Shown here in pieces: positions 1-48,004 of a stretch of 48,004 nucleotides of DNA (its first letter is position 1; each line of letters opens with the position of its first letter). The notes under the pieces are model-generated. The model was given only the letters and a program-made list of their open reading frames with translations. It was not told the origin of the DNA and did no database searches. The translations under genes were made by a program, and so were the position numbers. Source of the stretch: Bacteroidales bacterium (lineage in GTDB: Bacteria > Bacteroidota > Bacteroidia > Bacteroidales > VadinHA17); the NCBI GenBank assembly GCA_021163295.1, contig JAGGXD010000169.1:1-48004 (forward strand), written 5' to 3'.

Positions 1-1
1 A

Positions 2-73
2 ATTAAACTATCATTGAAAAGCACAGAATTGCTTGACACACACGAGCATGATTATTTTAGGCCGGCAACCTAA
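2..73 (+). CDS. Possible 3' end of an upstream gene (partial)
   Basis: One plus-strand frame is open from the left edge to a TAA at 71-73 and encodes 23 residues ending in HEHDYFRPAT. The composition looks protein-like and the position fits a gene running in from the left, but the piece is too short for a family to be recognised. It could equally be a chance open frame. About 100 bases separate it from the next start codon. Confidence 0.3.
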   Translation: MKLSLKSTELLDTHEHDYFRPAT

Positions 74-170
74 TTGGTTTATAAGTTAAAGAGTTTAGAA
101 TAACAAACTGTTTTTTTTTCTTTACAAATAAACTCATCACCAAATAAACAAATAAACAAAATATAAACAG

Positions 171-1508
171 ATGAAAAAAGTATTAATACTCGGTGCCGGA
201 ATGGTTGCAAAACCAATTGTCCAATACCTGTTAAAGGAAGATTTCCAAGTAACAGTTGCTACACGTACGAGATCTAAAGCAGATGTAATGATTAAAGGTT
301 TTTCAAATGGAGAAGCCGTTGCCTGGACTGTGGATGATGATGTCACTCTTGATAAGCTAATTGCAGAACATGATCTTACAGTTAGCCTGTTACCATACGC
401 CCATCATCTTAATGTTGCCGGTAAATGCATTAAACACGGCAAGGAAATGGTTACAACCTCTTATGTCAAACCTGAAATGAAAGCCCTGGATCAGAAAGCC
501 CGGGATGCCGGAATTATTATTCTTAATGAGATAGGACTGGATCCTGGTATTGATCATATGTCTGCCATGCGGATTATTGATTACATACATGATAAAGGTG
601 GCAATGTGGACGAGTTTTACTCGCTTTGCGGAGCACTTCCCTCCATCGAGGATGCAGATAACCCTTTTATGTACAAGTTTTCGTGGAGTCCGAAAGGGGT
701 AATTATGGCCGGTAATAACGATGGAAGATACCTGAAACATGGAAAAGAAATCTATGTTTCATCAGAGAACCTGTTCAAAGACACATTCATGGTTGACTTT
801 CCTGATGTAAGTAAACTGGAGGTATATCCCAACAGAGATTCCATTGATTATATTGATATCTATAAAATTCCTGAAGCAAAAACAATGTTCAGAGGCACTT
901 TCAGGCATAAAGGATGGTGTGAAACACTGGATGTTATGAAAAGAATGAACCTTATCACCTACGATAAACTTGACCTTAACGGGAAAACCTATGGAGAGAT
1001 GACAGCGATGCTTATTGGTGAAAAAACAGCTGATAATATAAAACAGAATGTAGCCGGATTTCTTGGTATCGATGTAGGTGCACATGCTTTAAAAGCTATT
1101 GAATGGCTGGGATTGTTTGAAAACAAACCTGTTGGCAGAGAAGAGGATTCGCCATTTGAAGTGGTATCTGACCTTATGCTGGATAAAATGTCACTGGGGA
1201 AAAAAGAGCATGATATGGTAGTTATGATGCATACATTCCTGGCTTCCTACCCGAACGGCAGGAAAGAAGTTATCAAATCAAGATTGCTTGATTTCGGTAC
1301 TCCATCCACTGATACGTCAGTTGCCAGAACAGTTGCGCTACCTGCTGCTATTGCGGTTAAAATGATCCTTAATGGCAAGATAAATATTAAAGGAGTATAC
1401 AGACCCGTACTTCCCGAGATATATAACCCGGTACTTGACGAACTTGAAAAAACAGGGATAAAAATGGTTGAGGATTATGGTCTTCCTGAGAGTGAGATGA
1501 TCAATTAA
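171..1508 (+). CDS. Saccharopine dehydrogenase-family protein (LYS9-like)
   Basis: This 445-residue protein resembles the fungal LYS9 type of saccharopine dehydrogenase, which interconverts saccharopine with glutamate and 2-aminoadipate semialdehyde using NADP. Seen directly: an N-terminal Rossmann nucleotide-binding loop GAGMVAK at residues 8-14, the conserved EIGLDPGIDH segment near residues 120-129, and the DNPFMYKFSWSPKG stretch typical of this family. The length matches the family. The gene stands alone on the plus strand and meets the convergent LolD-type gene with only 6 bases between stop codons. The physiological substrate in Bacteroidota is uncertain, since these bacteria usually make lysine by the diaminopimelate route. 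A role in lysine degradation or in a related amino-acid reduction, including polyamine synthesis, is possible. The family call is firm; the exact reaction is inferred. Confidence 0.85.
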   Translation: MKKVLILGAGMVAKPIVQYLLKEDFQVTVATRTRSKADVMIKGFSNGEAVAWTVDDDVTLDKLIAEHDLTVSLLPYAHHLNVAGKCIKHGKEMVTTSYVKPEMKALDQKARDAGIIILNEIGLDPGIDHMSAMRIIDYIHDKGGNVDEFYSLCGALPSIEDADNPFMYKFSWSPKGVIMAGNNDGRYLKHGKEIYVSSENLFKDTFMVDFPDVSKLEVYPNRDSIDYIDIYKIPEAKTMFRGTFRHKGWCETLDVMKRMNLITYDKLDLNGKTYGEMTAMLIGEKTADNIKQNVAGFLGIDVGAHALKAIEWLGLFENKPVGREEDSPFEVVSDLMLDKMSLGKKEHDMVVMMHTFLASYPNGRKEVIKSRLLDFGTPSTDTSVARTVALPAAIAVKMILNGKINIKGVYRPVLPEIYNPVLDELEKTGIKMVEDYGLPESEMIN

Positions 1509-1514
1509 TTGTCT

Positions 1515-2165
1515 CTATACTATTAAACCATCTTTCATAATCAACTTTCTGTCAGCAATATCTGCCAGGGTTTCATCATGTGTTACAATCACAATTGTCT
1601 GGTTGAATTCCTCTCTGAGGCGTATAAATAGTTTATGCAATTCCTGTTTGTTTTTTGAATCGAGATTTCCGGAAGGTTCATCGGCAAGTAAAACAGCAGG
1701 ATTATTAACCAGAGCTCTGGCTACAGCAACCCGTTGTTGTTCACCTCCGCTTAATTCAGAAGGTTTGTGATCAAAGCGACCTTCCATTCCCAGAAAGGTT
1801 AATAATTCATTTGCTTTTCTTACCGCCGATGATTTAGATTTTCGTGCAATAAAAGCAGGGATGCAAACATTCTCCAATGCATTAAATTCCGGTAAAAGAT
1901 GGTGAAACTGGAATACAAAACCAATATTCATATTCCTGAACCGGGAAAGTTGTTTTTCTTTCATAGAATTTACTTCAACACCATCATACTTAATAAAGCC
2001 GGAATCTGACCCGTCAAGTGTACCGAGAATCTGAAGGAATGTTGTCTTGCCTGCACCGCTAGCACCAACTATTGATACAATCTCTCCCTTATTAATCTGT
2101 ATATTGATACCTTTCAAAACCTGAAGATCACCAAAAGATTTCTTTATATTATCTGCAACAATCAT
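1515..2165 (-). CDS. lolD: ABC transporter ATP-binding protein, LolD-like
   Basis: A 216-residue stand-alone nucleotide-binding subunit of the LolD/MacB/FtsE group. Visible motifs: Walker A GASGAGKT at residues 34-41, signature LSGGEQQ from residue 138, Walker B VLLADE at 158-163 followed by the D-loop, and switch histidine 196. In known systems LolD energises release of lipoproteins from the inner membrane by the LolCE permease. No LolC/E gene is adjacent. The only MacB/FtsX-type permeases in the window are 6.2 kb and 37 kb away, so the partner cannot be read from context. It is followed at its 5' side by tatA on the same strand with a 77-base gap, which could allow co-transcription. Confidence 0.8.
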
Positions 2166-2242
2166 TCTTGCTAAATTTTAGTTCTTCAGGATAATACATA
2201 GTTATTCCGGAATGTTGGTTACTGTGTGCTGGGTACACTGAA

Positions 2243-2476
2243 CTAGTCTTCGTTTTCTTTCGTCAAGTCGTCTTTAAATTTATTAATATCTTGTTTAATT
2301 TCCCTTGACTGGTCATTTATTTCTCTCTTAATATCATCTGTTGCTTTCCTGAATTCACGCATTCCTTTTCCCAGCCCTTTGGCAATTTCAGGGATTTTTT
2401 TGGCACCAAAGAGCAACAAAACAACAATCATTACTATGAATATTTCCTGCCCGCTAATGAATAATAGATGGCCCAT
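2243..2476 (-). CDS. tatA: Twin-arginine translocase subunit TatA/TatE
   Basis: A 77-residue protein beginning [10 protein letters not shown], with one transmembrane helix (about residues 9-23), the FG hinge at 23-24, and an amphipathic helix starting [15 protein letters not shown] charged Lys/Asp/Glu-rich tail follows. This is the classical TatA plan: it oligomerises at the cytoplasmic membrane to let folded Tat substrates through. The frame is open 11 codons further upstream, but the ATG at 2476 is preferred because family members begin a few residues before the membrane helix. TatC is not in the window. It lies between lolD and secDF, all on the minus strand. Confidence 0.88.
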
Positions 2477-2738
2477 TTTATAAATATTTAAAATGACACA
2501 AAATTCCATAAACTCAAATGCTAAAATAACCAGATTAATTCACAAAAAAAAGAAAAAATCAAAACAGGATCAACCGACATATTTTTTCTTCGACTTTCTC
2601 TTTTTCGAATACTTCGACTGTACTCAGTACAAGTATTGGGATTTGATATTTATTTACTCACAAAATAATTAATTTTAAAGGTGTTCGTGAGATCACTTCG
2701 TTAAGTTGATATTTGTTGCTTGTTATTTGTGATTTTCA
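2477..2738. other. Intergenic gap tatA-secDF with an imperfect hairpin repeat
   Basis: This 262-base gap has no credible coding frame. It contains a Bacteroidota-style palindromic element at 2608-2637: arms AATACTT (2608-2614) and AAGTATT (2631-2637) enclose an inner GTAC/GTAC pair (2620-2623, 2627-2630) around loop TCA, with a CGACT bulge on the left arm. The core CTTCGACTGTACTCAGTAC resembles short intergenic repeats found in many genomes of this phylum (recollection, not searched). There is no T-run after either arm, so it does not look like a simple terminator. The rest is AT-rich with short direct repeats of TTTGTG type near 2720-2745. Confidence 0.4.
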
Positions 2739-5700
2739 CTATTTGTGCTTTTTCCCCCGAAGTACCCTAATTGTACCAGCTTTTCTAATGGTATCAAATA
2801 CAACAGGAGTAGCAATAAACAATGAAGAATAAGTTCCAACAACAACACCAACAAGAAGAGCAAAAGCAAAGCCACGAATAACCTCTCCACCAAAAATAAA
2901 TACTGCCAGTAATACTATAAAAGTACTAAGTGAAGTGCTAAAAGTACGGCTAAGAGTACTATTCAATGCCAGATTCATAATCTCTGTTCTTTCACGCTTA
3001 CGGTAAACGCCCATGTATTCTCTGATCCTGTCAAATACAACAACAGTATCATTAATTGAATAACCAACTACTGTAAGGATAGCCGCAATAAAAGCCTGGT
3101 CTATTTCAAGCGAGAATGGCAGCATACCATAAAAAATTGAAAAAATTCCAAGAATAAAGAGAGCATCATGCACAAGAGCTACTAAAGCTCCAAGACCATA
3201 TTGCCAGTTCCTGAATCTGAGAAGAATATAGAGGAATATAAAAACAAGCGAGAGAAATATTGCCCATACAGCTTGTATTTTAATATCATCTGCAATGGTT
3301 GGCCCAACAGTCTGCGAACTCACACGATAATCTGACAGAAATTCATCAATAGAAACATCATCACCAATAATTGGCATGAAACCTTCGTACAATTTTGTTT
3401 CAACTTCATCGTCAGCATTTTTATCTTCAATCATAAATTTGGTAGTAATTTTAATCTGGTGGTCATTCCCAAATATTTTCACTCCGGGTGCTTCGTTAAA
3501 GCTTATTGCAAGATTGCTTTTGATTTCCTCGATATCAGCTTCCTGTTTCAATCTCACAACATAAGTCCGCCCACCGGTAAAATCAACACCTGTATTTAAT
3601 CCACGTGTAAAAAGAGAAAAGACTCCTAATAGAATAAAAACACCTGATATTACATAGAATAATTTACGTTTACCCAGAAAATCAATTTTTGTGTTTTTGA
3701 AAGCTCCTTCAGTAATTTTTGTAGTAAATGTAAGCTTGTTGTTCCTTGAAAGTACCTTGAGAAAAATCAGGCGTGTAATAAATATTGCTGAAAACAATGA
3801 TGTCAGAATACCAACTACCAGGGTGGTGGCAAAGCCTTTAATAGGCCCTGTACCAACAAGATAAAGAACTGTTCCTGTCAATAAGGTTGTTACGTTGGCA
3901 TCAATTATAGCTGAATATGCATTCTTATACCCATCAGCAATAGCCAGTTTTATACCTTTTCCCGCTTTTAACTCTTCCCTTATTCGTTCAAATATTAACA
4001 CATTGGCATCAACAGATATACCAATTGTAAGAATGATCCCTGCAATACCAGGCAGCGTGAGAACGGCACCAAGTGATGCCAGCACACCAAGAAGGAAGAA
4101 CATGTTTACAATAAGGGCAATATCTGCAACTAACCCTGCCCTGTGGCTATAATAAAAAACCATATAGAGCATAATTACTATAAAGGCTATCAGGAATGAA
4201 TTTAGTCCTGAGTGAATAGCTTCACTACCCAGGGAAGGACCAATAATTGCTTCCTGAATAATATTTGCCGGGGCGGGCAGTTTACCTGATTTCAGAATAT
4301 TTGCAAGGTCGTCAGCTTCCTCAATAGTAAAATCACCGGTAATTTCAGAACTACCACCTTTAATTTCATTTGAAACCCTGGGTGCTGAACGAACATACCC
4401 ATCCAGAACAATTGCAATGCACCGGCCAATATTCTCCCTGGTCATTCTAGCCCATGTTTTTGCACCTTCGGCATTCATTGACATATTAACCTCCACAGCT
4501 GACGAGTATTGACTTTGTGATGTTCTTGCACTGGTGATTACATCACCACTCAGAGGGGCTCTGCCATCACGGGTGGTAACCTTAATCCCATGAAGTTCAT
4601 ACAGGGTTTGTGTTTCATCATATTTATAAGGCTTAACAGACCAGAAAAATTTTATATCCCTGGGGAAGAGGGATTGTATTTGTTTCATATTAAGAAACTC
4701 ATTCACTTTGGCGGTATCCCTGTAATGAGAATATCCGATAACACTACCCGGGACAAGTTGTCCGTTAATAATATGCGGATAAAGCACAGCAAATAAAGGA
4801 TTCTCCAGATTGAACTGTTCAATATTTTCAGGTCCCCCGGTTTCAGCCATTGTATCAGCCTCAATCATATCAAGCAGGGATTCTTCAACAGCAGTATCCT
4901 GGGGGGCAACAGATTCAGATTCAGCTTTAATTTCGGAATCCTCAAATTTCCCTGCCTCTTTTTCCGGCATAACATCTCCCTGTATTTCAAGTAAGATATT
5001 ATTTGCTTCTACCAGGTAAGGATATACTTCGGAATTTTCATAAGTCTCCCAAAACTCAAGGTGGGCAGTACTCTGAAGCAGGTTTCGAACTCTTTCGGGA
5101 TCTTTTACCCCTGGTAGTTCAACCATAATCCGCCCTTGTGTTTCGAGCATTGTAATATTTGGTTGAGCAACACCAAACCGGTCAATTCTACTCCTCAGAA
5201 TATTGAATGAATTATTAATTGCACCCTGGGTTTCATCCTTCAATACTTTCAGGACTTCCTGGTTAGTGGAATTAAAATCGACTTTCTCTTTCAGGCTAAG
5301 TGTTCCAAAGATTGCAGCTAATCTTGCATTCGGGTCAATTTCCTGAAAAGCGTTTCCAAAAAGAGTAATAAAATCCTCCTGGCTGTCTTCCTGATATTCC
5401 CCGGCTAATTGTATGGCTCTGATAAAAGTCGTATCTTTACTATAGTTAGACAAAGCCTTTACAACATCAACAACAGAAACTTCAAGAATTACATCCATCC
5501 CTCCTTTCAGATCAAGACCAAGATTTAACTCTTTCTCCTGAACCTCTTTATAAGTATTCCCAAGAAAACCCCAATCATTCTTATTCAGTCCTGCTATCGA
5601 ATCAAGATAAGCATTCTCTTTCCCTAAATCACCCTGAGCATATTCTACAGCATTTTGCTTCACGAAATAACTTCTTACTGTAAATGAAAGCTGGTAGATT

Positions 5701-5753
5701 GTGACAAATGTTAGTGCTAAAGCAAATAATATTATTACTCCTCTGTTACGCAT
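2739..5753 (-). CDS. secDF: Protein translocase SecDF fusion
   Basis: At 1004 residues this is SecD and SecF in one chain, as usual in Bacteroidota. The protein uses the proton-motive force to help SecYEG finish export. The SecD half starts with a membrane helix at about residues 7-28, then a large periplasmic domain containing the LNLGLDLKGGMDVILEV signature and, near the cluster of SecD membrane helices, ISVDANVLIFERIREEL. The SecF half begins near residue 690 with its own first helix and LNTGVDFTGG, and contains YSINDTVVVFDRIRE. An acidic, low-complexity insertion (about residues 260-310) interrupts the periplasmic part of SecD. That kind of lineage-specific linker is common but its role is unknown. 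A TAnnTTTG-type -7 element lies 54 bases upstream, directly beyond the mdh terminator, so the gene probably has its own promoter. Confidence 0.97.
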   Translation of the reverse strand: MRNRGVIILFALALTFVTIYQLSFTVRSYFVKQNAVEYAQGDLGKENAYLDSIAGLNKNDWGFLGNTYKEVQEKELNLGLDLKGGMDVILEVSVVDVVKALSNYSKDTTFIRAIQLAGEYQEDSQEDFITLFGNAFQEIDPNARLAAIFGTLSLKEKVDFNSTNQEVLKVLKDETQGAINNSFNILRSRIDRFGVAQPNITMLETQGRIMVELPGVKDPERVRNLLQSTAHLEFWETYENSEVYPYLVEANNILLEIQGDVMPEKEAGKFEDSEIKAESESVAPQDTAVEESLLDMIEADTMAETGGPENIEQFNLENPLFAVLYPHIINGQLVPGSVIGYSHYRDTAKVNEFLNMKQIQSLFPRDIKFFWSVKPYKYDETQTLYELHGIKVTTRDGRAPLSGDVITSARTSQSQYSSAVEVNMSMNAEGAKTWARMTRENIGRCIAIVLDGYVRSAPRVSNEIKGGSSEITGDFTIEEADDLANILKSGKLPAPANIIQEAIIGPSLGSEAIHSGLNSFLIAFIVIMLYMVFYYSHRAGLVADIALIVNMFFLLGVLASLGAVLTLPGIAGIILTIGISVDANVLIFERIREELKAGKGIKLAIADGYKNAYSAIIDANVTTLLTGTVLYLVGTGPIKGFATTLVVGILTSLFSAIFITRLIFLKVLSRNNKLTFTTKITEGAFKNTKIDFLGKRKLFYVISGVFILLGVFSLFTRGLNTGVDFTGGRTYVVRLKQEADIEEIKSNLAISFNEAPGVKIFGNDHQIKITTKFMIEDKNADDEVETKLYEGFMPIIGDDVSIDEFLSDYRVSSQTVGPTIADDIKIQAVWAIFLSLVFIFLYILLRFRNWQYGLGALVALVHDALFILGIFSIFYGMLPFSLEIDQAFIAAILTVVGYSINDTVVVFDRIREYMGVYRKRERTEIMNLALNSTLSRTFSTSLSTFIVLLAVFIFGGEVIRGFAFALLVGVVVGTYSSLFIATPVVFDTIRKAGTIRVLRGKKHK

Positions 5754-5806
5754 ATCAATTAGTTTTATTCCTGTTTAATATTAACTTATCTTTTTTAAAA
5801 GTTCCG

Positions 5807-5814
5807 CAAAGATA
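5807..5814 (-). promoter_or_regulatory. Bacteroidota -7 promoter element for secDF
   Basis: Read on the minus strand the sequence is TATCTTTG, an exact match to the Bacteroidota -7 consensus TAnnTTTG. It lies 54 bases before the secDF start and immediately downstream of the mdh terminator hairpin. No clear -33 TTG is present at the expected spacing; that region is taken up by the hairpin. Confidence 0.55.
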
Positions 5815-5816
5815 AT

Positions 5817-5845
5817 AAAAAAATGCCCCGCCGGGGCATTTTTTT
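5817..5845 (-). terminator. Rho-independent terminator after mdh
   Basis: A perfect 13-bp stem, arms at 5817-5829 and 5833-5845, has a three-base loop (GCC) and a GC-rich core ATGCCCC/GGGGCAT flanked by A-runs and T-runs. It sits 31 bases after the mdh stop codon on the minus strand. The symmetric A/T flanks would let it work in both directions, but only the minus-strand gene needs it. It separates mdh from secDF. Confidence 0.93.
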
Positions 5846-5875
5846 ATTCATAGAAAATTATATATGTTCTGTCAA

Positions 5876-6811
5876 TTAAAACATGTTCATATTATCCAGG
5901 ACACCCATGACATTTTTAACAGCGTTAGAAGATGCTGTTAAAAGTTCCATTTCTTCATCGTTAAGAGTAACCTCGATTATTTCTTCGATACCTTCTTTCC
6001 CAAGTTTTACCGGCACTCCGAGGAAAACATCTTTCATTCCGTATTCACCTTTCAATTCAACACAAACAGGAAGAATTCTGTGTTGGTCGCGCACAATAGA
6101 TTCCACCATTTGTGCAATTGCAGCTCCCGGTGCATACCATGCTGAAGTTCCCATAAGTTTTACAATCTCTCCACCACCACCACGAGTTCTTTGTACAATT
6201 GCCTCAATCTTCTCTTTATCAAGAAACTGTGAGATAGGAATTCCACTAACAGTCGTATAACTTGGCAATGGCACCATTGTATCGCCGTGTCCGCCAAGCA
6301 ATAATGTCTGGATATCACGTGTTGAGACATTTAATTCTGCAGCAATAAATGCTTTAAATCTTGATGTATCAAGAATCCCCGCCATACCAAAAACCTGGTT
6401 CCTGTTTTTCTTTGAAACCAGACTGGCAGTATATGTCATAACATCCAGCGGGTTAGCTACTACAATTATAATAGCATCCGGGGAATACTTAATAACATTC
6501 CCGGTAACATCTTTAACAATTTTTGCATTAGTTCCAATCAAATCATCTCTTGACATTCCCGGCTTCCTGGGAACTCCTGAAGTTATAACAACAATATCAG
6601 AACCCTTTGTTTTAGAATAATCGTTAGTTACACCAATAACTTGGGTATCTGTTCCGTTAACCGGGGCTGTTTCCCACATATCCAGAGCTTTGCCTTCAGC
6701 AATACCATCGATAATGTCAAGCAGAATAATTTCGTTTGCCAGCTCTTTCCGAGCCATTACATCAGCACAAGTTGCACCAACATTGCCTGCGCCTACTACA
6801 GTAATTTTCAT
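5876..6811 (-). CDS. mdh: Malate dehydrogenase (LDH-like type)
   Basis: This 311-residue NAD-dependent enzyme interconverts malate and oxaloacetate in the citric-acid cycle. Seen: Rossmann loop GAGNVG at 7-12, Asp32 for NAD ribose binding, and Arg82 and Arg88 in GVPRKPGMSRDD. Arg at position 82 rather than Gln is the feature that separates malate from lactate dehydrogenases. Asn120, Arg151 and the catalytic His175 in GGHGDTM are also present. The length and the GGHGDTM-PLPSYTTVSGIP region fit the bacterial MDH group related to LDH. It forms a single-gene unit, with a strong terminator after the stop codon and a 99-base gap to the efflux gene upstream. Confidence 0.96.
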   Translation of the reverse strand: MKITVVGAGNVGATCADVMARKELANEIILLDIIDGIAEGKALDMWETAPVNGTDTQVIGVTNDYSKTKGSDIVVITSGVPRKPGMSRDDLIGTNAKIVKDVTGNVIKYSPDAIIIVVANPLDVMTYTASLVSKKNRNQVFGMAGILDTSRFKAFIAAELNVSTRDIQTLLLGGHGDTMVPLPSYTTVSGIPISQFLDKEKIEAIVQRTRGGGGEIVKLMGTSAWYAPGAAIAQMVESIVRDQHRILPVCVELKGEYGMKDVFLGVPVKLGKEGIEEIIEVTLNDEEMELLTASSNAVKNVMGVLDNMNMF

Positions 6812-6910
6812 GATAATATATATTTTATAGGTTAGTATTTAAAGCTATTTCTAATATCACAATATACTAATTAAAGTCAAGATTAAAACATGTTTTTCAA
6901 CTTGTTTTTA

Positions 6911-8389
6911 TCAATCAACCAGTTTTAGAAAATCAGCTGACACCGGAAGATCATTTTCAAAATCATAAAGAGTAAGGCGTCTGACTGTATAAAAATATGT
7001 CCAGTAATTCCGTAATGCAGAAAGATATTCTCTTTTTGCTACATCCTTTTCTGTATCAGCAACATTCAGGTCAAGAACATCGATCTTGCCTATAAGAAAT
7101 CGTTGCTTGGAAACCTCATAACGTTTCCGGGCAATAGTATCAGCTTTAGCAGCTGAAAAAAGCTGATCATCCTGCAAGTTAAACTGAGCAACATTAAGGA
7201 AGATATTTTGTTCGAAATCAATTCTTGCCTGCTGAACGGTTGTTCTAACAACTTCCTGGCTCGATTGCGCCATTTTATATGTACCCTTACGCAGACCCCA
7301 GTCAACAATAGGCATTTCAATCCCCACTCTTACTCTTTGTTGTGACCGCGGATCAATATATGCATCTGAAAAATCTTCAGCTCTTTGTGTCAAACCGTAT
7401 GTGGCAAAAAGGTCCGCATTTATACCCCTTTCAGATTTTGCTTCAGCAACATTCATTGCAGCTTCAAGAAGCTGTCTTTCTAATGCCAGTAGTTCGGGAT
7501 TGTTTTCATTAGCCTGACTGATAGCCTTTTGCACATCGACTTCCAACTCAGGTATTTCATTTGGGATTATCAATTCAATTTTTATATTATCATTAAATCC
7601 CAGGAATGAGCGCATCTGAAATTCTCTTACCTGCAAATCGATACCTGCTTTACGAAGATCATTACCTGAATTAAGGAATCTAAGTTCCATTTGCAGAAGC
7701 TCATCTTCAGCTATAGTCCCGATCTGGTATCTTCCCTGCGCTATTCTGAATAGAGTATCAGAGTTTGAATAATTAACCTCAGATATTTCAAGGTTTTGTT
7801 GTGCCAGTGCCAGATTAAAAAACAGGCTCACACCTTTTAAATGCACATCCTCAATATTGTTGAGAAAATCTTTCTTTGCCTCTTCGTATTTCAAAGGTTC
7901 AATTTTTTTCTCCCATTTAAAACTATTGTATCCTGATAAAGGCTGACTAAAACCAATACTCACAGGCGTTGAGATATACTGTGTACTACCATCATCCCCT
8001 AAAATATCAAACCGTGTTAAGCCGGATTGCATAAAAATACTTCCTCCTGTTAATCCGATATTCTGGGATAATGAAAGATTAAGGGATGAACTGTTAGTAT
8101 TTTTCTCAACGTATTGCTCCTGCCCGGTACTAAAATCGAATTCTTTTTCAAAAAGACGATTATAACTGGGAAGAGTCCCGGAAAGAGTTAATGATGGACG
8201 GTATTTTGCAACATATGTTCTGAACTCCCAGTAGTTTGCACGAAATCGGTGTTTGGCCATTATTGCATCCGGCGACTGGCTTCTTGCAAGTTCCAGTATC
8301 TCGTTTAATGTTAACCTTTCAATCTCTTGCGGGAAAACAGTAAAAGAACATACAATACTAAATAAGAATAAAAATATTTTTTTCTTCAT
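6911..8389 (-). CDS. TolC-family outer-membrane efflux protein
   Basis: A 492-residue protein with an N-terminal signal peptide (Lys-rich start, then IFLFLFSIVCSFTVF, cleavage likely near residue 21). Long helical segments such as RQLLEAAMNVAEAKSERG alternate with short beta stretches, the plan of the TolC/OEP family. It should form the outer-membrane channel of a tripartite pump. It is 12 bases downstream of the MacB-type permease gene and the adaptor gene lies upstream of that, so the three make one pump operon reading adaptor-permease-channel. The exported compound cannot be told from sequence. Confidence 0.9.
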   Translation of the reverse strand: MKKKIFLFLFSIVCSFTVFPQEIERLTLNEILELARSQSPDAIMAKHRFRANYWEFRTYVAKYRPSLTLSGTLPSYNRLFEKEFDFSTGQEQYVEKNTNSSSLNLSLSQNIGLTGGSIFMQSGLTRFDILGDDGSTQYISTPVSIGFSQPLSGYNSFKWEKKIEPLKYEEAKKDFLNNIEDVHLKGVSLFFNLALAQQNLEISEVNYSNSDTLFRIAQGRYQIGTIAEDELLQMELRFLNSGNDLRKAGIDLQVREFQMRSFLGFNDNIKIELIIPNEIPELEVDVQKAISQANENNPELLALERQLLEAAMNVAEAKSERGINADLFATYGLTQRAEDFSDAYIDPRSQQRVRVGIEMPIVDWGLRKGTYKMAQSSQEVVRTTVQQARIDFEQNIFLNVAQFNLQDDQLFSAAKADTIARKRYEVSKQRFLIGKIDVLDLNVADTEKDVAKREYLSALRNYWTYFYTVRRLTLYDFENDLPVSADFLKLVD

Positions 8390-8401
8390 GTTTATATGGC
8401 T

Positions 8402-9757
8402 TTATTCGTAACGTAATGATTCAATCGGATCTTTTTCGGAAGCTCTTTTTGCCGGTGAATATCCAAATATTACTCCAACAGCCGCTGATACGCCGAAGGC
8501 AACAACAACCGAAAATGGTGAAACAATAGTCAGGATATCAGCAAACTGATTAATAAGTTTAGCAATAATAATACCAAACAATACACCTATAAAACCACCC
8601 GAAATACTGATCATAATAGCTTCAGACAGAAACTGAACAACAATATCTGTTTTTTTTGCCCCTATAGCCATTCTCGTGCCAATTTCTTTAATTCTTTCCA
8701 TCACTGAGGCAAACATAATATTCATAATACCTATTCCTCCCACTACCAAAGATATACTTGCTATAGCCCCCAGGACAATATTAAAAACATCTTTTGTTCG
8801 CTGCTGTTGTTTTAATAACAACTCCGGTACAATTATCTCGAAATCTTTAACCTCCGAATGCCGCCTGAGGATCATCCTGCTAAGCACTTCAGTAGTTGAC
8901 TTTAGTTGTTCTGTTTCTTCAACCTGAACAATAATTTTGTCCAGTTGATTATAATTTGAATAAGTGTTTTCTCCGGGGGTACTGCTACGTATTGACATAA
9001 ACCCGAATCCTGCAATAATTGAAGTGCCTGATCCGGAGAACATTTTTGAATTTACAAGGGCTCTGTTTTGATATCTCAAAAGCATTGTTTTCACAGGGAT
9101 ATAAATATTATCATTATAAACATTTACACCAGTGTTTTCATATGCGGTCAGGTTAAAATTTCCTCTCTCCAGTACACCAATCACTTTTAGCCATATATGT
9201 CCAAATTTAATATACTTATTTACAGGATTTTCATCGCTGAAAAATTTTGATTTAATATTTGCTCCGATAACACATACCTGTATGCCATGATCTTCATGAT
9301 AATCATTAAAAAAGGTACCTGAGGCCAGTTCCAGATTATAAAGTTCAAAATAATCGTTTGAAACACCTAAAAGTTTTGCAGCCGATCTTTTACCTTTTTG
9401 CATTACGAAGGAATTAAGAACAATCTCAGGGCTTATCATTTTAACTGATGGCATAATTTTATATATTGATTCAGCGTCAAGCAAAGTTAATCCTCTGGAA
9501 AATTTAGACTGCTGCTCCTTATCACCATTTTCTTCACTACTGCTTTCATCCTGCACAATAGGATTAATAACAATATTATTTACACCAACCATTTTTATCT
9601 GGTTCAGGATCTCCTGCTGTGCCCCGTTACCAATAGCCAGCATGCTTATTACTGCAGCCACGCCGAAAATTATACCAAGGGCAGTCAGAATAGATTTTAG
9701 TTTATTGGCAAGGATTGACTCCAGGGCAATAACTATATCATGAAAATATCTTTTCAT
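8402..9757 (-). CDS. MacB/FtsX-type ABC transporter permease
   Basis: The 451-residue permease has the MacB layout: one N-terminal membrane helix (about 19-41, ending in GNGAQQEILNQI, a family hallmark), a large periplasmic domain, and three C-terminal helices from about residue 325 with VVGGIGIMNIMFASVMERIKEIGTRMAIGA, the FtsX signature. It ends in DPIESLRYE. MacB proteins couple cytoplasmic ATP hydrolysis to TolC-dependent export from the periplasm. Here there is no ATPase domain in the chain and no ATPase gene in the operon. The nearest is the LolD-like gene at 1515-2165, so the energy source must be encoded elsewhere (inference). Confidence 0.9.
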   Translation of the reverse strand: MKRYFHDIVIALESILANKLKSILTALGIIFGVAAVISMLAIGNGAQQEILNQIKMVGVNNIVINPIVQDESSSEENGDKEQQSKFSRGLTLLDAESIYKIMPSVKMISPEIVLNSFVMQKGKRSAAKLLGVSNDYFELYNLELASGTFFNDYHEDHGIQVCVIGANIKSKFFSDENPVNKYIKFGHIWLKVIGVLERGNFNLTAYENTGVNVYNDNIYIPVKTMLLRYQNRALVNSKMFSGSGTSIIAGFGFMSIRSSTPGENTYSNYNQLDKIIVQVEETEQLKSTTEVLSRMILRRHSEVKDFEIIVPELLLKQQQRTKDVFNIVLGAIASISLVVGGIGIMNIMFASVMERIKEIGTRMAIGAKKTDIVVQFLSEAIMISISGGFIGVLFGIIIAKLINQFADILTIVSPFSVVVAFGVSAAVGVIFGYSPAKRASEKDPIESLRYE

Positions 9758-9793
9758 ATGTTAATAAATTTATTTTCAATGGTCATATAGCCA

Positions 9794-9875
9794 GTCCCGA
9801 CATTGTCGGGATAGCACACACCGATTATATCGGGGTTCGGTTCATTAGTTCGGTTTTGTTATTAACAAAATCGAA
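9794..9875. repeat. Three tandem small hairpins between adaptor and permease genes
   Basis: The 133-base gap inside the efflux operon contains three separate dyads. (1) TCCCGAC/GTCGGGA at 9795-9801/9805-9811, loop ATT. (2) CCGAT/ATCGG at 9821-9825/9829-9833, loop TAT. (3) TTCGGTTTTGTT/AACAAAATCGAA at 9849-9860/9864-9875, loop ATT, with one G-T pair. All have three-base loops. Such clusters in operon gaps can stabilise or partly terminate transcripts; the role here is inferred. No coding frame is present in the gap. Confidence 0.55.
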
Positions 9876-9890
9876 TGGATTTTTTTCGGT

Positions 9891-11360
9891 TTATTTACTT
9901 TCCTTCTTAACAACTACCTTCACTGACGATTTACCTCCTTCCGGGTTTCCCCCCTCAATTCTGATATCTCCTTTTTCCATTGATTTTCTCATTTTATCAA
10001 GTTGTTCTTTTGTCATTCCTTTTGTGAACTTCTTAGATTGCTTCCCATTATCTGCCTTACGAGCTTCTTCCTCTTTCCTTGCCTGTTCTTTCTTCTTTTC
10101 AATAATCTCAATAAGTTCTTCTCCGCGAAGCTTAAAATTATCTTTATCATCAGGCACAGTAAGATAAATTTCATCACCTGCTTCAAGGCCTCGCTCAATA
10201 ATCACCTCATTTTCATTCGAGGGACCAAGAACCACAACTTGTTTTATGCCTTTGGTTGTAAAAACAAAAGGGATACTGTCATCTGACTGGATAGTCTCAA
10301 GCGGAACAAACAATGTGTCTTCAAAGGTTGCTGTAACTATCTTGTTACTGGTTGTCATGGATGGTCTTAGAATTGGATCAGATTCATTGATCTGGATAAC
10401 AACTTCGAATACTTTAGCATCAGTATTAGGCAATTGTTCTCCAATATTAGCAACATCAGTTATAATGCCGGTGTATTTCTTTTCCGGAAAAGCATCAACT
10501 CCTATCCTGACTTCCTGGCCAACTTTAATTTTACTTATATCTATTTCGTTAACATATGTTTTTGATATCATAGAAGAAAGATCGGGCAGAGTTGCTACTG
10601 TAAGATCCCAGGGACTTATCATCGAACCTACTTCTCTTTTCTTGCCTCCCCATTCTTTCTTATATATCACCATTCCCGGTGAAGGTGCATGAATTACAAA
10701 CTGATTAATAACGCCCTGCATTTCATCCCTGCTTCTTTGCTCTTTTGCAAGATTGATCTCCGCTTCGCGCATGTCAGCTTCTGCTTGCTGTACTTTTAGT
10801 TTATAATTTTTCGTTGCCTGGTCAAAAGCACGCTGAGCTTTATCGAGATCTATTTTTGCCTGCCGTATAGTTGCCGGTGGTTCAAATTTTGATTGCTCAA
10901 GAACTATTTCTTTTTCTTCTATGGCAAATTCAAGGTTGATTAATTCATCACGAAGATTCCGGAGTTGGATTATAGTGTCAAGCTTAGTTTTGATATAAGA
11001 TGATTGTTGCTTTTCCAACTCATCTTCAATATCCTTAAGCCTGTTCAGAGCATCAGACCTATCGAGTGTTGCTACATATTCTCCCTCTTCAACTACAGTC
11101 CCTTCCGGGATCAGATCCTGTATCTTGATCTGCCCAAACCGCAGATGGCGGCTGGTTCTGAGCTTCTGTGGTGCGGTAATGTCTTCAGAATTTTCAGCCT
11201 GTAGTTCTCCTGTAGTTGTAACCAATATTTCAAATTCACCCTTTTCAACTTTTACTTTAAGGTATTCAGTCTTTTCACCACCTGTAACCTTATTAAAAAT
11301 GATAACTGAAATAATCAGAGCTGCAATTATACCAACAGAAATATAGATTAGCTTTTTCAT
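9891..11360 (-). CDS. HlyD/MacA-type periplasmic adaptor subunit
   Basis: A 489-residue membrane-fusion protein with an N-terminal anchor helix (residues 4-22), a split biotinyl-lipoyl/hairpin region with a long predicted coiled coil (about 125-225, rich in Gln, Glu and Lys), a beta-barrel segment beginning near MISKTYVNEIDISKIKVGQEVRI, and a membrane-proximal domain. Adaptors of this type bridge the inner-membrane permease and the TolC channel. The C-terminal 80 residues are unusual for the family: a highly charged Lys/Glu tail (EIIEKKKEQARKEEEARK) followed by a Gly/Lys-rich end, probably disordered. It is the first gene of the adaptor-permease-TolC operon. Confidence 0.9.
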   Translation of the reverse strand: MKKLIYISVGIIAALIISVIIFNKVTGGEKTEYLKVKVEKGEFEILVTTTGELQAENSEDITAPQKLRTSRHLRFGQIKIQDLIPEGTVVEEGEYVATLDRSDALNRLKDIEDELEKQQSSYIKTKLDTIIQLRNLRDELINLEFAIEEKEIVLEQSKFEPPATIRQAKIDLDKAQRAFDQATKNYKLKVQQAEADMREAEINLAKEQRSRDEMQGVINQFVIHAPSPGMVIYKKEWGGKKREVGSMISPWDLTVATLPDLSSMISKTYVNEIDISKIKVGQEVRIGVDAFPEKKYTGIITDVANIGEQLPNTDAKVFEVVIQINESDPILRPSMTTSNKIVTATFEDTLFVPLETIQSDDSIPFVFTTKGIKQVVVLGPSNENEVIIERGLEAGDEIYLTVPDDKDNFKLRGEELIEIIEKKKEQARKEEEARKADNGKQSKKFTKGMTKEQLDKMRKSMEKGDIRIEGGNPEGGKSSVKVVVKKESK

Positions 11361-11520
11361 ACGAAATATTTAGATTTAACTGTGATTTATAAAATTTAAA
11401 AATAACTCACGAATATAAGAACGATTCAATTAGTTTCTTTTTCTTTAACAATTTTTAACAACCCTATAAAATGTATTTGACAATTGGAAAACGCATTTTA
11501 TTCCCAAAAAGATAGAATAT

Positions 11521-12903
11521 TTATATTTTCTTTTCGATCCTGGTCATCAATTCATCTGATAACTCCCTGGCATCCCCTGATGTTTTCCCTTCAGCAATTA
11601 TTCTGATAATTGGCTCGGTATTGGATTTCCTCAAATGAACCCATCCGTTGGAAAAGTCAATTCTGACTCCATCAATTAAGTTTACGGGAAATTCCTTGTA
11701 ATCAGAACTAACCTCTTCTAATAACCGGTCAACATTTATTTCAGATGTTACTTGAATTTTTCTTTTTAGGATATGGTAATCAGGGTAGATTGCCCTCAGG
11801 GCTGAACATGATTTTCCTGATTTTACAAGATGTGACAAGAATAATCCTATGCCCACTAAAGCATCTCTGCCATAATGTAAATCAGGGTATATAACCCCCC
11901 CATTCCCTTCTCCTCCTATAATAGCATTTTTTTCTTTCATTACATGTGTAACATTCACCTCTCCAACAGCTGCACTAAAATACTTACCTCCCATTTTTTC
12001 AGTAATATCTTTCAGAGCCATGCTTGACGAAAGGTTGGAAACAGTATTCCCCTTTTTATGATTAAGAATATAATCTGCAACAGCGACAAGAGTATATTCC
12101 TCACCAAACATCATGCCATTTTCATCAACAATTGCAAGGCGGTCAACATCAGGATCAACTACAAATCCAAGGTCACTTCCGGTTTCTTTTACTTTCTCAG
12201 AAATAGCATTCAGGTTTTCCGGTACCGGCTCAGGATTATGAGGAAATATCCCTGTAGGGGAACAATATAATTTAACAACTTCTTTTACACCAAGAGCTTC
12301 TAATAATTCAGGGATCACAATGCCTCCAACAGAATTGACACAATCAACAACTATTTTTAGTCCGGCATTTCTTATCGATTCTCGGTCTACAAGATCAAGC
12401 TCCAGAATTTTTCCAATATGGAAATCATTATAATTATCCGCGGTAATTTTCCCCAACTGATTTGCCTGAGAAAACTCAAAATTTTCCTTATCCGCAATAT
12501 CAAGAACTTCCTCCCCATCACGAGCCGTAATAAACTCGCCCTTATTATTTAATAACTTCAGCGCATTCCACTGTCCCGGGTTATGGCTGGCAGTAAGGAT
12601 AATTCCTCCATCCGCATTTTCTGCCTGAACAGCAAGTTCCACAGTTGGAGTAGTTGCAAGACCAATATTTACAACATTTATACCAAGCGCAATCAATGTT
12701 CCGTTAACCACATGGTTTACCATCTCTCCGGACACCCTGGCATCTCTGCCTACAACTATCTTTATTCTTTGATTATCAGATCTCTTAGTTATCCAGGTAC
12801 CGAAAGCGGCAGTAAATTTCACAATATCCAGCGGACTTAACCCCTCACCGGGTTTCCCTCCTATTGTTCCACGAATTCCTGAAATGGATTTTATCAATGT
12901 CAT
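11521..12903 (-). CDS. glmM: Phosphoglucosamine mutase (alpha-D-phosphohexomutase family)
   Basis: This 460-residue hexose-phosphate mutase most likely converts glucosamine-6-phosphate to glucosamine-1-phosphate for UDP-GlcNAc and peptidoglycan synthesis. Visible: the active-site serine Ser106 in TASHNPGQWNALKLL, the metal-binding DPDVDR loop near residue 250, the sugar-binding GEGNGG segment, and the phosphate-binding RKSNTEPIIRII near the C-terminus. The start IKSISGIRGTIGG is typical of GlmM. A phosphomannomutase or phosphoglucomutase activity cannot be fully excluded, because these enzymes share the fold. It is divergent from the pseudouridine synthase gene, with a 142-base shared upstream region. 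Confidence 0.87.
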   Translation of the reverse strand: MTLIKSISGIRGTIGGKPGEGLSPLDIVKFTAAFGTWITKRSDNQRIKIVVGRDARVSGEMVNHVVNGTLIALGINVVNIGLATTPTVELAVQAENADGGIILTASHNPGQWNALKLLNNKGEFITARDGEEVLDIADKENFEFSQANQLGKITADNYNDFHIGKILELDLVDRESIRNAGLKIVVDCVNSVGGIVIPELLEALGVKEVVKLYCSPTGIFPHNPEPVPENLNAISEKVKETGSDLGFVVDPDVDRLAIVDENGMMFGEEYTLVAVADYILNHKKGNTVSNLSSSMALKDITEKMGGKYFSAAVGEVNVTHVMKEKNAIIGGEGNGGVIYPDLHYGRDALVGIGLFLSHLVKSGKSCSALRAIYPDYHILKRKIQVTSEINVDRLLEEVSSDYKEFPVNLIDGVRIDFSNGWVHLRKSNTEPIIRIIAEGKTSGDARELSDELMTRIEKKI

Positions 12904-13006
12904 ATTTCAATTTTTAATTTACAAAGGTTAGGTTTTTTAGCTTATCGTTATTGGCCCCAAATATTCCGGAACAACTTCATTAATTAACTAATTTCTGCAA
13001 AAGTAC

Positions 13007-13014
13007 TATCTTTG
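13007..13014 (+). promoter_or_regulatory. Bacteroidota -7 element upstream of the pseudouridine synthase gene
   Basis: TATCTTTG matches TAnnTTTG exactly and lies 31 bases before the ATG at 13046. This fits a short 5' leader for the pseudouridine synthase-era-der transcript. No convincing -33 TTG is seen at 19-21 bases upstream. Confidence 0.55.
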
Positions 13015-13045
13015 TGCAATAAATTATATATCCTGCAACAACTTA

Positions 13046-13852
13046 ATGAAAACAATCAGGCATAATACCGAAAAAGACGGTCAAAAACGACCATCTGAAA
13101 AACAAAAAAGAAAAACGAATTATTCTGAAAAAGATACAACTACCAGGTTAAATAAATATATAGCCAATACAGGATTATGTTCACGCCGTGATGCGGATGA
13201 ATTAATAAAAAGAGGGATAATTTCAGTAAACGGTAAAATTGTTACTGAAATGGGCATAAAAGTTAACCGGAGTGATATAGTAAAATACAAAGGGAAAAAA
13301 CTGTTTAAAGAAAGTAAAATATACATCCTGTTAAACAAGCCCCGTGATTATATTACAACAATGGATGATCCCAAAAACAGAAAAACAGTTTATGATCTGG
13401 TTAAAAAAGCATGCCCGGAACGTGTATATCCGGTGGGAAGACTCGACAGAAATACTACAGGCGTATTACTGTTGACCAATGATGGCGAACTGGCAAAGGT
13501 ATTATCACACCCCAGATATAATAAGAAAAAGATCTATCATGCATTTCTTGATAAAGATTTAACCGGTAATGACATGGATAAAATTGTTGAGGGGCTTACG
13601 CTGGATGATGGCCTGGTTCATGTTGATGCTATCACTTACCCTCAAATTGATGACAAGAAGCAAGTTGGTCTGGAGATTCATTCGGGAAGAAACCGGATAG
13701 TAAGAAGAATATTTGAGCACCTCGGATACAAAGTTGAAAAGCTTGACCGTGTTTATTTTGCAGGACTTACTAAAAAGAATCTTTCACGAGGCAAATGGAA
13801 ATTTTTGTCACAGAAAGAAATAGCCATGCTAAAAATGGGGTCTTATAAATAA
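13046..13852 (+). CDS. Ribosomal large-subunit pseudouridine synthase, RluB/RsuA family
   Basis: The 268-residue protein has a short Lys/Arg-rich N-terminal extension (about residues 1-32), an S4 RNA-binding domain (TRLNKYIANTGLCSRRDADELI), and the catalytic RsuA/RluB domain. The catalytic aspartate is Asp134 in PVGRLDRNTTGVLLLTNDG. Closing motifs GRNRIVRRIFEHLGY and KLDRVYFAGL are also typical. Enzymes of this family isomerise a specific uridine in rRNA. The group in Bacteroidota is usually annotated RluB-like, acting on 23S rRNA, but the target position is not readable from sequence. It leads a ribosome-assembly cluster, with era 16 bases behind it. Confidence 0.92.
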   Translation: MKTIRHNTEKDGQKRPSEKQKRKTNYSEKDTTTRLNKYIANTGLCSRRDADELIKRGIISVNGKIVTEMGIKVNRSDIVKYKGKKLFKESKIYILLNKPRDYITTMDDPKNRKTVYDLVKKACPERVYPVGRLDRNTTGVLLLTNDGELAKVLSHPRYNKKKIYHAFLDKDLTGNDMDKIVEGLTLDDGLVHVDAITYPQIDDKKQVGLEIHSGRNRIVRRIFEHLGYKVEKLDRVYFAGLTKKNLSRGKWKFLSQKEIAMLKMGSYK

Positions 13853-13868
13853 AATTTCAGATGATATT

Positions 13869-14744
13869 ATGGTGCACAAAGCAGGCTTTGTAAATATTCT
13901 GGGTAATCCCAATGTAGGCAAATCAACCATTATGAATGCTCTGGTTGGTGAAAGATTGTCAATAATTACATCTAAAGCTCAAACAACGAGACACAGGATA
14001 CTCGGTATTGTAAACACCAGGGACTATCAACTGATCTATTCTGATACTCCCGGGATTCTGAATCCAAAATATGAAATGCAGAAAACCATGATGAAGTCGG
14101 TAAAGACTGCTCTTACCGATGCCGATATTATTCTGTATGTTACCGATGTAGTTGAAAAACCTGATAAGAATTCAGAGTACCTTAATAAAGTTGGTAATAC
14201 AGATGTCCCGGTTTTACTACTAATCAATAAAATTGACCTTACAAAACAGGAAAAGCTTGAAACACTGGTTACTACATGGAACACCCTGCTTCCGGATGCT
14301 GAAATTATTCCTTTATCTGCAAAAGCAAATTTTAATCTGGACTACTTACTTAAGCGTATTTTGCACTTCCTGCCTGAGAATCCTCCCTACTATCCTAAAG
14401 ATCAGCTTACAGACCGTGCAGAGAGATTTTTCGTATCCGAGATAATTCGGGGAACCATTCTTGAGAAATACAGACAAGAAATTCCGTACTCAATTGAAAT
14501 TCAGGTAGAAAACTTTGTTGAAGAAGAGAACATAATTAAAATACGTTCTGTGATTTATGTTCTTCGCGACAGCCAGAAGGGTATTATTATCGGACATAAA
14601 GGAGAGTCTCTTAAGATGGTTGGAACTGAGTCCAGAAAAGAAATTGAATCATTCCTTGGGAAAAAAGTATATTTGGAATTATTTGTTAAAGTAAACAAGA
14701 ACTGGAGAGACACTCCCGGAAAACTAAAACAATTTGGTTATTAA
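13869..14744 (+). CDS. era: GTPase Era
   Basis: This 291-residue GTPase helps mature 16S rRNA and assemble the small ribosomal subunit. It has the G1 loop GNPNVGKST at 12-20, switch/G2 QTTRHRILGI, G3 DTPG, G4 NKID, and a C-terminal KH domain with the diagnostic GHKGESLKMVGTESRKEIE. The length is standard. The start chosen gives MVHKAGFVNILGN; the upstream ATG at 13861 is in a different frame. It sits between the pseudouridine synthase and der, a functionally coherent ribosome-biogenesis set on one strand. Confidence 0.97.
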   Translation: MVHKAGFVNILGNPNVGKSTIMNALVGERLSIITSKAQTTRHRILGIVNTRDYQLIYSDTPGILNPKYEMQKTMMKSVKTALTDADIILYVTDVVEKPDKNSEYLNKVGNTDVPVLLLINKIDLTKQEKLETLVTTWNTLLPDAEIIPLSAKANFNLDYLLKRILHFLPENPPYYPKDQLTDRAERFFVSEIIRGTILEKYRQEIPYSIEIQVENFVEEENIIKIRSVIYVLRDSQKGIIIGHKGESLKMVGTESRKEIESFLGKKVYLELFVKVNKNWRDTPGKLKQFGY

Positions 14745-14793
14745 CCCTAAGCAATTATTTGGGATATCTTCTTTTTAAAAATAAATATCGAAA

Positions 14794-16098
14794 ATGAACA
14801 ATATTGTCGCGATAGTTGGAAGACCTAATGTTGGAAAATCTACTCTTTTCAACAGGTTAATTGGAATGAAAAAGGCTATTGTAGATGAAAAAAGCGGTGT
14901 AACACGTGACCGTCATTATGGCAAGTCTGAATGGAATGGTGTAAGCTTTCATGTAATTGATACTGGAGGATATGTTATAAACTCGGAAGATGTTTTTGAA
15001 GAAGAGATTAAGAAACAGGTTCTTTTTGCTATTGAAGAATCAGATATTATCCTTTTTATGGTGGATGTAGTCAACGGAATTACTGATTTGGATGATGATA
15101 TTGCAAATCTACTGCGTAAAACCAGGAAAAAAGTAATTTTGGCAGTAAACAAGGTGGACAACAATCAAAGACGATATGAAGCCAATGAATTTTACAAGTT
15201 GGGAATGGGAGATATATTTTCAATTTCATCAATAAATGGTTCAGGAACAGGTGAACTTCTGGATACACTGGTAGAAAATTTCACAATCAAAGAAGAAAAA
15301 CCGGAGGATGATCTGCCAAAATTTGCAATTGTAGGCAGACCAAATGTTGGCAAATCGTCACTTCTTAACTCTTTGATTGGAGAAGAAAGAAATATTGTTA
15401 CACCTGAAGCCGGCACTACCCGCGATTCAATATTTATCCATTATCTAAAATATAACCACGATTTTTACCTGGTTGACACAGCAGGTATACGAAAAAAAGG
15501 AAAAGTAATAGAAGATCTTGAATTTTATTCCGTTTTGAGAGCTATCAGGGCAATTGAAAGCTCTGATGTTTGCCTCGTAATGATTGATGCTACCCGCGGT
15601 CTTGAATCGCAGGATCTGAATATTTTAAACCTGGCAAAAAAGAATCATAAAGGAATAGTAATTCTTGTTAATAAATGGGACCTTATTGAAAAAGACACAC
15701 ATTCAACATTAAAGTTTGAAAAAGCAATTAAACAAAAGCTTGAGCCTTTTTCTGACATTCCCATTCTTTTTATCTCTGCCATTAACAAACAGAGGATATA
15801 CAAAGTTCTGGAGAAAGCATTGGAAGTTTTTGAAAAACGGAAACAAAAAATCCCAACTTCCCGATTAAATAATGTTCTTCTTAAAGCTATTGATAAATAT
15901 TCCCCGCCTGCCGCAAGAGGAAGATACATCAAAATAAAATATGTCACTCAACTTCCAACACACGCCCCTTCATTTGCTTTCTTTAGTAATTTTCCGGGTT
16001 TGATAAAAGAACCATACAGCAGATATCTTGAAAACAGGATCAGGGAAAGTTTTGACTTTTCAGGTGTACCTATTCAAATATTTTTCAGGAAAAAATAG
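14794..16098 (+). CDS. der: Tandem-domain GTPase Der (EngA)
   Basis: The 434-residue ribosome-assembly GTPase for the large subunit contains two complete G domains. The first has GRPNVGKST from residue 9 and DTGG. The second begins with GRPNVGKSS at 181 and has [10 protein letters not shown] and NKWD. The C-terminal KH-like domain ends PIQIFFRKK, as usual. The double-GTPase plan is unique to this family. It follows era by 49 bases and is probably co-transcribed with it. Confidence 0.97.
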
Positions 16099-16109
16099 TT
16101 TATTTATTG

Positions 16110-16117
16110 TAAATTTG
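16110..16117 (+). promoter_or_regulatory. -7 element directly before the lipoprotein ATG
   Basis: TAAATTTG fits TAnnTTTG exactly and ends only five bases before the ATG at 16123. If it is used, transcription would begin at or within a base or two of the start codon, giving a leaderless mRNA. It may instead be a chance match in AT-rich sequence, since der ends at 16098 and read-through is possible. Confidence 0.35.
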
Positions 16118-16122
16118 CAATA

Positions 16123-16629
16123 ATGAAAGCTTTAGCCAGAATACTAATCCTTATTATTACTGTGTTATTGAGTGGTTTGTCTTGTAAGAAGATTGAATCA
16201 CTCCCGGAAATCCCATCAATTTCATTCAAAAATTTTACTCTTATAGACACAATTGATGCACTGGGTAATGAAGGGAAAATAGGTGAATTGACTTTTGATT
16301 TTGAAGATGGTGACGGGGATATCGGACTCACACAACCAGATAGTCTGTCAGCCGATTCCACCAATTTTAACCTGTTTTTTACTTTGTTTAGTAAAACCAA
16401 TGGAGAATTCATAGAAGTATCTGAGAATGACCTTGAAACACCTCTGAATTACAGAATCCCATATATTGAAAAAGAAGGACAGAATAAAGCTCTTAAAGGA
16501 GAAATCCAGGTCGATTTTATTTATCTTCTGTTTGAATATGATACTATTAGATACAGCTTTTTTATATTAGACCGGGCTTTACATAAGAGCAATGTTGAAA
16601 TAACCCCGGAAATTGCTCTAATTCAATAA
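16123..16629 (+). CDS. Putative lipoprotein of unknown function
   Basis: A 168-residue protein with a lipoprotein signal peptide: hydrophobic stretch ILILIITVLLSGL, then lipobox LSGLSC, so Cys21 would be lipidated. The mature part carries an Asp/Glu-Gly-rich segment DFEDGDGDIGL that looks like a calcium-binding loop, as in small Bacteroidota envelope lipoproteins. I do not recognise a named family. It follows der closely and converges with the propeller-SpoIIE gene. Real-gene status is supported by the signal peptide, by codon use similar to its neighbours, and by continuous coding over its length. Confidence 0.7.
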   Translation: MKALARILILIITVLLSGLSCKKIESLPEIPSISFKNFTLIDTIDALGNEGKIGELTFDFEDGDGDIGLTQPDSLSADSTNFNLFFTLFSKTNGEFIEVSENDLETPLNYRIPYIEKEGQNKALKGEIQVDFIYLLFEYDTIRYSFFILDRALHKSNVEITPEIALIQ

Positions 16630-16653
16630 AGATATTTACCGGCAACATAAAAT

Positions 16654-16666
16654 ACTGATAATCAGT
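16654..16666. terminator. Weak dyad between convergent genes
   Basis: ACTGA/TCAGT arms with a TAA loop, flanked by A-rich and T-rich sequence, sit in the 60-base gap between the convergent lipoprotein and SpoIIE genes. This could serve as a weak bidirectional terminator. The stem is only five base pairs, so confidence is low. Confidence 0.3.
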
Positions 16667-16689
16667 TTTATCATTACCTCATCACCTCA

Positions 16690-19600
16690 TTAAACCCGTA
16701 TCCCCATAAACAGAACATCGTCAACTTGCCACATTTCACTTTTCCAAAGTTCAAAGTTATTCTTAATGTACTCATACTGTTCAGACATGGGTTTTTCATG
16801 GATACTATCAAGCATGTTTTTTAGTCTTACCATTTTAAATTTCTTACCTGTCGGTCCTCCAAATTGATCAGGATAACCATCGGAAAACATATAAATTGTA
16901 TCACCTTTTGATAATTGAAACTCCTGGTCATCAAATATTTTTTCTTCAGAAATTTCACCACCTATAGAGCTTCTGTTTCCCCTGATATAGTATTGCTCAC
17001 CTTTCATGTATAGAATTACAGGGCGCATGGCAGAGGAGAAACGTAAATAATTGGTTTTCAGATTAATTTCACAAACTATCATGTCCATACCATCCTGTGA
17101 TCCTTCAGAATCAATATTCTGGGTAAGAGTGTTAGTAATCTCCTTATCAAGTAAATACATGATCTGTGATGGAGAATCTACTCCATCACGGTGTACAATA
17201 TCTTTAATAAGTGTTGATCCGATCATTGACATAAATGCCCCCGGTACGCCATGACCAGTGGAGTCTGCGCAGACAATAATTACTCTGTCATCATCTGTTT
17301 TATCGAACCAGTAAAAATCACCACTTACAATATCCCTTGGTTGGTAAAACATAAACCAACCTGCAAAATTATTTTCTAATAACCTTACTGAGGGGAGTAT
17401 ACTGGATTGTATCCGTTGAGCATAATTTATGCTATCTGTAATTTCTTTGTTCTTTTCTTCAATCTGATCCTTCTGTTCAACTACTTCCTTAGTACGTTCA
17501 TCAAGACTTTTCTCAAGAAATGCCTGAAACTTTTTTTGATTACGCTCGCGCATTTTTATTATAACGATCATTCCAAACACAAAAAATGCAGCTGTAGAAA
17601 GAAGAAACCACCATGTTCTCCAGAAAGGTTTTTTAATTACAAACTGAAAGGACAATGGTATTTTAGTAGTTTGATCTTCTGAATTGAATGACCGTAGTTT
17701 AAAAGTATAATTGCCATCTTCAATTCTTGGATAAGATACATTTGAAGTTAAATCTCTTTGAGTCCAGTCAGGATCATAATTTTCTAATTTATGCTGGTAT
17801 GTTACCTTCTCCGGATTTTTAAAGCTTATTCCGATAAAATCTATATTAATCTTGTACTTATTATATGGTAATACAATCTTTTTTCTCCAATCCATTTCCC
17901 TGTCATTAAACCGAACAGAATAAATATTGTTTACAGGTGGGGAGAGACTTTTTTGATCATCTTTAGAACTATATTTGATTAAACCGTTGTTTGTGCCAAA
18001 AAGCACAGCTCCGGAAAGGTCATAAAGAATTGAATTTAAATTACAACCGGCTACAATACCAATTTCCTGTCCATAAGTATGAATATTCAGGCTATCCGCA
18101 GAAATTCTACTGAACCCTTTCCTGTGACCAACCCAAATATTATTCTCATCGTCACAAAGAATACTATAGCAATAATCTGATTTAAGTCCGTTGAAAACCC
18201 TTATATTATATATTGAATCATTTGCAAAATAAAAGACTCCACTACCATAAGTTGCAGCCCAAAAATAATTGTTTTGATCCTGTACGATCGAATTGAATTC
18301 ATTTCTCCCGTAACTACCAATCTCCCTGCCACTTCTTATTTGTCCTTCCTTTGATATATAAAAAAGCTGTCTGCTAATTGTTGATATCCATGCACTTCCT
18401 TCTTTATTCAGAAATATTTGGTTTATTGAATTATGAGGCAATCCATCACTGGTAGTAAAATGCTGCTTTTGGATTCCTTCTGAAAAAAGGAAAACACCAT
18501 ATCTTGTAGCCACCCAGGTTTTGTCACCGGATCCTGTAATATAATTAATCGAGTTCTCAAGATCATTTCCTGAGAAAAAGATCCTGTGTATACTACCGGT
18601 TTCGTAATTCCTCAGGTATATCCCACTACTACGGGTCCCTATCCAAATATCACCTTTGTAATCAATATACAAAGTTTTAATCCTGTCATTATTGAAATAT
18701 TTTGATGAAGAGTAGAATTCCTCTACCCTGCCATCACTGGTTTTTAAAACACCCATATCAGTACCAAGCCAATATGATCCCTGAAACTGATCAATTGAAG
18801 TTATGTTATTTCCATACTTATTTTCATCAAATTCGTAAAAAGTGAACGCCATATTTGCTAATCTTGCAATTCCGTTTCCATAGGTGCCAATCCAGATACT
18901 ACCTTCTTTATCCTGAAAAACTATTTTTACATCATTACTAATCATCCCATTCAAAGTGTTGTAGGTCTGCTTATTAACAAAGTTTTTTTTATCATGTGAA
19001 TAAACCAGTTTTATCACACCATCCCTGAAAGTACTTATCCATATATTGCCTTCAATATCTTCAAAAAGTGATTGAATGTCTAGTCCGTCAAGATTAAAAG
19101 AAGCATTTGCTTTTGTTACCAGGTAAAACCCGGGATCCTTTGCATTAAGTGTAATAATATATATACCCTGGTATTCAGTAGCAATCCATATTTTTGTATT
19201 ATCCCGGCTTTTTAATATTGATTGAATTTTTGTTGCAGGGATTTGTTCAACAATTGAAGTGAATGAAAGGGAAACAGTATCTTTTTCGTTTAAGCGATAA
19301 ATTTTCAAACCATCATTTGTACCAATAAGAAAAAGGTCTTCACTTAACTGCTCAATTGAATAAACCAGTTTATCTTCAATATTTAGTCGTTTTGTTTGAA
19401 TCCGGTCAGAAGCATTAATTCGCAAAACACCATTACTCTGTGTAGCAATATATATAAGGCTATCATCCGATTCAATTATATCATTGATCCTGTTTTTTTG
19501 CCCCTCCTCAATGCTAACCGGAATAAAATCCGAACCATTATAAACAGTAAGACTTCCATCAGTATGACCTAACCAGAGATTCCCCTGCCGATCTTTATAA

Positions 19601-19866
19601 CTTGAAACAACAGAACCTCTTGCAATACTATCAGTAAGTAAATCTTCACGGAATTTAAATCCGTCAAACCGGCATAATCCCGCTCCTGTTCCAATCCATA
19701 AATAACCATTATTATCCTGGCTAATTGTATAAACATAGCGATCACAGATCCCCTCTTCTAAACCAAATTCATTAAAGTTGTATGTCTGTGAATTAACTTC
19801 GCCTGAAAACGATATTAATAAACAGGCAAAAAGCAGCTTTAAGTATAAATTTGAAGGATTATTCAT
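16690..19866 (-). CDS. Two-component-regulator propeller protein with SpoIIE (PP2C-type) phosphatase domain
   Basis: This 1058-residue membrane signalling protein has a signal peptide (to about residue 26), then about 14 periplasmic propeller repeats of the form GYLWIGTGAGLCRFDG/GSIWIGTYGNGIARL, and a Y_Y_Y-type beta-sandwich (YKINIDFIGISF...YTFKLRSFN). One membrane helix follows near 748-772, then a short coiled coil (EKSLDERTKEVVEQKDQIEEKN) and a C-terminal SpoIIE phosphatase domain from about 800. The metal-ligand motifs GDFYW and ADSTGHGVPGAFM (near 845-870) and the closing SDGYPDQFGG are intact, so it should be active. Such proteins convert an outside signal into dephosphorylation of a cytoplasmic anti-anti-sigma or similar partner; that partner is not in the window. 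It is the last gene of the T9SS-type operon, 17 bases after the preceding gene. Confidence 0.9.
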   Translation of the reverse strand: MNNPSNLYLKLLFACLLISFSGEVNSQTYNFNEFGLEEGICDRYVYTISQDNNGYLWIGTGAGLCRFDGFKFREDLLTDSIARGSVVSSYKDRQGNLWLGHTDGSLTVYNGSDFIPVSIEEGQKNRINDIIESDDSLIYIATQSNGVLRINASDRIQTKRLNIEDKLVYSIEQLSEDLFLIGTNDGLKIYRLNEKDTVSLSFTSIVEQIPATKIQSILKSRDNTKIWIATEYQGIYIITLNAKDPGFYLVTKANASFNLDGLDIQSLFEDIEGNIWISTFRDGVIKLVYSHDKKNFVNKQTYNTLNGMISNDVKIVFQDKEGSIWIGTYGNGIARLANMAFTFYEFDENKYGNNITSIDQFQGSYWLGTDMGVLKTSDGRVEEFYSSSKYFNNDRIKTLYIDYKGDIWIGTRSSGIYLRNYETGSIHRIFFSGNDLENSINYITGSGDKTWVATRYGVFLFSEGIQKQHFTTSDGLPHNSINQIFLNKEGSAWISTISRQLFYISKEGQIRSGREIGSYGRNEFNSIVQDQNNYFWAATYGSGVFYFANDSIYNIRVFNGLKSDYCYSILCDDENNIWVGHRKGFSRISADSLNIHTYGQEIGIVAGCNLNSILYDLSGAVLFGTNNGLIKYSSKDDQKSLSPPVNNIYSVRFNDREMDWRKKIVLPYNKYKINIDFIGISFKNPEKVTYQHKLENYDPDWTQRDLTSNVSYPRIEDGNYTFKLRSFNSEDQTTKIPLSFQFVIKKPFWRTWWFLLSTAAFFVFGMIVIIKMRERNQKKFQAFLEKSLDERTKEVVEQKDQIEEKNKEITDSINYAQRIQSSILPSVRLLENNFAGWFMFYQPRDIVSGDFYWFDKTDDDRVIIVCADSTGHGVPGAFMSMIGSTLIKDIVHRDGVDSPSQIMYLLDKEITNTLTQNIDSEGSQDGMDMIVCEINLKTNYLRFSSAMRPVILYMKGEQYYIRGNRSSIGGEISEEKIFDDQEFQLSKGDTIYMFSDGYPDQFGGPTGKKFKMVRLKNMLDSIHEKPMSEQYEYIKNNFELWKSEMWQVDDVLFMGIRV

Positions 19867-19883
19867 ATTGAATCTTGTTCCGG

Positions 19884-20864
19884 CTATTTTTCAATTTTGC
19901 GAATTTTAATGTCATATTTGTACTTTGGTACACCACCAATCGGGATTGTATAGAATTTTAACAACTCACCATAGTTATTCCTTACTGATATTACAACATT
20001 ATTATTTTTTACTACAAAAGGAGTCCTTCGCTTAATGAACTGAAAATCAAATGATTTGCCGATTTCCTCATCTATGATATTAAATTCTTCTTCCGCCCAC
20101 TTATCTTCTCCGGATACCTTAACTGTTTGTCCTTTCCTGACAACTGACACAATTCTAATCCAGCCATCATTGTCCCAGTCAAAATTCTCTTGCTTTACAG
20201 ATAAACAATCATCATCAATAAAAGGATATATGTGTGAAATATTATCGGCTGTATTCCACATCCTGAATGAATACTCATAGGTAAATGCATTAGCCCCTTC
20301 AACATCAATATTTTCATCAAAAGAAGTACTTAGAAAATACCTGTATAAGTTTCCATCATCACCACCTTTTCCTTCTGTTATGATCTTAAATATATTTGTC
20401 TTATATTTTTGAGAATATTCTCCTTCAGACGGGTTAAACGGCCCAAAAGTATACCAGTTATTATCATAGTATTTATCTTCTCCGAATGTTTTTGTTGCAA
20501 GCAAAGTACCGCTTCTGTAATTACCTTTAGGTTGAGTTTCCCGTGCATCAGGGTCGGAAAAAGCTCCATTTCCCCCATAAATTGAATATTCCATTTTTGT
20601 ATCCCAAAATCCGTTAATTTCGTCAGTTTTCCCTCCGATATCCGGATCAAAAACACGAATATATACAGGTTCGGTAAACTCTTCAGGAATTTCAAAAAAG
20701 AATGTCTGGCTAAAATCATCGTCACCCCACGAAGTTTCTCTTTTACCTCCGCCTCCAAATGTCATAAGGTAAGGTATGTTCTCATCACGTGCCGGAACCG
20801 GTTGTCCCATTATATCCGGCATCATAAATCCCAGATAAAATAAAATTAATAAAACTATCTTCAT
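19884..20864 (-). CDS. Secreted protein of unknown function in the T9SS locus
   Basis: A roughly 326-residue protein with a signal peptide (hydrophobic run IVLLILFYLGFMM, cleavage after IMGQ likely). The mature protein is rich in Asp, Gly and aromatic residues, and its N-terminal part, TFFFEIPEEFTEPVYIRVFDPD, reads like a beta-sandwich. No known domain is recognised. The ATG at 20864 is preferred to the GTG one codon earlier. It lies between the PD40/PKD gene (65-base gap) and the SpoIIE gene (17-base gap), on the same strand, so it probably works with the surface-secretion system. The function is not assigned. Confidence 0.72.
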   Translation of the reverse strand: MKIVLLILFYLGFMMPDIMGQPVPARDENIPYLMTFGGGGKRETSWGDDDFSQTFFFEIPEEFTEPVYIRVFDPDIGGKTDEINGFWDTKMEYSIYGGNGAFSDPDARETQPKGNYRSGTLLATKTFGEDKYYDNNWYTFGPFNPSEGEYSQKYKTNIFKIITEGKGGDDGNLYRYFLSTSFDENIDVEGANAFTYEYSFRMWNTADNISHIYPFIDDDCLSVKQENFDWDNDGWIRIVSVVRKGQTVKVSGEDKWAEEEFNIIDEEIGKSFDFQFIKRRTPFVVKNNNVVISVRNNYGELLKFYTIPIGGVPKYKYDIKIRKIEK

Positions 20865-20929
20865 CACAAATCTTTAATATTTACACACTCTAATCTACTA
20901 AAATAATGCCAATTCTTATCTACCCGGAC

Positions 20930-22360
20930 TTAACCTGGTGGTTTTTCAAGAACAACAATATTCTTGCATCCACATTCCGTTCTTGTTTGCCCATCCTTAT
21001 CAGGTATACCTATTACCATTAGTTGAACATTATAGATACCAGGTGCTAAAAACAGATTGCTTACTTTAGAAGATATACCTGTATTACCATCATTAAAATT
21101 CCATTGATATTCAGCAATTTCAAAACTGGTGAAATTTGTTTCAGTTCCGTCAAATTCAACTTCATCCCCCGCATAGCAAGTATCTAATGAGCTAAACATT
21201 ACCTGTTCAACTCTATCAACCTGAATCGGATATGCTGCTTCGTTATACTTCACTTCCCTTGTAAGTGAATCAATAACATTCAATTGCACCATATATACTC
21301 CTGGGTTTTTAAAACAATGCTCAATCTTTATTCCCCGCTTCTTCTCTCCATCTCCCAGATCCCATTCGTAAATAAAAGGCAATGTATCAAGCCTTGCCGC
21401 TCCTTCTTCAGTTATCTCATAACAATAACTGATTTTCTTTATCAACTGACAATCAGGATACCTGGGTATCATTGAAATAAATCTAAAAATATCATCTGTA
21501 CGCTCCCTGTTTGACGAGAAAAAACCGGATTCAAATAAACCATCAGCAACATATGCAAAGTCATCAGATGGAGAATTAAAAGGGGCAGCTAATTGAACAG
21601 GTTTTATCCATTTACCATCAACAAACTGTGAATAATAAATATCTAAACCACCCAATGAAGATTTTCTGTCAGATGCAAAATACACCCTTCCGCTCTCATG
21701 TACAAAAGGATACATTTCAGAACTCTCACTGTTCACTCCCGGACCAAGACTTACGGGACTAGTCCATTCTCCATTTTCTTTTAATGAATAATAAATATCC
21801 GATTTACCCTGACCACCAGGCATATTTGATGCAAAAAATAATTGATTACCGTCCCTGCTGATAGAGGGATGAGCTATATTATAGTCGGGATTATTGTATT
21901 TAAATGGTTTAATAACAGACCATTTCTCTCCTGACCGGCTTGCAGTAAAAATTCCAAAATTGTTCTGGCTGTCCTGCTTCCTTTTTTTCTTATCAACACT
22001 ATAGTTACGGGTAAAGTAAATTATGGTTTCTTCCTTATTAAAGCATGCAGGACCTTCGTGGAAAATAGAAGATATATCGTCTGACATCAGTTTGGGTCTT
22101 CCCCATTTTAGACTGTCTTTTTGTTTAACATAATAAATATCCAGAAGGCGCTCATTTTCAACTGTAGTATAGTTAATCAATGTTTTCCTTTTCCGGTTTG
22201 AACAGAAAATAATCCCGTTCTCAGAAATCACCGGGGCAAAATCGTCGAATATTCCTGAGTTAAAAGGAAGTAGTTCAATTTTATAGTTTCCCTGTGATTG
22301 GCCCGGCAGGGTAAATCCAATGATAAAAACTATTACACAGATATTTTTTATAAAACTCAT
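20930..22360 (-). CDS. PD40 beta-propeller protein with two PKD domains
   Basis: A 476-residue exported protein with a signal peptide ending near GQSQG. The first part (about 30-290) has PD40/WD40-like repeats with motifs HPSISRDGNQLFFASNMPGG and YPFVHESGRVYFASDRKSSLGGLDIYY. Two PKD-type domains follow: FIYEWDLGDGEKKRG with HCFKNPGVYMVQLNV, and YQWNFNDGNTG with NLFLAPGIYNVQLMV. Similar propellers occur in T9SS-associated envelope proteins such as PorE, but the OmpA-like peptidoglycan domain of PorE is absent here. It lies 3 bases downstream of the PorP/SprF gene, which argues for a joint role at the cell surface. Confidence 0.82.
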   Translation of the reverse strand: MSFIKNICVIVFIIGFTLPGQSQGNYKIELLPFNSGIFDDFAPVISENGIIFCSNRKRKTLINYTTVENERLLDIYYVKQKDSLKWGRPKLMSDDISSIFHEGPACFNKEETIIYFTRNYSVDKKKRKQDSQNNFGIFTASRSGEKWSVIKPFKYNNPDYNIAHPSISRDGNQLFFASNMPGGQGKSDIYYSLKENGEWTSPVSLGPGVNSESSEMYPFVHESGRVYFASDRKSSLGGLDIYYSQFVDGKWIKPVQLAAPFNSPSDDFAYVADGLFESGFFSSNRERTDDIFRFISMIPRYPDCQLIKKISYCYEITEEGAARLDTLPFIYEWDLGDGEKKRGIKIEHCFKNPGVYMVQLNVIDSLTREVKYNEAAYPIQVDRVEQVMFSSLDTCYAGDEVEFDGTETNFTSFEIAEYQWNFNDGNTGISSKVSNLFLAPGIYNVQLMVIGIPDKDGQTRTECGCKNIVVLEKPPG

Positions 22361-22363
22361 TTC

Positions 22364-23281
22364 CTAGAAATATCTCGGATTGCTGGCATTTACCCTATAC
22401 CCGAATTCGTATCTAATAACAATTTCATGTGTTCCATTATTAAATGTATTCAGAACTCCGGTATTATAATCATACGAATAGCCTATCTTAAACTGGTCAT
22501 TTACCTGAAGTTCAACAATACCTACAAGAGTATTATCATCAATTCTCCAGGATCCTCCCAGCCATAAAAAATCTTTAATAATGAAATTTCCATTCAAATC
22601 AACCTGTAATGGTGATATCTGACTATACTTTATCAGAAATGAAGGCTTAAACATAAATCCTTTACTAAATTGTATCAACACGCCTGAAGTAATAAGAAAA
22701 TTATACTGCTTAATATTATGGTAAATTTCATAACTATTCCTTGAACTTTTCTCCCTGTAATTTAGCAACTGTGGCACTGACACACCGAAAAATACTTTGT
22801 CAGTATAATAATAGAACCCTGCACCAAAATTTGGCAATATATAACTTGATGAACCGGTGGTAAAAACCGGATCTTCTTCCACTGTCTCAACCCCACTGAA
22901 GTCCGCACTTGAAATATGAACCCCTCCTTTCAAACCAAATGATAACCGACCGGTTCCTGCATGAATGTGATAGGCATAATTAACAAAAACACCTGTTGTG
23001 TTCTTGACACCAATGCTTTCGTTAAAAGCCATTAAGCCAAGAGCAACCCTGTCGCTTTTTAATGGTGCATGTACACTGAAAGTTTCTATTTCAGGAGCTC
23101 CCGCGATGCCAACCCATTGTTTACGGTATGATGAAGAAAGTGCAAACGTACCCCGACTCCCTGTGTATCCCGGATTTAACACCATCCCATTCATCATATA
23201 TTGAGAATAAATAGGGTAGGATTGTGAGAAACCACTTACTGTGGTTAATAAAAATAATATTATAGCCGATAGATATTTCAT
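22364..23281 (-). CDS. PorP/SprF-family type IX secretion outer-membrane protein
   Basis: The 305-residue beta-barrel protein has a signal peptide and the family's N-terminal hallmark YPIYSQYMMNGMVLNPGYTGSRG, followed by SYRKQWVGIAGAPEIETFSVHAPL. It ends in an aromatic strand typical of outer-membrane barrels. SprF-like proteins are needed for secretion and surface anchoring of specific T9SS type-B cargo, and the gene usually sits right after its cargo gene. That is the case here: its ATG overlaps the stop of the giant surface protein gene by four bases, a strong sign of translational coupling. Confidence 0.93.
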   Translation of the reverse strand: MKYLSAIILFLLTTVSGFSQSYPIYSQYMMNGMVLNPGYTGSRGTFALSSSYRKQWVGIAGAPEIETFSVHAPLKSDRVALGLMAFNESIGVKNTTGVFVNYAYHIHAGTGRLSFGLKGGVHISSADFSGVETVEEDPVFTTGSSSYILPNFGAGFYYYTDKVFFGVSVPQLLNYREKSSRNSYEIYHNIKQYNFLITSGVLIQFSKGFMFKPSFLIKYSQISPLQVDLNGNFIIKDFLWLGGSWRIDDNTLVGIVELQVNDQFKIGYSYDYNTGVLNTFNNGTHEIVIRYEFGYRVNASNPRYF

Positions 23282-26200
23282 CTTTTTATTACAACAAACC
23301 CACTTTCTTCTCTGGGTTTATCAGTATCATAAATATAGAAAATATAATAATAAGTTCCATCAGGTAATTCTTCCCCGGTTTTATAAGTACCATCCCAGTC
23401 ATTCTGGTAATTCTTTTGCCTGTATACTTCGTTGCCACCACTGTTAATTATTATTAACTCATTTGAAATATCATTTATTCCCTTTATTTCAAAAAAATCA
23501 TTTATTTCATCGCCATTAGGAGAAAACCCTGATGGAATAAATAACATGTTAACAGTAATCTTAACTGCATCGCTTTCCTCCGGACAAACCCCATTGGTTA
23601 TTGTCCAAACAAATTCATATTCTCCTGAAAGTAAATTGCTTACACGAGTACCTGGTTCAAATGGATTTTCAATAATACTCTCGCTTTCACTTAGCAATTT
23701 CGTCCATTCACCCACTCCTGTCAGGGGGACATTCCCTTCAAGAAGAGTTTCTTTAGCATAAGAACTCAATAACTGATCTGCGCCTGCTTCAGCGGGTGTT
23801 GGTGATTCCCAGAAAACAATTTCAACATCATCTGAATCAATACAATTCCAGTTACTTTCAGTCCAGGTGAAAGAATATGTACCATAATCTGATAAAGTAA
23901 CCTGATTTTGAGCCTGTGTATTATCAGTAGCACTTAACACAGGAACTGTCGAATATGTCCACAACCCTGAACCAACTGAGGGAACAGCATCAAGTGTATA
24001 AACCAGCTCACAAATTTCATCATCTTCTCCGGCATTTGCAACAGGAATTTCGTAAACCGTAATATTAGCAGTTCCGGTAAGACTTGTTGCTATACATCCG
24101 TTATCATCTGTTACTGATGATAAAGTGTAAGGGGAGGAATTATCAGGACTAACATTGAAGCTATAGGTTGAATTTGAGACATTATTCTCATCAAAACTTG
24201 AAGTTCCGTCAGAATAAGTAAAATCCCATGGTAATGCCCCGGTAAGGTTCACAGTAAGAGCAACATTCGAACCTTTGCAGATTGTATCAACCAAACTTAC
24301 AAGTACTCCTGTGGGCAGAGAATTAATAGTAATTGAGACTACATTTGAAGTGTCACTGCAACAATCAACAGCACCGGAAAATATCACCCGTCTGAAAAAT
24401 TTTGGTATTGAAAGTGCTTCGGGCTGATAGTTTTGTTCATTATCTGTACCGGATGCCGGGTTCCATGTTACATTATCCGTACTTTCTTCCCATTGGTATG
24501 TATAACCGCCATCTCCTCCAGTGGGTAAAACTCCATCAATCCGGTCAGGCACAGCATTGTAACATATGGTCTGATCGGATGAAACAGAATTGTTACCGAG
24601 AGCAGGCAAAACATTTATATCAATTACTACACTCATATCTGCACAAACTCCTGAAAAAACTTCCCGTTTGTAAAATGTAGTATCTATCAGGTTTCCCGGT
24701 GAATAATCTATATTGGTATAAGTGCCATCTGCTGCTGACCATGAAGAACCATCTGTACTCTCTTTCCAAATATAAGAATAGATACCTATTCCACCACCTG
24801 GTTGTTCACCTGTCAAAGAATTCGGCAATGCACCCTCACAAATTGTTGTGTCTGTTAAACCACCAAGGGTTAAAATGTTATTGTAAAGAATTGAGGGATG
24901 AACCGGGATAGTATCGATATTACTTGTATCGGTACATACATCAGAATCAACAACTCTACGGTAAAAGGTTGTATCTGAAAGATTTGACGGATCATAATCA
25001 ATTGCATCCAAACCAATATCGCTCCATGCAGCAACACCACTTCTTTCCTGCCACTGGTAAGTATAAACACCATTACCCCCTGTTGGGGTCAGACCGGAAA
25101 TTGCTACCGGATCGTCACCTTCACATATCACCTGATCTGTGTTAATGGAATTATTCTCAAGTTTAGGCCAGTCAATCAATGTAACATTGTTACTCGTATC
25201 AACACAACAATCACTTAATCCGGAATAAACAACCCGTTTAAAAAAGAGAGTACCCGGAAAATCAGATGAAGTAGTATCAGGCGAATAATTTTTACCCGCT
25301 CCGGGACCATATGCATTGCCCCATGTATTTCCATCAATACTTTCTATCCACTTATATGTATATGTCCCATCACCATTTGCCGGATCAGTGCCGGCAAGTG
25401 TATCGAAAACACTACCCTGACAAATTGTTTGATCAGCAGAAATAGTATTGCTTGATATTAAGGGTAAAACAGTTATTGTTACAGTATCACTTATATGTGA
25501 GCATTTCCCTGAATAAACAGTCCGCCTGTAATAGTAAGTTTGAGCTACAGAAAGAACAGGGGGTTGATAAATACTAGTATTATTCACATTTGGTGCATCA
25601 GCAAAAGTTATCCCGTCAGTACTCTGTTCCCATAAATATGAGTATATGCCATCGCCGCCAATTGGTGAAGTGAATTCAGGAATTATTGGATTTGGCATCT
25701 GGTTCAGACAGATTATAGTATCAAAGCTCAGAGAGTTCTGTTCAATTTTAGGCTGGACTATTATTGTAACTGTTTTACTGATGTCTTCAATCACAGGGGC
25801 TGAATTATCTTTCACCGTACGCCGGTAATATGTAGTATCAATCATTACTGAAAGAGGATTATAATCCTCTCCGCCAGCCCCATAATCCAGGTCAATAATC
25901 CATGTTGAGTTGTCATTACTGCTTTCCCACTTGTATTTATAGGGAGTTGTGCCCCCACGTGGTTCTGTTCCCAAAAGTTCAGGAAGAATATCCTCCTCGC
26001 ATATAGTATCGTTTAGTGCCTCCGACTGGATTGAAAATATTGAATTAAATAAAAACCCAGTGAGAGGTACTTTTAAATTAGCAACAGTGGTACCAATATT
26101 TCCTTGTGACTGACCCCAGAAAGTACAATTACTGATTCCGGCTGCACCTCCATTAACATTTAAATTAACTTCTGCAGGCAATACAACCTGTGAATACCAG

Positions 26201-27411
26201 ACTATACCTCCTCCTCCTCCTCCTCCCGGACCTGTACAATAACCTGCTATTGCTCCTGACCAACCGCCATTACCACCCGAAGCCTGAACATTCAATGTTG
26301 ACCCTTTATAACCTTTAACATCAAGCAGTATAGTTCCCCCGGCTCCGCCCCCACCGGCACCTCCTGTATTATTTGTAATATCAACAACAGTCTGACCGTT
26401 TGCCCTAATATAATTTCCGTTTCCTATAACAGTATCTGCCAAAATAATTATAATACCTCCTCCATTACCACCGGTAGTTCCATCTCCATCAGCAAGCTGG
26501 GTAGAAGACCCTCCACCGCCTCCCATAAAAATCAGTTTATCTGTATCAAAACCACCTATTTCATTAGGAATGGCTCTCCCTCCAATACCGCCAATTCCAT
26601 CTAAAATTCCACAAGGCTCATATTGTTTTCCACCTAAACCACCGGAACCTCCATTGGCCCCACCGCCCCCGCCGGAATATTTACCATTACCTCCTCCTCC
26701 TCCGTTAAAATAGGCCCCTCTTCCCTTGGCAAAATCTCCATCCAGCGGTTGAGTATTGTCCAGGGCATAACTTACAACTCCTTCTCCTTTATATCCTGCA
26801 CTGTCCGAACTGGCAGGAAAATAGAAATCGGTATTTGTTGTACACAAAACATTTGAAGTAGTATAGGGCACAGCCCCTCCGAACCCCTTGCCTGTAACAT
26901 CTATATCTGCTTCCAAAGAAAGTTTGTTTCCAACTATCAACGCTACCACACCACCGGTACCGGAAATTGTATCCCATTCAGGACATGTAATATTACCTGT
27001 TACCCTTGCATTATCATACCCGGGAACTCTGACCATTTGCATATGCCCATTTGTATCGTAAGAATTGGTCATATCACTGGCAAAAGTAATATTGGTACCT
27101 GTTATAGAAGCTATTATTATTATTTCATATTTACCGGCTGAATATACATTTTGTCTTGACCCAAAACTAAGATCATTTGTATTGTTTATTGCAAGACCTT
27201 TCATCTGTATCAATAAAACCGTATCACCGGGGCTGAAGGCTAAAGCATCACTAACTGTCAGTTCATCTGCATCAATTATGGCGGTAACATCAATATAGCG
27301 GTTAACAATACCCGAAATAGATGTTTGTGCTTTCCCGAAATAGGAAAACAAAAATGAAAAGAAAAAAAGAAAAAAAATAATTAAGCTTTGCTTGAAAATA
27401 TCTTTTGCCAT
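23278..27411 (-). CDS. Giant secreted surface protein with T9SS type-B C-terminal sorting domain
   Basis: The protein is 1377 residues long. In order: a signal peptide (hydrophobic run IIFFLFFFSFLFSYF); an N-terminal beta-rich domain; a glycine-rich region (about 210-410) with GGGGG runs; at least six repeats of about 85 residues built on ICEGxxPxxLxGxxPxGGxGxYxYxWxES; then Ig-like modules with aligned Cys pairs. Last comes a gliding-motility-associated CHU_C sorting domain with IPSGFSPNGDEINDFFEIKG and NDWDGTYKTGEELPDGTYYY. The domain directs export through T9SS and anchoring on the cell surface. The protein is probably an adhesin or motility/surface-layer component (inference). It heads the operon, with an exact -7 element 31 bases upstream. 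Confidence 0.92.
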   Translation of the reverse strand: MAKDIFKQSLIIFFLFFFSFLFSYFGKAQTSISGIVNRYIDVTAIIDADELTVSDALAFSPGDTVLLIQMKGLAINNTNDLSFGSRQNVYSAGKYEIIIIASITGTNITFASDMTNSYDTNGHMQMVRVPGYDNARVTGNITCPEWDTISGTGGVVALIVGNKLSLEADIDVTGKGFGGAVPYTTSNVLCTTNTDFYFPASSDSAGYKGEGVVSYALDNTQPLDGDFAKGRGAYFNGGGGGNGKYSGGGGGANGGSGGLGGKQYEPCGILDGIGGIGGRAIPNEIGGFDTDKLIFMGGGGGSSTQLADGDGTTGGNGGGIIIILADTVIGNGNYIRANGQTVVDITNNTGGAGGGGAGGTILLDVKGYKGSTLNVQASGGNGGWSGAIAGYCTGPGGGGGGGIVWYSQVVLPAEVNLNVNGGAAGISNCTFWGQSQGNIGTTVANLKVPLTGFLFNSIFSIQSEALNDTICEEDILPELLGTEPRGGTTPYKYKWESSNDNSTWIIDLDYGAGGEDYNPLSVMIDTTYYRRTVKDNSAPVIEDISKTVTIIVQPKIEQNSLSFDTIICLNQMPNPIIPEFTSPIGGDGIYSYLWEQSTDGITFADAPNVNNTSIYQPPVLSVAQTYYYRRTVYSGKCSHISDTVTITVLPLISSNTISADQTICQGSVFDTLAGTDPANGDGTYTYKWIESIDGNTWGNAYGPGAGKNYSPDTTSSDFPGTLFFKRVVYSGLSDCCVDTSNNVTLIDWPKLENNSINTDQVICEGDDPVAISGLTPTGGNGVYTYQWQERSGVAAWSDIGLDAIDYDPSNLSDTTFYRRVVDSDVCTDTSNIDTIPVHPSILYNNILTLGGLTDTTICEGALPNSLTGEQPGGGIGIYSYIWKESTDGSSWSAADGTYTNIDYSPGNLIDTTFYKREVFSGVCADMSVVIDINVLPALGNNSVSSDQTICYNAVPDRIDGVLPTGGDGGYTYQWEESTDNVTWNPASGTDNEQNYQPEALSIPKFFRRVIFSGAVDCCSDTSNVVSITINSLPTGVLVSLVDTICKGSNVALTVNLTGALPWDFTYSDGTSSFDENNVSNSTYSFNVSPDNSSPYTLSSVTDDNGCIATSLTGTANITVYEIPVANAGEDDEICELVYTLDAVPSVGSGLWTYSTVPVLSATDNTQAQNQVTLSDYGTYSFTWTESNWNCIDSDDVEIVFWESPTPAEAGADQLLSSYAKETLLEGNVPLTGVGEWTKLLSESESIIENPFEPGTRVSNLLSGEYEFVWTITNGVCPEESDAVKITVNMLFIPSGFSPNGDEINDFFEIKGINDISNELIIINSGGNEVYRQKNYQNDWDGTYKTGEELPDGTYYYIFYIYDTDKPREESGFVVIKR

Positions 27412-27441
27412 TTAGTAAAAAAAACCGTGTATGATATGGAA

Positions 27442-27449
27442 CAAATATA
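27442..27449 (-). promoter_or_regulatory. Bacteroidota -7 element for the T9SS operon
   Basis: The minus strand reads TATATTTG, an exact TAnnTTTG match, ending 30 bases before the ATG of the giant surface protein. It is the best promoter candidate for the five-gene operon running down to 16690. No -33 TTG is seen at the normal spacing. Confidence 0.5.
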
Positions 27450-27485
27450 GATAAATATTACTTATTTCATAACTCATCCGTATGA

Positions 27486-27538
27486 TTATCGTTGATACAA
27501 TCTTACTGCAATATTGTTAATGTAACTGTATACGATAA
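27486..27538 (-). repeat. Imperfect long hairpin between kinase and surface-protein genes
   Basis: Arms TTATCGT plus ATAC (27486-27492, 27495-27498) pair with GTAT plus ACGATAA (27528-27538), leaving a two-base bulge and a 29-base loop that itself contains the palindrome CAATATTG. It lies between the kinase stop codon and the T9SS operon promoter. There is no T-run beyond it, so it may be an operator or RNA structure rather than a terminator. Confidence 0.35.
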
Positions 27539-27561
27539 AAACAGAAGAAAGTTGTTTTTCT

Positions 27562-30500
27562 CTAATTACTAACAGCAGGTTTCATTCTGTTTTTATAAGT
27601 TTTTTGGTTAATCTGAATCCGGGGGGGGGTACCCGGCAAATATAAAGGCATTTCAATAATAAAAGTACTCCCTTTTCCAATCTCTGTTTCATACCATACC
27701 CTTCCACCTGCATCTTCCATAATTTTTTTTACAATAGCTAATCCCAATCCCATTCCACTGGTTTTCGTTGTAAAATTAGGTTCAAAGAGTTTATCACCAA
27801 TTTTTGGGGGTATTCCGGATCCATTATCAGCGATTTTAATAATAACTTTCTTATCAAAGACATCCAGGGTTATTGTAATTCTGCCACTTCTGTCCTCCGG
27901 GATTGACTGGATTGCATTATTAATCAGATTTAAAAAAACCTGAACCATTTTTTCTTTATCAAAATAAATAAACACCTCATTATTACTATTCAGATTTAAC
28001 ATAAAATCGATGTTTCTTTCGTTAGAAAACAATTCAACCGATTTCTTTATTTTGTTTATAACATTTATCACTTCACCTTTTGATTTAGGTATTTCTGCAA
28101 AACTGGAAAATTCCGATGCAATGGATGATAAATGTTCAATTTGTTCAATCAGGTTAATTGAAAATTTATTTAAATATTCATCCCATTTAGGAGATTTATC
28201 ATCCCATGCCTTCTGAAGTTGTTGAACACTAAGCTTCATAGGTGTCAGAGGATTTTTTATCTCATGAGCAATTTGTTTTGCCATTTCTCTCCATGCAGAT
28301 TCTCTCTCAGATTTTGCAAGCATCTCAACACTTCTTGCCAGCTCTTTAACCATACGGTTATATTCACTAATAAGACTGCCAATCTCATCATCACTCTTAT
28401 AGTGAATAATTCTTGTTTCCTTTCCCAATTCGATCCTGCTGAACTCCCGTTGTATCATCCTAAGAGGATTGGTTATCCTGGTTGAGATAAAAACTGCAAG
28501 ACCCATTATAAGTAAGATAAGCATTACTGAAAAATTTACAATCCCAACCACCAATTTTGAAATTTCACCTGCAAGAACTTCTTCACGTGAAAAATAGGGC
28601 AGGTTTAAATATGCCAGCAACTTATTTTCATAATTTGTAAAAGGTACATAACCCGACACATAATGCAGGTCACCAATTGCCTCGTCATGAACAAATTCAG
28701 TCATCTTGTTTACCTTCAGCCCATTATAGGCTTCCATATTCATTTTTTTACCAATTAAACCTTCATTAAATATTTCAGGACGCGAAGTAGCCAACAAATT
28801 TCCAACACTGTCATACAAATTAATATCCGAATAAAATACATTTGAGAATTTTCGTAACAAATCGTCCAGAGTTGGATATTGATCAGAACTCCATTCTGAA
28901 TCAAGCGAATTTTCAAAACTGAATTTGTGCTCCAGTTCAACATATACCGACTGCATTTTCTCACTGAGGTTGTTAAAATGTTCAATTTTATATTGCTGTA
29001 TGCTTAAATAAATTGCACCACCACCAATTGACAATAAGGAGATAATCAGTATTAAAAACATAGACCATTGTATTTTACTTTTAAAATCAAATTGCTTTGA
29101 GTTGGTTATATCAGGTAACTGTATTAATACTCTGGCGAAGTATAACAAAACAATCAGTAAAACAAACAGGTATGAAAATGTAATAAGATAATCTACAAAT
29201 GTTATCCTGGGTTTCCCAATAATAATAATATTTTGTGAATCAATACGATAAATAAGATGTTCATACCCGCCAAAATATGCAAATTCGAATTCCTGTTCGT
29301 TTGTGTTATCAGAAAAAGCCAGACTATATGGAAATTCTCCACTTTGGCTAATTAGTTTTCCCTTATAATACTTTACAGACGAATAATTTTTTAATTCCAG
29401 ATCTCTGATTAATTCTTCATCTAACAATAATTCCGGGTAACCCTGCTGAGTATAACTGATTTTGGAATTTAATTCAATAAACAGCCCGTTTTTCTTACTG
29501 TCTTGTTCGCATAAAAAATAAAATGCTCCAAAATATCGTATCCTGCCGGCGGTTAATCCCAAATAGGTAAAGCCGGTTTCACTTAACGGCTTGGCTTCCC
29601 TTTCCAATAATTCATTGAAAAAACTGAAACAATTATCCTTTTCCTGACCATTGACAATAAGCCCGGAATTTTCATGACAAATAACAGTAGAAAGATCATA
29701 TTTTTCCCAGAATCCCTTAAAGTACTTGTTTTTCAGGATGTCATATATTTCATCCTCGTCTCCGGCAGAAAATGTCTCTTTTTCCAATATTTCAACAATT
29801 TGCTGATCATTTTGTATCTCTGTGTCCAAATCTTTAAAGAACCACTCAGCCACCAGATCTCTTTCAGGCCCTAAACCTACAACAACCACTTTTCTGTTTT
29901 CCATTTCTTTAAGGTGGTTAGTATTTATCAATAAGACTGTTGAAAAAACGCCCATAATAAAAACTAAAACCACCAGATAATTAAATGGTGTAAATCCGAA
30001 ATGCAACCACAAAATCCCCGTTAAACCCATAATCAGGAAAAAAACTGCGGGCATTATAAAAACACCGGTGCCGGATATGAGCCCGGCAATCAAAAAAACA
30101 ATCAAAGAGATAAATAATCCGGTTATCAGCCAATATAAATTAAGTATGTCATTAATAGAATAAATTATTTTCCCGATAAGTAATATAACAGAAATTACCA
30201 GTAAGCAAATGGAAATCAGACCGACAAAACTATTAAAAGCAAAGTGCTGTATCTTACTGAATTCCAAGGGTATAATCGAATTTATAATAAGACTCCTGAA
30301 GATTGAAAAGATGATTATAAAAACTGCAGATGTAATTAGTAACCAACCCCAACCGGTAACTAACCTGATAATGAATTTTGTCTTACCCGTTTCTAATGAT
30401 AGTTTAAAATCCTTAAAAAAATTGTAAGAAAAGAAAAACGTAAACAGGGATAGAAGGAAAAGCTCACCAAGAGAAGGAATATATTCCGAGAGCGAACAAT

Positions 30501-31329
30501 AATATGGAGAAAACAGATCAAGGGAAAAGCAAAATGTCGAAAATTTTACTTTTATAAAAAACAAATATCCCATTATTAATAACAAAAACATAATAAAAAG
30601 CCCCCATGTTTTTGCTTTTTTACTTATCAGGTTTTGTTGAATTTTTCTTAAAAATAAAAGTATAAATAATAAGGCAATTAGATAAACCAAAGAAATGTAA
30701 TATACTATACTCCCATAACAAACAACACTTTTATCCTTTGTTAAGTAAAATGGGATTACGCCATTTAAGGCATGTATTGCTCCTCCATCAACCGAATCAT
30801 TTTTAGATATCATATAACATGATGGCAAATGATACTCATTGGGGAATTTGTTTTTTAAGAACTGATTTTCATAATTGAATTTACTTTTTATAAGTATTAA
30901 ACCTATTACTGTTTTATTCCCTGTGTGCTTGCTTTTTTTAAAATACCACCCATTTTGAAGAAAAATAACGGATTGCTCAATCTTATCACTTTTCCCCGGA
31001 ATTTTGAAAGAATTATCCGACCAGAAAACCAGGCTGTCATTATTATATAAAAGAACAGCTATATTCTTTTTGTTCAACTTAGTTATTTCTTCCTGATTAA
31101 ATATCTGCTTATCTGTATTTGCATCCTTCACAACCTGATCGAGAATTTCGTCCAGAAATTTTTCTTTCTTGTTAAATGTCTTCTCAAACCGCTTAATCAG
31201 GTAAGAATCATCCCCCTCCCGTACAAGATAGTTTTCTGTCCATTGTCCACCCGTAAAAAGGGCAACTCCGATTAAAAGATATAAAGTAGCTAACCTGTAT
31301 TTTCGTAATATCACATTTAAATTGTTCAT
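27562..31329 (-). CDS. NtrY-like sensor histidine kinase
   Basis: At 1255 residues this is a very large membrane kinase. Seen: an N-terminal helix, a sensor loop, a block of about nine helices between roughly 205 and 480, a second extracytoplasmic region with another helix pair near 715-740 and 775-795, and a final helix before a HAMP domain (ITNPLRMIQREFSRIELG). Then HisKA, with phospho-acceptor His1022 in AHEIKNPLTPMKLS, and an ATPase domain with N box NLINNAIQ near 1134, DNGSGIP near 1169 and GMGLGLAIV near 1192. The AHEIKNPLTP box is of the NtrY type. No response regulator is adjacent. A run of nine G bases (27621-27629) lies in the last 20 codons, after the catalytic core. Confidence 0.92.
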   Translation of the reverse strand: MNNLNVILRKYRLATLYLLIGVALFTGGQWTENYLVREGDDSYLIKRFEKTFNKKEKFLDEILDQVVKDANTDKQIFNQEEITKLNKKNIAVLLYNNDSLVFWSDNSFKIPGKSDKIEQSVIFLQNGWYFKKSKHTGNKTVIGLILIKSKFNYENQFLKNKFPNEYHLPSCYMISKNDSVDGGAIHALNGVIPFYLTKDKSVVCYGSIVYYISLVYLIALLFILLFLRKIQQNLISKKAKTWGLFIMFLLLIMGYLFFIKVKFSTFCFSLDLFSPYYCSLSEYIPSLGELFLLSLFTFFFSYNFFKDFKLSLETGKTKFIIRLVTGWGWLLITSAVFIIIFSIFRSLIINSIIPLEFSKIQHFAFNSFVGLISICLLVISVILLIGKIIYSINDILNLYWLITGLFISLIVFLIAGLISGTGVFIMPAVFFLIMGLTGILWLHFGFTPFNYLVVLVFIMGVFSTVLLINTNHLKEMENRKVVVVGLGPERDLVAEWFFKDLDTEIQNDQQIVEILEKETFSAGDEDEIYDILKNKYFKGFWEKYDLSTVICHENSGLIVNGQEKDNCFSFFNELLEREAKPLSETGFTYLGLTAGRIRYFGAFYFLCEQDSKKNGLFIELNSKISYTQQGYPELLLDEELIRDLELKNYSSVKYYKGKLISQSGEFPYSLAFSDNTNEQEFEFAYFGGYEHLIYRIDSQNIIIIGKPRITFVDYLITFSYLFVLLIVLLYFARVLIQLPDITNSKQFDFKSKIQWSMFLILIISLLSIGGGAIYLSIQQYKIEHFNNLSEKMQSVYVELEHKFSFENSLDSEWSSDQYPTLDDLLRKFSNVFYSDINLYDSVGNLLATSRPEIFNEGLIGKKMNMEAYNGLKVNKMTEFVHDEAIGDLHYVSGYVPFTNYENKLLAYLNLPYFSREEVLAGEISKLVVGIVNFSVMLILLIMGLAVFISTRITNPLRMIQREFSRIELGKETRIIHYKSDDEIGSLISEYNRMVKELARSVEMLAKSERESAWREMAKQIAHEIKNPLTPMKLSVQQLQKAWDDKSPKWDEYLNKFSINLIEQIEHLSSIASEFSSFAEIPKSKGEVINVINKIKKSVELFSNERNIDFMLNLNSNNEVFIYFDKEKMVQVFLNLINNAIQSIPEDRSGRITITLDVFDKKVIIKIADNGSGIPPKIGDKLFEPNFTTKTSGMGLGLAIVKKIMEDAGGRVWYETEIGKGSTFIIEMPLYLPGTPPRIQINQKTYKNRMKPAVSN

Positions 31330-31432
31330 TGATCGAATAACATTTATAACTTTAACTAAATTTTACTAAATTGCAGAAAACTGATTGGCGTATTTTTTGT
31401 ATCAGTTTAAATACATTTTAAGATTACTCAAA

Positions 31433-31852
31433 ATGATCGGATTTCGCAAAATATTCGTATTGTTAATTTTTTTTGCCGGTATTGATATTATGGTCTATTC
31501 AAACCCTCAGGGAATTCCGGAAGGAATTTCGCTTGCCTTTAAAGCCGGCAATTCGATTGAACTGGCAAAATATTTTAACTCAAATATAGAACTTGTTGTC
31601 CTCAAGAACGAAGATATTTACAGCAAAACTCAGGCCGAAAGAATATTGAGGGATTTTTTTAAAACCTATTCTCCAAAAAAATTTACTATCCTTCACCAGG
31701 GAGGTAAAGAAGATTCAAAATACTCCATTGCTGAACTTGTTACAGATAATACAACCTTTCGTGTTTATTTCCTTCTGAAAACCAGAGAGGGAAAACTGTT
31801 AATCCACCAACTCAGAATAGAAAAGGAACATGAACCCAAAAAACCTGAGTGA
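31433..31852 (+). CDS. DUF4783 domain protein
   Basis: A 139-residue exported protein: signal peptide IFVLLIFFAGIDIMV, then a compact alpha/beta domain containing IPEGISLAFKAGNSIELAKYF and LRDFFKTYSPKKFTILHQG. This is the DUF4783 family of Bacteroidota, which has a cystatin/NTF2-like appearance and no known function. The frame can be extended 16 codons upstream to a TTG, but the ATG at 31433 places the signal peptide at the very N-terminus and is preferred. Its last 23 bases overlap nadC, a pairing seen repeatedly in this phylum (recollection). Confidence 0.82.
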   Translation: MIGFRKIFVLLIFFAGIDIMVYSNPQGIPEGISLAFKAGNSIELAKYFNSNIELVVLKNEDIYSKTQAERILRDFFKTYSPKKFTILHQGGKEDSKYSIAELVTDNTTFRVYFLLKTREGKLLIHQLRIEKEHEPKKPE

Positions 31853-32675
31853 ACAAATAAAATTAGCTATTAACGAAGATATTGGCGATGGTGATCATTC
31901 ATCCATCTCATGTATCCCTGAAAAAACAATTGGACAGGCACATCTCTTAGTAAAGGAACAGGGAATTCTTGCCGGCATAAATGTGGCGATGATGGTATTT
32001 CACCAAATAGATCCCGCACTTGAATTGGAAGTGTTTCTTGCAGATGGTGCAAAAATTAAAAACGGAGATGTCGCATTTGTTGTTTCAGGAAAAGTGCTTT
32101 CTATACTTCAATCCGAAAGACTTGTTTTAAACTTTATGCAACGTATGAGTGGGATAGCCACTACAACAAATAAATATGTAAAGAAACTGGAAGGGCTAAA
32201 AACCAAAGTTCTTGACACCCGGAAAACAACTCCAGGACTTCGGGTTTTTGAAAAAATGGCAGTCAAAACCGGTGGTGGTGAGAATCACAGAATGGGCCTC
32301 TTTGATATGATTATGCTTAAAGATAACCATATTGAATTCGCCGGAGGAATAAAGAAAGCCATTAATTCTACTCATACTTACCTTGAAAGTATTGGAAAAA
32401 ATCTTAAAATTGAAATTGAAGCCAGAAATCTTAATGAGCTCAGGGAAATACTTGAAACCGGTAGAATAAACAGGATAATGCTTGATAATTTTACATTAAA
32501 CGATACCCGTAAAGCTATTGAACTGATCAATGGAAAATATGAAACGGAATCGTCCGGGGGAATTACACTTGAAACCATCCTGGATTATGCTGAATGTGGA
32601 GTGGATTATATTTCAGTTGGTGCTTTAACACACCAGATACATAGTTTGGATATGAGTCTTAAAGCTCTTAATTAA
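31830..32675 (+). CDS. nadC: Nicotinate-nucleotide pyrophosphorylase (quinolinate phosphoribosyltransferase)
   Basis: The 281-residue enzyme joins quinolinate and PRPP to give nicotinate mononucleotide in NAD synthesis. Conserved segments are present: NEDIGDGDHSS near the N-terminus, LNFMQRMSGIAT, the active-site RKTTPGLRVFEKMAVKTGG, HRMGLFDMIMLKDNH, and the C-terminal YISVGALTH. The length is normal. The start overlaps the end of the DUF4783 gene by 23 bases, so the two are translated from one message. The other genes of the pathway (nadA, nadB) are not in the window. Confidence 0.96.
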   Translation: MNPKNLSEQIKLAINEDIGDGDHSSISCIPEKTIGQAHLLVKEQGILAGINVAMMVFHQIDPALELEVFLADGAKIKNGDVAFVVSGKVLSILQSERLVLNFMQRMSGIATTTNKYVKKLEGLKTKVLDTRKTTPGLRVFEKMAVKTGGGENHRMGLFDMIMLKDNHIEFAGGIKKAINSTHTYLESIGKNLKIEIEARNLNELREILETGRINRIMLDNFTLNDTRKAIELINGKYETESSGGITLETILDYAECGVDYISVGALTHQIHSLDMSLKALN

Positions 32676-32681
32676 TAAATT

Positions 32682-33629
32682 TTGAAAATAGCCGGTTTAA
32701 TTAATAAAAAAATCAACAGGGTCATTAAAGATCTGGGGTATCGTTTCATAAAAAAAGTAAAAAGGATTAGTCTTCCGGGATTTGAGCATATTCCCATTTA
32801 TTATGTAATTTCATATTTCTTCCATGGGTTTAAAAGAGGATCAATGGATACAAGAGGATCTGCGATTGCTTTCAGCCTTTTATTTGCAATCCTTCCTACT
32901 ACAATCTTTCTTTTTTCACTTATCCCCTTTATTCCAATTCAAAATTTCCAGACCGGACTTTTAGAGCTTTTTCAGCAAATACTTCCTGAAAACGCATACA
33001 ATTTTCTTGAAACATCACTTATCTCGGTAATAACTGAAAAAAGCAGTGGCTTACTGATAATTATGTTTTTTGTTACACTTTCTTTTTCCAGTACCGGAAT
33101 GCATCGCCTTATAAATGCTTTTAATATTTCACAGCATCACCTGGAAATAAGAAACTGGATAAACCAGAGAAAAATTTCCCTTATCCTGATTTTTGTGCTT
33201 ACTATCTTACTTACAATTGCAGTAGCAATAATTATCTTCAGTAATACAATTATCGGGAAACTGGTTGATTTAGAGATTATTGAAAAGGACCTGGTGTTTT
33301 ACATTGCCCAAATAGCAAAATGGATAATTATTATCACTCTCATCTTTTTTGCTATTTCTTTCCTTTATTATTTTGCCCCGGCTAAACGAAAAAACTGGAG
33401 ATTTTTTTCCGTTGGTTCAATCGTTGCTACATTATTGTTTATTTTGTCCTCTGTCGGAGTGTCATATTTTGTAAATAATTTCGGAAGATTTAATAAATTG
33501 TATGGATCTATAGGTTCGCTGATGGTCGTTCTGATATGGCTGTATTTTAATTCAATTTCAATCTTAATCGGATTTGAATTGAATGCCAGTATACAATCAG
33601 CAAATCTCAAAAAAGATACTTTTCTATAA
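32682..33629 (+). CDS. YihY/BrkB-family inner-membrane protein
   Basis: A 315-residue integral membrane protein with about six helices and the family's marks: RGSAIAFSLLFAILPTTIFLFSL, the LPENAYNFLE loop, FNISQHHLEIRNWINQRKIS, and near the end YGSIGSLMVVLIWLYFNSISILIGFELNA. Members were once called ribonuclease BN, which is now considered wrong; their function is still unclear. The likely start is TTG at 32682, six bases after nadC. The next in-frame ATG would remove the conserved N-terminal segment. It is probably co-transcribed with nadC. Confidence 0.88.
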   Translation: MKIAGLINKKINRVIKDLGYRFIKKVKRISLPGFEHIPIYYVISYFFHGFKRGSMDTRGSAIAFSLLFAILPTTIFLFSLIPFIPIQNFQTGLLELFQQILPENAYNFLETSLISVITEKSSGLLIIMFFVTLSFSSTGMHRLINAFNISQHHLEIRNWINQRKISLILIFVLTILLTIAVAIIIFSNTIIGKLVDLEIIEKDLVFYIAQIAKWIIIITLIFFAISFLYYFAPAKRKNWRFFSVGSIVATLLFILSSVGVSYFVNNFGRFNKLYGSIGSLMVVLIWLYFNSISILIGFELNASIQSANLKKDTFL

Positions 33630-33654
33630 TAATAACATAACTTCCTATCTCCTC

Positions 33655-33750
33655 TTCTCATTTTCTCCTCTTCTCCTATCGTTCTATCGTTCTATCGTTC
33701 TATTGTTCTATCGTTCTATTGTTCTATCGTCTCTTTTCTCATTTTCTCCT
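33655..33750. repeat. Period-8 tandem array with flanking 15-bp direct repeats
   Basis: Seven copies of an eight-base unit CTATCGTT (variants CTATTGTT and a final CTATCGTC) run from 33676 to 33731 without interruption. They are flanked by an exact 15-base direct repeat TTCTCATTTTCTCCT at 33655-33669 and 33736-33750. The whole 96 bases are pyrimidine-rich on this strand and fill the gap between the convergent yihY-like and glutamine synthetase genes. There is no coding frame. Confidence 0.9.
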
Positions 33751-33758
33751 TTTAACTC

Positions 33759-35264
33759 CTACATGCAATGAATATATTTTAAAATAATCATACGAAGTTC
33801 CTCTTCTTTCCCATATAATCTTTCACTAAGATCTTTATCATTAAATGATTTTAGTTTTTCAATAACATCATCAATCACTCCTGCAGGGAATATGTTATTC
33901 TGCTCAAACAGTTTCCGGTGTTTCTCAAGTGCCTCTGCTGATTCCCGGCATGAGGAAGGAAGTTGCTGAAGTTTTACCAATTGATCCTTATATTTCTCAT
34001 CAAAAATATTCACATCCACATAAAGTTCATCAGCCATTTTAAGTGCTCCTTCCATTTCAATTCCATGTTGTGCTGCTATTATCAAACCCGCCAGAAGTTT
34101 ATAAAGATCTGCCGAACCGTCCGGAGCACGAAATTCCACAGTTTGTTTGTTTAACCGGGGGTTTTCTTCCTCCGGACACATGGGATTAACTTCATTTATC
34201 ATATTTCCTGTATTGTTCCAACCCAATGGAACTCTTACCAATACCGACCTGTTCCGGTCACCCCAGCAAATATTAGTAGGAGCTTCCTGGTTGGGAACCA
34301 ACCTGAGATAGGAAGTGGGAACAGTATTTCCAAATGCTGTAAGTGCAGAAGCAACATCTAATATACCGGCTATCATTTTCCGGGCTACATCACTAAGCTG
34401 ATCATTTTCAACCATTTTGTTTACCCCATCCTTTTCCAGCATCATATGAATATGCAAACCGCTGCCTGCTTTGCCAATAATAATCTTAGGAGCAAAACTA
34501 ACCTCTACACCATATTCATAGCTCAGCATCCTGAGTATCCATTTTGCTATCAACATTTGGGTAACTGCATCTTCGGCATCAACAGGCAGGAATTCTATTT
34601 CATGTTGTTCAAAATTCTCGTCTTCTGTCGAAAAACTTCCAACCTCCGAATGCCCATACTTTATTTTGCATCCGGCCGCAGCAATCAATTCAAGTGCTTC
34701 CACCCGAAGATCCTCAAACTTGGCAAATGGTTTTGACTGATGATAACCCTTCTGGTTAAACAACGGATACAAGTCATCCTTAACTGAATTAACATAATAT
34801 TCCAGTTCGCCCAGTGCCTTGAATGTATAACCGGTCTTATCCCTGAATTCTTTGTGCGCTTTTTGTAATATATATTCAGGTGAGCTTTCAAGTGGCTTCC
34901 CTTCACTATTATAAAATGAACAAAGGATCTCCAATGTTGGCACTTCTGTAAAAGGATTTAAAAATGCTGTTTTATACATGGGAATTACATACAGATCACT
35001 CGAGCCGGCTTCGATGAACGAAAACAGGCTCGACCCGTCAACGCGTTCTCCGGCTGTAAGCACTGAATCAAGATGTTCCAGACTTGAAATAACAAAATTT
35101 AATGACTTTAATTTCCCGTCCTCAGCAGCATAACGAAAATTCATCATCTTAATTCCTCTGGCTTCAATAAACCCGATTAGATCATCTTTAGTAAATTCTG
35201 CCGGGTTTTTCTTGATAAATTGTACCAGTTCATTTGGATTAAGAGCAATTTCATTGTCTTTCAT
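33759..35264 (-). CDS. Glutamine synthetase-family protein
   Basis: A 501-residue protein with the full glutamine synthetase layout. The N-terminal beta-grasp part ends at GERVDGSSLFSF, and the catalytic part has ELEYYV, the metal/ammonium segment GSGLHIHMML (His for glutamate binding), VPTSYLRLVPNQEAPTNICW, RNRSVLVRVPLG, and VEFRAPDGSADLYKLLAG. These enzymes make glutamine from glutamate, ammonia and ATP. The standard NRSA and IEVRSPDP motifs are slightly changed (NRSV, VEFRAPDG), and the adenylylation-loop tyrosine of the E. coli enzyme is not evident, so it is a divergent type. Whether it makes glutamine or a related gamma-glutamyl compound needs a biochemical test. It follows valS by 21 bases. 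Confidence 0.87.
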   Translation of the reverse strand: MKDNEIALNPNELVQFIKKNPAEFTKDDLIGFIEARGIKMMNFRYAAEDGKLKSLNFVISSLEHLDSVLTAGERVDGSSLFSFIEAGSSDLYVIPMYKTAFLNPFTEVPTLEILCSFYNSEGKPLESSPEYILQKAHKEFRDKTGYTFKALGELEYYVNSVKDDLYPLFNQKGYHQSKPFAKFEDLRVEALELIAAAGCKIKYGHSEVGSFSTEDENFEQHEIEFLPVDAEDAVTQMLIAKWILRMLSYEYGVEVSFAPKIIIGKAGSGLHIHMMLEKDGVNKMVENDQLSDVARKMIAGILDVASALTAFGNTVPTSYLRLVPNQEAPTNICWGDRNRSVLVRVPLGWNNTGNMINEVNPMCPEEENPRLNKQTVEFRAPDGSADLYKLLAGLIIAAQHGIEMEGALKMADELYVDVNIFDEKYKDQLVKLQQLPSSCRESAEALEKHRKLFEQNNIFPAGVIDDVIEKLKSFNDKDLSERLYGKEEELRMIILKYIHCM

Positions 35265-35285
35265 ATGAATAAGTCTTTGTAACTA

Positions 35286-37919
35286 TTATTTTAATTCCGC
35301 GATTCTTTCTTCCAGTGTTTTGATCTTCAACTCAGCATCCGCTCTCTTGGTCTTTTCCATATTTACCACTTTCTCCGGCGCGTTCTGAATAAAATGAGCA
35401 TTGTCTAATTTTTTCATCACCGTGGCCAGAAAGCCTTTTGAATAATTAAGTTCCTTCCTGAGATTTTCAAGCTCTTCCTCCACATTCACCTTATCCCTGA
35501 GTGGAATAAAATATTCTGTGGTTTTCACTATAAAAGAGGCAACATTTTTGGACTTTTCATCAGCAAATTGTATGTCTGACAGGTTAGTCAGCTTTTTCAA
35601 TACTTCACCAAAACGGTTATCATAGTTTTCTTCATTTTCCCTAACCAGCAGAGTCATGGGCTCTTTAACAGGAATATTCTTTCCTTTCCTGATTGTCCTT
35701 ATGGCACTTACTGTTTCTTTGGTTTTTTCAAACCTGCTAACAAGCGATTTGTCGTACGATAATGCCCCGGGCATCTTTGATAACATAATGCTTTCTCCAT
35801 CTTTCCTGTCCCTGATAAGTTGCCATATCTCCTCGGTAATAAACGGAATAAAAGGATGCAGAAGCTTAATGAGTTTTTCCATAAACTCAATGGTAGATTC
35901 ATACGTTAATTTGTCTATGGGTTGCTTATAAGCGGGTTTGATGACCTCAAGATACCATGAAGCAAATTCATCCCAGAATAATTTATATACAGTCATCAAT
36001 GCTTCGGACAAACGATACTGTGTAAATTGCTTTTCCAGCGTTTTTATTGCTTCATTTAACTTCGCATCAAACCATTGAATAATTTTTACAGATGCATCAG
36101 GTTGGTTAAGATCCTCATCATCCTCCCATGTTTTAACAAGTCTGAATGCATTCCATATTTTATTACAAAAATTCCTGCCCTGCACAGGTAGATTTTCATC
36201 AAACAGCAGGTCACCACCAGCCGGTGAGCACAATAACATTCCAACCCTTACACCATCAGCGCCATATTTCTTTATCAACTCCAACGGATCAGGCGAGTTA
36301 CCCAGCGACTTTGACATCTTCCTCCCCATCTTATCACGCACTATGCCTGTAAGGTAAACATTTTTGAAGGGCTTTTCATTCAAATATTCATACCCGGCAA
36401 TTATCATTCTGGCAACCCAGAAGAACAGTATCTCCGGCGCCGTTACCAGGTCGTTTGTAGGATAATAATACCTGATATCCTCATTACCGGGATTCCTTAT
36501 ACCATCAAAAACCGAAATGGGCCATAACCACGATGAGAACCAGGTATCCAATACATCCTCATCCTGTTTTAGATCGCTATCTTTCAAACCGGTATTACCT
36601 GTTTTATCCTTAGCTATAATCAATGCCTCTTCACGGGTTTTTGCAACCACAAAAATATCTTCTCCTTCAATATAGTAAGCAGGTATCCTTTGCCCCCACC
36701 ATAACTGCCGCGATATGCACCAGTCCCTCACATTTTCCATCCAGTAACGGTAAGTATTTTTAAATTTCTTTGGGTATATTTTTATATTGTCATTAATCAC
36801 ATGTTCCAGCGCTGGCTGCGCCAATTCTTTCATCCTCAGGAACCATTGAAGTGACAGTTTAGGTTCTATAGCTACATCAGTCCTCTCAGAATATCCCACT
36901 TTGTTTACATAATCTTCAACCTTTACAAGATATCCTTCATCATCAAGTTTTTTCGTTATCTTATCTCTAACCTTAAAGCGGTCCTCACCAATAAAAAGCT
37001 GTGCATTCTCATTAAGTGTTCCATCATCATTAAAAATATCAATGATCTCAAGATTGTGTTTCTTGCCAATTTCATAATCATTCTCATCATGGGCAGGAGT
37101 GATCTTCAGTGCCCCGGTACCAAATTCCGGATCAACATGCTCATCGGTAATTATTGGAACAGACCTGTTAACTAACGGTATTAGTACCCTCTTCCCATGC
37201 ATATCTTTAAACCGCTCATCGTCAGGATGAACACAAACTGCCGTATCACCAAGTATAGTTTCAGGTCGTGTTGTAGCAATCTCAAGCCACTTATCTTCCC
37301 CGTCAATCTTGTATCTGAAATAATATAGCTTTGAGTCCACCTCCTTAAATATCACCTCCTCGTCAGAAATAGCAGTCTTAGCCTGTGGATCCCAGTTTAC
37401 CATTCTTTCCCCCCGGTAAATAAAACCTTTACTGAACAGATCAATAAAAACATCAATAACACTCTCATACATATCATCATCCATGGTAAATTTGGTCCTT
37501 TCCCAGTCACACGAGGCGCCAAGTTTTTTTAATTGCTCCAGGATAATACCCCCATGCTCATTTCGCCATTCCCAGGCATGTTCCATGAATTCATCACGTG
37601 AGAGATCTGATTTCTTTATCCCTTTTTCTCTTAACCTTGCCACCACCCTCGCTTCCGTAGCAATAGATGCATGATCCGTTCCGGGGACCCAAAGTGCATT
37701 TTTACCCAGCATCCGCTCTCTTCGTACCATAATATCCTGTATGGTATTGTTAAGCATGTGTCCCATATGCAGAACTCCGGTAACATTCGGGGGTGGTATT
37801 ACTATTGTGTAAGGTTCTTTTGTTGTATCCGGTACGGAATGAAAAAAACCATGTTCCATCCAGTACTTATACCATTTTTCCTCTGTTGGTGCCGGGTTGT
37901 ATTTCGAAGAAATATTCAT
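35286..37919 (-). CDS. valS: Valyl-tRNA synthetase
   Basis: This 877-residue class I aminoacyl-tRNA synthetase has the ATP-binding HIGH motif as HMGH within [15 protein letters not shown], the valyl-type [12 protein letters not shown], the editing (CP1) domain with [13 protein letters not shown] and HPDDERF, and KMSKSLGN. An anticodon-binding domain and a C-terminal coiled-coil arm follow ([22 protein letters not shown]). It charges tRNA-Val. The sizes of all parts are standard. It is probably transcribed with the downstream glutamine synthetase gene. Its start is separated from the divergent aminotransferase gene by 163 bases. Confidence 0.98.
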
Positions 37920-38030
37920 AGAAAAGTTAAAAGTTATAAAGATGTAAAAATATAAATTTTATTCGCATTTCAGTACCTTATACTCCGTCGATTATGTTAT
38001 TAACACCCGGGAAATATTGTTTAACATAGT

Positions 38031-38044
38031 AATATTGCAATATT
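38031..38044. promoter_or_regulatory. 14-bp perfect palindrome at the aminotransferase promoter
   Basis: AATATTGCAATATT is a perfect dyad centred between 38037 and 38038. It ends five bases before the -7 element TAAATTTG, so a bound protein would cover the spacer between the -33 and -7 regions. This is the position expected for a repressor operator. The cognate regulator is unknown. Confidence 0.45.
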
Positions 38045-38049
38045 CCAAT

Positions 38050-38057
38050 TAAATTTG
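38050..38057 (+). promoter_or_regulatory. Bacteroidota -7 element for the aminotransferase gene
   Basis: TAAATTTG is an exact TAnnTTTG match ending 25 bases before the ATG at 38083. A leader of about 20 bases would result. Confidence 0.55.
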
Positions 38058-38082
38058 CACTATTAATTTAAAAAATATTACT

Positions 38083-39282
38083 ATGCCTGCTATTTCAGAA
38101 AAAGGAAAAATAATCCCGGCTTCACCCATCAGAAAACTCGCACCATATGCTGAAGAAGCCAAAAGAAAAGGAAGAAAAGTGTACCATCTAAATATTGGAC
38201 AACCTGATATACCTACCCCTAAAATAGCACTGGACGCTGTACGAAACATGGACCTCACAGTTGTGGAATACAGTCATTCCGCCGGGAATGAGTCTTATCG
38301 CCGAAAGCTGGCTGAATATTACCGGAATATTGATATTAATGTGGATCATAACGAGTTAATGATCACCACCGGCGGGTCTGAAGCTATTACATTTGCCATG
38401 ATGATTTGTCTGGATCCGGGAGATGAAATTATTATCTCGGAACCATTATATGCTAATTACATTGGATTTGCAGTTACAACCGGTATCATAGTGAAGCCTG
38501 TAACCTCCACGATTGAAAACGGGTTTGCTCTTCCTCCAATAGATGAATTTGAAAAAAGAATAACTCCCAAAACAAAAGGGATCCTTATATGCAATCCCAA
38601 CAATCCTACAGGTTATCTTTACTCACGTGATGAACTGAAAAAACTGAGGGATATCGTAAAGAAGCATGATCTATACCTGTTTTCAGATGAGGTTTACCGT
38701 GAATTCTGCTATGACGGGAAAGAACATATTTCGGCTATGCATCTCAATGGAATTGAGCAAAATGTAGTAATGATAGATTCTATCTCCAAACGCTATAGTT
38801 CATGCGGAGTAAGGATTGGCGCTATGGTATCCAAAAACAAGGAGATCATGGAATCGGCTATGAAGTTTGCACAGGCACGGCTCTGTCCTCCAGGGTTAGG
38901 ACAAATCGTTGGTGAAGCAGCCCTTGATACACCGGATGAATATTTTAAGAAAGTATATAATGAATACATTGAACGCCGCAACTTCATGGTTGAGGCATTA
39001 AATAAAATGGAAGGAGTAATATGCCCAATGCCCGGTGGTGCTTTTTATACCATTACTCACCTTCCTGTGGATGATGCCGACAAATTCGCACAATGGCTGC
39101 TTAGTGATTTCGAATATCAGAACTCAACCGTAATGCTTGCCCCCGCTTCCGGCTTTTACGCCACTCCCGGCTTAGGCAAGCAAGAGGTTCGTATTGCATA
39201 TGTTCTGAAAAAAGATGATCTGCAAATGGCTATGGAAGCCCTGGAAAAAGCATTGAAAGTTTACCCTGGAAAAATAATTTGA
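38083..39282 (+). CDS. PLP-dependent aminotransferase, class I
   Basis: This 399-residue fold-type I aminotransferase has the conserved N-terminal INIGQPDIPTP, the pyridoxal-phosphate-binding CNPNNPTGYLYS and FSDEVYREFCYDG, and the Schiff-base lysine Lys236 in DSISKRYSSCGVRIG. The substrate-binding Arg near the end lies in QEVRIAYVL. The group contains aspartate, aromatic and branched-chain-related enzymes, and the substrate cannot be read from sequence. The usual SKxxxxxGxR spacing is present, with RYSSCG instead of the commoner SFAMTG. It is a single gene on the plus strand with its own promoter and palindrome. Confidence 0.9.
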   Translation: MPAISEKGKIIPASPIRKLAPYAEEAKRKGRKVYHLNIGQPDIPTPKIALDAVRNMDLTVVEYSHSAGNESYRRKLAEYYRNIDINVDHNELMITTGGSEAITFAMMICLDPGDEIIISEPLYANYIGFAVTTGIIVKPVTSTIENGFALPPIDEFEKRITPKTKGILICNPNNPTGYLYSRDELKKLRDIVKKHDLYLFSDEVYREFCYDGKEHISAMHLNGIEQNVVMIDSISKRYSSCGVRIGAMVSKNKEIMESAMKFAQARLCPPGLGQIVGEAALDTPDEYFKKVYNEYIERRNFMVEALNKMEGVICPMPGGAFYTITHLPVDDADKFAQWLLSDFEYQNSTVMLAPASGFYATPGLGKQEVRIAYVLKKDDLQMAMEALEKALKVYPGKII

Positions 39283-39303
39283 TTGATATTCTTACAATAT
39301 CAA
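39283..39303. terminator. Hairpin after the aminotransferase gene
   Basis: An 8-bp perfect stem TTGATATT/AATATCAA (39283-39290, 39296-39303) with loop CTTAC begins directly after the aminotransferase stop. On the minus strand it is followed by TCAAATTATTTTT, so it fits better as a terminator of the FtsX-type gene that ends at 39340. The stem is AT-rich and therefore weak. Confidence 0.4.
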
Positions 39304-39339
39304 ACCCAATGGTAAAAAAGCAGCAATAGATTTAGAACA

Positions 39340-41721
39340 TTATTCGTATCTAAGTGCCTCAACAGGATTTTTTATTGTGGTTTTATATGACTGAATACTT
39401 ATTGTAACAATAGTAATAAATAAGGCGAGAAAACCTCCGATTAAAAATACCCACCAGCTGATCTCAGTTTTAAAAGCGAAATTATTCAGCCACCTGGATA
39501 TAGCAAAATAAACAACCGGGCATGCTAAGATAAAGGCAAAAATCACCCATTTAATGAAGCTCTTGTTTACCATAAATAATAATTCTGATACAGATGCTCC
39601 ATTAACTTTTCTGATACCAAATTCTTTTACTCGCTGTCGAATTGAAAAAAGAGAAATTGCAATAAGGCCTAAAATTGCAATTATCATAGCAGCAATTATT
39701 CCAACGGAAATAATTGATAATTGCTTTTTCTCATTTATATAGAGAGATGCAACATTATCTTTGTAATATGAATACTCAATCTTATATCCGGGTAATCTAT
39801 CTGACAATACTGTGCCAATATAATTAATAACCTCGTTATCCTTTGATTCGAAGTATTTCACAACTAAAAAAAACTCGCCACGAAACTTACTGTTTTTCCT
39901 AATTCTTAAAGGAAGTATTTCTTTTCGGGCAGATTGATAACTAAAGTCCTCTACAACACCAACAATTTCCGCCATTCCTCCATCTTGCTCAATAATGTTT
40001 CCAACAGGATCATCCAACTGAAGATACTTAACCGCCGCTTCGTTAAGTAATATTTCATTGACTGCATAATTATTTGAAAAGTGCCTGCCTGCAACCAGTT
40101 TATAGTTCATAAATTCAGGGAATCCCTTTTCAACAGATATACCGGTAATAGATTTTCGCTCATCGCTATCTCTCCTTTTAATAAATCCTGTAGATACCAG
40201 GTCCGCTTTAGGGATTTGATCATAGATATATGATGCACCTATAATATATGGATGATTCACACATACTTTTAAAATTGATTCTAATCTATTGAAGTTTTCA
40301 TACTTTTTGTCATTATAATCTATCTTTTCAGGATTCTCAATACCTATAAAAAGAAAATTATCCGAATCAGAAGATAGAGCAACCCGCTCCGAATAATCAA
40401 TCTGTTTGTAGATAAAAAAGGATGAATTTACCAAACAAATAAATAGGAACATCTGACCTAATAATAACAACTTCTGTATACCGGAACCTGATACTTTAGT
40501 CTCACTAAGATAAGTACTTAAATTAATTGATGATTGTTTTGAAAAGAACCAGGATGCATTTAATCCACCACTAAGGCTTATGAATATTACTAAAAATGCA
40601 ATCCCAATTAAAAACAATCCTTTATCAGATGTAAAAAGTTTAAGATCTGTATCAAAGAAACTGTTAAATACAGGTAATGCAAAATAAGATAATATTAGTA
40701 TCAAAGGTAAAGATATTATTACAAGAAGAAATGACTCAAATAGTGCCATATACTTAACCTGATTGTTTGATGCACCATATATTTTCCTGATATTAATCTC
40801 CTTATTCTTTGAAATTGCACATGCTGTTGAAAGGATACCGAAATTTATTGCGGAAGATATCAATACCAGTAACACAACAATTATTAATACATTAAGCAGG
40901 CGTATATTTCCAGTTGGGAATTTGTAATTAGCAAGCGATTCCGGATTTAAATACAGTTTACTATACTTCTTTAACTCATATTTTAATGTAAGCCACGGAT
41001 TTTCTTCTCCCAGGAGTTTATAAATTTTTAATTCAAGTTCATCTAAAGGCACACCATCCGTTAACTCAATATAGGTAGAATAAAAAGGATACATTTTGAA
41101 AAAGGGATCGCAAAGGTTCTTTTCATAAAAATCAAAATTACAAATGATATCTCCTTTTATTGATGAATTGACTCCAAAGTCTTCAATAACGGAAGAAACC
41201 ATAAAATTGAAATTTTTGTCATTAAAGCTGATTAAAATTTGTTGGCCTGTGGGATTATCACTTCCAAACAGTTTATTTCCCAGTTCTTTACTAATCACAA
41301 TACTATTTGGATCATCAATCAGATTACCGGTATTAATCCTATCATGTTTTCGTTTAAACATTTTGAAAAAGTCAGGATCTACAAAAAGAATCTTTGTCTT
41401 TATTTTTGTATTATCCAATAAAACACTACCCCTCCATGGTAACAATCTCGTCATTTTTGTGATCTCGGGAAGAGTTTCTTTTAATTGCGGCCCCAGACTC
41501 ATTAGAGTCAAAGCATCTTTTTGTCTTTCAGAACATCGTATAACATTATAAATATTATCTCCTTTAATATATTCTTTATCAAAACCTATTTCATGTATTA
41601 AATGAAGGAATATAATTATCGAAATCGTAATGCCCAATATTAACCCTACAATATTTATTAAAACAATAAATCTTTGTCGATAAAAATATCTCAGAGTAGT
41701 TTTCAATAAATGCTTTAACAT
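39340..41721 (-). CDS. Large FtsX/MacB-type ABC permease (full-length, two-module)
   Basis: A 793-residue permease of the kind common in Bacteroidota. The first module has an N-terminal helix (about 18-40), a periplasmic MacB_PCD-like domain, and three helices (about 280-395). The second module repeats the plan, with a helix near 430, a periplasmic domain, and three final helices from about 680 with SLFSIRQRVKEFGIRKVNGASVSELLFMV, ending in NPVEALRYE. There is no ATP-binding domain, and no ATPase gene lies next to it. The gene follows the M56/TonB fusion gene on the same strand with a 94-base gap and might be controlled with it. Confidence 0.85.
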   Translation of the reverse strand: MLKHLLKTTLRYFYRQRFIVLINIVGLILGITISIIIFLHLIHEIGFDKEYIKGDNIYNVIRCSERQKDALTLMSLGPQLKETLPEITKMTRLLPWRGSVLLDNTKIKTKILFVDPDFFKMFKRKHDRINTGNLIDDPNSIVISKELGNKLFGSDNPTGQQILISFNDKNFNFMVSSVIEDFGVNSSIKGDIICNFDFYEKNLCDPFFKMYPFYSTYIELTDGVPLDELELKIYKLLGEENPWLTLKYELKKYSKLYLNPESLANYKFPTGNIRLLNVLIIVVLLVLISSAINFGILSTACAISKNKEINIRKIYGASNNQVKYMALFESFLLVIISLPLILILSYFALPVFNSFFDTDLKLFTSDKGLFLIGIAFLVIFISLSGGLNASWFFSKQSSINLSTYLSETKVSGSGIQKLLLLGQMFLFICLVNSSFFIYKQIDYSERVALSSDSDNFLFIGIENPEKIDYNDKKYENFNRLESILKVCVNHPYIIGASYIYDQIPKADLVSTGFIKRRDSDERKSITGISVEKGFPEFMNYKLVAGRHFSNNYAVNEILLNEAAVKYLQLDDPVGNIIEQDGGMAEIVGVVEDFSYQSARKEILPLRIRKNSKFRGEFFLVVKYFESKDNEVINYIGTVLSDRLPGYKIEYSYYKDNVASLYINEKKQLSIISVGIIAAMIIAILGLIAISLFSIRQRVKEFGIRKVNGASVSELLFMVNKSFIKWVIFAFILACPVVYFAISRWLNNFAFKTEISWWVFLIGGFLALFITIVTISIQSYKTTIKNPVEALRYE

Positions 41722-41815
41722 AAGATATCAGGTATCAAACTTTTTTTCAGTGATTTCATAAAATTAAATATACATCTGTGCTTATCGGGAGGGTTAAAGA
41801 AATTATCCTTTCGCC

Positions 41816-43888
41816 CTATTTTAGAACATCCTGAGCAGAAAGCTTACTGATATTTAGCTTAAATTCAACCGGTAGTGTTAACTCCACAGGAACTGCTTTA
41901 CCATGCTGAACTCCGGGTTTCCAGTCCGGCATTGAACTAATTAACCGCAGAGCCTCCTTATCTAACGGTGGATACAATTTCTTATCCAGCATAATGTTTT
42001 TTACTTTACCACTTTCATCAACGGTAAACCGTACCCAAACAGTCCCGGAAATACCCTCTTCTTTAGCTTTTTCAGGATAGCGCATATTGGTTTTCAGGTA
42101 TTCATGCAGAGCCTGTTTCCCGCCGGGAAAGTGAGGGACATCTTCTACAATAACCAAAGTTTCACCATCATTTTCCTCATCCGGTTTGTCAGGTTTTACA
42201 GGTTCAGCACTATTTTTTTTTGGTGGTTCAAGATTTACCTTATACACACTTCTTTTTAATCTGATCTCCAGATATTCATCATTAGCAACCTCTACAATCT
42301 CAGTCTTAAACCCGATATATGAAACTGTAAAAGAAAATTTTTCATTATCCGCCTGTAAGGAAAACTCACCATTTTTATCGGTTATTGTACCTGTATAAGT
42401 ATTTGAAATAACTATGCTTGCTCCCGGTAAAGGCTCACCGGTTCTATCATCAAGAACTTTCCCTTTTACCCGATATTTTTTATTTGAATTGGTGGATAAA
42501 TAATCCTTTAGTGTAACGAGAATCACACCATCTGTTGCTCTTTCACCATATGCCTTAACAGCACTTTCTCCTTTTAAAACCGTAACTGACTCTATTTTAT
42601 CAGGATCCAGCTGCTTCATTTCCTCATTTGTGATCTCTTTTTCATTAACAATAAATAGTGGCGCTTTATCCTGGTAAATAGAGGATAGCTTTATATTCTC
42701 ATTTAAGTTCAGGTTGTCAGATGTCTCTGTATTACGCTTTAAAACAATATTTAAAAATTCACCCTTTTTAGCTTTTACCGCAAGAGTTTCATAACCAGGA
42801 TGGGAAAAAGATAACACTATATTCTCTTTCTCAACATTCAATAAAAATTCTCCGTTTATATCGGTTACTGTGCCTACAGGAGTACCTTTTATAATAATAT
42901 TGACTCCCGGTAGTGGTTTATTTGTATCCTCTGCTGTTACTTTCCCTTTTATTATATAGCTATCTGTTATACCTTTTTGATCCTTATCGGCAGGTTCTCC
43001 GGAAAAAGGATTGGAAAATGCCAGGCTAAGCAATACTAATACGGGAAGAAGAAATAACACCCGCCATTTCCTTCTGTTTGGTGATTTTCTTTTTTTCATC
43101 ATAGCCATTCTTTTTTTACCAAGTGAATAATTAAAAGTATGTATTAAACCCATGAAGGTTCTTCCCAGGGAATACCTGAACAATAGGTTCTGATAATTCT
43201 GTAAGGGAAACCCCTGCTGTATGACTGCATAATCAGCAAGATATTCATGATTTTCTCTGACAGTTCTACCAACCATCCAGGCAATTGGATTAAACCACTG
43301 AAAAACACATAAAAATTCAATGAAAAGCAGATCCCAACTGTGTTTTTGTTTTAAATGCTCTGCTTCATGAATTAAGATTTCTTTAAAATATTCTTGTTCA
43401 AGAATTCCCGAAGGAATAAATATATGTCCGAAAAATGAGAAAGGTTCAGAGATCCGGTTGCTTACATTTACAGATATTTCCCGCAAAATCCTTGTTTCAC
43501 TATTGTGGATTGATTTGGCAATCATTATAGCCTGGTAAATCAATCGTATGGATAATAATAAAACCCCTGTCAGGTATACACCCCATATAAAATGGTAAAT
43601 TGTAAATCCAGCCGTTTGTTCACCGGTTATCTTAAGCGGCTCCATAACCAGGGCTGCCTCAAAATTACGATATCCACTGTTTATAACCTGAACGGTAGAA
43701 GCAGGCTTTATATCCATTAAAAATGAAAGACTAATAAAAGGAAGAATCAGGGAAGTAATACCGGCAGCCAGAAGAAAAAATCTGTGAAATTTGAAGAAAG
43801 TTTCTTTGCGTAATAACATCCAATACACTCCAAATAACAGAACTAATGCTAATACCGATTGAAACTGATATTGCCAGAATTCATTCAT
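41816..43888 (-). CDS. BlaR1/M56-like metalloprotease fused to carboxypeptidase-regulatory, plug-like and TonB domains
   Basis: A 690-residue protein with an unusual layout. Residues 1-295 form an M56 antirepressor-protease unit: membrane helices at about 8-27, 36-58, 96-118 and 276-292, and the zinc motif HEAEH at 174-178 with a downstream ENHEYLAD (Glu ligand region). A carboxypeptidase-regulatory beta domain follows at 312-385. Next is a plug-like segment at 406-460, with DKIESVTVLKG and YGERATDGVILVTLK as in SusC-type receptors. A second regulatory domain lies at 472-545, and a TonB C-terminal domain at about 595-678 (RYPEKAKEEGISGTVWVRFTVDESGKV). In BlaR1 the protease inactivates the BlaI repressor on signal. 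Here the added domains suggest signalling from, or contact with, an outer-membrane receptor (inference). It starts 2 bases after blaI. Confidence 0.9.
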   Translation of the reverse strand: MNEFWQYQFQSVLALVLLFGVYWMLLRKETFFKFHRFFLLAAGITSLILPFISLSFLMDIKPASTVQVINSGYRNFEAALVMEPLKITGEQTAGFTIYHFIWGVYLTGVLLLSIRLIYQAIMIAKSIHNSETRILREISVNVSNRISEPFSFFGHIFIPSGILEQEYFKEILIHEAEHLKQKHSWDLLFIEFLCVFQWFNPIAWMVGRTVRENHEYLADYAVIQQGFPLQNYQNLLFRYSLGRTFMGLIHTFNYSLGKKRMAMMKKRKSPNRRKWRVLFLLPVLVLLSLAFSNPFSGEPADKDQKGITDSYIIKGKVTAEDTNKPLPGVNIIIKGTPVGTVTDINGEFLLNVEKENIVLSFSHPGYETLAVKAKKGEFLNIVLKRNTETSDNLNLNENIKLSSIYQDKAPLFIVNEKEITNEEMKQLDPDKIESVTVLKGESAVKAYGERATDGVILVTLKDYLSTNSNKKYRVKGKVLDDRTGEPLPGASIVISNTYTGTITDKNGEFSLQADNEKFSFTVSYIGFKTEIVEVANDEYLEIRLKRSVYKVNLEPPKKNSAEPVKPDKPDEENDGETLVIVEDVPHFPGGKQALHEYLKTNMRYPEKAKEEGISGTVWVRFTVDESGKVKNIMLDKKLYPPLDKEALRLISSMPDWKPGVQHGKAVPVELTLPVEFKLNISKLSAQDVLK

Positions 43889-43890
43889 AA

Positions 43891-44265
43891 CTATCCTTTT
43901 TCATTATCCAATTCCTTCTGTATCTCTTTTATCATCTCCTCCATTTCCTGTAAACTCAAATCATTTTCCTGTGCAAAAAAGGAAGCCATCTTTGGGAATG
44001 AATTATTGAAATATTTCTTCATAAAATCCCCAAAGTAAACCTGTGTATATTCCTTTTTAGAAATAAGAGGAAAGTATTCGTAAGTAGTTCCATAGGATTT
44101 ATGATCAACAAAACCCTTTTTTTCCAATACGCGTACAACTGTAGAAACAGTGTTGTATGCAGGTTTTGGATCAGGTAGTCGTTCAAGTATATCCCGTACA
44201 ACTGCCTTTTCCAGTTCCCACAGGACATGCATGACCTGCTCTTCTGCTTTTGTTAATGTTTTCAT
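43891..44265 (-). CDS. blaI: BlaI/MecI-family repressor
   Basis: The protein is 124 residues from the ATG at 44265, beginning MKTLTKAEEQVMHVLWELEKAVVRDI. It is a winged-helix repressor: recognition region PKPAYNTVSTVVRVLEKKGFVDHK, then the cleavage/dimer region. The frame is open five codons further to a TTG, but BlaI proteins typically begin M-K-x-L-T-K-A-E-E and the -7 element would overlap that extension. Paired with the M56 gene 2 bases behind, it forms the classical repressor/sensor-protease module. The upstream region has three matching dyads, so it almost certainly controls itself. Confidence 0.95.
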   Translation of the reverse strand: MKTLTKAEEQVMHVLWELEKAVVRDILERLPDPKPAYNTVSTVVRVLEKKGFVDHKSYGTTYEYFPLISKKEYTQVYFGDFMKKYFNNSFPKMASFFAQENDLSLQEMEEMIKEIQKELDNEKG

Positions 44266-44269
44266 GTTC

Positions 44270-44277
44270 CAAACATA
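44270..44277 (-). promoter_or_regulatory. blaI promoter -7 element with -33 TTG
   Basis: The minus strand reads TATGTTTG, an exact TAnnTTTG match. A TTG (plus-strand CAA at 44298-44300) lies 20 bases further upstream, the spacing expected for a Bacteroidota -33. The -7 element ends five bases before the ATG, so the message would be leaderless or nearly so. The three dyads overlap the spacer and the -33 region. Confidence 0.72.
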
Positions 44278-44278
44278 C

Positions 44279-44333
44279 AACTATTTTATTAGTTTGCCAA
44301 CTATTTTAATAGTTATTTCACTATAATTATAGT
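44279..44333 (-). promoter_or_regulatory. Triple BlaI operator array, dyads 20 bp apart
   Basis: Three dyads: AACTATTTTATTAGTT at 44279-44294, AACTATTTTAATAGTT at 44299-44314, and the perfect palindrome ACTATAATTATAGT at 44320-44333. Their centres (44286.5, 44306.5, 44326.5) are exactly 20 bp apart, close to two helical turns, so bound dimers would line up on one DNA face. Dyad 1 fills the spacer between the -7 and -33 elements and dyad 2 overlaps the -33 TTG, so occupancy should block transcription of blaI and the M56 gene. Confidence 0.85.
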
Positions 44334-44351
44334 TTATTCGCATGAATTACT

Positions 44352-44379
44352 CGTAACACGAAACACGTAACCCGTAATT
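44352..44379. repeat. Short period-7 array at the namZ stop codon
   Basis: Four seven-base units CGTAACA, CGAAACA, CGTAACC and CGTAATT run from 44352 to 44379, overlapping the last bases of the namZ stop codon on the minus strand. The same periodicity occurs at 45.7-45.96 kb with a different unit. Confidence 0.65.
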
Positions 44380-45568
44380 ATTCAAAATCCTTATAAAGCA
44401 GGTACTTTTTCCGGATAATCTTAAAATCCTTAATATCGCTTTTCCAGGATGCATAGATAATCCATTTGCTCTTTCCGGCAATTATTTGTTCCCGTAAGGT
44501 GCTGTTGCCCGCCAGTTTATCGAAATAATTATTAAAGAAATTATCTTTATTTTTCAGGTTACTATAAGCATCAATAAGCCAATCGAGCACCAGCCGACGG
44601 TTATTATGCACAAAATTGAACGGGATATGTGAAAGATCCACACCGTTACAAACTTCTCCCATATATTTCGGATTGGCAGCCGCACCTTTAATACTTCGGG
44701 GTGTAAAAGAGAAACCGGTGTCAGGATAATCAGGGTGCCCGAAGATCTGAAAAGGGAAATCGGTACCACGCCCGACACTTATGCAGGTCCCTTCAAAAAA
44801 ACATAATGAGGGATAAAGATAAACAGACCGTAGGTTTGGAAGATTAGGTGAAGGTTTTACGGGCAAATCATAATATGTTTTATGAGTATATTTTTCGCAT
44901 TTCACATATTTCAGATTGCATGTTAAGCTATCTTTCAGCCATCCTTCACCGTTGATCATCTGTGCATATTCAGCAACAGTCATCCCATGAACAACAGGCA
45001 CCGGATGCATTCCAACAAAGGATCGCCAGGTTGTGTCAAGTACCGGACCATCAACATAAAAACCATTGGGATTGGGACGGTCAAGTACCAGAAAATCAAC
45101 ATTATTCTCAGCACATGCCTCCATCATGTAATGCATGGTAGATATATATGTATAAAACCTTACCCCGACATCCTGAATATCAAATACTACAATATCCAAG
45201 CCCTCCATATCTTCTTTAGCGGGTTTACGGTGCTTGCCATATAGTGAAATTACCGGTAATCCTGTTTTCTCATCGTAATAATTAACCAGGTGTTTACCTG
45301 CATCGGCAGTACCACGAAATCCATGTTCAGGACTGAAAATCTTTTTTATGTTGATCCCCCTTGACAAAAGGCTGTCCACTAAATGAGTCTGGTCTATTAT
45401 TGAAGTCTGGTTAGCTACAACAGCAATCTTTTTCCCATTAAGCAAAGGAAGATATTCTCCTGTACGGTCAGCACCTGTAATAACCTGTCCTTTTAGAACA
45501 CCCTGCCATATAACAGCAAAAAGTATTATTACAAATACTCTTATTGAAATGTTGTATTTATTTCTCAT
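44378..45568 (-). CDS. namZ: NamZ-family exo-beta-N-acetylmuramidase (DUF1343)
   Basis: The protein is 396 residues from the ATG at 45568, which places a signal peptide (ISIRVFVIILFAVIWQGVL) at the N-terminus. The frame is open 46 codons further, but those residues look non-coding. Family motifs: VANQTSIIDQTHLVDSLL, KIFSPEHGFRG, DIQDVGVRFYTYISTMHYMMEAC, LDRPNPNG, and PSPNLPNLRSVYLYPSLCFFEGT with SVGRGTDFPFQIFG. Characterised members of this family (formerly DUF1343) release MurNAc from peptidoglycan fragments, so this one probably recycles cell wall in the periplasm. The stop codon is 113 bases before the blaI start on the same strand, linking wall recycling to a wall-stress-type regulator (inference). 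Confidence 0.9.
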   Translation of the reverse strand: MRNKYNISIRVFVIILFAVIWQGVLKGQVITGADRTGEYLPLLNGKKIAVVANQTSIIDQTHLVDSLLSRGINIKKIFSPEHGFRGTADAGKHLVNYYDEKTGLPVISLYGKHRKPAKEDMEGLDIVVFDIQDVGVRFYTYISTMHYMMEACAENNVDFLVLDRPNPNGFYVDGPVLDTTWRSFVGMHPVPVVHGMTVAEYAQMINGEGWLKDSLTCNLKYVKCEKYTHKTYYDLPVKPSPNLPNLRSVYLYPSLCFFEGTCISVGRGTDFPFQIFGHPDYPDTGFSFTPRSIKGAAANPKYMGEVCNGVDLSHIPFNFVHNNRRLVLDWLIDAYSNLKNKDNFFNNYFDKLAGNSTLREQIIAGKSKWIIYASWKSDIKDFKIIRKKYLLYKDFE

Positions 45569-45691
45569 TGAAATTATTTTGCAGTAAAAAAAAGAAAAAA
45601 TATTCATAAACACTAAAAACAATGTAACTATTCTGTATCTTAAATTTGAAACGCTCAAAATGGTAAATTTCATTATACTTTGCATTATTAA

Positions 45692-45719
45692 GTCGGCAAT
45701 CTTCAATCGGCAGTCGGCA
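45692..45719 (-). repeat. Period-7 array, inverted copy (4 units)
   Basis: Units GTCGGCA, ATCTTCA, ATCGGCA and GTCGGCA. Their reverse complement reads TGCCGAC/TGCCGAT, the same unit as the array at 45837-45962 but in the opposite orientation. The two arrays flank 117 bases and could pair as a long stem. Confidence 0.85.
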
Positions 45720-45834
45720 ATTTGAAGACAGTGTAATTAATTTTATGAGATTTTCTAATCTGAGTGGTTAAATAGTGAAGTAAATCTTTAGGAAATTTCT
45801 TATTAACAAGATAAATATCCCACTGCAAGAGCAA
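45703..45834 (-). pseudogene. Relic of a four-helix-bundle protein gene (S23/IVP-like family)
   Basis: One minus-strand frame between the two period-7 arrays encodes WDIYLVNKKF, then FPKDLLHYLTTQIRKS, ending at TGA (45703-45705). From memory, the family consensus in Bacteroidota around FPK-[DE]-E-L-Y-G-L-T-S-Q-I-R-R-[AS] aligns without gaps, with about 11 of 16 positions equal. The following conserved SIPSNIAEG stretch is missing and the N-terminal part is replaced by the heptamer array, so it cannot make a normal protein. It is probably a decayed, truncated copy. The alternative is a chance match; a protein search would settle it. Confidence 0.5.
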
Positions 45835-45836
45835 AC

Positions 45837-45962
45837 TGCCGATTGCTGACTGTGGACTGCGGACTGCCGACTGTGGACTGCCGACTGCTGACTGTGGACT
45901 GTGGACTGCTGACTGTGGACTGTGGACTGCGGACTGTGGACTGCCGACTGTGGACTGCCGAC
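45837..45962 (+). repeat. Period-7 tandem array (18 units)
   Basis: Eighteen uninterrupted seven-base units of form TGNNGAC (TGTGGAC, TGCCGAC, TGCTGAC, TGCGGAC, plus TGCCGAT as first unit) cover 126 bases exactly. Variation is confined to positions 3 and 4 of the unit, with one change at position 7. Because 7 x 3 = 21, any frame through it gives a seven-residue peptide repeat, which explains the open frame on the minus strand. No spacers are present, so it is not a CRISPR array. Confidence 0.95.
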
Positions 45963-45969
45963 TTTTTAC

Positions 45970-46050
45970 TACCTTTGCTCACCAAATAAGTAAATATCCA
46001 CCCTCTATCTTTGTGCCATCTGGCTTAAAGATATGTTTAGACTATATTTG
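45970..46050 (+). promoter_or_regulatory. Three -7 elements upstream of the DUF1670 pair
   Basis: Exact TAnnTTTG matches occur at 45970-45977 (TACCTTTG), 46006-46013 (TATCTTTG) and 46043-46050 (TATATTTG), spaced 36 and 37 bases apart. All point toward the DUF1670 genes and lie 154-234 bases before the ATG. The downstream one is the best placed to start a transcript carrying the stem-loop leader. Clear -33 elements are not seen. Confidence 0.5.
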
Positions 46051-46091
46051 TTCTTTGACGTATTGTTTTATAATGTTTGTATCGATTCTTT

Positions 46092-46148
46092 CTCGATGGA
46101 GATGCTTGGAGGGAGGGCGTAGCCCGACCGGAAAGCATCTTCATCGAG
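46092..46148 (+). ncRNA. Strong structured leader (16-bp stem-loop) before DUF1670
   Basis: The arms CTCGATGGAGATGCTT (46092-46107) and AAGCATCTTCATCGAG (46133-46148) pair over all 16 positions, with one G-U. The 25-base loop contains an inner hairpin GGGC/GCCC (46115-46118, 46122-46125) around GTA. Competing pairings exist: ATCGA (46081-46085) with TCGAT (46093-46097), and GAGATG (46099-46104) with CATCTC (46171-46176). It is far more GC-rich than its surroundings and lies 55 bases before the ATG. It may be a cis-regulatory RNA, a processed small RNA, or the end of a mobile element. I do not recognise it as a known riboswitch. Confidence 0.6.
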
Positions 46149-46203
46149 AGCCGCCTTGAACGGAGGTAGTCATCTCTATTTTATTCACTTTATTTTTATT
46201 ACT

Positions 46204-47004
46204 ATGATTAATAATTCATCACTTCAAAAATGGTCTCGTCTTGAAACAAAGAGTTTAGACAATCAATTTATTAACGATATTATTAATGGCATGAACTGTT
46301 CTTCTTTTGAGGCAAAAGCCGTATTGGATACTGTTCATAAGGTTTATGGTGATTTCTTTGATTGCTCTCAGGAACTGGCTCCGGGTAAAGCTAAATTCAT
46401 TGTTATCTCTGTTGAAGATTCGCCAGCTAAAAAGTTAACAGAGGCAACAAAGGTTAGTGTTACTTTGACCATTAATGATGATAAGGAAGACCTGCCCATA
46501 AAAGAGAACAATGGTATTGTTGCCCTTAGGCAACACCGGTTAAGCCGCATCTGCAATGAAGCCTTTATGCAAGGCGGACTGCTTACAGTTGAAGATATTG
46601 CCAACCGCATATTCTGCTGTGGAGAGAGAACCATCGTGCGTGATTTAAAAGATTTAAGGGAGCAAAACATCTTTGCCCCACTCCGTTCCACGATTAAGGA
46701 TATGGGACGGACACTCTCTCATCGCTCCTTAATTGTGAAGGAATGGATTAAAGGAAGTGAATATACAGAGATTGCCCGCAAAACTAATCATAGTATAAAA
46801 GCGGTAAACAACTATGTGCATAAGTTTAAGCAAGTTGTGGCACTTATGAAAGACGGGTATGATGTACATACCATTGCTTTTCTGACCAAAATATCAAAAC
46901 GGTTGGCAGAAGAGTATATTGACATCAAAGCCCACTCAATTATAGTTCCTTCTCGCAAACACGAACTTGAGACATTATTAAAAAAAAGAGTGTTAAACCA
47001 ATAG
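46204..47004 (+). CDS. DUF1670 protein, first of a tandem pair
   Basis: A 266-residue protein of the DUF1670 family (no known function). The N-terminal half holds WSRLETKSLDNQFINDII and the core GKAKFIVISVEDSPAKKL. The C-terminal half is a chain of helix-turn-helix-like segments: about 126-157 (LLTVEDIANRIFCCGERTIVRD), 185-210 (YTEIARKTNHSIKAVNNYVH) and 219-245 (YDVHTIAFLTKISKRLAEEY). The last two resemble sigma-factor or resolvase-type HTH units. Binding to DNA is therefore likely (inference). The start is ATG 46204; the frame extends to a TTG at 46156, but those residues lie in the leader and do not match the family. It is followed after 11 bases by a paralogue. Confidence 0.8.
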   Translation: MINNSSLQKWSRLETKSLDNQFINDIINGMNCSSFEAKAVLDTVHKVYGDFFDCSQELAPGKAKFIVISVEDSPAKKLTEATKVSVTLTINDDKEDLPIKENNGIVALRQHRLSRICNEAFMQGGLLTVEDIANRIFCCGERTIVRDLKDLREQNIFAPLRSTIKDMGRTLSHRSLIVKEWIKGSEYTEIARKTNHSIKAVNNYVHKFKQVVALMKDGYDVHTIAFLTKISKRLAEEYIDIKAHSIIVPSRKHELETLLKKRVLNQ

Positions 47005-47015
47005 AAAAATATGAT

Positions 47016-47783
47016 ATGTTACCAATTTCATCGGCATTTAATCACTATAGTTCAGCTCATAAACGGTTTTTGAAACCAGCTATTGAGAATTTCTTTAAAA
47101 CGGAGTTTACTAAATCTTTTGGACCAAATGTTCGTAGCTTTATTGCTGATGAATTAATCAAAATCTTTCAAGAGAACAATAGGGATATTAACTCTATAAA
47201 GCCGGGACAAGTGCTTTGGAATGCCATTCATAAAAACACCAGGGCCGACTCGCATAACATGAAACTTGTTCCGGTCATTCTTACTTTAGTTAGTGATGAT
47301 GATATTTCTAAACTTAAAAATGGATTAAAAATACAAGAACACCGACAAAATGTAGTTGCCAGAATACTGAAAGAAGCTTATTCTCAAGACGCTCTGCTTT
47401 CGATGAGAGATGTAGGTCTTCTGCTTGCCATAAACTATTCTTCCGCATCAATTACTAGAAAAGCGCATGAGGAAAAGCATAATGTAAATCTGCCACACCC
47501 TGGCAATTTGCAGGATATGGGGTCATGTCTGACACACAAATATCAAATAATTTACAAGTGTGTAGTCGAAAAAAAAGACCCTGTAATGGTTGCAAAAGAG
47601 ACTAATCATACCATAATGGCTGTCGATCATTATCTCAAAGATTTTAATCGTGTAAAAACCTTATATCTTGATGATAAAGATGAAAATTACATACATCTTG
47701 TCACAAAGCTATCTTTAAACTTGATTGCTCAATATGTTAACATTATAAACCAATATGTCAAAGAACTTAATACAGCTATTTAA
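47016..47783 (+). CDS. DUF1670 protein, second of a tandem pair
   Basis: A 255-residue DUF1670 paralogue of the preceding gene. The C-terminal parts align directly: LQDMGSCLTHKYQII against IKDMGRTLSHRSLIV, AKETNHTIMAVDHYLKDFNRV against ARKTNHSIKAVNNYVHKFKQV, and HLVTKLSLNLIAQYVNI against FLTKISKRLAEEYIDI. The N-terminal parts differ: this one has YSSAHKRFLKPAIENFFKTEF and the family motif KPGQVLWNAIHKNTRADS. Two divergent family members side by side suggest a heteromeric DNA-binding complex. They are on the plus strand with no other gene between, and codon use does not obviously differ from neighbours. Confidence 0.8.
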   Translation: MLPISSAFNHYSSAHKRFLKPAIENFFKTEFTKSFGPNVRSFIADELIKIFQENNRDINSIKPGQVLWNAIHKNTRADSHNMKLVPVILTLVSDDDISKLKNGLKIQEHRQNVVARILKEAYSQDALLSMRDVGLLLAINYSSASITRKAHEEKHNVNLPHPGNLQDMGSCLTHKYQIIYKCVVEKKDPVMVAKETNHTIMAVDHYLKDFNRVKTLYLDDKDENYIHLVTKLSLNLIAQYVNIINQYVKELNTAI

Positions 47784-47871
47784 GCTATTAATTATTTATT
47801 TTAAATATATGCATTTTTATTTGTTTAGCCATATTACTTTATCTAGGCGGGTACAGCCTGTAACATTCCCT

Positions 47872-48004
47872 CTATCCTTTAACCATTTTCATTCTTCCAA
47901 TCAACTCGTTTCCCAGAAATGTTTTTTTCTTAATGTGGTCTTTAATAGCTGATACCTGTTGATTCTTTTCAAAATCACCTCTTACCTGGGCAAAATCAAG
48001 AAGC
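47872..48004 (-). CDS. C-terminal end of a gene running out of the window (partial)
   Basis: A minus-strand frame is open from the right edge to a TAG at 47872-47874. It encodes 43 residues, including LLDFAQVRGDFEKNQQVSAI and ending GNELIGRMKMVKG. The charged, helix-like composition and the use of ordinary codons suggest real coding sequence. The family is not recognised from this tail. It converges with the DUF1670 pair, with an 88-base gap that has no strong terminator hairpin. Confidence 0.5.
   Translation of the reverse strand, partial: LLDFAQVRGDFEKNQQVSAIKDHIKKKTFLGNELIGRMKMVKG

What the first reader, a model, noticed from the sequence alone, without database searches (positions are those of the whole stretch)
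46043..47783. Tandem DUF1670 paralogues behind a strong structured leader: candidate undescribed system
Two divergent DUF1670 proteins, each with several HTH-like segments in the C-terminal half, follow each other by 11 bases and are preceded by a GC-rich 57-nt stem-loop. The family has no assigned function. The paired, non-identical arrangement suggests a heteromeric DNA- or RNA-binding machine. The leader could be its target, its regulator, or an element end. The position beside decayed repeats marks an accessory, possibly mobile, segment.
Basis: partly seen in the sequence, partly recalled or inferred. Interest (0 to 1): 0.7.

Follow-up and report, generated by a model that had tools for sequence, protein, structure and literature searches.

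The report
Hairpin-targeting transposon with twin DUF1670 genes
The two neighbouring 'unknown' genes are the whole cargo of a small jumping DNA element that lands in hairpins between genes (or, in cousins, exactly at the ends of secreted-protein genes), and since neither gene resembles any known DNA-moving enzyme, the element may move by chemistry nobody has described.

Summary
In detail: two divergent DUF1670 (PF07900) genes, 11 bp apart, behind a strong hairpin. The pair is not a stand-alone regulator. It is the only plausible coding content of a discrete 1.84-kb mobile element, window 46006-47843.

Evidence: conservation has sharp edges. The distribution is patchy (about 2-3% of sampled genomes). 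Some genomes hold several copies, many decayed. Flanking DNA differs from copy to copy. For one relative, same-genus genomes carry the empty site. The family crosses phyla (Bacteroidota/Desulfobacterota). A and B always occur as A-B and evolve together under purifying selection.

Each end carries a short palindrome. Insertion leaves no clear target duplication, and one tip is 3 nt longer than the other.

Targets are unusual. The window's subfamily inserts in the loop of GC-rich, terminator-like hairpins. A second subfamily inserts at the stop codon of type IX secretion (T9SS) sorting-domain genes.

The leader hairpin is real (12 of 16 pairs covary), but only in the window's subfamily.

AlphaFold models show HTH domains and no recognisable catalytic domain. 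My best explanation is that A and B together are the element's recombinase/transposase. The main rival is that a host enzyme, such as a Y1 transposase, moves it. ISfinder could not be checked.

The parts
46006..47843 (+). Whole mobile element, 1838 bp, GC 35.6% (window 36.2%)
   Evidence: Sharp edges of DNA conservation against L014-L017; edges fixed by comparison with other copies and coordinates checked
45996..46005 (.). Left flank: 5' arm of the target hairpin (ATCCACCCTC)
   Evidence: Rejoined flanks fold as a hairpin, pairing TATCCACC with GGCGGGTA; this is one of the weaker sites of the ten
46006..46033 (.). Left tip: imperfect palindrome TATCTTTGTGCCATCTGGCTTAAAGATA with core GCCATCTGGC at 46015-46024
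   Evidence: Folds at -10.7 kcal/mol; 9 nt between tip and core as in other copies
46050..46077 (.). Left arm of a 28-bp subterminal inverted repeat
   Evidence: 93% complementary to 47739-47766; also in L016 and L017 but not in all members
46090..46150 (.). Leader hairpin: apex GAGGGCGTAGCCCGAC on a long variable stem
   Evidence: z -4.6; 12 of 16 pairs with changes on both sides, covariation 0.833 against 0.187 shuffled; apex essentially restricted to elements
46204..47004 (+). Gene A, DUF1670 paralogue 1, 266 aa
   Evidence: PF07900 E=8.8e-46 from this start; AlphaFold pLDDT 82.5; dN/dS 0.05-0.12
47016..47783 (+). Gene B, DUF1670 paralogue 2, 255 aa
   Evidence: PF07900 E=3.2e-48; AlphaFold pLDDT 79.3; dN/dS 0.05-0.18
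47739..47766 (.). Right arm of the 28-bp subterminal inverted repeat, inside the 3' end of gene B
47828..47843 (.). Right tip: palindrome GCCATATTAC (degenerate here; GCCATATGGC in relatives) followed by the 6-nt tip TTTATC
   Evidence: Same order and spacing in other copies
47844..47853 (.). Right flank: 3' arm of the target hairpin (TAGGCGGGTA)

Best explanation
The finding is a compact insertion-sequence-like transposon whose only two proteins, the DUF1670 paralogues A and B, act together as its recombinase/transposase. Proposed mechanism: A and B bind the short palindromes at the two ends through their helix-turn-helix domains and pair the ends. They cut and rejoin the DNA with a 3-nt offset and no target duplication. 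In the window's subfamily the new site is the loop of a GC-rich hairpin; in the sister subfamily it is the 3' end of a T9SS sorting-domain gene. The covarying leader hairpin of the window's subfamily is most likely an extra A/B binding site or a guard against transcription from outside. Shown: mobility of the family, ends, targets, constant A-B pairing, purifying selection. Inferred: that A and B do the catalysis, that they form a heteromer, the strand chemistry, and the role of the hairpin.
For: Sharp edges. Empty sites in same-genus genomes for a second-subfamily copy, L059. Several copies in one genome with different flanks. Patchy and often decayed distribution. Cross-phylum relative in genuine Desulfobacula DNA. 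No other plausible gene in the element. A and B always paired, congruent trees, r=0.94, dN/dS 0.05-0.18. Hairpin targets: 61 of 200,000 shuffles reach the observed flank complementarity. T9SS stop-codon targets. HTH-rich models.
Against: No catalytic domain is recognisable in A or B. The window's own copy is single in its genome, and no empty site was found for it. Every element host tested also carries Y1 transposases, so a helper is possible. No activity has been observed.
Confidence: 0.7

Rival explanations
1. The element is mobile, but A and B are only DNA-binding accessory or regulatory proteins. Cutting and joining is done by a host or co-resident enzyme, most likely a Y1 (HUH) transposase of the IS200/IS605 or RAYT type acting on the palindromic ends.
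For: A and B look like HTH proteins with no catalytic domain. Palindromic ends and absence of target duplication resemble IS200/IS605 (PMC6006769). Y1_Tnp genes occur in 17 of 17 element hosts against 83 of 118 background genomes. L016 lies directly beside a Y1 transposase gene.
Against: The Y1 enrichment is confounded by lineage and genome size. The element keeps A and B paired and intact over deep divergence. No Y1 gene lies inside any element. Most hosts have no Y1 gene next to the element in the stretches read.
Confidence: 0.2
2. A and B are ordinary chromosomal regulators (or another nucleic-acid-binding machine) and the leader hairpin is their operator; there is no mobile element.
For: HTH domains and a conserved covarying hairpin upstream.
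Against: Empty sites, multiple copies with constant edges and changing flanks, patchy distribution, cross-phylum relative, and one subfamily without any hairpin.
Confidence: 0.03
3. The leader hairpin is a guide or scaffold RNA, as in IS110 bridge RNAs, that helps A/B choose the target.
For: Non-coding structured region near one end, element-specific apex and covarying stem. Some IS110 elements also target palindromes (PMC1525189).
Against: No match between hairpin sequence and the target was seen by eye (not tested formally). The hairpin is absent in the T9SS-targeting subfamily, and in L014 it is flipped relative to the genes, which fits a DNA site better than a stranded RNA.
Confidence: 0.05

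Closest known systems
IS200/IS605 family (HUH/Y1 single-strand transposition)
   Same: Short palindromes near both ends, asymmetric tips, no target duplication (general features described in PMC6006769)
   Different: No Y1/HUH gene in the element; two DUF1670 proteins instead; longer unit; target is a hairpin loop or a gene's 3' end rather than a tetranucleotide
REP-targeting insertion sequences (IS1397, ISKpn1, IS621, ISPpu9, ISPpu10; PMC1525189)
   Same: Insertion into extragenic palindromes
   Different: Those belong to IS3, IS110, IS4, IS5 or IS256 families with recognised transposases; the targets here are varied terminator-like hairpins, not one repeat family
IS110/IS1111 with bridge RNA (PMC11208160 listed; details from general knowledge)
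   Same: Structured non-coding stretch near one end; site-specific insertion
   Different: No DEDD transposase; hairpin present in only one subfamily and flipped in L014
Tn7-like insertion at a gene's 3' end (attTn7 at glmS; from general knowledge)
   Same: Apparently harmless insertion at the end of a coding sequence (second subfamily)
   Different: No Tns proteins; target is a large repeated gene class (T9SS sorting domains), and the junction lies at the stop codon itself
PF07900 DUF1670
   Same: Both proteins are clear members of this sequence family
   Different: The Pfam entry assigns no function; here the family appears as the coding content of a transposon

Membership tests
PF07900 (DUF1670) | Profile match above the gathering score | tested here: met
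   156 and 164 bits against a cut-off of 25
Insertion sequence (general kind) | Compact unit with defined ends that carries only genes for its own movement | tested here: met
   Ends, gene content, copies and empty sites; that A and B serve movement is inferred
Insertion sequence (general kind) | Movement observed | not testable with these tools
   Only comparative evidence is available
IS200/IS605 | Y1/HUH transposase encoded in the element | tested here: not met
   A and B have no Y1_Tnp match at E<=0.5; no other plausible ORF in the element
IS200/IS605 | Subterminal palindromes and no target duplication | tested here: met
IS200/IS605 | Single-stranded circular intermediate | not testable with these tools
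   Needs a strand-specific assay
IS110/IS1111 | DEDD transposase | tested here: not met
   No DEDD or Transposase_20 profile match in A or B at E<=0.5
DDE insertion sequences (IS3, IS4, IS5, IS256) | DDE transposase with target duplication on insertion | tested here: not met
   No DDE profile match and no clear duplication beyond a TT ambiguity
Serine or tyrosine site-specific recombinase | Catalytic resolvase or integrase domain | tested here: inconclusive
   Only weak hits to the resolvase HTH (HTH_7); a shared Tyr (A204/B206) is invariant in both families but sits in an HTH helix; no fold match to a catalytic core, and the N-terminal part was barely tested

The most novel reading that the evidence does not exclude
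The DUF1670 A-B pair is a new class of DNA recombinase/transposase, unrelated to DDE, HUH, DEDD, serine and tyrosine enzymes. It works as a heteromer on palindromic ends with a 3-nt offset. One branch recognises hairpins and another the stop-codon sequence of T9SS sorting-domain genes.
Probability: 0.5. Interest if true: 0.88.

Novelty: new variant of a known kind. Interest (0 to 1): 0.76.

Why it matters
It gives an unassigned Pfam family a concrete, testable role: the coding content, and probably the mover, of a transposon family that crosses phyla. If A and B catalyse the reaction, they would be a recombinase class without a recognised catalytic fold. The two target habits, hairpin loops and stop codons of T9SS cargo genes, are natural examples of apparently harmless integration at repeated sites. 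They could inform targeted DNA insertion in Bacteroidota.

Tried and rejected
Phage or plasmid origin: no match in plasmids, phages or viral contigs. Rfam: nothing above chance. Defence, phage and NCBI families: only weak hits. Solved structures and folds: no relative; the best structural matches are common HTH folds (TrpR Z 6.7, DnaA domain IV 6.0, Z-alpha 5.9 for A; DeoR 6.2 and sigma region 4 5.8 for B). The N-terminal part of each protein (about 100 residues) was barely tested. Guide pairing between the left-tip arm and the flank (as in IS608): tempting in L070 and L016, but in G219 the pairing probably lies inside the element, so I dropped it. Empty site for L064: its two flank genes are not neighbours in relatives, so no test was possible. 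MITE-like short copies: no opposite end was found near the partial copies checked, which look like decayed ends. Y1 helper test: inconclusive. L113 shows no matching right stem and is kept in the hairpin test as an exception. Archaeal members (Methanosarcina acetivorans rings in the control) could not be fetched.

Full report
1. Observation. The two ORFs are there. A (46204-47004, 266 aa from the conserved MINNSS start) and B (47016-47783, 255 aa) both match PF07900, at E=1e-45 and 3e-48, and lie 11 bp apart. The leader hairpin (about 46090-46150) folds far better than shuffles. The region also holds a 28-bp inverted repeat at 46050-46077 / 47739-47766, whose right arm lies inside gene B.

2. 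A discrete unit. Relatives were found in four genome contigs: a Desulfobacula MAG, a Dysgonamonadaceae MAG and two Bacteroidota MAGs. DNA identity of 73-81% begins at 46001-46005 and ends at 47758-47844, with unrelated sequence outside. The common ends read TATCTTTGT-GCCATATGGC... on the left and ...GCCATATGGC-TTTATC on the right, giving an element of 1838 bp at 46006-47843. A and B are its only plausible genes.

3. Mobility. DUF1670 occurs in 6 of 295 genomes of the order, 12 of 395 of the phylum and 7 of 297 of the phylum of the Desulfobacula genome, often as fragments, with stop codons, or cut at contig ends. In one genus, genome G468 holds a full copy plus several element ends at contig ends. 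The right edge (GCCATATGGCGCTAAC|) recurs with different flanks in other genomes of that genus. In G344 an element of the second subfamily (L059) interrupts a gene that looks like a galactose-1-phosphate uridylyltransferase/ATP adenylyltransferase (named by eye). Six same-genus genomes have the gene uninterrupted, which is a clean empty-site test. In L070 the element sits inside a tandem repeat of about 50 bp whose neighbouring unit shows the empty site CCCCTGACGGGG. The Desulfobacula copy is 81% identical in DNA, and its right flank is 83-87% identical to other genomes of its genus, so the contig is unlikely to be misbinned and the family crosses phyla. The window's own copy is single in its genome, and no empty site was found for it.

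4. Geometry. In the window's subfamily the left tip is 9 nt and the right tip 6 nt outside the palindrome. In the second subfamily the tips are about 4 and 7 nt, fixed by the empty site up to a short T/A ambiguity. In both cases the difference is 3 nt. No clear target duplication is seen. This fits a 3-nt offset in cutting, or transfer of one fixed strand; which of the two is inference.

5. Targets. In the window's subfamily the flanks are inverted repeats: insertion is just after the 5' stem of a GC-rich hairpin. Examples are ATTCTGCCCC|GCA-GGGGCAGAAT in L064, CCGCACC|TGT-GGTGCGG in L014, and a 22-bp stem in L112. Over ten sites, true flank pairs are more complementary than swapped ones (mean 7.6 against 4.2; 61 of 200,000 shuffles reach the observed sum). 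One site (L113) shows no stem, and L112 contributes much of the signal; without both, 256 of 40,320 permutations reach the observed sum. The window's own site is weaker, but its rejoined flanks still fold. In the second subfamily the flank at one end is AARATGRTTYTNNTNAAA followed by TAA or TAG and the palindrome. In 13 of 15 such junctions an open frame ends there with a T9SS-type C-terminal domain (...PNPFNP...SGVYFYRL...KKMVLIK*). All six of these that were tested exceed the TIGR04183 cut-off. Of 38 matches to a relaxed form of the motif in all loci held, 32 are at element tips; overlapping loci count more than once. The insertion in L059 has the same motif on the antisense strand of the split gene, and its empty site indicates that the stop-like TAA comes from the element.

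6. Proteins. A and B are ancient paralogues (profile probability 99.9, 22% identity). They have congruent histories over 16 elements (r=0.94), and the order A-B is invariant. dN/dS is 0.05-0.18. AlphaFold models (pLDDT 82.5 and 79.3) show an N-terminal part of helices and a beta hairpin, a long helix, a winged HTH and two more HTH units. No match reached E<=0.001 in PDB or viral models. VIA-align matches are ordinary HTH folds at Z<7, which is weak. No catalytic domain was recognised.

7. Leader hairpin. A gap-free alignment of ten elements shows a symmetric hairpin with apex GAGGGCGTAGCCCGAC. Twelve of 16 pairs have compensatory changes, and the covariation score is 0.833 against 0.187 for shuffles and at most 0.18 for slid controls. 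The apex occurs about once per element and hardly elsewhere in nine host genomes. The hairpin is absent from the second subfamily and reversed relative to the genes in L014. It is therefore a real, selected feature of one subfamily. The flip makes a DNA site somewhat more likely than a stranded RNA; this is one case only.

8. Mechanism and rivals. The most economical reading is that A+B is the recombinase, because it is the only thing the element carries and it is kept intact and paired across wide divergence. The chief rival is a host helper: Y1 transposases occur in 17 of 17 element hosts against 83 of 118 background genomes, an enrichment confounded by lineage. I put the recombinase reading at 0.7.

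9. Known context. IS200/IS605 elements also have subterminal hairpins but need an HUH enzyme (PMC6006769). Some IS110, IS3, IS4, IS5 and IS256 elements target REP palindromes (PMC1525189). None matches the protein content here. No paper in the open-access library names DUF1670 or PF07900. ISfinder and subscription literature could not be checked, which is why I rate novelty as a new variant of a known kind rather than categorically new.

Noticed in passing
window 45690-45965: Array of degenerate 7-bp units (GACTGCC / GACTGTG and similar) just left of the element, with inverted copies at 45690-45719; outside the element.
   Followed up: no
window 41816-44280: BlaI/MecI-like regulator next to a BlaR1-like M56 peptidase fused to TonB-type domains, both on the minus strand (named by eye from the translations).
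   Followed up: no
L070, left flank (L006 about 2380-2430 and 560-620): A dispersed repeat of about 50 bp (CCCCTGACGGGGTTCTGAAATGATCGGCTGACGATTTATGCTACCAATATTTC) in tandem, with one hairpin filled by the element.
   Followed up: partly
L014 5072-5134: The leader hairpin is inverted relative to the genes in the Desulfobacula copy, the only such case seen.
   Followed up: partly
gene B residues 45-123: Weak match (E=7.6e-4) of the N-terminal half of B to phrog_12777, a viral family of unknown function.
   Followed up: no
control genome Methanosarcina acetivorans: PF07900 is also found in this archaeon, so the family may span domains of life.
   Followed up: no
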